From positions 1 through 44,525 of IMG/VR virus record IMGVR_UViG_3300021420_000064: DNA of 44,525 nt; one strand, written 5' to 3'. Positions within the stretch are counted from its first letter, which is position 1. Each line of letters opens with the position of its first letter. Below, in pieces: positions 1 to 44,525 of this stretch. The DNA is from a virus. The notes under the pieces were generated by a model. That model had not been told where the DNA came from. It was given only the letters and a program-made list of their open reading frames with translations, and did no database searches. Both the position numbers and the translations under genes were made by a program.

Positions 1-139
1 GTAGTAGGATGAACCGTTGTAGTAGGAACCCGTTCTGCTGTAGTAGCTGCCGGTCGATGCGGTCGAGAGCGGAATGGTGATCGAATTATTGAAGATGTTT
101 TCGCCCTGGTACTGGAACGTGATCGTGACGTTGCCCGAG
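1..139. repeat. Terminal direct repeat, left copy
   Basis: Bases 1-139 recur at 44387-44525 with one difference, at position 13 (A here, T in the other copy); the last 126 bases are identical. Both copies lie in the same frame of the tail-hub gene, and the frame runs through the join without a break. This is what an assembly overlap of a circular or circularly permuted genome looks like. A true short terminal repeat of a linear virion DNA is less likely because the repeat sits inside a gene. Confidence 0.9.
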
Positions 140-1461
140 AGATTTTGCTGATATTTTACGTATCCCTCGACATCGTACATCTTGGAGTCGAGCCGCGCTG
201 GAATAAGCTTCGACAGGAATTGAACGTCTATCGCATTGGTCCCGCCGTCGCCGTTAGCGCCCGTTCCCTCCATGCGGTAGATGTTGCCGGAACCGTCGCC
301 CATGAATACGTATTCCAGTCCGTCCGATGGATCGAGCAGAGACATCACCATGGTCGGCTGATAGGCTATGGGGTGGCTAGTCTCCCATCGCATCCACGGA
401 CTAATTTGGTTCGCGTCTCGAATAGCGGGGTCCATGACCCAGCATTGCGATACGCCGTTAGGGAAGCAATAAACCTTCCGTATCCTGGAATTGAAAACGT
501 TGGTCCAACCATTGAATGTCGCGATCTGATCGGAAACTATTGCAGTAAGGTCCGCGCTTTGCGAATTGCCGTAGCTATTGGTATCGCGGACACTCTCGAT
601 GCGACCCTGACGACCGTAGATGAAGTCGTTACCGATCTCACACAGAGACTCGTACCCCACCGCATTGCTCGCGGAATAGAACGGAATGAAATCATAGTTG
701 GTGGCGTCCGTTCCGGTCAGAGAATAGATGCTGCCCTGTTGGGTCGAAAGCATCGTGCCGAGAAACGATGAAATTATCCCGTTAATCGGCTTCAAATCCG
801 GGCTGAACATGAAGAACGGATCAGCGGCCCCCAACGAACTCGACGGCGCGCTGACGGTCGTTATCTCTTTAAAATTGCTTTGCTCCGAGCCAATCATCAT
901 ATGGGGAAGTGGGCCGCTTCCGTCCTTGACGTTGGCAAAAACCGCAATTCCGTTGGTGACGTTGCAATACTTGGCGTAGAAGTTGCCGAATGGATTATTG
1001 GCCTGATCGGTAAAGATGATGCTGGTGAAATGCGTGCCGTCCCACTGATAGACCGTATCGACCAAATTCAGATCGGTTACGAGCAAAACGTCGGTAAGAT
1101 TCCATGCCTGCGATTGCCAGTGTCCTCTTAGCTGGCATGTCGAACTGCAACTACCGACGCTGGTAAATGTCGAGTGTCCGTTCCACGAGTAGATCGTATT
1201 CCCGGCCTGAAATATCGTTGTGACCGTTCCGTCCGTTTTGAGCAGGCTTCCTGCACCGCGGATCGACTGCCCGTTCGGAGCCGTGCCGATGAGATCGAAT
1301 GGCGGACGATTGCGCAGATTGCGGTTGTCAATGTCGATGAGAAAGTTGAAGCCTCCCGCCGCTTCCTGCCCTTGTATTTCATCCGGTGACGCTCTCGTAT
1401 GCAAGCCGCCGCCGAATTTTAGGGTTACGCTATTTTCCTCGGGACCGATCTTCTGGACCAT
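1..1461 (-). CDS. Tail hub/nozzle or packaged-DNA stabilisation protein (P22 gp10 class), N-terminal 487 codons
   Basis: Open frame from ATG at 1461, whose first base is shared with the upstream stop (TGATG), to base 1, where the window cuts it. Joined to 44386-44243 it gives a protein of 534 aa. It directly follows the head-tail adaptor, the position of P22 gp10 and of T7-type nozzles. The sequence is beta-rich with many G, S, N and Y residues, has no signal peptide, and shows repeated sheet-turn blocks that could form a propeller-like hub. The C-terminal quarter is tyrosine/serine-rich (GSYYNGSSYY near the cut). Role by position and size: closes the portal channel after packaging and links to the tail. 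The name is by synteny, not by clear sequence similarity. Confidence 0.75.
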   Translation of the reverse strand, partial: MVQKIGPEENSVTLKFGGGLHTRASPDEIQGQEAAGGFNFLIDIDNRNLRNRPPFDLIGTAPNGQSIRGAGSLLKTDGTVTTIFQAGNTIYSWNGHSTFTSVGSCSSTCQLRGHWQSQAWNLTDVLLVTDLNLVDTVYQWDGTHFTSIIFTDQANNPFGNFYAKYCNVTNGIAVFANVKDGSGPLPHMMIGSEQSNFKEITTVSAPSSSLGAADPFFMFSPDLKPINGIISSFLGTMLSTQQGSIYSLTGTDATNYDFIPFYSASNAVGYESLCEIGNDFIYGRQGRIESVRDTNSYGNSQSADLTAIVSDQIATFNGWTNVFNSRIRKVYCFPNGVSQCWVMDPAIRDANQISPWMRWETSHPIAYQPTMVMSLLDPSDGLEYVFMGDGSGNIYRMEGTGANGDGGTNAIDVQFLSKLIPARLDSKMYDVEGYVKYQQNLSGNVTITFQYQGENIFNNSITIPLSTASTGSYYSRTGSYYNGSSYY

Positions 1462-2129
1462 CAGCCCCTCGGCGAGTAATGCGGACGCTGCTTTTCCTCA
1501 GTCACGTAACGAGAGGCGCGGCCAATGGCCTGTTGCCATAGCGCCTGATCGAACTCGTTGCGCATTTCCCGCTTGTAGAGCTGCACCCAGGCTGGGACCA
1601 TGGCGCGGAATGTCGTGTCGAGGAACGGGATTGGATCCGTTGCATTCACCAGCACCATGTTCCGTTCATATTCGTAGTAGTAGGTGTGGCCGTTGCTAGG
1701 GGCGTCCGGCGCGCGATCAAGACGCAACTTGCCGGTGATTGGGCTTATCACGCCCCAAATCGGCAGGCCGGTATAGGTCTGCTGCGGGTCGAGCAAAAGG
1801 AGTGCGTTGTAACCCTCCTCATATTCCCACAGATATTGATTGTTCACCCGGTCGATCATCGGCCAGATGAGCGTTATGAAATCGGTAGCGAAAGCGTACT
1901 CACGCACTCCGGTAGCCAGAACGATCGTGCTTTCGTTCTGTTCGTTCGGCAGCGACTTGCCGCACGCGCTGTAGAGTTCGTCGATGCCTTCGTTGATGAC
2001 CTGAACGGCGATATCTATGTTGTGCTGCAACGGCGAATTGGTCAGCGACGACAGCAGGCCAGCGTTGCCGGCAATGACGTTGACGCGCTTCAAGACCTCA
2101 TTCACGCCATCCAAAAGCGTGTGACTCAC
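1461..2129 (-). CDS. Head-tail adaptor (P22 gp4-like class)
   Basis: 222 aa. It starts with an ATG overlapping the stop of the SAP-domain gene by 4 bases (ATGA) and ends TGATG-coupled to the tail hub. The first 60 residues are helical (LLDGVNEVLKRVN, then INEGIDELYSACGKSL), the centre is beta-rich (YAFATDFITLIWP), and the C-terminus is helical (WVQLYKREMRNEFDQALWQQ). This helix-sheet-helix layout and the place between capsid and hub fit the head-completion adaptor that docks under the portal in short-tailed phages. Family assignment is by architecture and synteny. Confidence 0.7.
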   Translation of the reverse strand: MSHTLLDGVNEVLKRVNVIAGNAGLLSSLTNSPLQHNIDIAVQVINEGIDELYSACGKSLPNEQNESTIVLATGVREYAFATDFITLIWPMIDRVNNQYLWEYEEGYNALLLLDPQQTYTGLPIWGVISPITGKLRLDRAPDAPSNGHTYYYEYERNMVLVNATDPIPFLDTTFRAMVPAWVQLYKREMRNEFDQALWQQAIGRASRYVTEEKQRPHYSPRG

Positions 2130-2587
2130 CGCAGCTTATCCCGCAGCTTGGCGATGTTATCGGTGCGCGCCATTTTGATCCCGCGGCTACGACATTCCTG
2201 CCGCAATTCCTGAATGCTCATCTTGTCAACCGACGTGGCCTCTGCCGGCTCGGCAACAGGTACGGGCGACGGCTGATCCATCAGGGTATTCCCCTCGACG
2301 AATTGCCCGGTTGGACGGCCCATGCAACGGATGGCCACAGGCACGTTCACCATGCCGCGATTGCGCAAGTAGTTCTCCATTTCCTCTTTCGTGGCCGTGG
2401 CCTGACTGGCGACGAACGGAATGGTGCGCTGGCGAAACCCCTGGTCGGAAGTCCACTCGAACTTACTGAGATACGAAACCATGTCGGGAATGGCGCCCTT
2501 GACCTTGGCAAAGTCCCACAATTCGTCGCGGGTAGCCTTGCCTAGACTGTCGCGCGGATCCTCGATCTTCGTCAGAACTAAGCCCAT
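2126..2587 (-). CDS. Small head-region protein with C-terminal SAP motif
   Basis: 153 aa from ATG 2587, chosen because GGAG sits 6 bases upstream; an in-frame TTG at 2599 has no comparable site. The last 31 residues look like a SAP DNA-binding motif: SIQELRQECRSRGIKMAR followed by TDNIAKLRDKLR, two helices around a conserved G. A proline/acidic linker (PSPVPVAEPAEA) separates it from the N-terminal part. It lies between the capsid and the adaptor and overlaps the adaptor start by 4 bases. SAP motifs bind DNA or RNA, so contact with packaged DNA at the connector is a reasonable guess. The N-terminal 110 residues are unrecognised. Confidence 0.8.
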   Translation of the reverse strand: MGLVLTKIEDPRDSLGKATRDELWDFAKVKGAIPDMVSYLSKFEWTSDQGFRQRTIPFVASQATATKEEMENYLRNRGMVNVPVAIRCMGRPTGQFVEGNTLMDQPSPVPVAEPAEATSVDKMSIQELRQECRSRGIKMARTDNIAKLRDKLR

Positions 2588-2640
2588 GACCTTCTCCAAG
2601 TGAAAGGGCAGGAGACAATCCCCTGCCCTCAGTTACTCGT

Positions 2641-3720
2641 TTACGGGTTGATGATGCCCGCCGCGCAACGGATCGACAGTCCCCAATTAGAGTTGAGGAC
2701 CGCGCCGGCAAAGAACGTCTTGTATGCCAGCGTCGCGATTTCGTTGAACGGATCGCCCGCGCCGGCAGACCCGACCGGATGATTGATGATCTCCCATCCA
2801 CCGGTATTGTCGCCGGCATGATAGGTGCCATCCGTCATCCGCATGCCGAGGCCGACCGAGCCAAGGCAGTCCTGGCCGTAGATCGGAACGGCATACTCGT
2901 CGGCATTGCCCGTCGTATTGCGAACCGCCGTGCTCGAGCCGCCGCCGCCCGCTGTGATCGAGGCATCTTCCGACTGGATGAACCGGATGCCACGACCCGC
3001 CAGCGAGTAGTAGCCGAACTCGCCGGTGGCGATGCTGATGGCCTGGTGATACTTCTCAACCGAAGTAAACCCGGTCAGTTGCGCGATGTCCGCCGCCACG
3101 TCCGGGTGACAGAAACCCCAGAACGACGGCAAGATCGGCACGGTAGCCTGCTGCAACGCGCCCATCGACATGCCGGTAAAGGTACGCGCGGCATTGCGGG
3201 AGAGTTGGTTCACCACGTAGTTGAGGTCGCCGGTCGCAACCTTGGCAATGACGGCGCCCTTGGAGGCGACGTTGTTGGCAAAGACTTGCGTCAGGCTTCC
3301 CTCGCTCACGTTACGCATGAGCTCGTTGAGCGACCGGCCCGCGGACTCGCCGAGCGTTCCGATCAGTTCGTTCGTGGTCCCGTTCGGATTGAACAGTTCC
3401 ACTTCCTCGTTCACGATGTAGAACTGGCCGTACTTTGAAACAGTGGCCAGAACGTCGGTGAACGTCGGAGTAACCGAAGAACGACCGCCCATGAAGGAGA
3501 GCGCGCCGGTGAGTTCCGACAAAGCCGAGGTCGAAGGAGCAAGCTGCTCGATGCGCCGCCACTTGATGGTGGAGGTGCCTTGCTGTTTGTTCAAAGTCCC
3601 CGGCACGGTGCCCGTGAAGTACGGACAAACCTGCTGCGCCCTTCGCAGAAAGGTCTGCTGAAAGACCGCATTTATCGGCTTGGTAAGATACGTTACGTCG
3701 TCAGTGACTGTCAGGGCCAT
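2641..3720 (-). CDS. Major capsid protein, N4-gp56 family
   Basis: 359 aa with a clear ribosome site (AGGAG, 7 bases before ATG). Features typical of the N4-gp56 capsid family: an N-arm with PINAVFQQTFLRRAQQ, the segment YGQFYIVNEEVELFNPNG, the helix GESAGRSLNELMRNVSEGS, and the C-terminal GDPFNEIATLAYKTFFAG with AVLNSNWGLSIR. The fold expected is HK97-type, assembling the icosahedral shell on the scaffold encoded just upstream. A related copy of the N-arm, PIDAVFQQSFLRRAQQ, occurs inside another ORF at 18544-18858. Confidence 0.93.
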   Translation of the reverse strand: MALTVTDDVTYLTKPINAVFQQTFLRRAQQVCPYFTGTVPGTLNKQQGTSTIKWRRIEQLAPSTSALSELTGALSFMGGRSSVTPTFTDVLATVSKYGQFYIVNEEVELFNPNGTTNELIGTLGESAGRSLNELMRNVSEGSLTQVFANNVASKGAVIAKVATGDLNYVVNQLSRNAARTFTGMSMGALQQATVPILPSFWGFCHPDVAADIAQLTGFTSVEKYHQAISIATGEFGYYSLAGRGIRFIQSEDASITAGGGGSSTAVRNTTGNADEYAVPIYGQDCLGSVGLGMRMTDGTYHAGDNTGGWEIINHPVGSAGAGDPFNEIATLAYKTFFAGAVLNSNWGLSIRCAAGIINP

Positions 3721-3746
3721 GGAAAACTCCTATGGCGTTGCGGTCA

Positions 3747-4373
3747 CTACACGCCGGGATCAAACCCGAAATTCTCTCGGGTGTATTTGCGAAGTTCGGC
3801 GTTGCTCATCTGCCCAAGTTTGGGCGCGGGCTCTGTAGTGGCCTTGGCTGATGCGCCCCGCAACGAGGCGACAACCGCCTCCCGATCCTCAGTCACGCCC
3901 TTGTCCGGCAGCTTCGCCACCTTCTGGGAGAGACGCTTGCTGAGCTCCGACTTGACCTTGCCCCACTGGCGCGGGTTTTGCTCGCGTTGCAGATAGGCTT
4001 GGCCTAGTCTCGGATCCTTGCGCGCCTGAGCGTCAAGCCACGCCTCGACCATATCGTCATCGAAAACATCTGCGGGAACTTCCCCGCGGATTTCTCCGAT
4101 CGTCTCGGCAATGGCTCGCTTGTGCTTTTCGTTGGCCCACTCGTTGGCTTGCGCCTTGAGTAGATTAACGTCAGCCGCAAGGGCATTAGGTTCGGGTTGT
4201 GTCGTCGTTGTTACGGGTGGTGAAACCGTGTCCGCCTTCTTGGTGCCCTGGTCGTATTCGGCCAGGAGCGCGTCCAATGCGTCCACATCTTCCCGTGCGC
4301 TGTCGCCTGCATCCGCAACCGGCTTTGCCGTCACGTCTGCCTTATCAACCACGGCCTGCTTGTCGTCACTCAC
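3747..4373 (-). CDS. Scaffolding protein
   Basis: 208 aa from a GTG start with AAGGAG 8 bases upstream. Highly charged, rich in A, K, E and D, no hydrophobic core, with a disordered acidic N-terminus and helical C-terminal half (KVKSELSKRLSQKVAKL) and a short C-terminal helix ending NFGFDPGV. Position directly before the capsid gene and this composition are the hallmark of phage scaffolds, which template procapsid assembly and leave before or during packaging. Sequence similarity within scaffolds is low, so the call is by context and composition. Confidence 0.8.
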   Translation of the reverse strand: MSDDKQAVVDKADVTAKPVADAGDSAREDVDALDALLAEYDQGTKKADTVSPPVTTTTQPEPNALAADVNLLKAQANEWANEKHKRAIAETIGEIRGEVPADVFDDDMVEAWLDAQARKDPRLGQAYLQREQNPRQWGKVKSELSKRLSQKVAKLPDKGVTEDREAVVASLRGASAKATTEPAPKLGQMSNAELRKYTRENFGFDPGV

Positions 4374-4608
4374 TGTCTGTCTCCTTCGGTGCTTCTCCGG
4401 TCAGCAGCGTCAGCCATTGATTGTGCTGATCGCGTCGGCCGGATTGGTAAACGTTATTTGCTCCAACTATTTCAAGATTCTCGTGCTTCTTCGGCCTATA
4501 CCTCGGCCATTGCGGCGCTGGGATCGCCACCAGCAGCTCCCGGAATCCCGGATGCTGGCGCAGGGCGGCCAGGGCCGCCGCCAGGGCGGGGCTGTTGTGG
4601 ACTGGCAT
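4366..4608 (-). CDS. Small conserved-looking protein between portal and scaffold
   Basis: 80 aa. It starts inside the portal gene (113-base overlap in another frame) and runs 8 bases past the scaffold start, so it is embedded in a tightly coupled set. The N-terminus is an alanine/leucine helix (ALAAALAALRQHPGFRELL) followed by a basic stretch WPRYRPKKHE. No family recognised. The coupling at the scaffold end supports it as a real gene; the long overlap with the portal argues for caution. Possible head-assembly cofactor. Confidence 0.6.
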   Translation of the reverse strand: MPVHNSPALAAALAALRQHPGFRELLVAIPAPQWPRYRPKKHENLEIVGANNVYQSGRRDQHNQWLTLLTGEAPKETDSE

Positions 4609-6406
4609 TGATGATCGCCTCCAAATCGGTCCATCCGCCTTCGCGGAGAATTGCGTCGATCACCGCGTCGAGATTGACCCGCGGCGGCATGCCCATCTTG
4701 ACCTTCATCATGTCGATCTGGACGGCCTGATTGACCGCGGCAATCTTCTGCTGCGACTTCTGCTGCTTTTCCTGCGGCCCACCAGCGCCGAACCACTCGA
4801 ATTGCGCCGCTTCCGGCAGCATCGACTTGTCGAGCTCGACATAGCCGCCATAGGCGTCAATGAAGAACGATATGTTCTCCTTGCTGCCCAAAGCCTGCCG
4901 GCCGAGCGAGTAGGCCATGCTCAGCCAATTCGTCAGCGGCCCTTGGCCGATCTGGTTGACATAATCTGTGGTCCGCACTGCGCCGCGCTGCAATTCCGCA
5001 TCCTTGGCGTAGGCGGTCGTATGGCTTACCGTTGATGCGCCAATTCTCGCCGGAAGCACGCCGGTAAGCTGCGCATAGAGATTGATGAATTGCAGGGCCG
5101 CTTGCGCAAGCGCGCTAGGGTCGCCCCCGATCTGGTCATAGACGGTGACCGGATCATTGGTTTCCCACATCGCATTCGGGAAAATCTCAGGTCCGCCCGA
5201 CTGAGCAAACGCCATGTCGCTGCGGTCATATCCGACAGGCGGTGAGTTCTTGAGCATCGCCGCGTCGAGAAAGCGGTTGGTCGCATCGGTTGCCGCCATC
5301 TGCACCGTGCGGCCCTTCATCAGCGGGCCGGTCGGGTAGGTGTCGTCCGCGCTTTCGTGCATGTACGGGAATAAAAGGTAACTAGAGAACGATTGCTTGC
5401 GGAACCGAAAACGGATCACGCCGCGGCTTGACCCGCCGCCCGGCTCCTGCCCGCCCAAGGCAACAGTGATAATGGCGCCGGGAATGACGACGCTGCGCAC
5501 CGTCTTGCGCGGCACCACGATGTCGCCTTCCATTTCCAGGACTTGGACATAGCCTCTCTTGTCGGGCTGGATCTTGCCCAAAATCTTCGGCATCCAGCCA
5601 CCGTCCTCGTCGTCGGGGTCGGTCGAGCCTTTGTTGGCAGCAAGCGCCAGATTTTCGTATTTCAGATAATCGTGGGCGATGTGCGCCTGTCCGAGCACGG
5701 TAGAGCTGTGCAGCGTCGGCTTCGGCTCATCGAGATAAAGGTTTTTGATCGAGCACGGCACGATGACAGGAATGCGCTGTTTTTCCTTGCGCACCCCACG
5801 CGCCTCAGTGATCCATATGTTCTTGCGCTCGAGCCGACCGCGGCCAACGCCAATGCCGTACTTGAAAGCCTCGGCGTTGATGATGTCGAACCGCGAGGTA
5901 TGGTCGTACTGCTTGAAGTAGTGCAACAGGAACCCATGCACTAGCTTGTCGGCATTGTCCTGATTGACCGATGACGGAATGTAGTTGTCATCCCCGAGCA
6001 CCTTGACGCCGCCTTGGCCCTCGACCCTTTTCAGATAGTCGTCGGTGACTTCGGCGTGGGATTTGAACCAATCGCCATTGTCCGAGAACATCATCCGGCG
6101 CGCATCCGCAGTCAGAACCTCCAATGCCTGCGCCTGCAACGGCAACTCAGTCTCGGCCATCCATTTCTTCTTGGTATCGACTTGGCCGTTCGGCAGTTGC
6201 TTGAACAGAACCGAAGGTTCCATCGCGACTTGCCGGTCGATCTCCTTCCAGGCCCGCTCGCGGTCCTCGCGCGCCGTCTTGCGCCTAGTGTATTCCTCGA
6301 CGATGTAATCGCCGATCCACTTCCAGTCCCGGTCGTCGAAGCGCCTGGATTTCTTGACCTCGCCGGTTGTTCTATCGACGGTCTTTACGTCGTCCTGCTT
6401 GGCCAT
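4496..6406 (-). CDS. Portal protein
   Basis: 636 aa, ATG overlapping the upstream stop as TGATG. The length, the place after the large terminase, and long helices with a glycine/proline tail (GGPGRPAPASG near the C-terminus) fit a podovirus portal, the dodecameric ring at the capsid vertex through which DNA is packed and ejected. The N-terminal 130 residues carry a charged helical region (EEYTRRKTAREDRERAWKEI), as often seen in this gene. The middle holds beta-rich wing/stem segments (VQVLEMEGDIVVPRKTVRSV). The C-terminal barrel region is polar and Q/K-rich (EKQQKSQQKIAAVNQAVQID). Confidence 0.88.
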   Translation of the reverse strand: MAKQDDVKTVDRTTGEVKKSRRFDDRDWKWIGDYIVEEYTRRKTAREDRERAWKEIDRQVAMEPSVLFKQLPNGQVDTKKKWMAETELPLQAQALEVLTADARRMMFSDNGDWFKSHAEVTDDYLKRVEGQGGVKVLGDDNYIPSSVNQDNADKLVHGFLLHYFKQYDHTSRFDIINAEAFKYGIGVGRGRLERKNIWITEARGVRKEKQRIPVIVPCSIKNLYLDEPKPTLHSSTVLGQAHIAHDYLKYENLALAANKGSTDPDDEDGGWMPKILGKIQPDKRGYVQVLEMEGDIVVPRKTVRSVVIPGAIITVALGGQEPGGGSSRGVIRFRFRKQSFSSYLLFPYMHESADDTYPTGPLMKGRTVQMAATDATNRFLDAAMLKNSPPVGYDRSDMAFAQSGGPEIFPNAMWETNDPVTVYDQIGGDPSALAQAALQFINLYAQLTGVLPARIGASTVSHTTAYAKDAELQRGAVRTTDYVNQIGQGPLTNWLSMAYSLGRQALGSKENISFFIDAYGGYVELDKSMLPEAAQFEWFGAGGPQEKQQKSQQKIAAVNQAVQIDMMKVKMGMPPRVNLDAVIDAILREGGWTDLEAIINASPQQPRPGGGPGRPAPASGIPGAAGGDPSAAMAEV

Positions 6407-6762
6407 CAGTGGGCACGCTTAATCTTGGCAAGTCCCTTGCCCGCCAGTTCCAGCGTCTTGTTGATCCTCGCCGCCTGTCGGTCGTTCAATCCGACGCTTT
6501 CCACATCATGCAAAGCCTCGTAATAGGCCACGCCGGATAGTCCCGCAGGCTTTCCTTCGGAATGCCATACCGTCGCAAAGCATCCGTTGGGGAACTTGTT
6601 TTTCTCGACAGGCACGGCAAACTTCAATTCCAGCCCGCGATACATTTCCGGGGTCACAAATCCGTCTGCCACGTAAACCTCGATGCCATGCAGCTTCGTG
6701 CGAAGAACCGGCTTTATCGGTGTGTCCGACAAAAACCGCTCCAACCGTTCTTTGGTGTTCAT
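6406..6762 (-). CDS. Hypothetical protein between large terminase and portal
   Basis: 118 aa, overlapping the terminase stop by 4 bases (ATGA) and the portal start as TGATG, so it is translated as part of the packaging block. A mixed alpha/beta protein: central strands (GIEVYVADGFV, LELKFAVPVEKNKF) followed by a basic helical C-terminus (RQAARINKTLELAGKGLAK). No family recognised. Position suggests a packaging or head-assembly accessory role. Confidence 0.8.
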   Translation of the reverse strand: MNTKERLERFLSDTPIKPVLRTKLHGIEVYVADGFVTPEMYRGLELKFAVPVEKNKFPNGCFATVWHSEGKPAGLSGVAYYEALHDVESVGLNDRQAARINKTLELAGKGLAKIKRAH

Positions 6763-8210
6763 ATTCTCGCGCTGGCGATTGGCTGTTGCGGTGCTTGCGA
6801 GCGGCGAACGGCGTACGAATCCGGCGCAACCCCGTATCGTTTCATCATCACCGCGTAGAAAGTTGCCTTCAAAATATCGTCACGCTGGGCTACGATGCGC
6901 CCTTCCTTGCGGTGATAGCTGCGCTTTTCCTCAAACCACAGCGGCAGATTGGAAAACACCTTGAACCGTCCGGTGTTCATAAGTTCCAGAATTTCATCAA
7001 CAATCGGCTCTACGGGCTGAGAACCGCCGGCCTCGTGCTCGCCGTACCGCTTCGAATACCGCGCCGACTTCGACAGCATATTGACGCCGTGATCGCGGTA
7101 GTGCTGCGCCAACGTCTTGCCGCCGGATTTCTCCCGGTTCATGCCGTCATGCGGCCATGCTACAGGAATGAATTTGTTACTCTTGTTGAGCCATGCCGCG
7201 TGATAGGCCGCGGTCTGGCCCTTGGCCCGGTAGCAGTCGATGACGTAAATCTTGTCGAGCTCGCGATCCCAGGCAATCTCGACGCCAGCCGCCGGGTGGT
7301 CGATGCCGAAGTCAATCCCTTTGATGCGGGCAAAATGAACGGGGATCTTGAACGGATCGATCCTGATGTCGTCGTCCGCGACCGGGAACACCGCGCCCTC
7401 GCCCATCATCGGAATGCCCTTAGTGCGGGCGTCACGTTCATGGTCGCGGTAGGATGCCGACGCTCGAGCCTTATCCTCATCGCTCAAGTGTGGCGCGTCA
7501 TCCCATGTCGCCGTCTTGAGATAGACCCCGGAATCCTCGCCGGCCGTCATGAAGTGATCGACCAGCTCAGTCATGCCGTGCAGCGGCGTGAACGTCACCA
7601 GCACAATGCCGTGCGAGGTGATAACGCGGGTCTGCGCTTCCGAGAAAATCTTGTAGTCCTCCGGTTCCTCGTCTAGCCACACGACATGCGGCGCGGTGCC
7701 CTGCCATTTCTGCCAGCCCTGTTCGTATGATTTGAGGATACAGGTCGATAACCCGCCCGACTTGTGCCGCACCTGGAACGACTCAGCGACGTTCTTGACG
7801 CCCGCCTGCCGCGTCGTCGGGCGACCGACAATCAGTGCTCGAGGAACCCAGCCGCTACCGAGTTCCTGCCCAAGACCGCCAAGCAATTCCGTCTGCACGA
7901 TGTCGCGCGATGTCTCGTTGGTCGGCGAGCCGGTCCAGACCAAAACCGGCTTGTCGAATCGCTTGCCTTGCCACCAATCGGGATAGTTTCCGGTCAGGTG
8001 ATAGGAAACCTCGCATCCCGCGCACGCCGTCTTGCCGACACGGGAGGCCGCCATCAGCATCCGCTCGGGATTGTCGGCACCAGCGACGTGAAATTCGGAC
8101 TGCCACGGATACGGCTTGTATTTGACGATCCTGTTGCCGGCGATGTCACGGTGGAATTTTGCAACCAGGGCCGCAAGCCGCGGCGCCTGCTCTATGGTGA
8201 TCCCAGCCAC
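6759..8210 (-). CDS. terL: Terminase large subunit
   Basis: 483 aa from a GTG start overlapping the previous gene by 19 bases. The ATPase part has a Walker A variant SRVGKT at residues 56-61 and a Walker B VVWLDEE at 176-182 with the catalytic acidic pair. A coupling motif VTFTPL lies near 205-210. The nuclease half begins with GIDFGID (Asp300, Asp304), an RNase H-like metal site, and later has an aspartate in RDDILKATF. It powers packaging through the portal and cuts the concatemer. The small subunit is not adjacent but about 9.8 kb upstream in the same operon. Confidence 0.95.
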   Translation of the reverse strand: MAGITIEQAPRLAALVAKFHRDIAGNRIVKYKPYPWQSEFHVAGADNPERMLMAASRVGKTACAGCEVSYHLTGNYPDWWQGKRFDKPVLVWTGSPTNETSRDIVQTELLGGLGQELGSGWVPRALIVGRPTTRQAGVKNVAESFQVRHKSGGLSTCILKSYEQGWQKWQGTAPHVVWLDEEPEDYKIFSEAQTRVITSHGIVLVTFTPLHGMTELVDHFMTAGEDSGVYLKTATWDDAPHLSDEDKARASASYRDHERDARTKGIPMMGEGAVFPVADDDIRIDPFKIPVHFARIKGIDFGIDHPAAGVEIAWDRELDKIYVIDCYRAKGQTAAYHAAWLNKSNKFIPVAWPHDGMNREKSGGKTLAQHYRDHGVNMLSKSARYSKRYGEHEAGGSQPVEPIVDEILELMNTGRFKVFSNLPLWFEEKRSYHRKEGRIVAQRDDILKATFYAVMMKRYGVAPDSYAVRRSQAPQQPIASARI

Positions 8211-8791
8211 TTCGCCGTTCTTCCCGATAGCGAGCGCACCTTGCCGTCAAACGCCATATCGATCGCCTTGAGCCATTCCGGGTCATCGTCCGTGACCTCA
8301 ACGGTGAACCTTGTCTTGCGCCACGGCGGCTCGCCATTGTGGCCGCCATTGTCCAGCGGCATGCCGGCAAGCACGATTTTGTCGTAGCCCAGCGCCACGG
8401 CGGTTAGGATTGCCCCCAGCCCCGACGTACCCCCGCCGTGCCACGGCCAGACATTTCCGGTTCCCTGTGTACGAGAATGAGTAGCAAGCGGCGGCCCAAA
8501 TTCGTCCGTATATTCGTCCCGCCGACAAGCAACGTGGCGCATGAGAACGGAAGCCACATTGGAATAGGCGTGAGAAATGCGGCCGGGAAATACCTCGACC
8601 ATACGGTTGACGGTCAGGAAGTCCCAGCCGCGTTTCTCGACCGCATTGTCACCACGGCAACCAAACCGTTCGAGATCGTCCCACACGCACGCCGCATCGC
8701 CGCAGACCACGACGCCGCCGCGATATTTTCCGGCAATCTTGGGAAGATTATTCGGTATTCCGTATGCGGCCAGATATTCAGCCAGCGCCAT
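8192..8791 (-). CDS. Rossmann-like protein, MptE/DUF115-type candidate
   Basis: 199 aa from ATG 8791, sharing a base with the upstream stop (TGATG). Early strand-loop GGVVVCGDAACVWDDL is a nucleotide-binding-like turn, and the later segment GGGTSGLGAILTAVALGYDK with IVLAGMPLD resembles the glycine-rich helix and strand of the MptE/DUF115 and sialyltransferase-like group, where the protein handles sugar- or pterin-diphosphates. Conserved-looking Asp, His and Asn follow (DNGGH). It sits beside a glycosyltransferase and a methyltransferase, so a part in glycan modification is plausible. Function is inferred only. Confidence 0.6.
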   Translation of the reverse strand: MALAEYLAAYGIPNNLPKIAGKYRGGVVVCGDAACVWDDLERFGCRGDNAVEKRGWDFLTVNRMVEVFPGRISHAYSNVASVLMRHVACRRDEYTDEFGPPLATHSRTQGTGNVWPWHGGGTSGLGAILTAVALGYDKIVLAGMPLDNGGHNGEPPWRKTRFTVEVTDDDPEWLKAIDMAFDGKVRSLSGRTAKWLGSP

Positions 8792-9405
8792 CAGGTGTGC
8801 GAGAACGGCGTGGCAAATGAGGCGCCAGTTGCGGACAACATGCCCTTTACTTCCCACACATTGGCAGCAATGTCAGTGACCTCAAGCCACTCGCCGAGGC
8901 TTACCGATCCAGTCGTGGTCCGGTTAAGCGTGATCGTGTTCGACGTAGCGGCCGCGGCAAATCCGAGCACTACGTTGGTCGAGTCCACACGAGAACCGTT
9001 TATGAGTCCGATAAAGTTGTTAGCCGTACCGCCTACTGCGTTTGCCGATGATGTGTAGATGATGTGCGAATTTGACGTGGCCAGGACCGATACATAAAAG
9101 TTGAACGCATCCCCCGATCCGGTTGCCGGCGGAAGCGTGACGACGGAGCCGGTGGCGGTATTTAACAAAATCGCATTATTGTTGTTCGCCGCCGTAAGAG
9201 TTTTGGTCGATCCCGCGGCAACTATTGTCGCCGGCTTGCCGAGGCCGGTGATGTTGCCGTTGGCATCGGCGATCAGCACCTTACCGGCTGAAACCGCGCC
9301 AGCGGTAACGCCATCGAACAGGTTTTGAACCAGTAGTTCGACAAACTGCTCGGTGTCGAGCGGATAGGAAATGGGGATTGTCGTATTGGGTAGCGTTATT
9401 GCCAT
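8791..9405 (-). CDS. Beta-rich virion or appendage protein
   Basis: 204 aa with a strong ribosome site (GGAGG, 6 bases before ATG). After a short helical N-terminus (DTEQFVELLVQNLFDGV) it is rich in G, T, N, A and V with repeated strand patterns (TLTAANNNNAILLNTATGS, VVTLPPATGSGDAFNFYV), typical of phage fibre or decoration proteins. It has the same flavour as the 273-aa protein at 39179-40000. No signal peptide. Likely an exposed virion component; exact role unknown. Confidence 0.65.
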   Translation of the reverse strand: MAITLPNTTIPISYPLDTEQFVELLVQNLFDGVTAGAVSAGKVLIADANGNITGLGKPATIVAAGSTKTLTAANNNNAILLNTATGSVVTLPPATGSGDAFNFYVSVLATSNSHIIYTSSANAVGGTANNFIGLINGSRVDSTNVVLGFAAAATSNTITLNRTTTGSVSLGEWLEVTDIAANVWEVKGMLSATGASFATPFSHT

Positions 9406-9414
9406 TTCAGCCTC

Positions 9415-10047
9415 CTAGGCTCCGTAGGTGAATTGGCCGACATGGCCAAGCCTGACTTTCGGGTCCATCATGATCTTGTATCCGGCTTCCCGAGCCAGCC
9501 GGCAAAAGTGATAGTCCTCGCTCTCTAGTCCATCATCGTGCAGAGGGGTCATATAGAACGCATGCACGCGACCATCGGGGCCTTCATAGCTGGAAGTTGT
9601 CTTGGCGAGTTTTTCAAATACGCACCGGCTAATGCACATAAATCCAGTGCCGGCGTAGTCCACCTCGATTGGTCCCTTGAACTGATCGAGATCCTTGACC
9701 AGCGCACCGTCTTTCCACGCCGCAAACCATTGTTTGTCCGGTTTCTTCATGGCGTAAACGCCCACGCCGATGTCGGCTTCCAGGTTCCACACCGCCGCCA
9801 CATCTTCCGGCAGAAATTCAATGTCGGCATCTATCCAAAAAAGATGGCTATGATTGCTAGCGATAAAAGTAGCCGTCATTTCGTTGCGAATACGTGTGAT
9901 CAAGCTATCGTTTTTTCCAATAAGCCAATCGTGCGGAACTCCCTTTTGCGTCAGTTCTTCCTTGAGATTGAGACACGAACAAAAATGAGATGCGGTGATC
10001 ATGCCGCCGTAGCACGGCGTGCAGAACAGAATGGACGGCTCAGTCAT
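9415..10047 (-). CDS. GT-A type glycosyltransferase
   Basis: 210 aa from ATG 10047, which overlaps the upstream stop by 8 bases; a longer in-frame start at 10092 would lie inside the tailspike gene. The N-terminus ILFCTPCYGG starts a Rossmann-type sheet. RNEMTATFIASNHSHLFWID leads into the DXD motif DAD used to bind metal and sugar nucleotide. A later DYAGTGFMCISR and the acidic ESEDYHFCRLAREAGYKI match the acceptor and catalytic part of small GT-A enzymes. It probably adds a sugar to a virion protein, DNA or host glycan. Confidence 0.82.
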   Translation of the reverse strand: MTEPSILFCTPCYGGMITASHFCSCLNLKEELTQKGVPHDWLIGKNDSLITRIRNEMTATFIASNHSHLFWIDADIEFLPEDVAAVWNLEADIGVGVYAMKKPDKQWFAAWKDGALVKDLDQFKGPIEVDYAGTGFMCISRCVFEKLAKTTSSYEGPDGRVHAFYMTPLHDDGLESEDYHFCRLAREAGYKIMMDPKVRLGHVGQFTYGA

Positions 10048-12274
10048 ATGAACGCTTGTTCGTCTTGACGACAAACGATGGAGGATTGTCACTTAATCGG
10101 CGCAATCCATCCGAACTTGCAATTACTTTCCCCAATCTGACATTCGTCGGATGCGCCTCAATCTCTGATTCCCCGATCTCGTAATCCTGCTGTCCGTCCA
10201 GAACGCAATTTATTGGCAACTCCAAAATAGTTGTATCCGTGATATAGCCATAGCCAAACGTCAGAATGACCGGACCGGTGAGCGGTGCCGTTGCAAACGT
10301 CAAATTGCCGGCACCATCATTGGACACCGACACGGCATTGCCGAACAGATCTCGTGCCTGGCATGTGACAACGTTTGCGCCGACCGCGAAAGTAAAATTG
10401 AAGGTGCCGATTGTTGGGTACGCGATAATGGTAAATGATGTGGCGCTTTTTTCAATGACCACCATGATGAACTCTGGAAACGCCGGGTTCCCGTGGTAGC
10501 TTATGCCGAAGCAGCGGATAGAAATTGCCCCGGAGAACGCCGCTATCAGTGCCTTATAGGCGACCGCGCTAGGCAGAGGATTAAAGCTGGCGTCGAAATA
10601 TCCGTAAAAGTCCTGGTCCTGCACCAGAACGTAGGGCTGTATCACTGCGGCTCCCTGGATGATGAGCCAGATCATTTCACGGACGTTGAACACAGCCTTC
10701 AACGTCTCGGAGCCGTTGCATTCTGCGGTATAGAAGCCAAACTCGTTGGCGGCGATCGGATGAGCCCCGGCCGCCGTCTTGAACGAGGACCACAGCACTT
10801 CTACATATTCCGGCGTTTGGCTGCTCGGAAGGCCGCCAGAATACGGATGAAACCCAACAGCAGTCAGATGAGCTGCCTGCGCGGTGTCGGCCAGGAATGA
10901 GGCGACGAACGTATCCGGGGCGATAAATCCAGAACCGCCGCCCGGTGCGACACCACCAGAAATGATCTTTGCTCTAGGCAGAGCGCCTATAATGGCAGCC
11001 GTCGTCGCATCAAACAACGTGGCGTAATTGGCGGCATTCGCTGCTGGCGCGGCTGAGTATTGCCCAGGGCCGTTGCTGATGTTCTCCTCGTTCCAGATCT
11101 CATAAGTCATATTTGTGGGGCCGTAGCGAGTAGCTACTCCCGCGTAGGCGGCCTTGAAGGCGTTAATCCCGGTCGTATCAGTTGGCAGAGTAAAAAAGGA
11201 GTTTTCGTACAGCGTATTGCTGTAGCTGCACGTCACGTCCACATTGTAACTCGCCGCCGTCAGGGCCGGTAAATACGCATCTGGGATGGTGTACGTGTAC
11301 ACCCCCAGCGATGCTTCAATCACCTCCCAGGTAACGCAGTCCAGCCGTAGCGCGGTGCATCCAAGGTATTCCAGCATCGAAATTGTGCTGGCCACCGGAA
11401 TCGGCGTTACACCTAGATTGCCGATCGTGGTGTGCGAGTTGATGCCGAACACCGGTAGCGCAGGTGCGCTGATAAATGACATCGCGCCAGAGTTCAGAGC
11501 GATAGGATAAGCGTTGAGGCCGTCAACCGTCAGGAAGGCATTGATCGCATTTGTCACATTGGCGATGTTGAGTTGACCATCGCCGATAAAGAATGCGCTG
11601 ATCTGAGCGGTACCAAAGTTATCAATAGAACCGATGTCGTTGAGGGCGCCGACTAAGACGGTTTTGGTTGGAACTGCCGTCGGTCCTGCCGAAGCGGTGC
11701 TGATGAGTGAGCCGTCCCAATAACTCGCCTCGGCCGCAACCCCGGTACGACAAGCAGCCAACGCTCCTTTTGAATTTCCGTAAAGTGCTGGGCCAGCCAT
11801 ATTAAAGCTGGCGTCGTTAATGCAGCTTGAATACTGGTTATAAGAGCCATTGGTGGCGTAGTTGATGACGAACGAGAACGAAACCGTAGCCGCATCGGAA
11901 GCACCCATCACGCTCGCGGCACCAGGGGCGGCGACGGTCGAGTACAGGCCCATGCTCGCTGAGTTCAACGAGTATTTCGCACCAACGGCTGTCGAAGGAT
12001 TGAACTGCGTGTCGATGTAGCCGGTCGAGCCATCCCCGGTGAAGCCGGCGTTGGCCGCGAAGGTCATCCCTCCGTGGACGACGCCAGTGTATTTAGAGCT
12101 GATTAAGTTGGTCAGCGCGGTTGGCGTGTCTATCGCATCCCATATTTGCAGCACATCAAGATGCGCCAAGTCGCCGGTAGCCGAGAGCGTGTTAAAAAGA
12201 GTTTGGTACTGCGCAAGTCTTGTCCCGGTCGGCTGCGTTGCCAATCGCGCCAAAAACTGAGACAAATCGGTCAT
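10040..12274 (-). CDS. Tailspike with glycoside hydrolase clan A domain
   Basis: 744 aa. Three parts are visible. Residues about 1-260 are beta-rich with FTGDGSTGYIDTQFNP, like a concanavalin/LamG lectin sandwich. Residues about 270-580 read as a TIM barrel with LGCTALRLDCVTW, the acid/base motif YEIWNEEN (Glu396) and the nucleophile region ANEFGF (Glu511), the spacing of clan GH-A enzymes such as GH39 or GH5. The rest is a C-terminal beta sandwich. No signal peptide. The likely role is a virion-borne depolymerase that recognises and cuts host capsular or exopolysaccharide. Substrate cannot be read from sequence. Confidence 0.8.
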   Translation of the reverse strand: MTDLSQFLARLATQPTGTRLAQYQTLFNTLSATGDLAHLDVLQIWDAIDTPTALTNLISSKYTGVVHGGMTFAANAGFTGDGSTGYIDTQFNPSTAVGAKYSLNSASMGLYSTVAAPGAASVMGASDAATVSFSFVINYATNGSYNQYSSCINDASFNMAGPALYGNSKGALAACRTGVAAEASYWDGSLISTASAGPTAVPTKTVLVGALNDIGSIDNFGTAQISAFFIGDGQLNIANVTNAINAFLTVDGLNAYPIALNSGAMSFISAPALPVFGINSHTTIGNLGVTPIPVASTISMLEYLGCTALRLDCVTWEVIEASLGVYTYTIPDAYLPALTAASYNVDVTCSYSNTLYENSFFTLPTDTTGINAFKAAYAGVATRYGPTNMTYEIWNEENISNGPGQYSAAPAANAANYATLFDATTAAIIGALPRAKIISGGVAPGGGSGFIAPDTFVASFLADTAQAAHLTAVGFHPYSGGLPSSQTPEYVEVLWSSFKTAAGAHPIAANEFGFYTAECNGSETLKAVFNVREMIWLIIQGAAVIQPYVLVQDQDFYGYFDASFNPLPSAVAYKALIAAFSGAISIRCFGISYHGNPAFPEFIMVVIEKSATSFTIIAYPTIGTFNFTFAVGANVVTCQARDLFGNAVSVSNDGAGNLTFATAPLTGPVILTFGYGYITDTTILELPINCVLDGQQDYEIGESEIEAHPTNVRLGKVIASSDGLRRLSDNPPSFVVKTNKRSYD

Positions 12275-12296
12275 GCTGAAATGACCTCAATTAAGA

Positions 12297-13001
12297 TTAG
12301 CGGGTGATGACTCGTATAGACCTATCAAATAAAAAACAGCCGTTCTTGAAAAATACCGAGGTACAGCCCCGGAGAACTACGCCCGGAACGGCACCATGGA
12401 AATCAACCCGCTGGAATAATTCCTTGTCGCAGAACGCTTCAAAAATACCATACCCATCGGAATTGTCGCAGATGATCGCGCCATTTTCCTCCAAAACCCC
12501 AATCGCGACATCGACCAGCTCGGCGCGATAGAGACCATCAATAACAACAATATCAAATCTCTTTGGCTCTGCCTCGTCCAGAATTTTGCGCACATGCGTT
12601 ATGCACGTTTCCGCGTCCGGCGAATGAGCAAAATAGACGGCTACATTTAGCGGAGCAGCACACTTTATTTTCTCGAACCATCTTTTGTCTGCGTCTATCG
12701 CGATCACCGATCCAGCTCTAGTAGCCCACCAAAGCGTTGATTGCCCCGCACCAAACTCCAACACACGTCTGCCAGAGAAAGACCTCCGACTCAGAAAATC
12801 AATGGATGGATAGGTATACCAAGGCAACGGGTCGCCAAACCTGTCCACCGCACGGAGCAGGAAGGAACTCCTAAAATGTCCGGCTTGATAGTAGTGGAAG
12901 AACGGCGTGAATACGGCAGTTACAACGCTGCGTATCGGATTGGATATCCACGGCGGAAGCCGTTTGACGGGCGCAAAGTACCTGTGGATCCAAGTCTGCA
13001 T
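12297..13001 (-). CDS. SAM-dependent methyltransferase, class I
   Basis: 234 aa. Motif I VLEFGAGQSTLWWA, motif II VIAIDADKRW and motif IV FDIVVIDG are spaced as in class I methyltransferases, with EENGAIICDNSD as the next strand. The N-terminal 70 residues are basic and aromatic. The DNA is clearly richer in A and T than its neighbours and the gene is separated from flanking ORFs by short gaps, which suggests acquisition. A hairpin (13014-13035) lies just upstream. Target is unknown; beside a glycosyltransferase and tailspikes, methylation of a sugar is the leading guess. Confidence 0.82.
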   Translation of the reverse strand: MQTWIHRYFAPVKRLPPWISNPIRSVVTAVFTPFFHYYQAGHFRSSFLLRAVDRFGDPLPWYTYPSIDFLSRRSFSGRRVLEFGAGQSTLWWATRAGSVIAIDADKRWFEKIKCAAPLNVAVYFAHSPDAETCITHVRKILDEAEPKRFDIVVIDGLYRAELVDVAIGVLEENGAIICDNSDGYGIFEAFCDKELFQRVDFHGAVPGVVLRGCTSVFFKNGCFLFDRSIRVITR

Positions 13002-13013
13002 TGCCCGCGCATT

Positions 13014-13035
13014 AAATCAGGTCATGCCCTGATTT
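13014..13035 (-). promoter_or_regulatory. Hairpin upstream of methyltransferase
   Basis: AAATCAGG and CCTGATTT form a perfect 8-base stem around a 6-base loop, ending 13 bases before the methyltransferase ATG. There is no U-tract on either side, so a Rho-independent terminator is unlikely. It could sequester or expose the start region or mark an RNase site. Confidence 0.45.
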
Positions 13036-13049
13036 CAAGCATGAAGCGC

Positions 13050-13175
13050 TCATTGGAGCAGGTTTCCGGTCGCATCCGTCAACAACGCGGTATAGAGAAC
13101 GACGAACCGTTGTGCATAGGCCGTTGCTACTAAGAGCAAGACAATGACGACAGCCAGATAAATCCTCTTTGCCAT
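13050..13175 (-). CDS. Small exported or membrane peptide, 41 aa
   Basis: ATG shares a base with the stop of the beta-helix gene (TGATG). The N-terminus is a textbook signal peptide: basic MAKRIY, a hydrophobic core LAVVIVLLLVA and a cleavage-like AYA before Q. The mature part would be only about 20 residues (RFVVLYTALLTDATGNLL). It is the last of five successive ORFs with such signals. Too short for family assignment. Confidence 0.6.
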   Translation of the reverse strand: MAKRIYLAVVIVLLLVATAYAQRFVVLYTALLTDATGNLLQ

Positions 13176-14683
13176 CAATGCACCGTCAACACGCCGCTGT
13201 TGTTCCAAAGCTGTCCAGTCACCAAGCCAGACGCGCTCGTCGGCAAACCTAGAAACACGTCCATGGTTTGATTACTGCCGATTTCATCCGCCATGATGAC
13301 CGCGTTTGCAACAGTCGCGTAATTGATCTGCGCTATTGTCAGAGGCTGCAAATTGTTGCCAACGGACAGCAGAATGGGCGTCGTTGGCGTATTGCCAAAA
13401 CCGAACAGCACAGAATTGGCCGCCGACTGGACAATGCTATTGTTGTCCAGAAACGTGAAGCGGCCGCCGCCTACGAAATAAAAATATCCGTTGGCAAGCG
13501 CGTTGGTGGTTGTCAGTCGATTGGACCGCCAAACGATTGTTCCGCTATTGTTTCCGTTCACAAGGCCCTGCAAACTGCCTTCCGACTGATTGTCCTCAAT
13601 TTCGCTTGTCTCGGTGCTTTGCAGTACATAAACCTCAACATCGTTGAGCCCGCCACCCAAGCCATTGATAAAGAACGATCCATTCTCATTATCAACACCG
13701 CGCGCACATTGCGAAATGGTGTTGTTCAGCAATATCTGGTTTTTGTTATTGCCGCTCGGGCCATTGTAGAACCCTGTTCCGTAGGCTTGTCCGGTGTGGA
13801 TGGTTACGCCGGTTTGGCTAAACGACGCGCCAGCGGTAAGAATTACCGTCGTTCCGTTGGTGACGGAGGCGATGGTCGTGTCGAGAATGCCGCCCGCGTA
13901 GCTGACCCGGATGCGAGCACCCACGTCACCGCTGACGAACGCGGCGGTTGCGGATGTAAGCGTTGTCGTTCCGTTTGTTACGCCGTCCCGCGCCCGCAAG
14001 ACCGCGTTAGTGCCCGAGCAGATGATCGCGTTGTTGGTGATTTGCGCGTTTTCGTTATTGCTGGTAGCCGTCGCGGAAACCGAAATGGCCTTGAAGTTTG
14101 CGTTGTTTTGCGCCGAGCCATCGAAGAAATTGTTTTCCACGATCGGCGCGGTGGAGATGTACGTGCCACCTTGACCGTCGAAGTTCACGTAGCCGTTGAT
14201 TGTCTTGCCGGCAGCCAAACCAAAATAAAACCCCCTCACGACGGGCTGGATATCGCTCTCGAAATCGAACATCGGGCCGGTGCCGGTGCCGTGCCAGATG
14301 AAGGAAGGCGGCCCGGACTGGCTCGCCTTCGGTATCTGTAGAGAGATCAACTGTATATTGCGGCGATTGGAGCCGGTGATCTTGGCGCTGATATAAACGA
14401 TGCAGCCTGCTGGCGCGACCAGCGAACTGAAATCCGGCATCGCATTGATGGCGTTCTGCAATGCCGTGGTGCTGTCGGCAACTCCGGTACAGTCGATCCC
14501 TACGTCGGGAAACGATGTCCAAGCATCAACGGCGCGAGTCGCCGGCGTGCGCGTGGTATTACCGCCAGTGACGGCATAAGGAACGGTGCCGTTGTATTGC
14601 GCGCAAGTAGATCCTGCTGGGCACGCCGCCAGGGCTGGCCACGGAGCCACCAGCAACAGGAGGCTGAAAATAAGCCTTTTCAT
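13175..14683 (-). CDS. Exported beta-helix (pectate-lyase-like) tailspike protein
   Basis: 502 aa. The first 20 residues are a Sec signal (MKRLIFSLLLLVAPWPALA, then A-C). Next comes the start typical of right-handed beta-helix spikes, FPDVGIDCTGVADSTTALQN, followed by many short strands rich in N, G, T and S (ENNFFDGSAQNN, ITNNAIICSG, LLNNTISQC). The C-terminus has GLPTSASGLVTGQLWNNSG, a tail motif often seen on phage virion proteins. So it looks like a virion spike but carries an export signal, which cytoplasmically assembled spikes lack. It may act at the host surface or in the periplasm. ATGA overlap with the 55-aa ORF upstream. Confidence 0.8.
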   Translation of the reverse strand: MKRLIFSLLLLVAPWPALAACPAGSTCAQYNGTVPYAVTGGNTTRTPATRAVDAWTSFPDVGIDCTGVADSTTALQNAINAMPDFSSLVAPAGCIVYISAKITGSNRRNIQLISLQIPKASQSGPPSFIWHGTGTGPMFDFESDIQPVVRGFYFGLAAGKTINGYVNFDGQGGTYISTAPIVENNFFDGSAQNNANFKAISVSATATSNNENAQITNNAIICSGTNAVLRARDGVTNGTTTLTSATAAFVSGDVGARIRVSYAGGILDTTIASVTNGTTVILTAGASFSQTGVTIHTGQAYGTGFYNGPSGNNKNQILLNNTISQCARGVDNENGSFFINGLGGGLNDVEVYVLQSTETSEIEDNQSEGSLQGLVNGNNSGTIVWRSNRLTTTNALANGYFYFVGGGRFTFLDNNSIVQSAANSVLFGFGNTPTTPILLSVGNNLQPLTIAQINYATVANAVIMADEIGSNQTMDVFLGLPTSASGLVTGQLWNNSGVLTVH

Positions 14684-14847
14684 CTTGTCAGCAGCGCGCC
14701 GCTAGAATTGGTAAGCAACACGCCATTCTGATCCGTCAACAGCACAGGGAGACCACCACCGGCGCCAATTGGATTGTAGATTCCGTCCGCGCTCGCGCCG
14801 AACGCAATCGACATCATGACCAGCAGAGTCAGGCATCCGCGCAACAT
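14680..14847 (-). CDS. Small exported peptide, 55 aa
   Basis: Coupled at both ends: ATG shares a base with the preceding stop (TGATG) and its stop overlaps the next ATG (ATGA). Signal peptide MLRGCLTLLVMMSIAFGASA is followed by a glycine-rich mature part with the near-repeat LLTDQNGVLLTNSSGALL. The same LTD..GN.L pattern appears in the 41-aa peptide at 13050-13175. No family recognised. Confidence 0.65.
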   Translation of the reverse strand: MLRGCLTLLVMMSIAFGASADGIYNPIGAGGGLPVLLTDQNGVLLTNSSGALLTR

Positions 14848-15785
14848 CAGAAACCCCAATACGACCGAACGTTGGCACTTAACGCCAACTGATTTGCGCT
14901 GGAAAGCGCCGATGGCCAGATGCCGGCCGCTACATAATTGCCGACACCATTAGTCGATCCCAAGCCGCCGCTTATATCCTGACATCCAACCGTGATGGTC
15001 GAATTAAACGCCTGCGTGCCGCCGCTTCCCGTTGTCACGCTGCCATTCTTGGATACTGAGGATGATGTTCCCGACGCGGCGAATTGCACCACCTGGAATG
15101 AACTTATTGTTGGGGCGGCTCCGGTCACGCTCGCGCCGGCATAACCCAGCCAATCAACCGTTGTGTCCTGTCTGATAATTGCGCCGGTAAATCCACCACC
15201 GCTGTCTGACGCCATCGGAACGCCGGTCGCGGTTGTGGTCGGATCGATTGCCACCAGCATCGTATAGGGCTGCGCGTTCGAGGCCGATCCCGCTGTGACC
15301 AGACACTGGCTGGTCGCTATGCCCCAACATGGGAGTGACCCTAGACATAAGCGCGTTACCGCTGGACCGGACCCAACCGGCGTTGGTATTTCGGTGACAT
15401 TTCCCAGCGTCGCCGTCTGGTCGTAGAGCGTCCCAACCTCACAACCGCTGGCGCAGGTCGTCGCCAGCGATTGCAGCGTCTCGTGAATGACGCCGCCGGC
15501 CGTGCAGGTAATCAGTGTGTGGTTGACGCCGGCACTGTCGTAGACCGTGGCGACGTTGCCGACATAGGCGGCGCTGTAGCACTGGTAGATCGACCAGAAG
15601 CCGATGGCACCGGAAACGACATCGCCGGGACCGGAGTAGGATGCCTTTGCAGCGGACGGATTATCGATGCCGTCCTGGGCGCCGCCGACCTGATTATTGT
15701 TGGAAATTCCTTCGGCCGCCAGAGTTGCAAAACAACCAAAGGCAAGAACAATAAAGGGCAGAAGCGCCTTACTGCGTATCGACAT
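14847..15785 (-). CDS. Exported lectin-like protein (arabinofuranosidase-B-type sandwich candidate)
   Basis: 312 aa with a Sec signal (MSIRSKALLPFIVLAFGC, FATLAA). The mature protein is beta-rich; FWSIYQCYSAAYVGNVATVY and EVGTLYDQTATLGN echo the pattern of the concanavalin-like domain found in arabinofuranosidase B enzymes, with several cysteines (CTAGG, CASGCEVG, CLGSLPCWG) that could pair in an oxidising compartment. This supports real export. Overlaps the upstream ORF by 17 bases. Likely binds or trims surface glycans; activity is not provable from sequence. Confidence 0.7.
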   Translation of the reverse strand: MSIRSKALLPFIVLAFGCFATLAAEGISNNNQVGGAQDGIDNPSAAKASYSGPGDVVSGAIGFWSIYQCYSAAYVGNVATVYDSAGVNHTLITCTAGGVIHETLQSLATTCASGCEVGTLYDQTATLGNVTEIPTPVGSGPAVTRLCLGSLPCWGIATSQCLVTAGSASNAQPYTMLVAIDPTTTATGVPMASDSGGGFTGAIIRQDTTVDWLGYAGASVTGAAPTISSFQVVQFAASGTSSSVSKNGSVTTGSGGTQAFNSTITVGCQDISGGLGSTNGVGNYVAAGIWPSALSSANQLALSANVRSYWGF

Positions 15786-16149
15786 AAAGCGTGTCCGCCG
15801 TAGTCGCGCAGGTCGCCTGGATCACATCGGCTGGGATATACGGATAATAGCGGGTGTAAGAACCGCCGGCCAAAAGCAGAATTGACGTTGCTTTCGTAGC
15901 CGAACCGCTGCCCACGAATACCCAGCAGCTATCGGTAGCATTGTTGTTCTGGATCGTCAGCGATCGCCTGTTGTCGCTCGCCGCAAGAACAGTCTGAAAC
16001 GTGTTGCCGGTGGCAATCGATGCGCTGGCATTCGTCGTCAGCGACGTGCCGGGAGCACTCCCCGGCGCATTGTCGGCAAGCGCGTGGGAGCCAAAAAAAA
16101 TGCCCGCCACAATGAGCGGGCCGAGCCACAACCTTGTGCAGCGCATCAT
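15769..16149 (-). CDS. Exported small beta protein, 126 aa
   Basis: Start at ATG 16149 (GAGGA 7 bases upstream). Sec signal WLGPLIVAGIFFGSHALA with ALA cleavage. The mature domain NRRSLTIQNNNATDSCWVF and the ending AGGSYTRYYPYIPADVIQAT resemble small phage appendage domains seen beside tail genes. Two cysteines may pair. It is the first of five successive ORFs with signal peptides. Confidence 0.75.
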   Translation of the reverse strand: MMRCTRLWLGPLIVAGIFFGSHALADNAPGSAPGTSLTTNASASIATGNTFQTVLAASDNRRSLTIQNNNATDSCWVFVGSGSATKATSILLLAGGSYTRYYPYIPADVIQATCATTADTLYVDTQ

Positions 16150-16268
16150 GGCTTCTTCCTCGTCTTGATCCGCTTTGCAATCACGGTCTTTTGCACCGCA
16201 CCAATCTTGACCGCGCGCGGCTGGTAAGCCTTCACCACCGCGCGCGCTACTTTCCGATGCGCCTTCAT
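16146..16268 (-). CDS. Highly basic micro-protein, 40 aa
   Basis: ATG overlaps the preceding stop (ATGA) and its stop TGA overlaps the next ATG, so it is coupled on both sides. About a third of the residues are K or R, ending KRIKTRKKP. Nucleic-acid binding is a natural guess, for instance condensing DNA or RNA. Too short for family recognition; coupling is the main evidence that it is translated. Confidence 0.55.
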   Translation of the reverse strand: MKAHRKVARAVVKAYQPRAVKIGAVQKTVIAKRIKTRKKP

Positions 16269-17002
16269 GCAGGCAACGGCGCCGGCCAGACTTTCGGGTT
16301 GGGCGGCGGCATTGGAACGGGCTTTCCCCCCGCGGACTTGTCAGCGGCAGCTTTTTCGGCAGCAGCTTTGTCAGCCGCGACCTTGGCGACCCGCGCCGCC
16401 TCGAGCTCATCCGTGTGGCGCTTGGCCATGGCATCGAGCTCGGTCTTGTGCCGGGCCTCAAGTTCCGCCTTTGAGCCCGCCGATGCCGAGGGATTAGTAT
16501 CGAAAGCCGTAACCTCGGCCTTGTGCTTCTCAACCAGGGCCGCGTCCTCGGTCTTGTGCCGCGCCCGCAAGTCGGCCTCACTAACCACACCACGGCCGGC
16601 CGCCAATGCCTTCGCCCGCCGCTCATCGAGCACCGGCTTTCGCGCCGCCGCGAGAGTGTCGGTAAACGCCTTCACGGTCGGGAACACCTGCGCCTGACCA
16701 TCCTTCTCGGGCCTGCACACCACATAAATCTTCCCGGAAATCGGGTCGTACGCATCGAGCGCCAGCCCGAACTGCGTCACTTCCCATTCGAGCGGCGGAA
16801 ACTCCTTCTCCGCCTTGTGCGTCTCGATCGCCGCCAACTGCTCGTCCGTCTGCGCCTTCACGACCGTCTCGTCGCTGCCGGGATACTTCGGCGAAACAAT
16901 CGCCGGCCCCGGATACGTCTCCGTAGCCAACGCCTGACGCTTCGCCTTCTCAACCCCAACATCCGCAATAAACCGCTGCACATCTTCCTTCGTGTAAGCC
17001 AT
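16265..17002 (-). CDS. Charged helical protein with C-terminal coiled coil
   Basis: 245 aa with a strong ribosome site (AGGAG, ATG 6 bases later). The N-terminal half is mixed (ALDAYDPISGKIYVVC). From about residue 140 it is heptad-like and rich in A, K, E and H (DLRARHKTEDAALVEKHKAE, ELEARHKTELDAMAKRHTDE), then an alanine/lysine tract, ending in a proline tail PVPMPPPNPKVWPAPLPA. Three spaced RHK/KRH motifs suggest an internal repeat. First gene after the long leader at 17003-17358. Probably structural; no family recognised. Confidence 0.75.
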   Translation of the reverse strand: MAYTKEDVQRFIADVGVEKAKRQALATETYPGPAIVSPKYPGSDETVVKAQTDEQLAAIETHKAEKEFPPLEWEVTQFGLALDAYDPISGKIYVVCRPEKDGQAQVFPTVKAFTDTLAAARKPVLDERRAKALAAGRGVVSEADLRARHKTEDAALVEKHKAEVTAFDTNPSASAGSKAELEARHKTELDAMAKRHTDELEAARVAKVAADKAAAEKAAADKSAGGKPVPMPPPNPKVWPAPLPA

Positions 17003-17358
17003 GTCAGTCTCCTGTTAGCCCCTATACCCCGTAGCTACCTACCTCCCACCATCACAAAACCCACCAGCACCCACCGCTGAGTCACCACGGCACCAGCCAG
17101 CGCATCAACAACGCCGGGACAGAGCGCGTTTGAAACCGGCCGGATGATGGATGGACGATAGCAACCGCAGCGGAGGGGACCACGGGGTGGTGGTACACCC
17201 CGCCCCTGGCCCCCTGAGACTTTTCAGCCCCTCGCCCGATGTCGCCCGATGTCATACACTACCGACTGACTAGCTATGACATTGATATCATTAGCTAATA
17301 CTCAGCTCAGCACAGCCATGTCGTACTCAGCGTAGTACTGCATAGGCTAAGCCCGGCC
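17003..17358. other. 356-base non-coding leader with several secondary-structure motifs
   Basis: No convincing gene. On the leftward RNA strand there are four G-runs (complement of C-runs at 17198-17201, 17203-17206, 17210-17214, 17228-17231) that could form a G-quadruplex. A competing hairpin GGGGTG/CACCCC spans 17184-17201. A tandem 10-base repeat CGCCCGATGT lies near 17233-17252. An AT-rich imperfect inverted repeat TAGCTATGA/TCATTAGCTA spans 17271-17297. A GANTC site is at 17079-17083. It precedes the exported-protein cassette, so it may hold a promoter, an RNA switch or a packaging/origin site. No consensus -35/-10 pair was found. Confidence 0.6.
17184..17231 (-). promoter_or_regulatory. 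Candidate RNA G-quadruplex and overlapping hairpin
   Basis: Reading leftward, the order is GGGG, a 13-base loop, GGGGG, CCA, GGGG, C, GGGG. The last run also pairs with CCCC in a 6-base stem (GGGGTG/CACCCC around GTGGTA). The two folds exclude each other, which is how a simple switch or attenuator could work. Prediction only. Confidence 0.4.
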
Positions 17359-17583
17359 CTAACCCGGCTCATGAGCCGGTCTGCACGAGGCTAGCTGGCG
17401 TTTGAAAGCCCACACACACAGGCGAGCGACAGCCCTAATGCTGGTTATCGGTATTCCTGAATTTCTGATCTCTGATAATTGCTGCCAAAGCGCGATGTCT
17501 GATGGCAATGTATCCATTCGAGGCTTGGGCTTGACCATCACACCCTTGCTGCCTTCGCTCATGCCGGTATTAAATGCGGTCAT
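17359..17583 (-). CDS. Small hypothetical protein, 74 aa
   Basis: ATG overlaps the stop of the 65-aa ORF by 4 bases (ATGA). Contains a helical segment DIALWQQLSEIRNSGIPITS and a cysteine-containing C-terminus. Last member of the micro-ORF train downstream of the small terminase, ending where the non-coding leader begins. No family recognised. Confidence 0.45.
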   Translation of the reverse strand: MTAFNTGMSEGSKGVMVKPKPRMDTLPSDIALWQQLSEIRNSGIPITSIRAVARLCVWAFKRQLASCRPAHEPG

Positions 17584-17777
17584 TGCTGGCCTTGCTCGTG
17601 TACGGCTTGTTCGCCTGCCTCGCGCAGTTGCTGCTTAGTCATGGGCTTTATTGTGCCGGCCTTGAGCGTGCGATGCAGACGAGCATTACGTGATGCGACT
17701 TTGCGGTTGCTGCGGAATGGTTGCCAGTGCTTGCCGGATGTCGAGAACGTTGATCCGGTTCCGCGCAGCTTGTTCAT
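17580..17777 (-). CDS. Small basic protein, 65 aa
   Basis: Starts 7 bases after the previous 30-aa ORF and is ATGA-coupled to the next. Rich in R, K, Q and S (FRSNRKVASRNARLHRTLKA), with a helical C-terminus KQQLREAGEQAVHEQGQQ. Could bind nucleic acid. No family recognised. Confidence 0.5.
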   Translation of the reverse strand: MNKLRGTGSTFSTSGKHWQPFRSNRKVASRNARLHRTLKAGTIKPMTKQQLREAGEQAVHEQGQQ

Positions 17778-17784
17778 GTGCTGC

Positions 17785-17877
17785 TCAGATACCGCACGCT
17801 ATCACTGGAGCGGTGATGTGCTTCGCTCTTGTTTTTTGCTGAGCCTCGCGCATTAGCACGGATTTGGTGATTTGCAT
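17785..17877 (-). CDS. Micro-ORF, 30 aa
   Basis: Starts 5 bases after the 22-aa ORF stop, with an AGGG just upstream of the ATG; ends 7 bases before the next ATG. Basic helix VLMREAQQKTRAKH then a hydrophobic end. Supported only by its fit in a gapless series of ORFs. Confidence 0.35.
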   Translation of the reverse strand: MQITKSVLMREAQQKTRAKHITAPVIACGI

Positions 17878-17882
17878 AGACC

Positions 17883-17951
17883 CTATTTCATCAGCTTGGC
17901 GCGTTTCAGGTTTTTTATGACACGTTGCGGTAAGGCAAGGATTTGCCGCAT
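17883..17951 (-). CDS. Basic micro-ORF, 22 aa
   Basis: ATG directly abuts the stop of the acidic 31-aa ORF (TGA then ATG). The peptide is an amphipathic basic helix (LPQRVIKNLKRAKLMK). Its charge is opposite to that of the preceding peptide, so the two could interact. Supported only by spacing and composition. Confidence 0.35.
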   Translation of the reverse strand: MRQILALPQRVIKNLKRAKLMK

Positions 17952-18047
17952 TCAGTTTTGTTGCTCGGGATCATCAGCATCATCGCGCCAGTCATCGGGA
18001 TTGTCGTCAGGCTCAGTCTCGTACGCATCCCATTCATCGACCGGCAT
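17952..18047 (-). CDS. Highly acidic micro-protein, 31 aa, after small terminase
   Basis: ATG shares a base with the small-terminase stop (TGATG), so it should be translated by coupling. Fourteen of 31 residues are D or E (EPDDNPDDWRDDADDPE). Reminiscent of DNA-mimic tails or of acidic partners of DNA-binding proteins. A second acidic micro-ORF lies directly before the small terminase. Confidence 0.5.
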   Translation of the reverse strand: MPVDEWDAYETEPDDNPDDWRDDADDPEQQN

Positions 18048-18547
18048 CAATGCGCAGTCTCGCTTTCCCACTCAATACCCTGCTCGTGCGCCAGCTTGGC
18101 GGCGAGCTCGGGTGCGAATGCGGCGATCTCGCGCAGTGCCATCATCGGGTCATTGACCATCACGTCCAGGCGCTCGGTGTAATGCCCTTCGACCTTGCCA
18201 ATGAGCTGCTCAGCCTGCACTGCGGCGCCAACGTTGCCAGTCTCGACCGCAATCTGGCGTAGTGCATCCAGGCGCCTGATATGCTGCTCTCGTGTGACGA
18301 TGCACTGGCCTAACTCAGCCTTTCGCGCTGCACCAATCCATTGCGCCACCTTGGCATCGGATCGAAGCTTGGATGCATTGCACCAAATACTATTGGGCAG
18401 CATGTTCGAGCAATCATAAGCCGCACGATAAGCGTCGCTCGAGGTTTTGCCGTTGAGAATGCCATCGACAAAATTGCGCTGCTGCTCGGTAAGGTCCGGC
18501 AGGTCCGCCCCTTCCTCGATAGCCGTTATCTTACGCCGCATTCTCAT
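18047..18547 (-). CDS. terS: Terminase small subunit
   Basis: 166 aa. The N-terminal LTEQQRNFVDGILNGKTSSD with AYRAAYD is the HTH-containing start typical of the Terminase_2 small subunits, followed by NSIWCNASKLRSDAKVAQWI and a long central helix for oligomerisation (RLDALRQIAVETGNVGAAVQ). It binds the packaging site and loads the large subunit. The start lies inside the acidic 24-aa ORF (17-base overlap) and has no strong ribosome site of its own, so translation is probably coupled. The large subunit is encoded about 9.8 kb further along the operon. Confidence 0.88.
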   Translation of the reverse strand: MRMRRKITAIEEGADLPDLTEQQRNFVDGILNGKTSSDAYRAAYDCSNMLPNSIWCNASKLRSDAKVAQWIGAARKAELGQCIVTREQHIRRLDALRQIAVETGNVGAAVQAEQLIGKVEGHYTERLDVMVNDPMMALREIAAFAPELAAKLAHEQGIEWESETAH

Positions 18548-18605
18548 ACTCGTCGTAGTAGTCGTCGTGAAAATCTGTGTCGTCGCTTTCCGCTGCCGAA
18601 GTCAT
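18531..18605 (-). CDS. Highly acidic micro-protein, 24 aa, before small terminase
   Basis: Runs into the small-terminase start with a 17-base overlap. Residues ESDDTDFHDDYYDEYE make it strongly acidic. A 7-codon ORF (18602-18625) with a good AGGAG site ends in ATGA overlap with its start, so ribosomes could enter by that leader. It may act as a coupling leader or as an acidic partner peptide. Low size limits certainty. Confidence 0.4.
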   Translation of the reverse strand: MTSAAESDDTDFHDDYYDEYENAA

Positions 18606-18858
18606 CGACTGTTTCTAGGTGACATAGTATCTCCTGCTGTGCTCGCCGCAGGAAAGACTGTTGAAAAACCGCATCGATCGGAAGCTGCAACAGTTCATCG
18701 GATGCCCTAACGATATCTATCATCCCAGGGGCAACAGGAATAAATCCGGCCGGACCTTGAACTAACTGTGCCGCAGGGGCAGCAATTGCCGATAAACCTG
18801 ACGCCGACGCCGCGCCAAAGCCCAAGAGCGACAAAAAAGACCTTCGACTAGGCCGCAC
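18544..18858 (-). CDS. Tat-signal ORF carrying a capsid N-arm copy, 104 aa
   Basis: GTG start at 18858 with GGAGG 6 bases upstream, overlapping the ATP-grasp stop. The N-terminus is a twin-arginine signal: SRRSFLSLLG, then FGAASASGLSAIAAPA. Residues about 57-74 (PIDAVFQQSFLRRAQQ) match the capsid N-arm PINAVFQQTFLRRAQQ, and the DNA around it (18645-18680) is also recognisably similar to the capsid gene. After that the similarity stops and the tail is basic and low in complexity, overlapping the acidic ORF and terminase start in another frame. Either a real chimeric exported peptide or a decaying capsid duplication. Confidence 0.5.
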   Translation of the reverse strand: MRPSRRSFLSLLGFGAASASGLSAIAAPAAQLVQGPAGFIPVAPGMIDIVRASDELLQLPIDAVFQQSFLRRAQQEILCHLETVDDFGSGKRRHRFSRRLLRRV

Positions 18859-20095
18859 GTAACGCCTCCATATCGGCTGCCGCCGTCTCCAGCGCGGCAA
18901 TATCGAACTTCACGTCATAGCCCTTGACCTGCTCGGCTATCGCCTGCACCGCGGCAATCGCCGCCTGCTTGGTCGCACCGCCGGCCACTACCGCGCCAAT
19001 CTCTGGCATGGTCACCGCCTGCGGCACGTAATACCGCTTGCCACCGATCATCGTGAGATAATGCAGCTTGACGTTATCTGTGTATTCTTGTGTAATATCA
19101 ATAGGTTGCCAGCCATGCTCGGCCCAATCGGAGCGCAAGATAAGCTGAGCGCCGAACGGATAGAGCCATTCCGGCTCGACCAGCTCGCCATCGGCGCCGG
19201 CCCATATCACTTCCGCCAGATTGGCGATGAGATATTGATAGAGCTCGCCGGGCGGGCTTGCCATGCGGCAGCACGGATCGATCATGTACGGCGTGCCATC
19301 CTCGGCAACCCTGATCTCCGAAGAAAAGAAGCCGCGGTAGCGCAGGTCGCGAAACAAGGGGGAGAGTTTTGTATTCACGTACCCTAGCGACCGCGGCAGA
19401 GCCGAATAAACCGACACCTGGCCGATATAGCCTGCATCCTTGGTTTCGACACCGAACAACGCTTTCTGCGGATACCGGCCGTCGATGGTGAAGCCGTCAT
19501 AACCGACTTCCGCCTTGGCCTCTATCGGCGCCTCAACGACGAACTCAGTGATATGCTTCTTCGCGCCCAGCGCATGCTCAAGCTCGTCAAGCCGCGGTTC
19601 GATGAGCTGGTACGTCTTGGCGTGGAACGTTTCCATATCGCCGCGGGTGCGCGATATCTTGACGTACTGATCGTCGTGCGTCTGCAAGAACCGGCGCAGA
19701 TCGTTGGTGCCGTGAATGACCCGATACGGCCCGACCGGCAGGCCAAGATCGCGCAGCCATCGCTTCGACTTGGCGCGCTCAATCTCCAGCGATTCCGCCA
19801 ACCCTGATCCCCACACCCGCTTGCCGATACCACGCAGATAAACTTGCAGCGGCCCGTGGAAGATATCGGGAAAAACGAACAGGTCGATATCGTCAATCAA
19901 CGGCCATATCGAATTGACGCGCGTAACGCCCGATATGCCGTCGCCGATGATGGTGCTGTTACTGCGGGGAAATCCCTGTTCCCACGGCGAGTGGTACAGC
20001 ACGCGGCCGAATGACTTGGCGAGGGTTTCAGCGAGCGAGACGAACAGGCCGTTATCGAACACGCAGCACGTCTTGGACGCCAGATTGTCGCTCAA
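18848..20095 (-). CDS. ATP-grasp-like protein
   Basis: 415 aa. Signs of the ATP-grasp fold: a lysine-containing strand DDQYVKISRTRGDMETFHA, the strand ITEFVVEAPIEAKAEVGYD, and the metal-site region FSSEIRVAEDGTPYMIDPCC with RMASPPGELYQ, like the acidic/Asn ligands of that superfamily. The first 100 residues look like a pre-ATP-grasp Rossmann domain. The start is a TTG 3 bases after the UAG of the upstream ORF, which lies in the same frame. Probable ATP-dependent ligase of unknown substrate, possibly modifying a peptide or nucleotide. Confidence 0.7.
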   Translation of the reverse strand: MSDNLASKTCCVFDNGLFVSLAETLAKSFGRVLYHSPWEQGFPRSNSTIIGDGISGVTRVNSIWPLIDDIDLFVFPDIFHGPLQVYLRGIGKRVWGSGLAESLEIERAKSKRWLRDLGLPVGPYRVIHGTNDLRRFLQTHDDQYVKISRTRGDMETFHAKTYQLIEPRLDELEHALGAKKHITEFVVEAPIEAKAEVGYDGFTIDGRYPQKALFGVETKDAGYIGQVSVYSALPRSLGYVNTKLSPLFRDLRYRGFFSSEIRVAEDGTPYMIDPCCRMASPPGELYQYLIANLAEVIWAGADGELVEPEWLYPFGAQLILRSDWAEHGWQPIDITQEYTDNVKLHYLTMIGGKRYYVPQAVTMPEIGAVVAGGATKQAAIAAVQAIAEQVKGYDVKFDIAALETAAADMEALRAA

Positions 20096-20098
20096 GGG

Positions 20099-20485
20099 CT
20101 AACCGGATCCGTTTTTTAGCGAGTTAGACCCGTGCTCGACTGCCTTCACGAACTCGCCGATGTCGGTTTCGAGCGATGCCAATGCTTGCTTTTCAAAGCC
20201 ATCGACGGCAGATAACCCGGCCTGCAACGCCTTATCGACCTTATCGGCCGCGGTATCGGCGCGCTGGTCAAGCTGCGCATGCGCAAGGGCTAGATGCTTC
20301 GCAAGCCCCACAAAGCCAATGCGAGCCATATCTTCTCTCACGATGTTCTGTGCTGATCGCGGCAGAGCGTGCGGTCGCATTCGTGCGCGCGTGGTGTGGA
20401 TGGCGATGGCGCGGCGGATTTGTTCTTCGGCACGCAGACGGTTGAGCAAGATCAATTCGCCGAGCGTTAAGGCGCGATGCCGCAA
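20099..20485 (-). CDS. Small helical protein, 128 aa
   Basis: The best start is a TTG at 20485, 5 bases after the preceding stop; the ribosome site is poor, so the start is uncertain. Mostly helical and basic in the first half (LLNRLRAEEQIRRAIAIHTT), then A/D/K helices (RADTAADKVDKALQAGLSA). It ends with UAG in frame with the following ATP-grasp gene. No family recognised; probably acts with the packaging genes next to it. Confidence 0.65.
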   Translation of the reverse strand: MRHRALTLGELILLNRLRAEEQIRRAIAIHTTRARMRPHALPRSAQNIVREDMARIGFVGLAKHLALAHAQLDQRADTAADKVDKALQAGLSAVDGFEKQALASLETDIGEFVKAVEHGSNSLKNGSG

Positions 20486-20490
20486 ACCCT

Positions 20491-20721
20491 TTACGTGGTC
20501 GGAGGCGCCGGAGTGTTGGCGGTCACCGCTGCGGCGATCTGCGTGTCGTTCGTGGCCAACGTCGTAGTGAGTGCATCAAGCGCCGCCTGTGTAACCGGAT
20601 CGGTCGATGCGGGAATTGCCGCCACCTGCGCCGCGAGATTTGCGAGCAGTTGAAGGACGGAACCCGTAACCGTGGTGTTTTTTGCCACTTCCGCGGTGAT
20701 TGTCGTCAAGTTGATTGCCAT
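20491..20721 (-). CDS. Small A/T-rich coiled protein, 76 aa
   Basis: Good ribosome site (AGGAG 6 bases before ATG). Composition rich in A, T, L and V with heptad-like spacing (LLANLAAQVAAIPASTDPVT, ALDALTTTLATNDTQIAAAV) and a proline/threonine tail. Resembles small coiled proteins found beside phage head genes; role unknown. It is the first gene after the terminator at 20831-20854 and so probably the first of the late operon. Confidence 0.75.
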   Translation of the reverse strand: MAINLTTITAEVAKNTTVTGSVLQLLANLAAQVAAIPASTDPVTQAALDALTTTLATNDTQIAAAVTANTPAPPTT

Positions 20722-20830
20722 TTTCGTCTCCTGTTGCAGGATCCTTTGGAGCATTCGAATGATAATTCGTTGTTGGGCGAGGATGAGATCGACGTGTGTG
20801 TGCCACATCGGGAAGGTCCAATATCCCAAC

Positions 20831-20854
20831 AAAAAACCCCGCACGGTGGCGGGG
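20831..20854 (-). terminator. Rho-independent terminator of early leftward operon
   Basis: Leftward strand: CCCCGC, a 6-base loop, GCGGGG, then six T. It lies about 60 bases after the stop of the DUF6362-like gene and about 110 bases before the next gene, cleanly separating the early leftward genes from the late operon. Confidence 0.85.
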
Positions 20855-20912
20855 CGCGAACGAGTCCATTCCATATGATTCGTTTCCCATCTGCGGTAAT
20901 TTACGAAAGAAG

Positions 20913-21506
20913 TCAAACGGTTTGTTGTCCGCAGCTATTCTCATCACCACGCCGCATGCGCCGAGAACCCTTCATGAAGCCCAATCCACCGATGTAAACG
21001 CGCTTGATTTTGACTTCTCCACCGTGCGGCCCCGGTGCCTTCTCGAATACCAGCGCATACGGCGTTGACTTGTACGGTTCCTCGATGCGCTCGACTTCCA
21101 TATCAACACCGACAAACTTCTGAATTATCTCGCAAATCGACCGATCCATGCGGTTCAATATCGTGCGCTCCGAACACTGCTCGCGCTGTGCTATGCGCCA
21201 CACCGGAGAGCCCATAGACCACGCCAGAATGCGCTTGCACGCCTGGTCATCCCCGAGCCCGTGCCGCAGCCAAGCCAGCCACGGCAATACCACTTCCATC
21301 TGGTCGATTTCATAGGCGGACGGAACAAAGCGCATCGACGCAGACACGTAGCCATAAGCCTGCGTCACGTCATGCACCACATTCACCGGCAGCTTGGCCA
21401 TGCCGCGATAGCGGCTGTCCGGATCGCGAACGGCTACCAGCGTAAGCACCGCGCGGCGGATAATCTCTCGCAATGCTTGGATTAGATGCGCCGGTACTTC
21501 GCTCAT
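20913..21506 (-). CDS. DUF6362-like HTH protein, 197 aa
   Basis: Start ATG 21506 overlaps the upstream stop by 4 bases. The middle part has AYGYVSASMRFVPSAYEI then DQMEVVLPWLAWLRHGLGDD and a sigma-region-4-like HTH: GSPVWRIAQREQCSERTILN with RMDRSICEIIQKFVG. This order matches the DUF6362-type proteins common in alphaproteobacterial phages. It is the last gene before the terminator, near the early/late boundary, a good place for a late-gene regulator. Confidence 0.75.
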   Translation of the reverse strand: MSEVPAHLIQALREIIRRAVLTLVAVRDPDSRYRGMAKLPVNVVHDVTQAYGYVSASMRFVPSAYEIDQMEVVLPWLAWLRHGLGDDQACKRILAWSMGSPVWRIAQREQCSERTILNRMDRSICEIIQKFVGVDMEVERIEEPYKSTPYALVFEKAPGPHGGEVKIKRVYIGGLGFMKGSRRMRRGDENSCGQQTV

Positions 21507-21691
21507 TTCAGTTTTGCCAGTTCTAAACGCTTCCATGCCTCAATCATTTCGGCCTCGGCAACGTGATACGCAATCGACGCTTTCCGTCGTTCGTCAGGAT
21601 CGGTAGGCGTGTTGCATAGCGTATGAGCCTGCCACACGAGGCGCTTTGCTTCGTAATCTTCGGCCAGAACAGCGATTTCGTACCTATCCAT
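21503..21691 (-). CDS. Small helical protein, 62 aa
   Basis: Start at ATG 21691 because GGAGG lies 5 bases upstream; it overlaps the previous stop by 8 bases. Mostly helical and charged (DRYEIAVLAEDYEAKRLVWQ, AEAEMIEAWKRLELAKLK). No family recognised. Confidence 0.65.
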   Translation of the reverse strand: MDRYEIAVLAEDYEAKRLVWQAHTLCNTPTDPDERRKASIAYHVAEAEMIEAWKRLELAKLK

Positions 21692-21899
21692 TTGCGCCTC
21701 CATCAGCAGCCCATATCCGCCGCGTCTGGCAACCGTCCATATCAATATACCACGGGCCAATTATCATCTTGATCGACGGCATGTGCTGCCCGGCATTGTT
21801 CTCATGCACCATCGACATCGCCAAGAGCCGCCGCTTGCGCATTTCGAGCTGGCGGGCCAGGCGCGTGTCGGGATTTGGATCGGGTGTGAAGGTGATCAT
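21684..21899 (-). CDS. Small hypothetical protein, 71 aa
   Basis: ATGA overlap with the upstream stop. Basic helix LARQLEMRKRRLLAMSMV in the middle, then a mixed C-terminus with tryptophan and glycine. No family recognised. Coupling on both sides supports it. Confidence 0.6.
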   Translation of the reverse strand: MITFTPDPNPDTRLARQLEMRKRRLLAMSMVHENNAGQHMPSIKMIIGPWYIDMDGCQTRRIWAADGGANG

Positions 21900-22360
21900 G
21901 GGCGGACCTCTTCGCTGATTTCACGATCAAATAGGCCGTGCATCAGCGCCTTTAGCCGCTCCAACATAGTCTTGCGATGCTCATCACTGAATGCCGGCTC
22001 TTCGACTATGTTCTGGCCCCATTTCACCATGCCGCGGTGATAGGTCAGGCGCCGGTCGCACCACTCGACAATCGCGGCGACCGTTGGCGGAAATTCGCGC
22101 GACCGAGCGAGCCCAACCCGCGGATCCGCGCATTCCTCCACCACGCCGAGCGGATAAGCGGCAAATGCTGCGGCCAGTGACGCGGCATAACCATCCGGGT
22201 CTGGCGGGCGAGCATGGGGCCAAGAACCAGTCAACCGCCTAGCGGCCTTGATCGCCTCCTGGGGTGATGTCACGTAACGTATCGCTATCGTTGACCGCTG
22301 CGCCTGCTGCGCGATCGTCAAGTCGGTCGAAGGCGTCCATAAGGCTAGTTCCTGTCCCAT
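21896..22360 (-). CDS. Replication-partner candidate (helicase-loader-like), 154 aa
   Basis: GGAG lies 7 bases before the ATG. The start overlaps the HNH-containing gene by 122 bases in a different frame. The middle reads YPLGVVEECADPRVGLAR with REFPPTVAAIVEWCDRRL, a pattern found in phage proteins that sit next to a replication organiser and may load the host helicase. C-terminal helices follow. Given the lack of any phage polymerase or helicase, such a loader would be expected; this is inference. Confidence 0.7.
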   Translation of the reverse strand: MGQELALWTPSTDLTIAQQAQRSTIAIRYVTSPQEAIKAARRLTGSWPHARPPDPDGYAASLAAAFAAYPLGVVEECADPRVGLARSREFPPTVAAIVEWCDRRLTYHRGMVKWGQNIVEEPAFSDEHRKTMLERLKALMHGLFDREISEEVRP

Positions 22361-23069
22361 TTACGTGCTCCGTTTTTCCATCACGCCGCAGGAAACCATT
22401 GAACGTCGCGTCCCAGTCCGCACGCATCACAGCTTTTGATTTTGCCCAGTCCCGCATGTCGTCGGCCTTGCGCTCAACGAAGGGTCGAGTCCCTTTCGCA
22501 AAGTGCGAGAGCTTCGGTCCCCAGTCGTCCGGCAAGAGATGTTTTCCTCGCACGCCTCTTACTTTCTTTCTTTCTTCTTCTTTTGTTTGTAGAGGCTTAG
22601 AAGAAGAAGTAAGTAAGTAAGTAAGAGCCTCGGACGTGTTTTTGCTGTCCGGTTCTGTCCGGTTCTGTCCTTGGACTTCCTTGGACTTCCGTTCTCTTTC
22701 CAGTTCTCTCTCGAACTGTTTTCGATCGCGGTCCTGCTTTTTTGAGTTGCAACTAAGACAGGCGGTGACCAGATTTTCGAGCGTTGTTTCTCCTCCCTTC
22801 TTGACCGGGACTACGTGATCGCAGGTCAATCGGTCCTCTGAGCTGCAATAGACGCATCGCCAGTCATCGCGCTCGTACACCTCAACTCTCATCTCAGATG
22901 AGATCGTGGCGCCGGCATCGCGCCGGGCGCTTTGTCGCTGTGCGTCCTTAAGCCTACGAGCCTGCACTCGCTCAATTTCTGATCTCTGATCAGCTTCAAT
23001 TGCAGCGAGAATGGCCTCGACTGGGGCACCAGCCGCAACCATCGCCCGTAGAATCGTAATATCGATCAT
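22239..23069 (-). CDS. Replication organiser with embedded HNH domain, 276 aa
   Basis: Start at ATG 23069, overlapping the GcrA stop (ATGA). A helical N-terminus (ILRAMVAAGAPVEAILAAIE) is followed at about residues 65-120 by an HNH nuclease: YERDDWRCVYCSSEDRLTCD, HVVPVKKGGETTLENLVTAC, LSCNSKKQDR, with two CxxC zinc pairs and DH catalytic histidine. A low-complexity basic linker, built from short tandem DNA repeats, joins it to a C-terminal domain (RDWAKSKAVMRADWDATFNG, FLRRDG) that resembles the end of phage replication-initiation proteins. The nuclease could nick or could be an inserted homing-type domain. Confidence 0.75.
   Translation of the reverse strand: MIDITILRAMVAAGAPVEAILAAIEADQRSEIERVQARRLKDAQRQSARRDAGATISSEMRVEVYERDDWRCVYCSSEDRLTCDHVVPVKKGGETTLENLVTACLSCNSKKQDRDRKQFERELERERKSKEVQGQNRTEPDSKNTSEALTYLLTSSSKPLQTKEEERKKVRGVRGKHLLPDDWGPKLSHFAKGTRPFVERKADDMRDWAKSKAVMRADWDATFNGFLRRDGKTEHVNGTGTSLMDAFDRLDDRAAGAAVNDSDTLRDITPGGDQGR
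22600..22698. repeat. Cluster of short tandem repeats in coding linker
   Basis: Adjacent simple repeats: (AAGT)n near 22609-22625, TCCGGTTCTG twice near 22648-22669 and CTTGGACTTC twice near 22671-22690. All fall in the linker between the HNH and C-terminal domains of the replication protein and keep its frame here. Slippage at the 4-base repeat would shift the frame. Confidence 0.75.
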
Positions 23070-23587
23070 GCCGCCTTCCGCTTTCGATAATTCCGCGCCG
23101 CCTCGCGCCGGCCCATTTCGGCAGCCGCACGCGATATGGTTCGGCCACCGCTGGCGATGGACATGCGGTAGTGCCGCGCGCAGTACGAGCAGCCGGCCGC
23201 CGCGGTATCGCCGCAGAACAGCGTCGCCAGCCCTTCGCCGACGACCGGCCAACGGCAGCTATCGGCTTGCAGCTCGAGCAGCGTCAGCGGATTGGCGACG
23301 TGTTCGTGAATGAGCTCGTGTGTGTCCGGCGCCAGCGGGGGCACAATGTCGAACAGATTGCCGCGGCGCTTCGCTCGCTTGGGATGTGTCGGTTGTGGTT
23401 TTTGCTGTGCGGACTTGCATTTGAGAGTTATGCGGCACCGCAAGCCCAGCCGGTGTGCCTTGCCGATGGCGGCACTGCGGCCGACCTTGAGAATGGCCGC
23501 GATTTGCGAAAATGGTAGATTTTCCGCATGCAGCGCGCGTAGTTGCGCTATTTTCTCATCGTTCCATGTGGGTGGAAAAATGCTCAT
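23066..23587 (-). CDS. gcrA: GcrA-family cell-cycle regulator homolog, 173 aa
   Basis: Start ATG 23587, ATGA-coupled to the nuclease upstream. The N-terminal HTH is WNDEKIAQLRALHAENLPFS then QIAAILKVGRSAAIGKAHRL, the GcrA signature. The C-terminus keeps the sigma-factor-binding style motif CRWPVVGEG with LFCGDTAAAGCSYCARH. In alphaproteobacteria GcrA binds sigma70-RNA polymerase and activates promoters with methylated GANTC sites. A phage copy could redirect host cell-cycle transcription or control phage promoters that carry GANTC. Confidence 0.9.
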   Translation of the reverse strand: MSIFPPTWNDEKIAQLRALHAENLPFSQIAAILKVGRSAAIGKAHRLGLRCRITLKCKSAQQKPQPTHPKRAKRRGNLFDIVPPLAPDTHELIHEHVANPLTLLELQADSCRWPVVGEGLATLFCGDTAAAGCSYCARHYRMSIASGGRTISRAAAEMGRREAARNYRKRKAA

Positions 23588-24015
23588 ACCGTCGTGCCCC
23601 GGATCAGGCCCCACCGCTCAAGGCAGCGCAGCGCACGATCGATGTCGTGGCAGATCACGGCATGGCCGCCGGCCGCATTCACGTCCGAGGCAAATTCCAT
23701 CTGCTCCTCGGTCGGACGCGCGCTGTCGCCGGCCTTGAGCTCCATCGCGTAGAAATTGCCGCGGTGGACGAAAACCAGGTCGCTGACACCCTTGCGGAAT
23801 CCCATCCGCTTGAGCCGGATCGCCTCAAGCGGAACACCGCTTTTGGTGCGTTTCCCGCCTAATTTGCTGCTGTTTGGTGTGTGCCAATAGACGACATCGG
23901 GGTATTTTCGCGCCTCGATGTGCAGGACCAAATCAGCCTGCATGTCATCTTCGGGATGTTTCCGCGCACGACGGCGCGGCTCAGACGGCAACAGGAATGG
24001 CGCGGGTGCGTGCAT
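23584..24015 (-). CDS. VRR-NUC domain nuclease, 143 aa
   Basis: Start at ATG 24015 with GGAG 7 bases upstream; a GTG at 24051 is possible but weaker. The PD-(D/E)xK-type core is visible as GFRKGVSDLVFVHRGNFYAM then ELKAGDSARPTEEQMEF, giving the D...ExK metal site, with conserved Q in the following helix. VRR-NUC proteins act as structure-specific nucleases such as Holliday-junction resolvases. In the early operon it would process replication or recombination intermediates before packaging. Confidence 0.88.
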   Translation of the reverse strand: MHAPAPFLLPSEPRRRARKHPEDDMQADLVLHIEARKYPDVVYWHTPNSSKLGGKRTKSGVPLEAIRLKRMGFRKGVSDLVFVHRGNFYAMELKAGDSARPTEEQMEFASDVNAAGGHAVICHDIDRALRCLERWGLIRGTTV

Positions 24016-24050
24016 GTCAGTCTCCGATTGGGAACACGCACGCGACGACA

Positions 24051-24308
24051 CTACGAACGATCAAACATCTTGTGGATTACGGCGAGGAGCACGACGACAG
24101 GCGGCTCGTACTCGCCTGAAAGCCAACGCTTGGCCGTTCGCTCATCCCGGCCGGCGATCGTCGCGAGATGTGCGGCAGTCTTTTCCGGCCAGAGAACCTT
24201 GCAAACAGCCCCGAATTTCGGTGGAGGGACAACCGTGTCCCTGCCCGGCACGAATGTCGCTTGGATTTCGTTGGCAACCGCGACTGGGTTGCCGAAAGCT
24301 GAGCGCAT
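24051..24308 (-). CDS. Small HTH-like protein, 85 aa
   Basis: Start at ATG 24308 with a G-run GGGGGGA 5 bases upstream. The centre KTAAHLATIAGRDERTAKRW with LSGEYEPPVVVLLAVI looks like a helix-turn-helix with a recognition helix DERTAKRWLSG. A TTGACA lies at 24341-24346, 32 bases upstream, but no good -10 follows. Likely an early DNA-binding regulator. Confidence 0.65.
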   Translation of the reverse strand: MRSAFGNPVAVANEIQATFVPGRDTVVPPPKFGAVCKVLWPEKTAAHLATIAGRDERTAKRWLSGEYEPPVVVLLAVIHKMFDRS

Positions 24309-24357
24309 GAGATCCCCCCACACAAACGCAACAAATACGGTGTCAACCCTATACTTG

Positions 24358-24379
24358 AGGGGGTGTGTACAACTCCCCT
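24358..24379. promoter_or_regulatory. Inverted repeat between Cro-like gene and HTH gene
   Basis: AGGGG and CCCCT arms flank a TGTACA centre in a 22-base near-palindrome. It is unrelated to the TTCATG operator. Place and symmetry suggest an operator, or a hairpin in the leader of the early operon. Confidence 0.4.
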
Positions 24380-24483
24380 GTCGCGCAAGTCATTTGACAT
24401 TTGCCCGTTGTGGTAGCGGGCTAGATTCCGGGGATGGCGACCCGGGAGTTGAAAATGGGCATCGTGTTGCCGTTCGACCGCCA

Positions 24484-24699
24484 TCATGCGTCGATATCCG
24501 CCGATTTGAAGCCAAAGACGGTGCGATCTGCCGACTTGCCGAGCCGGGCCAACTCATCGGAAAAAGTCATGAAGTATCGCGGGGGAATTAGACCTGCGGC
24601 TTTCCAGTTGGAGACGGCTGGTGCGCCAACTCCGGTCAAAACGGACGCGGCAGTTGTGCCGCCCACAGCCTCGATGATGGCATCGACTGACGAAAGCAT
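24484..24699 (-). CDS. Cro-like repressor, 71 aa
   Basis: HTH of the Cro/YdaS type: DAIIEAVGGTTAASVLTGVG then APAVSNWKAAGLIPPRYF, where SNWK is the recognition-helix core. The ATG at 24699 is preferred over 24723 because the leftward promoter -10 (24705-24710) would place the RNA start right at 24699, making the message leaderless. The upstream ATG overlaps the operator. It faces the CI-like gene across three operators and should shut off the lysogenic promoter. Confidence 0.75.
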   Translation of the reverse strand: MLSSVDAIIEAVGGTTAASVLTGVGAPAVSNWKAAGLIPPRYFMTFSDELARLGKSADRTVFGFKSADIDA

Positions 24700-24704
24700 G
24701 CCCT

Positions 24705-24734
24705 CTTCTACTTCATGGTTCATGAAGAAGTCAA
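24705..24734 (-). promoter_or_regulatory. Leftward early promoter with nested operator
   Basis: Reading leftward: TTGACT (24734-24729), an 18-base spacer that contains the whole palindrome CTTCATGAACCATGAAG (24727-24711), then TAGAAG (24710-24705). The layout is the same as in the rightward promoter at 25352-25381. A repressor bound to the palindrome would block polymerase. Confidence 0.65.
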
Positions 24735-24775
24735 GCCTTCATGAAGCCGCGATAGACGCGGACGACTTCATGAAA
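24711..24775. promoter_or_regulatory. Operator cluster of the lysogeny switch
   Basis: Three sites built on TTCATGAA: CTTCATGGTTCATGAAG at 24711-24727, CTTCATGAAG at 24737-24746 and CTTCATGAAA at 24766-24775. The first is repeated exactly at 25359-25375. Three graded sites between divergent cro-like and cI-like genes match the lambda-type arrangement. Confidence 0.7.
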
Positions 24776-25096
24776 TTTGATGTGGGTATGGCCGACGATC
24801 GCGCAGATGTAGTTTTTCGACTTACGCTGCTTCCAAAAGTTCTAGGGAAGAACAAAACAAGTATTGCCAAGTCTGTAGGTGTGTCCCCAAGTGCTTGGTC
24901 TAATTATATAAATCCAGACCCTACGCCAGACAACAAAACTACAATACCGTGGGAAACGGCAACTGAATTGAAAGAGCTATACGGCCTAACCCTGGACTGG
25001 ATTTACTGTGGAGATCTGACCAGTGTGCGGGATCAGGAACTTCGCGACAAGATACGTGCGGCCGAAAGAGCCGCGAAGCCACGCAAACGGGCTTAG
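24770..25096 (+). CDS. CI-like HTH repressor, 108 aa
   Basis: XRE-type HTH: RLTLLPKVLGKNKTSIAKSV then GVSPSAWSNYI, with ELKELYGLTLDWIYCGD after it, as in short phage repressors. There is no C-terminal peptidase domain, so induction by RecA-driven self-cleavage is not expected. In-frame starts exist at 24722, 24770 and 24788; 24722 would overlap the operator and the Cro-side start, so 24770 is chosen with moderate confidence. The gene is visibly richer in A and T than its neighbours, pointing to separate origin. Confidence 0.78.
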   Translation: MKFDVGMADDRADVVFRLTLLPKVLGKNKTSIAKSVGVSPSAWSNYINPDPTPDNKTTIPWETATELKELYGLTLDWIYCGDLTSVRDQELRDKIRAAERAAKPRKRA

Positions 25097-25304
25097 GCTT
25101 GGCATAGCCCTCATTGCCATTCTAAGCCTCACCGGCTGCGGTCACATTCAGACCCTTGCCGAGCAGGACGACGCAAAATGCCGATCCTACGGGGCCGATC
25201 TGGGCTCTGCGGCCTATATCCAGTGCCGAGCACAGCTAGAGGCGGCCAACCGCCAAGCCGGAGAAATCCAGCACCAAACGCATGTTGAGCAGTATGGCTG
25301 GTGA
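25023..25304 (+). CDS. Small lipoprotein
   Basis: Hydrophobic segment LGIALIAILSLTGC ends in a lipobox (LTGC). The mature part has DDAKCRSYGADLGSAAYIQC, a pattern I know from small Rhizobiales lipoproteins. The only standard start is GTG 25023, inside the repressor gene, giving a long 28-residue lead before the membrane part; the true start may be nearer 25090 on a non-standard codon. Expressed next to the repressor, it could alter the lysogen surface, for example in superinfection exclusion. Confidence 0.6.
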   Translation: MCGIRNFATRYVRPKEPRSHANGLRLGIALIAILSLTGCGHIQTLAEQDDAKCRSYGADLGSAAYIQCRAQLEAANRQAGEIQHQTHVEQYGW

Positions 25305-25351
25305 TCCACACAGACCATGAACACGCATTTCATGATATTTGAAATTATCCG

Positions 25352-25381
25352 TTGACAGCTTCATGGTTCATGAAGTAGTGT
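25352..25381 (+). promoter_or_regulatory. Rightward promoter with nested operator
   Basis: TTGACA (25352-25357), an 18-base spacer holding the exact palindrome CTTCATGGTTCATGAAG (25359-25375), then TAGTGT (25376-25381). The RNA would start near 25388, about 18 bases before the first ATG of the rightward operon at 25406, which has GGAG 8 bases upstream. A half-related TTTCATGATATTTGAAA lies just before it (25328-25344). Confidence 0.7.
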
Positions 25382-25405
25382 GCCTCCACATTCGGAGAGC
25401 ACAGC

Positions 25406-25696
25406 ATGACTTTCGCACCAATCACCAGCGGCCACGCGCTCGCCCTAGCGATGGGTGTTGTGTTGGACTCTGCCGGGCCACAGAAGCCCGCCCAGCGCAC
25501 GCCATACGAGGAAGGCTGGTCAGCCGGCTACCGCGGCGAGCCATCCAGCGGCCGCGCTAACCCGTATAGGCGCGGCATCCGCGGCCAGTGTGCCGCAGCG
25601 GATGTCGCCGCGGACTGCTGGGAGGCCGGCCATACCCGCGGCTGGCATCAGGCTCAAATTGACATCGATGAAAAGCGCCGGGACGCCGCGCGATGA
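25406..25696 (+). CDS. First protein of rightward operon, 96 aa
   Basis: GGAG lies 8 bases before the ATG. Contains YEEGWSAGYRGEPSSGRANP and CWEAGHTRGWHQAQIDID, rich in G, W, R and charged residues; the EGW.AGY and EAGHTRGW pieces look like an internal repeat. No family recognised. Directly under the operator-controlled promoter, so expected to be repressed in the lysogen. Confidence 0.75.
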   Translation: MTFAPITSGHALALAMGVVLDSAGPQKPAQRTPYEEGWSAGYRGEPSSGRANPYRRGIRGQCAAADVAADCWEAGHTRGWHQAQIDIDEKRRDAAR

Positions 25697-25863
25697 TCCC
25701 GCCCGCCATCCGCACGAACTATTGGGCCAAGCCCATCCCGCCGCGGCAATTCGATTGGGAAGCGGTGACGGACAATTACGAGCCCGGCGCACCGATCGGC
25801 TACGGCGCAACGGAGCAGGAAGCGATAGACGACCTGCTCGAGCAAATCGAGGCCAACGCATGA
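25693..25863 (+). CDS. Small protein, 56 aa
   Basis: ATGA overlap at both ends. Sequence NYWAKPIPPRQFDWEAVTDN then GYGATEQEAIDDLLEQIE resembles a small ORF common in rhizobial phages. Function unknown. Confidence 0.7.
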   Translation: MIPPAIRTNYWAKPIPPRQFDWEAVTDNYEPGAPIGYGATEQEAIDDLLEQIEANA

Positions 25864-26081
25864 GGATCGACTGGAAAAAATTCAGCCGTGATGTTCGTGA
25901 GACGATGAGAAATGGCTACATGGGCGTGCGCGAATTAGACCGCGAGACGGGCATCAACAAAGCAACAATCTCGCGTGCGCGGCACAGCAAAACAATGAGC
26001 GCGAAAAGTTTCATGTGGATATGCGGTGAATTTGACTTGGACCCTTGGGCCTACGTCATTTTGGAAAGCCGAAACCCATGA
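25860..26081 (+). CDS. Small HTH protein, 73 aa
   Basis: ATGA-coupled. VRELDRETGINKATISRARH is a clear helix-turn-helix, followed by SFMWICGEFDLDPWAYVILE, the helical ending seen in XRE-type regulators. A candidate anti-repressor or auxiliary regulator of the early rightward genes. Confidence 0.75.
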   Translation: MRIDWKKFSRDVRETMRNGYMGVRELDRETGINKATISRARHSKTMSAKSFMWICGEFDLDPWAYVILESRNP

Positions 26082-26287
26082 GCACCGCCCGCATCGACGT
26101 GCTTACCGCATTGCAGCAGCACGCGCGGCCGATCACCAGCAAGGCGCTGGCCGAGCGCATGCAGCGGCCGAACTACACCGTCAACGCGGTGCTGAGCAAA
26201 GCGCACGCATACGGGCATATCAGCCGAATGCCTGTGCCCGGCCGGGTCAAGCAGTTTCTGTATTTTCCGAAGGAGGCGCGGCCGTGA
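26078..26287 (+). CDS. Winged-helix-like protein, 69 aa
   Basis: ATG 26078 overlaps the previous stop. VLTALQQHARPITSKALAER with MQRPNYTVNAVLSKAHAYGH then a small wing VPGRVKQFLYFP gives the helix-helix-wing order of a DNA-binding domain. Coupled to the next ORF by GTGA. Confidence 0.7.
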   Translation: MSTARIDVLTALQQHARPITSKALAERMQRPNYTVNAVLSKAHAYGHISRMPVPGRVKQFLYFPKEARP

Positions 26288-26610
26288 CACGGATCAGCCA
26301 TTGCAAAGATTGTGGCGTGGCTATCAAAAACGGCGCGCGAGGCTGCGTAAGGATTTTTTGTATTTCACATGCCGCTGAGCGGCGCCGCGCCTCTAGTCGT
26401 CGAGCTGGGAAGAAGTGGCGCGATTCGCATCCGGGCGCGAATAGCAAGAAGGGCCGTCAATGGTACGTTGCCAGACGACAAAACAATCCCGCGTGGAAAA
26501 AGGAAAATAAACGCCGCGCGAAAGCATGGCGAGCAAAGAACAAACAACACGTCAAAGAATATGCCGCTGCATGGTGGAAGAAACAATCTGCCGAAAGGCG
26601 CGCGCCATGA
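26284..26610 (+). CDS. Zinc-ribbon basic protein, 108 aa
   Basis: GTG start overlapping the previous stop. N-terminal cysteines C-x2-C ... C ... C followed by H (HCKDCGVAIKNGARGCVRIF, CISHAAERR) suggest a zinc ribbon. The rest is strongly basic and aromatic (RAGKKWRDSHPGANSKKGRQ, KRRAKAWRAKNKQHVKEYAA). Likely binds nucleic acid. Confidence 0.65.
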   Translation: MTRISHCKDCGVAIKNGARGCVRIFCISHAAERRRASSRRAGKKWRDSHPGANSKKGRQWYVARRQNNPAWKKENKRRAKAWRAKNKQHVKEYAAAWWKKQSAERRAP

Positions 26611-26699
26611 CCCCGTTCATCATCATCTTTGCACCGCCGTTCCTGCTGCTAATCGCCACCGGCATCGTCGGCGAGTGCTTCCCGGAGTTACGCACATGA
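26607..26699 (+). CDS. Single-pass membrane peptide, 30 aa
   Basis: ATGA overlaps at both ends. Hydrophobic FIIIFAPPFLLLIATGIVG spans the membrane once. Supported by coupling only. Confidence 0.5.
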   Translation: MTPFIIIFAPPFLLLIATGIVGECFPELRT

Positions 26700-26803
26700 T
26701 CTGGTGGCTTATAGCGACCTGCTGCGCATTTTGGCTCGGCGCCGCCTGCGGCTACAAATGGCATGAGCGCGGTGAATTTAGCGCATGGGAGGGTTTGGAA
26801 TGA
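26696..26803 (+). CDS. Single-pass membrane peptide, 35 aa
   Basis: ATGA overlaps at both ends. Hydrophobic IWWLIATCCAFWLGAACGY, then a charged tail with KWHERGEF. Its last codons hold the GGAGG site of the next gene. It forms a pair with the 30-aa peptide before it. Confidence 0.5.
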   Translation: MIWWLIATCCAFWLGAACGYKWHERGEFSAWEGLE

Positions 26804-27300
26804 ACGCGCCGTTCGATCTCAAATCCGTGCGCGATCAAATAACCGCGCTGATGCTGGCTTATCCAGAGCTGGCCGATGATGAAGTGTTGCGGGAAGATAT
26901 GATCGAAGGCAGCACAAGCGCCAACGAATTTTTGTCGCAGCTCATACGCAAGATTGGCACTACCCAAGCCATTGCCAGCGGCACCGCGGATTACATTGGC
27001 GAATTGCAAGAGCGACATGCACGACTTGAGCAACGCATACACGCAATCCGTTCGCTGATCTTCAAGGTAATGCAGGCCGCTGATCTGAAAAAGAAGGAGC
27101 TGCCCGAGGCAACACTATCGATCCGGGCCGGACAGCCAAAGGTCGTGATCGTGAACGAAAAGGAAATCCCGCAAGACTTCCTGCGCGTCAAAACCGAACC
27201 TGACAAGTCGCGTATCAAAGCTGCGATCGGCGCCGGGGAGCATGTTCCGGGTGCCTCGTTATCCAACGGCGAGGCAACCCTCGCGATAATCACAAAATAA
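26800..27300 (+). CDS. Gp157-family protein, 166 aa
   Basis: Start ATG 26800 with GGAGG upstream. Mostly coiled coil: SANEFLSQLIRKIGTTQAIA then GELQERHARLEQRIHAIRSL, with the C-terminal strands ATLSIRAGQPKVVIVNEKEI. This is the layout of the Siphovirus Gp157 family, often found beside SSB and recombination genes. Here an SSB-like gene follows 10 bases later. Likely assists DNA annealing or replication. Confidence 0.82.
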   Translation: MNAPFDLKSVRDQITALMLAYPELADDEVLREDMIEGSTSANEFLSQLIRKIGTTQAIASGTADYIGELQERHARLEQRIHAIRSLIFKVMQAADLKKKELPEATLSIRAGQPKVVIVNEKEIPQDFLRVKTEPDKSRIKAAIGAGEHVPGASLSNGEATLAIITK

Positions 27301-27310
27301 GGAGCAGAAA

Positions 27311-27730
27311 ATGGGTATCCAAAAAAGCGATGTTTTCCCATCAAAGTACATTGCGTCGAGCGATATAGCCGGTCGTGAACTCAGGCTTACGATCCAGGCG
27401 GTGCAGATGGAGGAGCTCGCAGACGGCGAGCAAAAGGCCGTCATGTATTTTGACAAAGGCACTAAGGGAATGATCGTGAACGTAACCAACTGGAACACAG
27501 TCGAGGACGCTTACGGCGATGACACCGATGCGTGGGTTGGTCATCCGGTCATTCTCTGTACCGAACCGACGACCTACAAAGGTAAACGTACACAAGGGCT
27601 GCGCCTCAAGATACCCCAGGCGAAGCCAACACAGGCGCGACCGAGGAATCAAGTTACGACTGGTCCGCAGCCGGCACCGCAGACGCACGACGAGCTCGAC
27701 CCGCCGCCGTCAGACGACATTCCCTTCTGA
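27311..27730 (+). CDS. SSB-like protein, 139 aa
   Basis: AAGGAG lies upstream of the ATG. Beta-rich body (ELRLTIQAVQMEELADGEQK, AVMYFDKGTKGMIVNVTN) could be an OB fold. The proline/glutamine linker leads to an acidic tip PPSDDIPF, the hallmark tail by which SSB recruits partners. It follows the Gp157-like gene, a common pairing. Probably coats single-stranded DNA. Confidence 0.75.
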   Translation: MGIQKSDVFPSKYIASSDIAGRELRLTIQAVQMEELADGEQKAVMYFDKGTKGMIVNVTNWNTVEDAYGDDTDAWVGHPVILCTEPTTYKGKRTQGLRLKIPQAKPTQARPRNQVTTGPQPAPQTHDELDPPPSDDIPF

Positions 27731-27762
27731 TTGATTAACACACAATGTCAAGGAGATAGACC

Positions 27763-28053
27763 ATGTTTGTCGAGACGAAACGGGAAGGCGAGGCGCAGAC
27801 CGAGCCAAAACCATCCTTAGCCGGCTTCGCCGCGTGGCTCGAAAATAAAGAGCCGGACGAAATCTATAATTGGGCGGACTGCCGCGGCGGGTGTGCCGTG
27901 AGCCAATATTTTAGCTCCCTCACAAAATCACTCGATCCGATTGCCAGTCTTTGGAGGGACTATGGCGGCGAACTCGATCCTCTCGCGCGGAAGCTTCCCC
28001 ATACCTTCGGCGCACTTCTCACACGCGCACGACGTTCCCTCTCCGGGGGTTAA
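27763..28053 (+). CDS. Hypothetical protein, 96 aa
   Basis: Good ribosome site (AAGGAG, 9 bases before ATG). LAGFAAWLENKEPDEIYNWA with DCRGGCAVSQYFSSL suggests a small helical protein with two cysteines. No family recognised; its end overlaps the longer open frame discussed under the methyltransferase. Confidence 0.7.
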   Translation: MFVETKREGEAQTEPKPSLAGFAAWLENKEPDEIYNWADCRGGCAVSQYFSSLTKSLDPIASLWRDYGGELDPLARKLPHTFGALLTRARRSLSGG

Positions 28054-28063
28054 TCGACATCGT

Positions 28064-28951
28064 ATGCCCGCCTACTACAACGAGAACGATCCTTATGCCG
28101 CCCAATGGCTCCGCAACCTCATCCAAGCCGGACACATCGCGCCAGGCGACGTTGACGAGCGGAGCATCGTTGACGTTACCGGGCCCGAGCTTGTCGGATA
28201 CACGCAGTGTCACTTCTTCGCTGGCATTGGCGGATGGTCCATTGCCCTCAGACTCGCGGGATGGCCGGACAACCGACCTGTTTGGACAGGTTCCTGTCCC
28301 TGCCAGCCCTTCTCCGCAGCCGGGGCGGGCAAGGCGGCCGATGACGGACGCCATCTGTGGCCTGCGTGGTTTTCTCTCATCGCCCAGCGCCACCCTGCAA
28401 TCGTCTTTGGAGAGCAGGTTGATGCGGCAATTGGATGGGGCTGGCTCGACGTTGTTTTCTCTGATCTGGAAGGCGAAGGCTACGCCTGCGGGGCGACCGT
28501 ACTGCCAGCTTGCGGCATCGGCGCGCCGCACTACCGGGCCCGAGCTTGGTTCGTGGCCGACGCCAATGGCGGGGACGCCAGCGCAGAAGGGCTACAACGA
28601 GGCGGGGAACACGGACAGCGGGCGAAAGACAGTGAGCCTGTGCGCTTGGGCAACGCCAACAGCACGCGACGGCCGGTCAGAATGGGGCTCATCGGAAATG
28701 ATGAAGCGGCGCCAATCTCGATCAGAAGGCAAGCCACTCAGCAAACAGGCCATTGGAGCGATTGCGATTGGATCGGCTGCACAGACGGGAAAGCGCGGCC
28801 TGTTGAGCCCGGATCATTCCCGCTGGCTCATGGGGTACGGCGCCGAACATCTAAGCTGCGCGCCTACGGCAACGCCATCGTCCCGCAAGTCGCGGCGGAG
28901 TTTATCATCGCGGCCGAACAAGCGCGACTAACTGGGGAGGAGCAAACATGA
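28064..28951 (+). CDS. dcm: C5-cytosine DNA methyltransferase, 295 aa
   Basis: From ATG 28064. Motif I CHFFAGIGGWSIALRLAGW at about 49-67, catalytic PCQP with Cys80, the ENV-equivalent GEQV at 116-119 (Gln replaces Asn), motif VIII-like HYRARAWFVAD, and motif X GNAIVPQVAAEF near the end. It would methylate cytosine to shield phage DNA from restriction. The target-recognition stretch (about 170-255) is low in hydrophobic residues and odd for this family; a second frame there reads like another protein (see 28341-28931). Confidence 0.9.
   Translation: MPAYYNENDPYAAQWLRNLIQAGHIAPGDVDERSIVDVTGPELVGYTQCHFFAGIGGWSIALRLAGWPDNRPVWTGSCPCQPFSAAGAGKAADDGRHLWPAWFSLIAQRHPAIVFGEQVDAAIGWGWLDVVFSDLEGEGYACGATVLPACGIGAPHYRARAWFVADANGGDASAEGLQRGGEHGQRAKDSEPVRLGNANSTRRPVRMGLIGNDEAAPISIRRQATQQTGHWSDCDWIGCTDGKARPVEPGSFPLAHGVRRRTSKLRAYGNAIVPQVAAEFIIAAEQARLTGEEQT
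28341..28931 (+). CDS. Overprinted ORF within the methyltransferase gene
   Basis: A different frame is open from 27951 to 28931; the part from ATG 28341 on (196 aa) reads LQSSLESRLMRQLDGAGSTL, FSLIWKAKATPAGRPYCQLA, SWPTPMAGTPAQ, LSPDHSRWLMGYGAEH and PTATPSSRKSRRS. From memory, proteins with these blocks occur as separate genes in many metagenomic phages, some near Dcm-type genes. The usual start MTDLFG is TTDLFG here, so the normal start codon seems lost and translation would need another site. Either dual coding or a relic. Confidence 0.45.
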   Translation: MTDAICGLRGFLSSPSATLQSSLESRLMRQLDGAGSTLFSLIWKAKATPAGRPYCQLAASARRTTGPELGSWPTPMAGTPAQKGYNEAGNTDSGRKTVSLCAWATPTARDGRSEWGSSEMMKRRQSRSEGKPLSKQAIGAIAIGSAAQTGKRGLLSPDHSRWLMGYGAEHLSCAPTATPSSRKSRRSLSSRPNKRD

Positions 28952-29175
28952 GTGCGATGTTCGACTACATAAGCGGCAAGGCCAGCGGCGAAATCGCGCG
29001 GGCCGAAGCGTCGCTTGAACACGCCCTCGGATGTCTTGGTGCCGAGTTGGAAGAAAATGAACGGCTACGAGCGAAGCTGGATCAAATTACCGCTGTATGT
29101 GACGACAACGCTGGCCCTTCATGTGATGCACACATGGCGTTGAAATTCATTCGGCAGATCACGGCCACTGACTAG
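28948..29175 (+). CDS. Small coiled protein, 75 aa
   Basis: ATGA-coupled to the methyltransferase. Helical and charged (ARAEASLEHALGCLGAELEE, NERLRAKLDQITAV) with cysteine pair near CDDNAGPSCD. Function unknown. Confidence 0.65.
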   Translation: MSAMFDYISGKASGEIARAEASLEHALGCLGAELEENERLRAKLDQITAVCDDNAGPSCDAHMALKFIRQITATD

Positions 29176-29193
29176 GACGGATGGGACATCGAC

Positions 29194-29352
29194 ATGAGCG
29201 ACCTTGAACTTGTTGAATTAGCCGCCCGCCGTGTTGCTGCTCAGGCGACCAGCGAGGCATACAGCAAATCCTTCAATGCGTTTGCTGATGAATTACTGGA
29301 ACTTCTGAAAATACATCGAGGCGCCGACTACAAGCCAATCAAGACCGCGTAA
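29194..29352 (+). CDS. Small helical protein, 52 aa
   Basis: Nineteen bases after the previous stop, weak ribosome site. One long helix LVELAARRVAAQATSEAYSK then FADELLELLKIHRG. Its TAA overlaps an ATG of a further frame (29352-29558), which is judged unlikely to be a gene. Confidence 0.55.
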   Translation: MSDLELVELAARRVAAQATSEAYSKSFNAFADELLELLKIHRGADYKPIKTA

Positions 29353-29391
29353 TGGCCGAAGCAGACGCGACAGAAAAGACCTTAACCGCCA

Positions 29392-29661
29392 ATGACCAAG
29401 CCGCTTCCATATCCCCCGCCCTGGCAAGACAAGGAAACCCTTGCGCTGCACCTGAGCGTGTCAGCGAACACAATCGAGAATTGGGCGGCCCAAGGCATCA
29501 TTCCGCCGCCCCGCAAGCGCGGTGGAAAAGTCATGTGGAAATGGTCGGAAGTGGATGAGAAGCTTACACTCGGCGAAGCTGGCGGGTCACCCGACAGCCA
29601 AGCCGAAAGGATACGCAATGGAACAAGAGCGGCGGCGGCCGAAACTCGCCCTCATCACTGA
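29392..29661 (+). CDS. xis: Excisionase / AlpA-like HTH protein, 89 aa
   Basis: DKETLALHLSVSANTIENWA then AQGIIPPPRKRGGKVMWKW is the winged HTH of AlpA/Xis proteins. It lies directly before the integrase and overlaps its start by 44 bases. Acts with the integrase to control prophage excision. The C-terminal 25 residues are low in structure. Confidence 0.8.
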   Translation: MTKPLPYPPPWQDKETLALHLSVSANTIENWAAQGIIPPPRKRGGKVMWKWSEVDEKLTLGEAGGSPDSQAERIRNGTRAAAAETRPHH

Positions 29662-30577
29662 GGACAGTTTCGCCAGCCTCGTGCGGCTGTTCATGTCGCC
29701 GGCCAATCCGAAGTGGCACAGTCCGCAGCCGGTCGGCTATGCGGATTCGACCAAGACGACGTGGGCGCGCGAACTGCGCTTTGCCGCTCGGCCCGATTGT
29801 CTCGGCTCCCTATCGCTACAGGAAATTCGCCCGGCGCTGGTCCAAGCCTATTTCGACGGCCTCTCCGATCGCCCCGGTAAGCAAGCGGCGGCCCTCACGG
29901 TGATGCGGCAACTTGAGGCATGGGCTATCGTGCGCGACCTCCTGCCCCGACAAATCACCCTCGGTGTCGAGATCGGCGAATGCGACGGCGGCCACGTTCC
30001 GTGGAGCGATGAGCAGGTTGCCGCGGCCGAGCTCCACGCCCGATCGGACTTCGCCCGCGTCGTTACCCTCGGCGCCAACACCGGACAGCGCGGCTCAGAC
30101 CTGGTGAGAATGTGCCCGACCGACATCGAGACTTACAAGGGGATCGACGGCATCAACGTCACCCAGCAAAAGACCGGCCGGCAGATATGGGTACCGATCT
30201 TGGAACCGCTGGCGCGAGCGATTGAAAAATGGGAACGGCGACCGGGGCCGTTCCTGCGGCGCCTCAACGGCCTCCCGTGGCCGCGCCCGGAATTGAGCAA
30301 GCGGTGGGCAGAGGAGCGCGATCGCAATCCCCACCTAGCCCAGCACAGCTCTATTCCGCTCGTGATCCATGGCCTGCGCGGTCATGCTTGCGTGCGCCTA
30401 CGCCGAGCCGGCGCGACCACGATGCAGATCGCCGACATGATCGGGATGTCGGTCGAGATGGTCGAGCAATACTGCCGCCTCTCGGTGCAGCGCGACAATG
30501 CCATTGCCGCCGTCTACCACCTGGACAAAACACTTCAAGAACGAAACGGCTCTCTCGCCTCGAAATCCACCGCGTAA
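29618..30577 (+). CDS. int: Tyrosine integrase, 319 aa
   Basis: Start ATG 29618 with AAAGGA 7 bases upstream. Catalytic residues are in place: Arg158 in ANTGQRGSDL, Lys185 in QQKTGRQIWVP, HGLRGH (His251, Arg254, His256) and nucleophile Tyr285 in MVEQYCRLSV. The N-terminal part is a helical core-binding domain. It integrates the phage into the host chromosome, most likely at a tRNA or similar site. The following gap (30578-30660) holds no recognisable attP; an AT-stretch CCTTTTTTGCT is present. Confidence 0.95.
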   Translation: MEQERRRPKLALITEDSFASLVRLFMSPANPKWHSPQPVGYADSTKTTWARELRFAARPDCLGSLSLQEIRPALVQAYFDGLSDRPGKQAAALTVMRQLEAWAIVRDLLPRQITLGVEIGECDGGHVPWSDEQVAAAELHARSDFARVVTLGANTGQRGSDLVRMCPTDIETYKGIDGINVTQQKTGRQIWVPILEPLARAIEKWERRPGPFLRRLNGLPWPRPELSKRWAEERDRNPHLAQHSSIPLVIHGLRGHACVRLRRAGATTMQIADMIGMSVEMVEQYCRLSVQRDNAIAAVYHLDKTLQERNGSLASKSTA

Positions 30578-30660
30578 GTCATTGAAATTGCGTCAGGCAT
30601 CGTATTCCGCCGTTATGTTCCTTTTTTGCTAAGTACATGCGAACACTAGGAAAAGGGCAA

Positions 30661-31041
30661 ATGACCGTCAAAACCCAAAAAGCCAAACGAGGCCAAACGG
30701 GGCTAATAGACCGTAAGGCGTTTTGGCGCTTTTGTCGCTACTCCGCGGCAGGGGCTTTGGCCCGCTCGTCTGAGGGAAAGTTCCCCTGTACACTCGATGC
30801 CTACTACATCGATCAGCTCTTGGTCGATCAGCAATGGCGCTGTGCGGTTAGTGGCGTGCTTCTAGAGCCGCCATCGAGGAAGCAGCGACCGTTCGCCCCG
30901 AGCATCGATCGGATTGTGCCGGCGCTCGGCTATGTGCCCGGCAACGTCCGGGTGGTCTGTCAAATCGTCAACGTCGCAATGAATGCGTGGGGCCTAGAGG
31001 CCCTGCAAACACTCGTGGCCGCTATGGCAAGGAGGAAATGA
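30661..31041 (+). CDS. HNH-like protein, 126 aa
   Basis: Start ATG 30661, just after AAAAGGG; an ATG at 30637 is possible. Sequence RCAVSGVLLEPPSRKQRPFA with PSIDRIVPALGYVPGNVRVV and CQIVNVAMNAWG matches the pattern of small HNH-type proteins (SxDRI.P..GY..GN...VC...N). The usual catalytic His is not obvious, so activity is uncertain. Basic N-terminus. Confidence 0.65.
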   Translation: MTVKTQKAKRGQTGLIDRKAFWRFCRYSAAGALARSSEGKFPCTLDAYYIDQLLVDQQWRCAVSGVLLEPPSRKQRPFAPSIDRIVPALGYVPGNVRVVCQIVNVAMNAWGLEALQTLVAAMARRK

Positions 31042-31244
31042 TGTGGATCGGATCGAATGCTCTGGAACTCAACGAAGCGACCATGATCGCGGCGCTTCAA
31101 TACTGGCTGGACAATAAGGTTGTGAACAAAGACGAATCAGGCCCGATTGTAAAATCGGTCAAGGCGTCCCAAACGAGCGGCGGCAATTTGTTCCGCGTCG
31201 ATCTGGAGGAACGCAAACCGCACCCACTGCAAAACGCGGCATAG
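31041..31244 (+). CDS. Small hypothetical protein, 67 aa
   Basis: AGGAGG lies 5 bases before this ATG (a second ATG at 31038 is too close to it). ELNEATMIAALQYWLDNKVV then a strand region FRVDLEERKPHP. A small alpha/beta protein; no family recognised. Confidence 0.65.
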   Translation: MWIGSNALELNEATMIAALQYWLDNKVVNKDESGPIVKSVKASQTSGGNLFRVDLEERKPHPLQNAA

Positions 31245-31254
31245 GATGCATGCC

Positions 31255-31479
31255 ATGGCCAACGAGTACACCGAAATGCACCGCATCATGAAGGAAGCGG
31301 TTGCGAAACAGGACCGCGAGGGCTGGGCGAGTCCTGAGATCGAGGATTTTTCCAGGATGGTCCTAAAGGCGCTGTGGGCGTGCGCGAACAACAATCCGCC
31401 AGGTCCGATCTTGGTGCAAAGTTTGGCGAGGTACACCGAGGATCTGGCGAGGGCGCGCGAACGGTTCCCGACCATCTGA
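31255..31479 (+). CDS. Small helical protein, 74 aa
   Basis: Start at 31255 judged from AGGA 8 bases upstream (31246 also possible). Helices EYTEMHRIMKEAVAKQDREG and DFSRMVLKALWACANNN, then LARYTEDLARARERF. Unknown function. Confidence 0.6.
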   Translation: MANEYTEMHRIMKEAVAKQDREGWASPEIEDFSRMVLKALWACANNNPPGPILVQSLARYTEDLARARERFPTI

Positions 31480-31505
31480 CCATCATGTGAGTTGAGGGAA
31501 CAACG

Positions 31506-31622
31506 ATGGGAACGGAAATTTGCGACAAATGCGGCAAGCCCTGCCCTGTAACCTTTTACGTCAAAGGCCCGGTTAAACCCATGCTGGTCTGCATCGAATG
31601 CAAACCTAAGAGGAAAACATGA
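31506..31622 (+). CDS. Zinc-ribbon micro-protein, 38 aa
   Basis: Two CxxC pairs: CDKCGKPC and CIECK, 23 residues apart, the spacing of a zinc ribbon. ATGA overlap with the next gene, which also has cysteine pairs. Likely binds zinc and perhaps nucleic acid or a partner protein. Confidence 0.65.
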   Translation: MGTEICDKCGKPCPVTFYVKGPVKPMLVCIECKPKRKT

Positions 31623-31843
31623 GCCGCATGGACCTAATTGCAAAAGCCAAGCCGATCACTTTTCCTGGCGTCAATGGGATGGCGGTTTGCGACTGCGGGA
31701 GCACGATATTTAGCATCGGCATGGAGCGCGACGCTCTTGGCAACAATCACATTCGTTGCCTTGAGTGCTCCAACTGCGGCCATCAACTAGCCGTGCCATT
31801 TTTTGACGATGCCACTAAACGACAGCCACACATGAAAGGTTAG
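31619..31843 (+). CDS. Zinc-binding protein, 74 aa
   Basis: CDCGSTIF and CLECSNCGHQL give two cysteine pairs; the rest is beta-rich. ATGA-coupled to the zinc-ribbon micro-protein. Function unknown. Confidence 0.65.
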   Translation: MSRMDLIAKAKPITFPGVNGMAVCDCGSTIFSIGMERDALGNNHIRCLECSNCGHQLAVPFFDDATKRQPHMKG

Positions 31844-31848
31844 TCGAC

Positions 31849-32055
31849 ATGGACAAGGAAACCATCCAAACGCTGCTCGACCTTCTCAACCCGCTTCACG
31901 GATCGCTCGATGTGCAGGTCACCGCGCAGTTCACAGACGAACGGGAGTTAGACCCACCGAAGGATCGCGAGTATGACGTCAATGTTACGTGGCAGATGGA
32001 GCGCGATCTCACGCAGGCGGTCTGCATTCTGGAAAACCGCCTACGCGGCGAGTGA
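31849..32055 (+). CDS. Small acidic protein, 68 aa
   Basis: Five bases after the previous stop, with AAAGG upstream of the ATG. LLDLLNPLHGSLDVQVTAQF then MERDLTQAVCILENRL. Acidic, alpha/beta. No family recognised. Confidence 0.6.
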   Translation: MDKETIQTLLDLLNPLHGSLDVQVTAQFTDERELDPPKDREYDVNVTWQMERDLTQAVCILENRLRGE

Positions 32056-32096
32056 CGGCAACTCCTGATGAATCAACAAACTACTTAGGTCAGACA

Positions 32097-32438
32097 ATGA
32101 AAACGGTTGTCCTTAAAATTTGTGCCGCAATTGTCGCAGTACCCTGTCTGCTGTTTGCCACGGTCTTTGCCATCGGCAGCATTACAGGCGATCACTCGTT
32201 GCGATACGACAACGACGGAACGTGGGTATGCTGGACGCCGCGCGATCGCATGAGCCGTGACTGCTGGCTATTAGCCCCGCTGGTGCCGACATCATATTTG
32301 AAAGACCTGCCGGAATCGCAATCTCTTATCGAATGGACCGGAGAATTTCCCCTGTGCGGAGATGCTGGCGGCAGCCTACGTATAATCGGTCGGGCCGACC
32401 CTTCGCTTATGCTCGACTGCAAGGACGCGCGCCACTAA
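32097..32438 (+). CDS. Exported or membrane-anchored protein, 113 aa
   Basis: Start ATG 32097. N-terminal hydrophobic segment VLKICAAIVAVPCLLFATVF is a signal peptide or anchor. The remainder has four cysteines and tryptophans (GTWVCWTPRDRMSRDCWLL, FPLCGDAGGS, LDCKDAR), suggesting a disulfide-bonded periplasmic domain. Unknown function; a surface role in lysogens is possible. Confidence 0.6.
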   Translation: MKTVVLKICAAIVAVPCLLFATVFAIGSITGDHSLRYDNDGTWVCWTPRDRMSRDCWLLAPLVPTSYLKDLPESQSLIEWTGEFPLCGDAGGSLRIIGRADPSLMLDCKDARH

Positions 32439-32453
32439 CGCGGCGAGAGGGAA

Positions 32454-32810
32454 ATGTGCGATTGTCCAGAGCGGCCACGCTGCCAAATGAGAGCGTGCCA
32501 CGCCTTTGCCGATTGGTCGGTTTTTCCTCAATGGAAAGTCTGTCGGTTCTCGATCATGTTCATCTGCAACTGGCATCGGGAGCAGATGCAGAAGCCAATT
32601 CCGGGCATCGACCGCCCACCGTATGCAGACGAATTTTGGAAGCCGTCGATTAAGGATTGCGTGCGGCTCGCACTCATAAGGTTAAACCACGAGGATCGCC
32701 GCAAGGAGGTCAAAGAAGTGGAAGACTCTCAGGCCGAGAACTACCGCGATGAACGCTATACGCCGAGACAGCTAAAGCAGATTTTGGTATTGCGTTCACA
32801 TCTTCGTTAA
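32454..32810 (+). CDS. Cysteine-rich protein, 118 aa
   Basis: GAGAGGG upstream of ATG. N-terminal CDCPERPRCQMRACHAF and later CRFSIMFICNWHREQM give several Cys/His that may bind zinc. C-terminal helix RLNHEDRRKEVKEVEDSQAE then a basic end. Unknown. Confidence 0.6.
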   Translation: MCDCPERPRCQMRACHAFADWSVFPQWKVCRFSIMFICNWHREQMQKPIPGIDRPPYADEFWKPSIKDCVRLALIRLNHEDRRKEVKEVEDSQAENYRDERYTPRQLKQILVLRSHLR

Positions 32811-32826
32811 TGGGGAGGAAGTAGCC

Positions 32827-33027
32827 ATGGCTGATAATACAGACATCGAATTTAAGCCATGCCCGTTTTGCGAAGGCACAGATATTCGCTGCAACAAGCA
32901 TCACGAGTCGCAAAGCCCAACGGGATTTGTTTGGTCGATGTGCTGCTACAAATGTGGCGCGACTTTCCCAAACCGCTATAAACGCGAGTTGCTTTTAGAG
33001 TGCTGGAACACTCGCCCGAGTCATTAA
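32827..33027 (+). CDS. Lar-like restriction-alleviation protein, 66 aa
   Basis: KPCPFCEGTDIRC near the start, then CCYKCGATFPNRYKR and the ending LLECWNTRPSH are the three signature blocks of the Lar family (CPFC, CxxC, WNxR). Lar proteins from lambdoid phages and Rac counter type I restriction by promoting host methylation. Ribosome site GGAGG 6 bases before ATG. Together with the cytosine methyltransferase it points to anti-restriction. Confidence 0.75.
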   Translation: MADNTDIEFKPCPFCEGTDIRCNKHHESQSPTGFVWSMCCYKCGATFPNRYKRELLLECWNTRPSH

Positions 33028-33043
33028 CGTGTCGGGAGCAAAC

Positions 33044-33292
33044 ATGACCATCACACTTGATCTTGCGCGGCAATTGCGCGAAGCCGCAGCACGGGGATAT
33101 TTTTATAATCATTCCTCTCTAGTCATGGAAGCCGCCGCCGAGATCGTCAAGCAACGACTGACTATCGCCAGGCTGCGGCTGGCGCTGCAAAATGTGATTA
33201 CATCGCTCAAGAACGACAACGACGAGATTGCTGCATACGCCTATGCCAAGACTGCATTGGATGCTTCTGAGCAGAAAGGGAACAACACATGA
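33044..33292 (+). CDS. Small helical protein, 82 aa
   Basis: GGAG lies 6 bases before ATG 33044. Helical: LARQLREAAARGYFYNHSSL then EIVKQRLTIARLRLALQNV, ending in an alanine helix. Coupled to the next ORF by ATGA. Unknown. Confidence 0.6.
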   Translation: MTITLDLARQLREAAARGYFYNHSSLVMEAAAEIVKQRLTIARLRLALQNVITSLKNDNDEIAAYAYAKTALDASEQKGNNT

Positions 33293-33396
33293 CGACACAC
33301 GAAATCTCGGCAGCACTTCTAATTTCTTTCGGGGCGTTTCTCTCCGGTACGGGCATCATGCTATTGTCCCTTGGCCTTGCGCAGGCGCTAAAATGA
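33289..33396 (+). CDS. Single-pass membrane peptide, 35 aa
   Basis: ATGA overlap at both ends. Hydrophobic AALLISFGAFLSGTGIMLL forms one membrane helix. Supported by coupling. Confidence 0.5.
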   Translation: MTTHEISAALLISFGAFLSGTGIMLLSLGLAQALK

Positions 33397-33701
33397 GAGA
33401 GCCGTGCCTGAGCATTGGACTTAGCGCCTGCGACAAAAATGGCCACATTCCAGGTGGTCCGATTTGGATGCTGCATTGGCTCCCGAAGGGTTATGCCCCA
33501 ACTTACGAGGACCGCTTGCTAGGTGTGTTCTTCGACACGGAAGGCAAGTGGAGTGATTGCGGCTTGCGCATGCCGGAAGATTGCGACGATGAAAAGCACC
33601 CGCTTCCGCGATTATTGCAAGTCGTAAAGACTGCCATTGAAAATCATCTGCGCGAGCATCCCGAAGATGCGGCGGGACATCTAGAACTCGAACGCGCCTG
33701 A
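33393..33701 (+). CDS. Hypothetical protein, 102 aa
   Basis: Start ATG 33393 overlapping the previous stop. Beta-rich start (CLSIGLSACDKNGHIPGGPI, WMLHWLPKGY) and helical end (LLQVVKTAIENHLREHPEDA). No family recognised. Confidence 0.6.
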   Translation: MREPCLSIGLSACDKNGHIPGGPIWMLHWLPKGYAPTYEDRLLGVFFDTEGKWSDCGLRMPEDCDDEKHPLPRLLQVVKTAIENHLREHPEDAAGHLELERA

Positions 33702-33717
33702 TAAGCGATTAGTCGCC

Positions 33718-33906
33718 ATGACCATCATTGATCTCTCCACCAAACGACCGCCGGTTATTTACTCTGTGACGGTCGTAGAAGGATGGGACGGCAGTTTGGA
33801 AATACAGGTAAATGGTGTGCAAGATGATCCTCGGAGCCGGTTTGCCGTTGCCGATGCATTATCGAGAGCTTCGTTATTACTCAAGGAGCGATGTCAGAAT
33901 GGTTAA
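33718..33906 (+). CDS. Small hypothetical protein, 62 aa
   Basis: IYSVTVVEGWDGSLEIQVNG gives strands, then a helix FAVADALSRASLLLKE. Weak ribosome site. Overlaps the next gene by 8 bases. Unknown. Confidence 0.55.
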   Translation: MTIIDLSTKRPPVIYSVTVVEGWDGSLEIQVNGVQDDPRSRFAVADALSRASLLLKERCQNG

Positions 33907-34198
33907 GCCTCTAGATATCTATCTTGGACAGGAATTGTCTGCTGAACGTAAAACAGCAATTGAAGCTGTTGCGGCAACAGGATTGGACGACAATGAATTC
34001 GAATTCTGGGATCGCGTCCAACGGGTTCAAGACATTTGCGGGCGCTGGGATGTCTCTCCAGCCATCGTTGCACAAGCAATAGACTTTATATGGCCCTACG
34101 TTTCACCTGACGGTGAATACGGCCACATGATCGTTGCAGACTGCGACCTTAATGGTCTTTTGGCCGCGATAGCGCGCGCTAATGGGCAAGACGGATAA
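33899..34198 (+). CDS. Hypothetical helical protein, 99 aa
   Basis: Start ATG 33899, overlapping the previous stop; AGGAGC lies a few bases further upstream. LSAERKTAIEAVAATGLDDN then VSPAIVAQAIDFIWPYVSPD and a C-terminal helix. Slightly AT-richer than its surroundings. Unknown. Confidence 0.55.
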   Translation: MVKPLDIYLGQELSAERKTAIEAVAATGLDDNEFEFWDRVQRVQDICGRWDVSPAIVAQAIDFIWPYVSPDGEYGHMIVADCDLNGLLAAIARANGQDG

Positions 34199-34210
34199 GC
34201 GATTAATATC

Positions 34211-34339
34211 ATGACCCTCAGCGAAATAGTTGCCAAGATCGAGGCCGAGGACTTTCAATGGGCCGTCTGCCGTGAAGAAGACGGCATGCGCACAGCAGCA
34301 CGAAGGCCGTGGTCGCAAGCGTTTCTTGCCACGGCTTAG
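34211..34339 (+). CDS. Small protein at the end of the rightward operon, 42 aa
   Basis: Twelve bases after the previous stop. EIVAKIEAEDFQWAVCREED then a basic end. Two strong hairpins lie within its coding sequence, so the DNA may serve mainly as a transcription end. Uncertain gene. Confidence 0.35.
   Translation: MTLSEIVAKIEAEDFQWAVCREEDGMRTAARRPWSQAFLATA
34262..34335. terminator. Tandem hairpins at convergence of two operons
   Basis: First hairpin GCCGTCT/AGACGGC (34262-34285), loop 10. Second GCCGTGG...CCACGGC with an inner CAAG/CTTG stem and a 3-base bulge (34306-34335). Neither has a clear U-tract, so they may be Rho-assisted ends or processing sites for both rightward and leftward transcripts. 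Confidence 0.45.
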
Positions 34340-34363
34340 GACGATAGCGCGGCCACTTCATTT

Positions 34364-34612
34364 TCATTGATGCCCCGATGGGCGCTGCCCATGACGCGGA
34401 TATTCAGGGCCGACGATTGACGGCTCCTCGGGCGGCGCGAAGCAATCCCTGGTCTGGTCGTCGCAGTTCTGGCTATCGGTCGCTGATGGACCTAAGCGCA
34501 TGGAACTACCAGACAGGCCAGGCAGTCGTGCGAAGAACAGACCGTAGCAAAGCGCGACGACCAGAACGGCCAATAGCAGCACTATTCCGATCGTCGCCAG
34601 AATCCTCATCAT
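34364..34612 (-). CDS. Single-pass membrane protein, 82 aa
   Basis: Start at ATG 34612. N-terminal ILATIGIVLLLAVLVVALCY is one membrane helix; the tail is soluble and polar with two cysteines (NCDDQTRDCFAPPEEP). It lies at the very end of the late operon with other membrane genes. The signal-like N-terminus and proline-containing tail could suit a spanin subunit, but no clear lipobox or coiled coil is seen. Confidence 0.55.
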   Translation of the reverse strand: MMRILATIGIVLLLAVLVVALCYGLFFARLPGLSGSSMRLGPSATDSQNCDDQTRDCFAPPEEPSIVGPEYPRHGQRPSGHQ

Positions 34613-34613
34613 G

Positions 34614-34832
34614 CTATCGGCTCGGCCATAGTGTGATGCCAGCGGCAAACGGCCAGAGCAGCCGGACCAGGATCAGGATAGCGATCAGCACGAACATGAC
34701 CTTGAGGATGGTCACGACGATTGCAGGGATCGCAATGCCGATTGCGCCTAGCACCCAAAGCGTGAGGAAGAAGCAGATGGCGAGAACGCACAGGTACAAT
34801 AGCGCTCGGATCAGTGCCTCGAAGAAACCCAT
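34614..34832 (-). CDS. Polytopic membrane protein, 72 aa (holin-like candidate)
   Basis: AGGAG lies 7 bases before ATG. Nearly all hydrophobic: LLYLCVLAICFFLTLWVLGA and IVVTILKVMFVLIAILILVR, so two or three membrane helices. Small size and place in the late operon fit a holin or holin antagonist; a stronger holin candidate is at 36903-37292. Confidence 0.6.
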   Translation of the reverse strand: MGFFEALIRALLYLCVLAICFFLTLWVLGAIGIAIPAIVVTILKVMFVLIAILILVRLLWPFAAGITLWPSR

Positions 34833-34888
34833 GGCATTCTCCTATGTTGCTGGACCAAGCGCCAGCTAGAGTTAAGGTTGCATCACTT

Positions 34889-35131
34889 TTACGAATCTAC
34901 TTTGTTGAAGCCGAAGCATCTACGCACCATCGGCGGCCAATCAGATTGCGAGCCCAGCACCAGACCACGACCGTGGCGCAGTTCGTTGACTTGATTTACG
35001 AGAGCATCGTGTCGGACCACAACGCGATCGAGGCGACGGATAACGCCGAAATAATTGGCGAGTATGGCCGCAACCATCCCAAGGATTGTCACCACTTCGC
35101 CGATTGAGAATGTCGCTTGGAAAGCTGCCAC
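34889..35131 (-). CDS. Single-pass membrane protein, 80 aa
   Basis: GTG start with AGGAG 7 bases upstream. One membrane helix near the N-terminus (VVTILGMVAAILANYFGVI), then a basic soluble part (RRLDRVVVRHDALVNQVNEL). Resembles small phage membrane proteins of the lysis region. Function unknown. Confidence 0.55.
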   Translation of the reverse strand: MAAFQATFSIGEVVTILGMVAAILANYFGVIRRLDRVVVRHDALVNQVNELRHGRGLVLGSQSDWPPMVRRCFGFNKVDS

Positions 35132-35143
35132 GGCACGTCTCCT

Positions 35144-35362
35144 TCACGTTGGGGTTTCTGTAGAAAGGCTTTTACGCTCGGCGCGACGTACCAAGACGTG
35201 ATGTACCAGCCATTCGTCTCCTTCCTGATACATTTCCGAATTGATGTTGAGTATCATTTCGATCGGCTGCGAAAACTCATTCCGGTAGAAATCGTGCGTC
35301 AGGTGAACGCGGCGGATGCCATTGTTCGGCGTGACGCTGCGGACGGTGAATATCTCGCGCAT
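35144..35362 (-). CDS. Small soluble protein, 72 aa
   Basis: Start at ATG 35362 (GTG 35365 also possible), just after the stop of the coiled-coil membrane protein. Beta-rich: IFTVRSVTPNNGIRRVHLTH and WLVHHVLVRRAERK. No family recognised. Confidence 0.5.
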   Translation of the reverse strand: MREIFTVRSVTPNNGIRRVHLTHDFYRNEFSQPIEMILNINSEMYQEGDEWLVHHVLVRRAERKSLSTETPT

Positions 35363-35368
35363 CACCCA

Positions 35369-35884
35369 TCACCCATGGTGCCAGGTGATGCCAGCCACGA
35401 TCAGCGCGGCGATGCCGATTGCGCCGACGATGTAGGCCCCGACCGTCGCCCAATCCTTGCGGCTGAGGTCAGATATACGGGCCTTTAGGTCGTCGATCTT
35501 CTCGTCGAGGCTGTCGATTTGCTTGGTGAAAGCCGCGCCCGCCTTGTCAATCGCCAGCGTGTTGCTTTCATTCTGCGACTTGACCGCGGCCTCGGCGGCC
35601 TTGAAGGCGGCGGCAAGCGCGATGTCACGCATCGTAAATTCGGTTTTGACGCCGACGAACTTTTCCTCGATGAGCTCGCGCAGATGCTTGATCTGCTCCT
35701 CGGATAGACCGGGTATTGCCTCAATAGCGGCCCATAGTTTGGCCAAATCGGATTTTATGCCGCTAACTTGCACATCAAAAAATGATGTGAGCTCTTTCTT
35801 TGCGAGCGCAACCGCGTCGGTTGTCAGCTTGGTCGGATCTGGAACCGGGACCGACCCGCGTTCCTCAAGTTCACCGCGGGCCAT
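35369..35884 (-). CDS. Coiled-coil protein with C-terminal membrane anchor, 171 aa
   Basis: Start at ATG 35884 (upstream GTG/ATG at 35920 and 35902 possible). Long charged helices (SGIKSDLAKLWAAIEAIPGL, IDSLDEKIDDLKARISDLSR) end in a membrane helix VGAYIVGAIGIAALIVAGI. A tail-anchored coiled-coil protein in the lysis region; could oligomerise at the inner membrane during lysis or act as a receptor-side exclusion factor. Confidence 0.65.
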   Translation of the reverse strand: MARGELEERGSVPVPDPTKLTTDAVALAKKELTSFFDVQVSGIKSDLAKLWAAIEAIPGLSEEQIKHLRELIEEKFVGVKTEFTMRDIALAAAFKAAEAAVKSQNESNTLAIDKAGAAFTKQIDSLDEKIDDLKARISDLSRKDWATVGAYIVGAIGIAALIVAGITWHHG

Positions 35885-35985
35885 TGCTGTGCGGCTCCGC
35901 ATAAAGGGGACGCGCGCCACACACCACCGGGGAGCCAGGGGGTACTAGCAGCCAGGAGGGCAGCATGTGACGCGCGTTTCTCATG

Positions 35986-36759
35986 TCACCAGAGAACTTT
36001 GGTGTAGGCAAAATACTGATTGCCGAACGAGCCGGCACCAGCAAACTTCGGAGATCCAGGCCCTGCAATCACGGTGAATCCCTTGTCGGCGAACACGACT
36101 TCAGCTCCGAGATCGAGCGCGGCGCCGGTCGGTTTTCCGGTTGCGTCAATGATCTGCGCAATAGCGCCGGCCTGGATCATGGGGGCAACTCCCCAAGTCG
36201 TAGTGCCTACGCCGACGAAATTGCCGTTCTCACCCCATTCCTTTGCCCCGGCTCCGATGTAGAGCTGCGCCGCGCTGAGAAGAATGCCGGCGGGCGACGT
36301 TGGGATCAGATTTGAAAAGGTGAACGGATTAGTGATGCCGAAGTTCGGGAGATATTGCAGCGGATTCCAACCGTGAACCCGGACCACCGTTTCGTTCGAC
36401 CAGCGGCTTACCGTTGAGACTGGCGCGCTCGTCGCCGTCGCGGTGATGTTCTGATAGTCGAGCGAGTCCTCGATCGCCCACCAGAAGGACGCATTGCCCT
36501 TGGTCCAGCCGAGCGTGCCGCCGATCGCCCCGCCGGCAGCGTTGAGGTTGCCAGTAGCCAGCGAACCCACGAACGTCGGATTGCCGGCGACGGAGTTCTG
36601 CTGCACCCCGGCCATGGTGTTGATGCCGAAGTAGAAGCCGGAACTGTCGTACGGATAGGCCGGCGGTCCAGGCGGCGCCTTGCCGAGAAGCGGCAAATCG
36701 GCAGCAAACGCCGGAAGGGCGAAAATAGCCGCAAAAACACTGAGAATTAGCTTGTGCAT
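35986..36759 (-). CDS. Outer-membrane beta-barrel protein, 257 aa
   Basis: Sec signal LILSVFAAIFALPAFA then ADLPLLGKAPPGPPAYPY with SSGFYFGINT, the start of Rhizobiales Omp25/Omp31-type barrels. Alternating amphipathic strands follow (AIGGTLGWTKGNASFWW, LYIGAGAKEWGENG, ALDLGAEVVFADKGFTVIAG), and it ends in FGNQYFAYTKVLW with a C-terminal aromatic as outer-membrane proteins require. Not a virion protein by these features. It may mask the receptor or change the host surface. It has intergenic gaps on both sides, unlike its coupled neighbours. Confidence 0.8.
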   Translation of the reverse strand: MHKLILSVFAAIFALPAFAADLPLLGKAPPGPPAYPYDSSGFYFGINTMAGVQQNSVAGNPTFVGSLATGNLNAAGGAIGGTLGWTKGNASFWWAIEDSLDYQNITATATSAPVSTVSRWSNETVVRVHGWNPLQYLPNFGITNPFTFSNLIPTSPAGILLSAAQLYIGAGAKEWGENGNFVGVGTTTWGVAPMIQAGAIAQIIDATGKPTGAALDLGAEVVFADKGFTVIAGPGSPKFAGAGSFGNQYFAYTKVLW

Positions 36760-36776
36760 GACGCATTCCCCTGTTG

Positions 36777-36803
36777 GTTACTGATGAGTACCTAGTTACT
36801 GAT
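36777..36803. repeat. Direct repeat in the outer-membrane-protein leader
   Basis: GTTACTGAT occurs at 36777-36785 and 36795-36803, 18 bases apart, 18 to 44 bases upstream of the start of the barrel gene. Such spacing suits a dimeric activator or repressor of a self-standing promoter. Confidence 0.5.
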
Positions 36804-36841
36804 CAGAACCACCTATATCCGGGATGCCGGCCAATTTAGAG

Positions 36842-36855
36842 CACCAACATATTGG
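36842..36855. promoter_or_regulatory. Small inverted repeat upstream of the outer-membrane protein gene
   Basis: ACCAA-CATA-TTGGT is a perfect 5-base stem between the holin stop and the barrel leader. Too short for a confident call; noted because the gap (36760-36902) seems to hold a promoter of its own. Confidence 0.25.
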
Positions 36856-36902
36856 TAATTGCGCTTTTTCATCCGTAGTGACATTTTTGACGCACCGCGC
36901 AA

Positions 36903-37292
36903 TCAAGGTTTGTTGGCTTGTGCCACCGGAGGGGGCAAAGTCGAAGTTGCTACGGTGATCTTGTCGCCAGGAATTGCGTCAGCAAGTGCGGCCATAGGTG
37001 TTCCGGGAACCGCAAGAACCTGCGCTATTTGCTTGTTCTTCTTGAAGTCGAGCAGCTTGGAAAGCGGACTCTTTTGATACGCCGCATAAAGTCCAAGAGC
37101 TACCGGGATCAGTGTAGTCACGCCAGCAACAATCGACGCCACACCGTCGCCGATCTGGTGGATACCCGTACTAAGCGCGTTGGTATCCACTTGCGACATT
37201 CCAATGAAAATGAGAGCGGCGCTTGCCCCTGCAACACCGGAATAAACGTGACTGAGCCCGGCATGCACCTGCTCAGAGGTTGGCATTTGCAT
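36903..37292 (-). CDS. Holin, two-helix type, 129 aa
   Basis: Two membrane helices: VYSGVAGASAALIFIGM and SIVAGVTTLIPVALGLYAAY, with a small charged loop, and a long soluble tail ending PPPVAQANKP. HVYSGVAGASAAL with GDGVASIVAGVTTLIP is familiar from small putative holins of alphaproteobacterial phages. It would form the inner-membrane lesion that releases the signal-less endolysin encoded about 300 bases upstream in the same operon. Confidence 0.75.
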   Translation of the reverse strand: MQMPTSEQVHAGLSHVYSGVAGASAALIFIGMSQVDTNALSTGIHQIGDGVASIVAGVTTLIPVALGLYAAYQKSPLSKLLDFKKNKQIAQVLAVPGTPMAALADAIPGDKITVATSTLPPPVAQANKP

Positions 37293-37304
37293 CTGAAAAT
37301 CCTC

Positions 37305-37496
37305 TCAGCTTGTTTGAAGCTTCATGGCCGCATCGACGGCGGCCGTAGCGACTTCGCCTGCCAGCGCGTTGATGGATTTCGATGTGATCCCGGCTTCGGC
37401 CTGTAGTTCAGGTGACGGGATCATTTTGTTCATTTCGGCGACCAGTATCTTCACCACCGCATTTGCGGCGGCCGTATATTGCGCTTTCGTTGCCAT
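37305..37496 (-). CDS. Small helical protein, 63 aa
   Basis: Start ATG 37496. Helical and alanine-rich (AAANAVVKILVAEMNKMIPS, AGEVATAAVDAAMKLQTS), soluble. It lies between the lysis peptide and the holin. Unknown. Confidence 0.65.
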   Translation of the reverse strand: MATKAQYTAAANAVVKILVAEMNKMIPSPELQAEAGITSKSINALAGEVATAAVDAAMKLQTS

Positions 37497-37508
37497 AGCC
37501 CATTCTCC

Positions 37509-37601
37509 TCATGGAATGCCGTAGTTCACGGCGAAGATGCAGAACAAAACAAATGCCCCTCCGATCACGAGGCCTGCCCAAATGAAATACTTCGCTTTCA
37601 T
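37509..37601 (-). CDS. Single-pass membrane peptide, 30 aa
   Basis: ATG 37601 overlaps the endolysin stop by 4 bases. Hydrophobic YFIWAGLVIGGAFVLFCIFA is one membrane helix after a basic start MKAK. Could tune lysis. Supported by coupling. Confidence 0.55.
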   Translation of the reverse strand: MKAKYFIWAGLVIGGAFVLFCIFAVNYGIP

Positions 37602-38068
37602 GCCGCCACCTCTGTAACCGGCGTGTTGAATAGCTTGCCCTCGGCCGCGCGACGGCGCTCCAGACCAAGCATCACCCTGCCGCCCGCGTGGTCCCACATC
37701 ATGAGATCGGCGGAGACCTGCGCGTTCTGGCCGACATTGACCGAGCGCAAGACATTCGACCGATCGAGCGCGCCAGTGTTGAAATCGAAACTCACCAGCG
37801 CATCGAATTGGTTTTGGTTGATCTGCGCCGTGACGTGATGGTTCACATCGGCCTCGACTGCCGCGAGATCGCTAGACAGGATCGCATCGGCCTCGTCGGC
37901 GGCGATCAGCATCCCTGACCGGACGGCAGGCAGACCGGCCGCGCTCGTGTGCCCATAGCCGATCGTCCAGACGCCGGTGCCGTCGTCATAGGCTTTCAGG
38001 CTCAGGCCCTCGAATTGTTCGATGAGCTTGCGGCCGTTGGCGCTGGTTTTCATCGGAGGGCTGATCAT
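37598..38068 (-). CDS. Endolysin, GH24 lysozyme, 156 aa
   Basis: Start ATG 38068, coupled to the upstream stop. T4-type catalytic triad with correct spacing: Glu20 in IEQFEGL, Asp29 in AYDDGTG, Thr35 in VWTIGYGHT. The rest (NQFDALVSFDFNTGAL, RRAAEGKLFN) matches the GH24 helical lobe. It cleaves the MurNAc-GlcNAc bonds of peptidoglycan. No signal peptide, so it needs a holin. Confidence 0.92.
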   Translation of the reverse strand: MISPPMKTSANGRKLIEQFEGLSLKAYDDGTGVWTIGYGHTSAAGLPAVRSGMLIAADEADAILSSDLAAVEADVNHHVTAQINQNQFDALVSFDFNTGALDRSNVLRSVNVGQNAQVSADLMMWDHAGGRVMLGLERRRAAEGKLFNTPVTEVAA

Positions 38069-38379
38069 GCTGTCGGCTGTATGAAAATACAGTGCGGATA
38101 TTTGGGCTCGCCGACCGCCTCGCCGTTCCAATAATTGCGGCCTACGCAGACGTGGCACTGCTGGTTGAAAGAGAGATGAGTTTGATCCCGGTTGAACTTG
38201 AAGCCATGCCACTCGTATCCCTTGCTGGTCTCAGTGATCTGATCGCAGGGAATGGGGTGGCAATCGCCGTCAACTTCCGTGCCGTTGCAGCAGAGCGGCG
38301 GATAACTGTCATGCGCCATGGTCGGAGTAACAATGAGCACAGCCGCAATCGCTGCGGCTACGAAGCGCATCGGCAGCAT
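38065..38379 (-). CDS. Secreted Cys-rich protein, 104 aa
   Basis: Signal peptide RFVAAAIAAVLIVTPTMA then HDSYPPLCCNGT. Seven cysteines (30, 31, 40, 45, 75, 78, 97) and the ending HCIFIQP resemble the HD-YP-CC type secreted proteins common in Rhizobiales and their phages. Placed before the endolysin, it may act in the periplasm during lysis, but no activity is known to me. Confidence 0.7.
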   Translation of the reverse strand: MLPMRFVAAAIAAVLIVTPTMAHDSYPPLCCNGTEVDGDCHPIPCDQITETSKGYEWHGFKFNRDQTHLSFNQQCHVCVGRNYWNGEAVGEPKYPHCIFIQPTA

Positions 38380-38399
38380 GTGGACCTCAATTTTTTGGA

Positions 38400-39182
38400 T
38401 TACAGGGGATAGCTGATAATCACGATGCCAGAGCCGCCGAGAGAAGCGACGCCGCCCGAAGCACCGCCCGCGCCAGCGCCACCACCACCACCGCCTGTGT
38501 TGGCCGCGCCTGCTGAACCCGCCGCGCCCGCTCCAGCATTGCTGCCGGCACCACCAGCTCCACCACCACCGGAGCCGCCGGCACCACCAGTTCCCGGCGT
38601 AGTACCGCCACCACCACCGCCGCCACCACCGTAAGTGACCGGAGAGCCGCTAATGGATGAAGCTGTTCCTGCCCCGCCAGGGGCACCATTGGCAGTCCCG
38701 CTAACTGATCCGACTGCGCTATCGCCGCCGCCGCTACTACCGCCTTGGTGCGTTCCCCCCGTACCACCTGCCTCACCGCTGCCAGACGCCCCACCGTTGG
38801 CGCCGGTTGTCGCAGCTCCATTTCCTCCTGCGATTCCGTGATTAGCGGTTGCTACTCCGCTAATGCTCGATGCAACTCCTGAACCGCCGATAGTTATGGT
38901 TTTACTGCCGGGTCCAGTAAAAGGTATGGTTCCGGTTAAGACCTGACCGCCGCCACCACCACCACCGCCACCGGGATTGGTGGCAGCACTACCGCCGGTA
39001 CCACCGCCTCCGACAACCAAATAACTTACCGTCCCAGCCCCGCTCGCCGTGAATGTTCCCGACGACGTAAAAGTATGGATGCGATGTCCACCAGATACGG
39101 TGATTGTACCGCCGGTACTCGTATCCATAGACCATTGATTGAGAGGTAACGGACCTAGGCCGACAAGGGGGCCAACGGTCAT
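38400..39182 (-). CDS. Glycine-rich tail fibre/appendage protein, 260 aa
   Basis: Start ATG 39182, ATGA-coupled. The N-terminus GHRIHTFTSSGTFTASG and the ending GGSGIVIISYPL frame a long polyglycine region with G, A, S and T, as in glycine-rich tip proteins of phage tails, where polyglycine-II helices form a receptor-binding surface. Short glycine tracts in DNA (GGT/GGC runs) make the region prone to slippage and so to rapid change. Confidence 0.75.
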   Translation of the reverse strand: MTVGPLVGLGPLPLNQWSMDTSTGGTITVSGGHRIHTFTSSGTFTASGAGTVSYLVVGGGGTGGSAATNPGGGGGGGGGQVLTGTIPFTGPGSKTITIGGSGVASSISGVATANHGIAGGNGAATTGANGGASGSGEAGGTGGTHQGGSSGGGDSAVGSVSGTANGAPGGAGTASSISGSPVTYGGGGGGGGGTTPGTGGAGGSGGGGAGGAGSNAGAGAAGSAGAANTGGGGGGAGAGGASGGVASLGGSGIVIISYPL

Positions 39183-40000
39183 TGAAGCGCCTTGCAAAAA
39201 TAACTGGAAATAGCACCAATGCGCCAAATTGAAATGGTGAAATAGGCCCCATTTGCTGTGGTTAGAGCGTCGCCTGTATTGCTCCCTACTGTGAAGCCGG
39301 AAAAAGTAATAGCACCGGCGCTTACATTGTTCAGAACTCGGAGCAAACACGTTCCGTCATTTGCTGGCGCCGCGAGTGTGAAAGCTCCGCCATTAACAAC
39401 ATATTGGAGTGGGCATAGTCCGCAGTCTATCGTAAGCGTGCCGGTAGTTTGCGTACCAAGGTTAGCGGACGTGACATTAGCGCCGCCGCTCAATGTCTGA
39501 TCGGCCAATGTCAGTGACGCGCCAGATAGACCGAACGTGAACCAATTAGTCCCGTCTGTTTTGACGACGCATCCAGATCCGCGGGATATCGTCTGCGTCG
39601 TTGCACCATCAACCGTCTGCCCGCCAGTGGCATTACCGGCAAGCGTGATGCTGCCGGTCGATTGATTGTTAATAGCCGCCATAAACGGCGCGTTGACCGT
39701 CCCTGCGTCCGGCGTGGTTATGGTGATGCCAGATACGGTTGCAACAATAAGCCGACCCTGATCGGCCGCAGTCATCGCATAATTAACGCTGGTTTTGACG
39801 ACGCCGGCGCCATCAAGCGTCTTGCCGAATGCGGCCGAGAGGTTGGAATCAACAGCAACGGCGAACGTATCGAGCGGATCGCCGATCTTGGACTTGATGC
39901 CCGCCCATGTAATAAGGTTGGTCGATCCAGTCGTGCCGTCGTCCGGCGGCGGATTGGCGTTATAACCGGAAACGGATGTTCCCGGATACAAATTTGCCAT
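39179..40000 (-). CDS. Beta-rich tail appendage protein, 273 aa
   Basis: GAGAGG before ATG. No signal. An N-terminal stretch YPGTSVSGYNANPPPDDGTT is followed by repeated strands (GRLIVATVSGITITTPDAGT, TGSITLAGNATGGQTV) and a central TDGTNWFTF. Typical of fibre-linked proteins. Coupled to the glycine-rich tip protein, so it probably forms the shaft or base of that tip. Confidence 0.7.
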   Translation of the reverse strand: MANLYPGTSVSGYNANPPPDDGTTGSTNLITWAGIKSKIGDPLDTFAVAVDSNLSAAFGKTLDGAGVVKTSVNYAMTAADQGRLIVATVSGITITTPDAGTVNAPFMAAINNQSTGSITLAGNATGGQTVDGATTQTISRGSGCVVKTDGTNWFTFGLSGASLTLADQTLSGGANVTSANLGTQTTGTLTIDCGLCPLQYVVNGGAFTLAAPANDGTCLLRVLNNVSAGAITFSGFTVGSNTGDALTTANGAYFTISIWRIGAISSYFCKALQ

Positions 40001-40022
40001 TGCAACCTCTCAGGAGAAGAAT

Positions 40023-40109
40023 ATGCATTGGCTCGTAAGCGTCGCGCTATGCGGCGTTATCGGAGCGTTCATGTGGATGATGTTGTTAGACGCTATTGAG
40101 CGGGGTTAG
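40023..40109 (+). CDS. Tiny membrane peptide on the opposite strand, 28 aa
   Basis: Rightward ORF with an excellent ribosome site (AGGAG 6 bases before ATG) in the 92-base gap between two leftward genes, overlapping the end of the 517-aa gene by 17 bases. WLVSVALCGVIGAFMWMMLL is one membrane helix with a charged end DAIERG. It could be an antisense regulator or a lysis control peptide, or a chance match. Confidence 0.35.
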   Translation: MHWLVSVALCGVIGAFMWMMLLDAIERG

Positions 40110-41646
40110 ACAGCAGACCCAAACCGCGTGACGTTTGACCGAGACGGCGAAGCGGCAGACGACTTGCCGCGCCAGCGCCATATGCTGCGCCGCCGACTAG
40201 GGCAGGCGATGACAGTCCAATTCCCGCCCCAAGCGCCGCCGCGGCACCGGGATGACCAAGCGCAAGAGAAACCATCGCTCCCACGCCCTCACCACCCGCG
40301 AGATTACGAGCGAGCCCGCGCGGAGCGGCAGCACTCAGTGACCGTCCGGCGATCTTTTCCAGCAGATGTGTGGCGCCCGATCGGGCGAGGAACGCCACAA
40401 GCTCTCGCCGCTTGCCGTAATTGGTGTTCACGTTGTCGCGCAGGGACGACAGTATTTTTCGCAGCGCAGTGTCAACGCTGGCCTTCGGATTAAGCGACAG
40501 TGTGCGCTCGATTTCTTTGATTTGCTCGCTAGCTTCCTGATAGCCCTTCATGATCTTGGCGTAGGCAGGCTCCTGCTTGACGATGGTGGCCTTAATCGCA
40601 TTGGTTACTTTCTCGGCGGCTAGACGTTCAGGCATGCCATATGGAAGCGCATCGCGGATGTCGCCGATCTTCTGTTTGAGGGCGTCCAGACCCTCCGCGG
40701 TATGAAATTCCTTCGGATCAAGTGCCTTCCATTGCTCTACTGTTTCGGCAATGGCCCCTTGGATCTTCTCTACGCTGGGTGAAATGCTGACGCCCTTGAA
40801 TTTCTTCACCGTATTGCCAACGGCGGAGTCAATATCGGCAAAATCCAGCACGTCCTTGTTCGCGCCGAGGTTGGCCATTTCCGATCGGTAGAGGTCGCCG
40901 CGCTCCTTGCGCAGATTCGACACAGCGGCCTTAGCGTCGCTCACGATGGCGTCTGCCGGCTCAGCCCCGCTCATGGCGTCTCGAAAGGCTTTTCCCGACT
41001 CCCCGCCCTCCGCGCCGGCCCTAGCAGCCGTTTTAATGGCGTCCGCACCGGCGCCGGTCGTGACCCCTAGTGCTTGGGCAGCCAGATTGCCCCCAGCCTG
41101 GACGCCCTTTCCGACGAGGCTAAGAGGATCCACCGCTCGGCCAACCGTACCCACCGCCCGCCCGACCTCGCCTATGGCCCCAGGAGCTCGAGCAAGGGCC
41201 ATTTCCCCGCCGCCTAGAACGGTCGCTATATCGGCCGCCATGCCCACAGGGTCGGTTGCGATGGTTTTCTTGATGGCCTCGCCCGAGCCATAGCGGTCTA
41301 CTAGGAACTTGCCTACGGCGTCGGCATAGGGTTCGGCATCCTTACCCTCCATGATGCCAAGCTTTTGCATCACACCCTTGCCGATCTTGCCGATATTGGT
41401 CGCCGCAGTGATCGGATGTGCAACAGTTTGGGCAATGTCGGACCCTAACTTGACCGCGCTGGATGGAATGTTCTTGACCGCCGATGCGGCAACCTGCCCA
41501 GCCAACATATTCGAGATATCGGCCGCCACAGCCTTGCCGGGTCCGCCGCCGAACTTGGCGCGCAGAGCCGTACGCATGGTGTCCGGAGAGGTACCATCGG
41601 GAAACTCGGCAACCCCGCCATCCGGCGTCTCAACCGTGATGGTCAT
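40093..41646 (-). CDS. Internal virion / DNA ejection protein, 517 aa
   Basis: Start ATG 41646, ATGA-coupled. Alanine/glycine-rich and mainly helical, with hydrophobic patches (AQTVAHPITAATNIGKIG, LVSL-type segments such as GVGAMVSLALGHPGAAAALG) that could insert into membranes. The central part (AAVSNLRKERGDLYRSEMAN, LKQKIGDIRDALPYGMPERL) is a long coil. Fits the largest ejection protein of short-tailed phages, released to form a conduit across the envelope. Assigned by place after two smaller Q-rich proteins. Confidence 0.72.
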   Translation of the reverse strand: MTITVETPDGGVAEFPDGTSPDTMRTALRAKFGGGPGKAVAADISNMLAGQVAASAVKNIPSSAVKLGSDIAQTVAHPITAATNIGKIGKGVMQKLGIMEGKDAEPYADAVGKFLVDRYGSGEAIKKTIATDPVGMAADIATVLGGGEMALARAPGAIGEVGRAVGTVGRAVDPLSLVGKGVQAGGNLAAQALGVTTGAGADAIKTAARAGAEGGESGKAFRDAMSGAEPADAIVSDAKAAVSNLRKERGDLYRSEMANLGANKDVLDFADIDSAVGNTVKKFKGVSISPSVEKIQGAIAETVEQWKALDPKEFHTAEGLDALKQKIGDIRDALPYGMPERLAAEKVTNAIKATIVKQEPAYAKIMKGYQEASEQIKEIERTLSLNPKASVDTALRKILSSLRDNVNTNYGKRRELVAFLARSGATHLLEKIAGRSLSAAAPRGLARNLAGGEGVGAMVSLALGHPGAAAALGAGIGLSSPALVGGAAYGAGAASRLPLRRLGQTSRGLGLLSNPAQ

Positions 41647-42914
41647 TCGAGCTCGCCGGTATCGGGATTGAATTTGTAAGCGGGCTTCGATGTCTGTCCC
41701 GACGCTGGCTTTCTGCCTTGCGACAGAAACTCCTTCATTCCCATCTTTGCCCCGGTTATTTCGGACGGCAGCTCCTTGTTGAGCATCTGGTCAACTGCCG
41801 ACTTAATCTGTCCTTTGCTCCATGCCGTGCTTAGGTTTTCAAATGCTTCGCGGCGGGCCGAATCCGTGATGGCGGCATTACCGGCCCCGAGTGCTCGGGC
41901 GTAATTGTTCACGAACGTATTGACCGCGATGCCGAGGCGGATGACATTTTCGTCGCCTGTTCCCTGCCGCCACGCCATCAGAACGGAATTGAGCGATGGA
42001 TAGTCAGTGCGGCTCACCGCTTCCGACGCCGCTAAAACTCGAGGCGCAGTCTGTGTAGCCGTGGTTGCCGCGCCGATGACCTGCGCCTCCCGACGGCCAA
42101 GAGCACCAGCACCCGCAACCGTTCCCTTATATTCCGCCGTGTTGGCGCTAAGTGTCTCAGCCGCTTGCTGCGTAGTCAGACCTTGATCGTTCACTAGAAC
42201 ATGGTCCGCCCAGGCCCGAATCGCGTTTATCTGCGCTGCGCTCTGCCGGCCGCGACCGCGATTTGTAAGAACCGACGTGTTGCCGCCAGCAAGAGCTCGA
42301 CCATCAACGTCAAGCTGTTCTGGCGTCATTCCGGAATTCTTGGCTAGATTGCTCAGCATCACAGCACCCTGCGCGGCTGGCTCATCCGATGACACGTCTG
42401 GCGATGCCTGCGCGGTCGTGCCGCTCGGCGCTCTTGTGACTGTGCCTGCCCGTGGATTGGCAAATACCACGCTCTGGTCGCCGCTGGCGCTGGTCAGCAC
42501 CTTTGTCTCGGGCCGCTCCTTAGCCGCCGCCATCGCCGCTTCCGTCTTGGTAGCGGGCGGCATAGCCAGCAATGCCGCCATCCGTGCGGTCACATCGTCC
42601 GGCTGGCCGGAACTGACCTTGAGTTTGGACAGCGCGGTCAATGTCGGCTGTATCGGCTTCAATATATCCTGATTGGACATATTCGGATTCGCGATCTTGG
42701 CCTGCTCGACATAGGTGTCGATGGTTTTCCAGTAGTCGTTCTCGATCTTCTGCACCTGCTCGAACTGCTGGCGCTTCTCGGCGTTCTGCTGCGCCTGCTG
42801 CTGGATTTGCAGTTCTTGCGTGCGGTAGTTGTTCAAGCTGGCGGACTGCGAAGCCTGATCGTATCCCTGCGCTGCGCCGCCAGCGAAGAAGCCAAGTCCG
42901 CCAAGTCCGGCCAT
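41643..42914 (-). CDS. Internal virion / DNA ejection protein, 423 aa
   Basis: ATG overlaps the previous stop by 1 base (TAATG). N-terminal GLGGLGFFAGGAAQGYDQAS then a glutamine-rich coil (QELQIQQQAQQNAEKRQQF), followed by long helices (QVIGAATTATQTAPRVLAAS). Membrane-active start plus Q-rich coil is the usual style of ejection proteins. Second of three such genes. Confidence 0.72.
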   Translation of the reverse strand: MAGLGGLGFFAGGAAQGYDQASQSASLNNYRTQELQIQQQAQQNAEKRQQFEQVQKIENDYWKTIDTYVEQAKIANPNMSNQDILKPIQPTLTALSKLKVSSGQPDDVTARMAALLAMPPATKTEAAMAAAKERPETKVLTSASGDQSVVFANPRAGTVTRAPSGTTAQASPDVSSDEPAAQGAVMLSNLAKNSGMTPEQLDVDGRALAGGNTSVLTNRGRGRQSAAQINAIRAWADHVLVNDQGLTTQQAAETLSANTAEYKGTVAGAGALGRREAQVIGAATTATQTAPRVLAASEAVSRTDYPSLNSVLMAWRQGTGDENVIRLGIAVNTFVNNYARALGAGNAAITDSARREAFENLSTAWSKGQIKSAVDQMLNKELPSEITGAKMGMKEFLSQGRKPASGQTSKPAYKFNPDTGELE

Positions 42915-43738
42915 TATGCTACCCCTCCACCGCTGCTGCCGCCGCCGAGGGCGAGCGCGGTATTTGAAGGCGTCGATCCAGTCAACGTTTGGCCGCCGCC
43001 AAACATATTTTGTATTCCACTGGTTGCGCCGGTGACTAAGTTGCCGCCAACGGTATTGCCACCGCCAGTTCCTAGCCCGAAGAACCCGCCCACTAACTTG
43101 CCTAGTCCGGCCAGAGCATTGCTGCTCTGCGTGGCATTGAACTGCGCCGCCTGCTGGTCAAGCTGCGCTTGGGCGGTGGCGATATTTGACATTATGCCAG
43201 TCATTTGCGAACTGAGCTGCGCGGCGATGCCGGTTTCAAAGTTCATCTGATTTATGCCGGTAGAGAATTGCTGCGTAGCCGCGCTGAATTGCTGCTGCGT
43301 CAACTGCGTGCTGGCCTGCAATTCCTGGATATAGGATTGCGCGGTAAAATCGGCTTGCTGCTGCGCGAAGGTGGCGGCGTTATTGCTCAACTGATTTTGC
43401 GCGAATGAAGATCCCAGCACGCGGCGTTGCGCCAGATTGTTCGACAGATTGGAGGTTGCCTGCGCTTGCTGATTGGCGATGTCGGCCAACCCTGCTTGCC
43501 GGAATTGAGAGAACCCCGGTTGTACGGTTGCGCCAAGCGCACCAAAGGCGCTCGCGGCCTGGCCGAATGTGGACTGTAGCTGACCGACTTGGCTGCTGAG
43601 TGCAGGAGATTGCGCGAGGTTAAAGCCGCCGCCGCCCGTGTAGGTTCCCGTCAATCCGGTAGAACTAAAACTCTGCCCAGCGGGATTAAAGTTGATCTGC
43701 GAAGGCGATATCGTCGTGCCGCCAAAGAGTGAGGACAT
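42914..43738 (-). CDS. Internal virion / DNA ejection protein, 274 aa
   Basis: ATG 43738 overlaps the previous stop by 1 base. Q/A-rich helices: AQATSNLSNNLAQRRVLGSS, FAQQQADFTAQSYIQELQAS, MSNIATAQAQLDQQAAQF. Glycine-rich end. Together with the next two genes it matches the three-protein ejection set of podoviruses. Confidence 0.7.
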   Translation of the reverse strand: MSSLFGGTTISPSQINFNPAGQSFSSTGLTGTYTGGGGFNLAQSPALSSQVGQLQSTFGQAASAFGALGATVQPGFSQFRQAGLADIANQQAQATSNLSNNLAQRRVLGSSFAQNQLSNNAATFAQQQADFTAQSYIQELQASTQLTQQQFSAATQQFSTGINQMNFETGIAAQLSSQMTGIMSNIATAQAQLDQQAAQFNATQSSNALAGLGKLVGGFFGLGTGGGNTVGGNLVTGATSGIQNMFGGGQTLTGSTPSNTALALGGGSSGGGVA

Positions 43739-44295
43739 TAGATCGGCCTCGTTTCAAAGACGGCGCAGTGATGGCCAGGAATAGCGACGTAAGACGTTCC
43801 CACACGACGCATGACACCGTGCATCGCACAGACCTCATACATCCGCTTATGTTCCGGCAGAGCGTATCCCACGAAAGCAAAATCCTTCCTGGCTCCGTTG
43901 AAGAAGCCAACCGAACACTCAATGATGTTCCGATGCGACGCCCACGGCATCCAGTCGATATCGAGAACGATCAGATACGGTGCGCTAGGCGCCCACGCGG
44001 CAAGCACAATCCCGACCGGGATGAAGCCGCGCTTGGTATTGCCGAACAGCGTCCATGCCGCGTGACACTTCGAGACTATGGTCTGCTCGAATAGCGCCTT
44101 GAAGTCGTCTGGCGACAGATCAGTAGCAAAATTAAGAGCAGCAAGGCCGCCTTGCTTGTATGCCGCCCAAGCATATTTTACGTCCTCATCCTCGATCGGC
44201 CGGTAGTCTATCGCGCGCTTGAGCGTGCGCTTGAGCCGCCACTTACTGGGAGGCCGCGCGGAACCGGATGCCGATTTCGTTGATGGAGAAAGCAT
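43738..44295 (-). CDS. GNAT-like protein, candidate internal virion protein, 185 aa
   Basis: Starts inside the tail-hub gene (53-base overlap). The body GFIPVGIVLAAW, YLIVLDIDWMPW, SHRNIIECSVGFFNGARKDF then GYALPEHKRMYEVCAMHGVM has the strand order and late His/Met helix of GNAT acetyltransferases. Small GNAT-like proteins lie at this spot in several short-tailed phages and are packed in the virion. Catalytic activity is doubtful. Confidence 0.6.
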   Translation of the reverse strand: MLSPSTKSASGSARPPSKWRLKRTLKRAIDYRPIEDEDVKYAWAAYKQGGLAALNFATDLSPDDFKALFEQTIVSKCHAAWTLFGNTKRGFIPVGIVLAAWAPSAPYLIVLDIDWMPWASHRNIIECSVGFFNGARKDFAFVGYALPEHKRMYEVCAMHGVMRRVGTSYVAIPGHHCAVFETRPI

Positions 44296-44525
44296 TGTTT
44301 CCCGTTACTTCGACGAGCACTTGAAACTCGTTGGCGTGGCCCGGAATGGTGAACTTGTTGCGCGTCATCTTTCCGGTGAACGAATTGTAGTAGGATGATC
44401 CGTTGTAGTAGGAACCCGTTCTGCTGTAGTAGCTGCCGGTCGATGCGGTCGAGAGCGGAATGGTGATCGAATTATTGAAGATGTTTTCGCCCTGGTACTG
44501 GAACGTGATCGTGACGTTGCCCGAG
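44243..44525 (-). CDS. Tail hub/nozzle protein, C-terminal part continuing from 1-1461
   Basis: Continues the frame cut at base 1: the bases after the 139-base repeat (44386-44243) add 47 codons and a TAA. The end of the protein is KFTIPGHANEFQVLVEVTGN then NAFSINEIGIRFRAASQ, a beta-rich closing domain. The frame would not match by chance, which supports circularity. The last 53 bases overlap the GNAT-like gene. Confidence 0.8.
   Translation of the reverse strand, partial: SGNVTITFQYQGENIFNNSITIPLSTASTGSYYSRTGSYYNGSSYYNSFTGKMTRNKFTIPGHANEFQVLVEVTGNNAFSINEIGIRFRAASQ
44387..44525. repeat. Terminal direct repeat, right copy
   Basis: Second copy of bases 1-139, with T in place of A at the equivalent of position 13 (here 44399). 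That change alters a Ser-codon region of the tyrosine/serine-rich hub segment. It may be a read-level variant or an assembly error. Confidence 0.9.

Follow-up and report, generated by a model that had tools for sequence, protein, structure and literature searches.

Signal-peptide-bearing spike- and lectin-type genes in the structural operon of a podophage-type genome: a candidate exported tail-fibre module

The tail fibres of tailed phages are generally regarded as products of cytoplasmic folding and assembly. Why should a run of genes in the fibre slot of such a phage begin, one after another, with what look like Sec signal peptides? The question is raised by IMG/VR virus record IMGVR_UViG_3300021420_000064, whose 44,525 nt form the window analyzed here. 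The window is that of a soil phage, and its backbone is podophage-type, with a head–tail adaptor (phrog_332), a major head protein (phrog_1357), and large and small terminase subunits (TerL and TerS). Five consecutive ORFs, all on the minus strand, lie between TerS and TerL (Table 1). They are present as first annotated and overlap by 17 bp (15769–15785), 1 bp (14847), 4 bp (14680–14683), and 1 bp (13175). A search with TerL yielded 65 related loci. Their TerS–TerL slots differ greatly in content and for the most part contain fibre-type genes that lack a signal, in many cases with a phrog_1574-like gene behind them; in two of these relatives, L020 and L026, a single gene with a signal lies near the slot position. 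The run in the window thus sits in a variable slot of a structural operon, as expected of a tail-fibre module, and this position suggests that the five genes are expressed late, before lysis.

Table 1. Features of the slot and its borders, with the score of each N-terminus in a home-made signal-peptide scorer, the predicted first mature residue (+1), and the cysteine count of the predicted mature part.
Feature	Coordinates	Strand	Description	Signal score	+1	Mature Cys
p126	15769..16149	-	Predicted signal MMRCTRLWLGPLIVAGIFFGSHALA, cleaved before D-N-A, and small domain of all-beta type; first gene of the module throughout	6.4	D	2
p312	14847..15785	-	Predicted Sec signal and Cys-rich lectin-type protein, probably concanavalin/arabinofuranosidase-B-like	12.5	A	8
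p55	14680..14847	-	Predicted signal and mature peptide of ~36 aa starting DGIYNP	6.4	A (or D)	0
p502	13175..14683	-	Predicted Sec signal and spike-type protein	9.5	A	6
p41	13050..13175	-	Predicted signal and 20-aa mature peptide QRFVVLYTALLTDATGNLLQ	8.9	Q	0
p234	12297..13001	-	Methyltransferase-like (weak matches), no signal; between p41 and p744			
p744	10040..12274	-	Glycoside-hydrolase-like, no signal			
TerL	6759..8210	-	Terminase large subunit, phrog_2; one border of the slot			
TerS	18047..18547	-	Terminase small subunit, phrog_51; other border of the slot			

The scorer was trained on 32 known signal peptides of Gram-negative bacteria, and its sensitivity is that on this same training set. 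With ORF starts picked partly by signal score, all five N-termini reach at least 6.4, in agreement with the Sec signals claimed in the initial annotation; by this measure, n-, h-, and c-regions and a signal-peptidase-I site were found and are kept in homologues. Since just 0.58% of the ORFs of the shuffled window (n = 6019) score 6 or more, five such scores in a row are not a matter of chance, and a chance origin was rejected. The A-x-A ends ascribed to all five are seen in p126 (ALA), p502 (ALA), p41 (AYA), and p55 (ASA, set by homology with an A↓DGI site, the arrow marking cleavage), but p312 ends in T-L-A. As read from the sequence, none of the five predicted mature proteins has a lipobox cysteine at +1, and an identity as exclusion lipoproteins was rejected on this ground.

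The hydrophobic N-termini might instead be virion anchors that merely resemble signal peptides. Indeed, two ordinary tail fibres of phage BcepIL02, gp59 and gp62, have Ala-rich N-termini that also score above 6, as false positives. Because such N-termini can fool the scorer, the main argument rests on comparative evidence, described below. On that evidence, the anchor explanation is highly improbable: a basic n-region and an A-x-A end with Q or D at +1 recur across divergent sequences, Sec-like and Tat-like types alternate, the mature start is conserved, and cysteine counts tend to be even.

Relatives of the protein p126 are found in viral contigs and in one contig of Bradyrhizobium sp. YR681; without the duplicates L069, L088, and L094, they number 28 distinct loci. 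A uniform start call placed 26 relatives, of which 25 score 6 or more and the remaining one 5.6, and the gene-by-gene scores of the two that it left unplaced, L077 and L096, are 13.5 and 8.7. In all, a signal-peptide-like N-terminus is predicted in 28 of 28. Identity between the relatives is 22% in the signals (14% when shuffled) and 54% in the mature domains, indicating that the property of being a signal, rather than its sequence, is maintained. Cleavage is predicted at A↓Q in most of them. By gene position, signals are found in 25/26 p126 genes, in 19/24 of the next genes, and in 6–7 of 21–23 genes at each of positions +2 to +4; the corresponding figures are 0/58 for positions −5 to −3 and 3/49 for far genes. 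Twin-arginine, Tat-like starts, defined as RRx[FLIVM][LIVMA] ahead of the h-region, occur in L071, L073, L083, L084, and L093; the L083 homologue of p744 has this motif, and p744 of the window does not.

Carriers of the module appear to be rare among sequenced isolates, since searches at the level of the YR681 family and order, covering 392 and 397 genomes, found p126 in the YR681 genome alone. A search of INPHARED gave no match for p126, p312, or p502. Single-sequence scans with p312 and p502 of viral contigs and INPHARED, and with p312 also of genome contigs, returned no homologue; homologues of these two were found only via p126 neighborhoods and an alignment-based scan. A rhizobial host for the window phage is plausible because the YR681 contig contains both a p126 homologue and a 415-aa gene at 50% identity. 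The window copy of this 415-aa gene (18848–20095, minus strand) is likewise ~50% identical in the p126 contigs L079, L095, and L075, whose capsid genes are unrelated. The module in a Bradyrhizobium genome contig would also suit a conversion of the host surface, in which exported proteins decorate or modify the cell during infection or lysogeny and, for example, block superinfection, and the window codes in addition for a signal-bearing protein with an outer-membrane-barrel-like end. This explanation is nevertheless improbable, as the genes lie inside a packaging and structural block, tail-type domains occur in the module, and the five proteins lack a +1 lipobox cysteine.

A second comparative feature is a motif of the type [AT]DGIxN, which the second gene of about 20 loci has right at the point of predicted cleavage; the motif is also present in p55 and, as AEGISN, in p312. 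No DGIxN following a signal was seen in the signal-less TerL relatives. In L119 (4268–5810), a signal-less lectin and its neighbor both start with MADPTG(I/N)NS, which could be the cytoplasmic counterpart of the exported DGIxN start. At the other end of the proteins, a C-terminal motif LLTDxxGxLL is common to p41, p55, and the p502 homologue of L083 (10185–10796).

Cysteine content was the third feature. The extra cysteines that had been noted in the mature parts are found in p126, p312, and p502, whereas p55 and p41 have none. Across the module, 42 of 48 Cys-containing, putatively exported proteins have an even number of cysteines (p = 5e-8, an approximate value because some of these proteins are related to each other), against 58 of 119 (49%) signal-less genes of the same loci and 25 of 60 signal-less slot genes of the TerL relatives. 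Median cysteine content is 1.6% in the former and 0.8% in the controls. Even counts are what disulfide formation would give. The cysteine pair of p126, C50 and C89, is conserved in 28 of 29 sequences, both residues being missing in the 29th, L077.

The identity of the proteins was approached through domains and structure models. The 48 module proteins matched pectate-lyase-like, ArabFuran-catal, GH43, GDSL, S74, CBM5/12, and LamG families in Pfam and several tail-fibre and tail-spike families in PHROG, each family being matched by one to three proteins. In L067, a signal-bearing protein of 762 aa has an S74 chaperone at its end and matches annotated tail fibres of phage isolates over its C-terminus. 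In the window itself, p126, p312, and p502 gave no informative named family and no direct tail-fibre match. The link of p502 to spikes is through its N-terminal 80 aa, which are 51% identical to a pectate-lyase-like protein of L083. By inference, p312 is of lectin type; the ArabFuran-catal, LamG, and GH43 matches belong to the wider module set, not to p312. An AF2 model of p312 built from four sequences was set aside (pLDDT 41), and searches of PDB sequences with p312, p502, and p744 produced chance-level matches only, so that the glycoside-hydrolase assignment of p744 depends on a motif reading, namely the catalytic-type motif IWNEEN read from its sequence. For p126, the AF2 model (pLDDT 92) is an all-beta domain with weak Foldseek matches in the PDB to Ena pili, cupins, and the PM2 spike, and the fold is taken only as all-beta or jelly-roll-like. 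Among viral structures, p126 is matched best by small phage proteins, two of which are the predicted structures I2FLS9 and I2FLT0 of Pseudomonas phage tf; at 95 and 87 aa, these two agree in length with tf_60 and tf_61 of the phage tf fibre cluster. The Pfam scans gave no match to a muralytic catalytic domain (lysozyme, amidase, or transglycosylase), and an endolysin identity was rejected.

These domains bear on the possibility that the set is purely secreted, i.e., that soluble or envelope-bound proteins degrade or coat host exopolysaccharide so that progeny can spread, and never enter the virion. Enzyme-type domains (GH43, GDSL, arabinofuranosidase-type, CBM5/12, and pectate-lyase) combined with signals are in keeping with such a role, and the mature p55 and p41 are so short that they would be odd spikes; phage enzymes with signals and an extracytoplasmic site of action are known from lysis (PMC6116005). 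The matches of module proteins to PHROG tail-fibre families and to an S74 chaperone count against a purely secreted set, which is retained here as a possible but doubtful explanation.

Comparison with L083 connects the run to its signal-less neighbor. Residues 6–675 of p744 are 52% identical to the L083 glycoside hydrolase (GH), which has the Tat-like signal, and its last 67 residues (678–744) match the C-terminus of the signal-less proteins found in this slot in the TerL relatives; judged from these matches, p744, itself signal-less, is a chimera of a GH-like body and a C-terminus of the resident lineage. A fusion of this kind in nature suggests that bodies with a signal can be exchanged with fibre parts of the resident lineage. 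A short way upstream of p744, the mature part of p41 starts with QRF, like the L083 GH, and p41 may be a remnant of the signal end of that enzyme. The gene order of L083 (p126, p312-type lectin, p502 N-terminus, GH) is the same as in the window, and its backbone is P22-like (portal phrog_156, head phrog_283). The TerL, portal, head protein, and TerS of the window have no match in the p126-carrying contigs, and p126 occurs on at least three further groups of backbones. The p312-type lectin has a signal in L083, L089, L090, L115, and L116 and is signal-less in L119. Collectively, these observations support horizontal exchange of the module between unrelated phages, and this swapping of bodies between signal-bearing and signal-less forms argues against a set that is purely secreted.

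To date, no description of signal-bearing tail fibres was found in a search of open-licence literature. The filamentous phage coat proteins pIII and pVIII of M13 have Sec signals and assemble at the inner membrane. Although these are likewise virion proteins with Sec signals, M13-type phages are extruded single-stranded DNA phages, whereas the head protein, portal-type adaptor, and terminase of the window are of the kind found in tailed double-stranded DNA phages. Another close likeness is to podophage fibre clusters, which also combine a hypervariable slot with spike and carbohydrate-active domains of the kind found in related modules. In the tf_58–tf_64 cluster of phage tf, a small all-beta protein of similar predicted fold lies beside genes for fibres and a particle glycosidase, and a gel suggested the presence of gp63 in the virion (PMC3517423). 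However, tf_60 and tf_61 have neither a signal nor a Cys pair, while most genes of the present module have an export signal. Exported proteins known from tailed phages are mainly lysis enzymes (PMC6116005). Secreted and SAR endolysins, such as Lys44 of Oenococcus phage fOg44, are also phage-coded and leave the cytoplasm through host Sec ahead of lysis (PMC6116005), but they are muralytic, and no domain of that type was matched in the module. What appears to be new here is that receptor-binding modules of a known type would be coded for export.

Taken at the level of sequence, maintenance of the signals, disulfide-type cysteine parity, fibre and carbohydrate domains, and exchange between phages are all supported. 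The sequence gives strong support to the export of a coherent set of phage proteins to an oxidising compartment, through signals that are divergent yet universal, a conserved mature N-terminus, the Sec and Tat-like types, even cysteine counts, and the spike-, lectin-, and glycosidase-type parts. The initial annotation had proposed either a secreted set or virion parts added outside the inner membrane; this interpretation is partly supported, in that the sequence favors export but does not separate the two. We infer that the proteins are in fact exported and cleaved, that they dock to virions, and that p126 acts as an adaptor, and we give an even chance to the explanation that the run is an exported receptor-binding and depolymerase (tail-fibre) module that docks to virions at lysis. 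In this scheme, the structural operon would yield several spike-, lectin-, and glycosidase-type proteins, which host Sec, or Tat for some relatives, would carry across the inner membrane. Signal peptidase would then release the conserved mature N-terminus (A↓DGIxN, usually in the second gene), and disulfides would form in the periplasm. At lysis, the exported proteins would encounter the cytoplasmically assembled heads and tails and attach to them, probably with p126 as the adaptor, and the virion would be completed outside the cytoplasm. Some of the exported protein may stay soluble and act on exopolysaccharide.

Docking is preferred to a purely soluble role because the genes occupy the fibre slot, because S74 and tail-fibre matches occur, because unrelated bodies share a new N-terminus, and because no obvious signal-less spike was seen in G011, the contig of L083. 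Against docking, G003 (L070) has a signal-less fibre-like gene beside signal-bearing ones, the slot of the window also contains the signal-less p744, and dilution after lysis must be overcome. The wider proposal is more tentative and falls somewhat short of an even chance: a widespread class of tailed phages would export spikes by Sec or Tat, oxidise them in the periplasm, and dock them via a DGIxN N-terminus made by signal peptidase, with the export-coded spike cassette moving between unrelated backbones. If export holds, either virion completion is possible outside the cytoplasm or phages export a multi-protein kit for attacking the matrix, and either outcome would call for a different approach to annotating and expressing the host-range proteins of soil phages.

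Other genes of the window share some of these features. A 257-aa protein (35986–36759, minus strand) without a Pfam match has a strong signal (score 16.7) and the C-terminus TKVLW, which looks like the end of an outer-membrane beta-barrel. A 104-aa protein (38065–38379, minus strand), also without a Pfam match, has a strong signal (score 15.7) and seven cysteines. The gene at 18544–18858 (minus strand), which has a Tat-like RRSFL start, contains LPIDAVFQQSFLRRAQQ, a stretch near-identical to the N-terminus of the major head protein, PINAVFQQTFLRRAQQ (3687, minus strand), and the C-terminal tail of p744 starts with the related LPINCV (10225, minus strand).

Follow-up and report, generated by a model that had tools for sequence, protein, structure and literature searches.

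A 17-base palindrome that occurs twice, once in the spacer of each of two outward-facing promoters on either side of a small repressor gene, raises the question of whether one operator controls both early operons of a temperate phage. This question was addressed in a window that comprises a whole virus record (44,525 bases, 57% G+C), for which a sequence-only reading had proposed a lysogeny switch with one operator nested in both promoters. The evidence comes from the operators themselves, from related loci that carry matched palindromes of their own, and from the two regulators encoded beside them.

Operators and promoters of the window

The elements of the region are as follows (left promoter and Cro-like gene on the minus strand, right promoter and repressor gene on the plus strand):

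24484-24699, minus strand: Cro-like protein of 71 aa with a helix-turn-helix (HTH) of the YdaS / P22 Cro type (weak Pfam matches, alignment)
24705-24710, minus strand: -10 hexamer TAGAAG of the left promoter (sequence), with the ATG 5 bases on
24711-24727: O1L, operator in the left-promoter spacer, 15-bp core 24712-24726 (motif and promoter scans)
24729-24734, minus strand: -35 hexamer TTGACT of the left promoter (sequence)
24767-24781: O2L, weaker operator (9/12) over the repressor start, 55 bp from O1L
24770-25096, plus strand: XRE repressor of 108 aa, or of 102 aa from the preferred ATG at 24788 (profile searches, structure model, relatives)
25329-25343: O2R, second right operator TTCATGATATTTGAA (10/12), 31 bp upstream of O1R
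25352-25357, plus strand: -35 hexamer TTGACA of the right promoter (sequence)
25359-25375: O1R, operator in the right-promoter spacer, 15-bp core 25360-25374 (motif and promoter scans)
25376-25381, plus strand: -10 hexamer TAGTGT of the right promoter (sequence)

Exact copies of the 17-mer CTTCATGGTTCATGAAG occupy 24711-24727 and 25359-25375, as had been claimed, and the motif scan that the sequence-only reading proposed, run within the window, returned these two copies and no third place even when up to three mismatches were allowed (0.05 matches expected from shuffles). The claimed register was also found in the sequence, as both spacers are 18 bases long and the operator occupies positions 2-18 of each. 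In the sense of transcription, the left promoter reads TTGACT-TCTTCATGAACCATGAAG-TAGAAG and runs leftward from 24734 to 24705, and the right promoter reads TTGACA-GCTTCATGGTTCATGAAG-TAGTGT and runs rightward from 25352 to 25381; both face outward and flank the small XRE repressor gene. The operator has the form TTCATG-N3-CATGAA, and the unit conserved among relatives is 15 bp, in the window TTCATGNNNCATGAA.

A promoter scan for inverted repeats with arms of 6 or more in spacers of 16-19 bases detected only these two promoter-like sites in 44.5 kb. Shuffled windows contained a mean of 1.1 such sites (maximum 4) at arms of 6 or more, and of 0.18 (maximum 1) at arms of 7 or more, the latter being as long as those in the window. 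Both -10 hexamers are weak, each sharing 3/6 bases with TATAAT, and a standard sigma-70 scan of the region recovered neither promoter.

Each side of the switch holds two operators, not three. The two weaker TTCATGAA sites that had been placed toward the repressor gene were rejected as equal operators, since just one of them fits the 15-bp unit: the site at 24766-24775 stands as part of the 9/12 unit at 24767-24781, whereas that at 24737-24746 is a single intact half-site (8/12). Moreover, the earlier list of extra sites had missed a better one, O2R, whose score is reached as background at 2 of 42,910 positions outside the switch.

Matched palindromes in related loci

Loci were gathered via similarity of the repressor or of a neighbouring gene, and were counted only when a matched pair was present. 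In 13 further loci the repressor likewise lies between two copies of a single 15-bp palindrome, giving 14 distinct loci with the window (L005, L006, L127, L129, L131, L132, L134, L135, L142, L143, L144, L145, and L147 being the others). The sequence of the palindrome varies between phages, the copies match inside each phage, and the operator unit measures 15 bp in 14/14 loci. Among four distant repressor relatives from viral contigs, L006 carries GTTGGC-N5-GCCAAC and L005 carries TAAGCA-N3-TGCTTA, in each case twice, on both sides of the repressor and in promoter spacers. The Gp157 query yielded L129 with a GTTCGC-N5-GCGAAC pair and L131 with a GTCAA-N5-TTGAC pair; the set further includes the annotated records MW202785 (L127) and two Bradyrhizobium phages (L134, L135), and the viral contig L132. 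A Bradyrhizobium repressor query added the later loci L142, L143, L144, L145, and L147. L141, a duplicate of L135, and L146, which is incomplete on the right, were not counted.

The longest half-site present on both sides was compared with 200 shuffles per locus. The observed half-site was reached in 0/200 shuffles for the window, L005, L006, and L129, and likewise for each of the five later loci, while L132, L134, and L135 were weaker but positive (3, 9, and 8 of 200, respectively) and the imperfect pair of L127 was not outstanding; because the loci are related to one another, these shuffle tests and the permutation tests below overstate independence. That 13 relatives repeat the layout with other site sequences shows it to be real, and upholds the proposal of a lysogeny switch in which both promoters contain the same operator. 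A repeat that arose by chance or as a recombination duplicate and has no regulatory meaning would account for the exact match of the two copies in the window, and for nothing more. Nevertheless, the copies share only the 17-mer and the promoter frame, and stand in opposite orientation relative to transcription, and the origin by chance or duplication is contradicted by the relatives, which keep the pairing as the sequence changes; we regard it as negligibly probable.

Upstream of the right-hand operator, all 14 loci have a second one at a distance of 30, 31, or 32 bp, and in each of the nine loci tested against shuffled upstream DNA this site was significant (p 0.0014 or less). The centres of O1R and O2R are thus spaced by about three helical turns, a distance that would fit two dimers on one face of the DNA. 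Second sites on the left are less regular, at 55-56 bp in the window and L127 (56 bp in the latter), 24-26 bp in L005, L006, L129, L134, L145, and L147, and 41-45 bp in L135, L142, and L144.

Matched pairs were not found in L003 and L004, which are mutually close and keep the repressor motif LDWIYCGD, and were at chance level beside distant XRE repressors (Paenibacillus, Pseudanabaena, Providencia, and Gordonia phages, L133, and EBPR podovirus 2). Searches for kin of the whole phage by megablast of 12 kb against the phage collection returned only a 50-base methyltransferase fragment, tblastn of the repressor against phages and plasmids returned nothing, and the VRR-NUC query gave no relative. 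Scanning viral contigs for CTTCATGNNNCATGAAG produced 119 stretches, mostly coding coincidences, none of them with the promoter frame TTGACNN..TA, and the scan of genome contigs produced one KSB1 fragment that was left out of the comparison.

Several of these searches brought up sites in other settings. In L068 (11519 and 11747), L102 (3424), and L117 (4296), a small Cro-like gene has CTTCATGNNNCATGAAG at its end, and the one in L068 has a copy upstream as well; by eye these contigs carry Bacillota-like regulator and recombinase genes, so that a similar sequence occurs in an unrelated setting. In L073 the palindrome ACCGATATCGGT is found at 5601 and 6372, in two outward promoter-like spacers 0.77 kb apart. 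Unrelated repressors are flanked by matched pairs in L128 (ATGCA..TGCAT, 3827-3843 and 4179-4191) and in L130 (TTATGGT-N-ACCATAA, 1407-1421 and 1889-1903), two loci whose kinship to the group is through the Gp157 protein. The immunity module seems to be exchanged whole among Gp157-related phages.

The two regulators and their messages

The protein between the promoters has a lambda-repressor-like helical HTH fold according to model and profile. Its AlphaFold2 model is an all-helical HTH domain of six helices (mean pLDDT 79), with the 434 and P22 c2 repressors as Foldseek neighbours at weak E-values, and profile searches matched the 434 repressor (E 2e-6) and PezA (E 1.7e-7); its family matches are below the Pfam cut-offs. 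Translation may start at 24788 (102 aa) and not at 24770 (108 aa), the later start being preferred because residues 1-8 of the longer form are disordered (pLDDT below 50) and the repressors of relatives begin near the later methionine. At 102-108 aa the protein consists of the HTH only and lacks an S24 peptidase domain, so induction through RecA-stimulated self-cleavage is unlikely. A search by eye for a rightward promoter of the repressor gene gave no convincing candidate.

The Cro-like label is based on weak family matches (YdaS_toxin 17.9 bits and P22_Cro 14.8 bits, below the cut-offs of 30.0 and 30.2), on position, and on alignment with the corresponding gene of the other loci. Differences between operator half-sites were compared with protein differences in sliding 10-residue windows across each regulator. 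The best windows of the Cro-like protein lie over the expected recognition helix (PAVSNWKAAG, r 0.61), with a family-wise p, corrected over all windows, of 0.0005 in 14 loci, and of 0.002 with 12 loci and 0.029 with 10 after pruning of near-duplicates. By this measure the predicted binding of the Cro-like protein to the operators is well supported. The top windows of the repressor also cover its recognition helix (SPSAWSNY; p 0.0285, 14 loci), and significance is gone once near-duplicates are dropped (p 0.29); repressor binding, which is expected from the layout, is suggested, its co-variation being weak.

This asymmetry between a strong signal for Cro and a fragile one for the XRE protein would be explained if the YdaS-type protein alone reads the operators, as sites of Cro autoregulation, and the XRE protein acts elsewhere or otherwise. 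Such a division of labour is unlikely, given that the best XRE windows fall on the recognition helix too, that every locus has its operators on either side of the XRE gene, and that the operators of lambda are common to both proteins. In the preferred model both regulators would recognise the same operators. It is conceivable, though doubtful, that the operator and the recognition helices of Cro and repressor change jointly in a standard cassette, consisting of the 15-bp operator in the spacer with a leaderless cro directly behind, and thereby diversify immunity. If true, the operator/helix pairs could be read as a natural DNA-recognition code for the small Cro family.

The predicted -10 lies 5 bases from the Cro-like ATG in the window and 5-9 bases in 14/14 loci, the -10 of each locus having been picked by eye from the fixed register, and this distance is kept despite unrelated operator sequences. 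The annotated cro start in the Bradyrhizobium record of L134 agrees with the short distance. RNA polymerase usually starts 6-8 bases past the -10, so the cro RNA would begin at the AUG or within about two bases of it, and the space between these promoters and the cro ATG is too short for a Shine-Dalgarno sequence. The leaderless Cro message that had been put forward for the window is thus a prediction repeated in 14 loci, and appears well supported at the level of sequence.

The weak -10 matches of the window (just 3/6) would also be accounted for if the palindromes are operators but the hexamers are not promoters, with starts elsewhere and cro transcribed with a normal leader from further upstream. 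Two loci with different operators argue against this, as they keep the register with better hexamers: TTGACA/TATATT and TTGACG/TATAGT in L006, and TTGACT/TATATT and TTGACG/TATATT in L129. Together with the constant 5-9 bases to the ATG, which leave no room for a Shine-Dalgarno sequence, they make starts at other promoters quite improbable, and the hexamers are taken below as the promoters of both operons.

The right-hand messages have a leader, with a GGAG motif in the window. Often an inverted repeat directly follows the right -10, with the Shine-Dalgarno sequence in its second arm; it is seen at 25377-25400 in the window and at the same place in L005, L006, L129, L131, L134, L144, and L147. 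Examples are GCCTCCT..AGGAGGC in L144 and TGCCTCCT..AGGAGGCA in L147, with merely CTCC/GGAG in the window, and the summed arm length over 14 loci is 77 versus 43 in shuffles (largest 71). A hairpin in the RNA at the start of the right message was not accepted as an established feature, as most of the left arm precedes the expected start and folding of the expected right RNA gave z-scores near zero in most loci.

Gene order, the proposed switch, and known systems

The leftward genes are, in order, the 71-aa Cro-like protein, a 90-aa protein, an endonuclease-like protein (phrog_824, phrog_93), and a GcrA-family protein. The latter (23066-23614, minus strand; PF07750, E 6.6e-26) is one of the leftward early genes; GcrA-like proteins were also noted by eye in L128 and L129, and the control genomes that match the GcrA family include Caulobacter. 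GcrA is a cell-cycle regulator of Alphaproteobacteria, and for that reason the host class is probably Alphaproteobacteria; the phage group is poorly known. The rightward genes lead via a Gp157/Gam-like protein to an excisionase-like protein and a tyrosine integrase at the far end:

25406-25696, plus strand: first gene of the right operon, 96 aa, no family match, leader with GGAG
29392-29661, plus strand: excisionase-like HTH protein (phrog_66, E 2e-6; HTH_17, E 1.3e-5, just under the cut-off)
29522-30577, plus strand: tyrosine integrase (Phage_integrase, 33.5 bits, over the cut-off; phrog_1, E 1.5e-19)

The integrase frame overlaps the excisionase frame, and the integrase start codon is ambiguous. 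With the cro side on the left and the xis/int end on the right, the window represents a temperate phage whose gene order mirrors that of lambda.

Three other genes of this stretch were noted. An open frame at 25023-25304 (plus strand, probably from about 25085) overlaps the repressor end, has a lipobox-like LSLTGC and a DDAKCRSYGADLGSAAYIQCRAQL stretch but no Pfam match, and is placed where lambda has rexAB; it could be expressed in the lysogen. In the right operon, 25860-26081 (plus strand) encodes a third small HTH protein (HTH_26, just under the cut-off), possibly another regulator. A C-5 cytosine DNA methylase (28019-28951, plus strand; PF00145, E 6e-15) accounts for the one nucleotide match to the phage collection.

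Taken together, the switch very probably represents a temperate-phage immunity region that follows the lambda plan, in which one operator would shut both early operons. The sequences themselves show the sites, their match inside each phage, their constant spacing, the few bases from -10 to ATG, and the co-variation with the Cro recognition helix; binding, repression, cooperativity, transcript starts, induction, and which of the two proteins maintains lysogeny are inferred. The left promoter would drive the Cro-like protein and the early lytic genes, as on the PR side of lambda, and the right promoter would drive early genes ending in xis and int, as on the PL side. One 15-bp operator fills each promoter spacer, and a repressor or Cro dimer bound there would cover the interval from -35 to -10 and exclude RNA polymerase; with the same operator in both promoters, one protein would shut both operons together. 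A second dimer at O2R, 31 bp upstream on the same face, would allow cooperative binding, the second left site at the repressor start may serve autoregulation, and the Cro-like message would start at or beside its AUG.

The switch itself is ordinary, with a lambda-like layout that is familiar rather than unusual. In both systems the repressor gene lies between two outward promoters, cro is on one side and the xis/int operon on the other (in lambda, the PL side), and extra genes lie between the repressor and the int-side promoter. Moreover, OL1 and OR1 of lambda are located in the spacers of PL (TTGACA..GATACT) and PR (TTGACT..GATAAT), running into the -10. In contrast, each side of the lambda region carries three operators, 20-24 bp apart, where the window has two per side with 31 bp between the right-hand ones; CI has a self-cleaving C-terminal domain, whereas the repressor of the window is short; and lambda cro has a leader and a Shine-Dalgarno sequence, whereas cro of the window is predicted to be leaderless.

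Rhizobium phage 16-3, a characterised alphaproteobacterial phage, has two operators on each side of gene c, and its int and xis genes lie on the PL side; by annotation, OL2 falls within the PL spacer and OR2 overlaps the Pr -10. It differs in that its C protein is 263 aa with a LexA/S24-like second half (by eye) and resembles the repressor of the window in the HTH only (hhalign 55%, 43 HTH columns), its operators are 12-14 bp with OL1 and OL2 just 17 bp apart, they read ACAA..TTGT where the window has TTCATG-N3-CATGAA, and its right-hand gene has a leader. For a leaderless cro, immB of telomere phage PY54 offers a measured precedent, as RACE gave only leaderless mRNAs of cI and cro (PMC4488713). 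Unlike the window, PY54 is a linear plasmid prophage, and its Cro has just one operator to bind and is believed not to repress its own production. The layout of the window is shared by the Bradyrhizobium phages ppBeUSDA76-1 and ppBdUSDA122-1 and by podovirus MW202785 from Manatee Spring, which have matched 15-bp operators, O2R at 31-32 bp, a short distance from -10 to the cro ATG, and a related small repressor, in records without annotated regulatory features. The Bradyrhizobium operators are TTCAC-N5-GTGAA and TACAC-N5-GTGTA, and that of the Manatee Spring phage approximates the window's own.

Operator sequences and both regulators are hereby available for 14 phages of a group in which earlier described operators were found only for 16-3. 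A survey of Sinorhizobium prophages sought the operator sequences of lambda or 16-3 and found none (PMC12429752); operators can be recovered with no prior knowledge of their sequence by searching for matched palindromes that flank the repressor. The operator/regulator pairs make superinfection immunity groups predictable, and form a ready set for testing DNA recognition by the small Cro family. The locus is a new member of the lambda-type switches, of which the number of operators, the 31-bp pair, the short repressor, and the predicted leaderless cro are variations.
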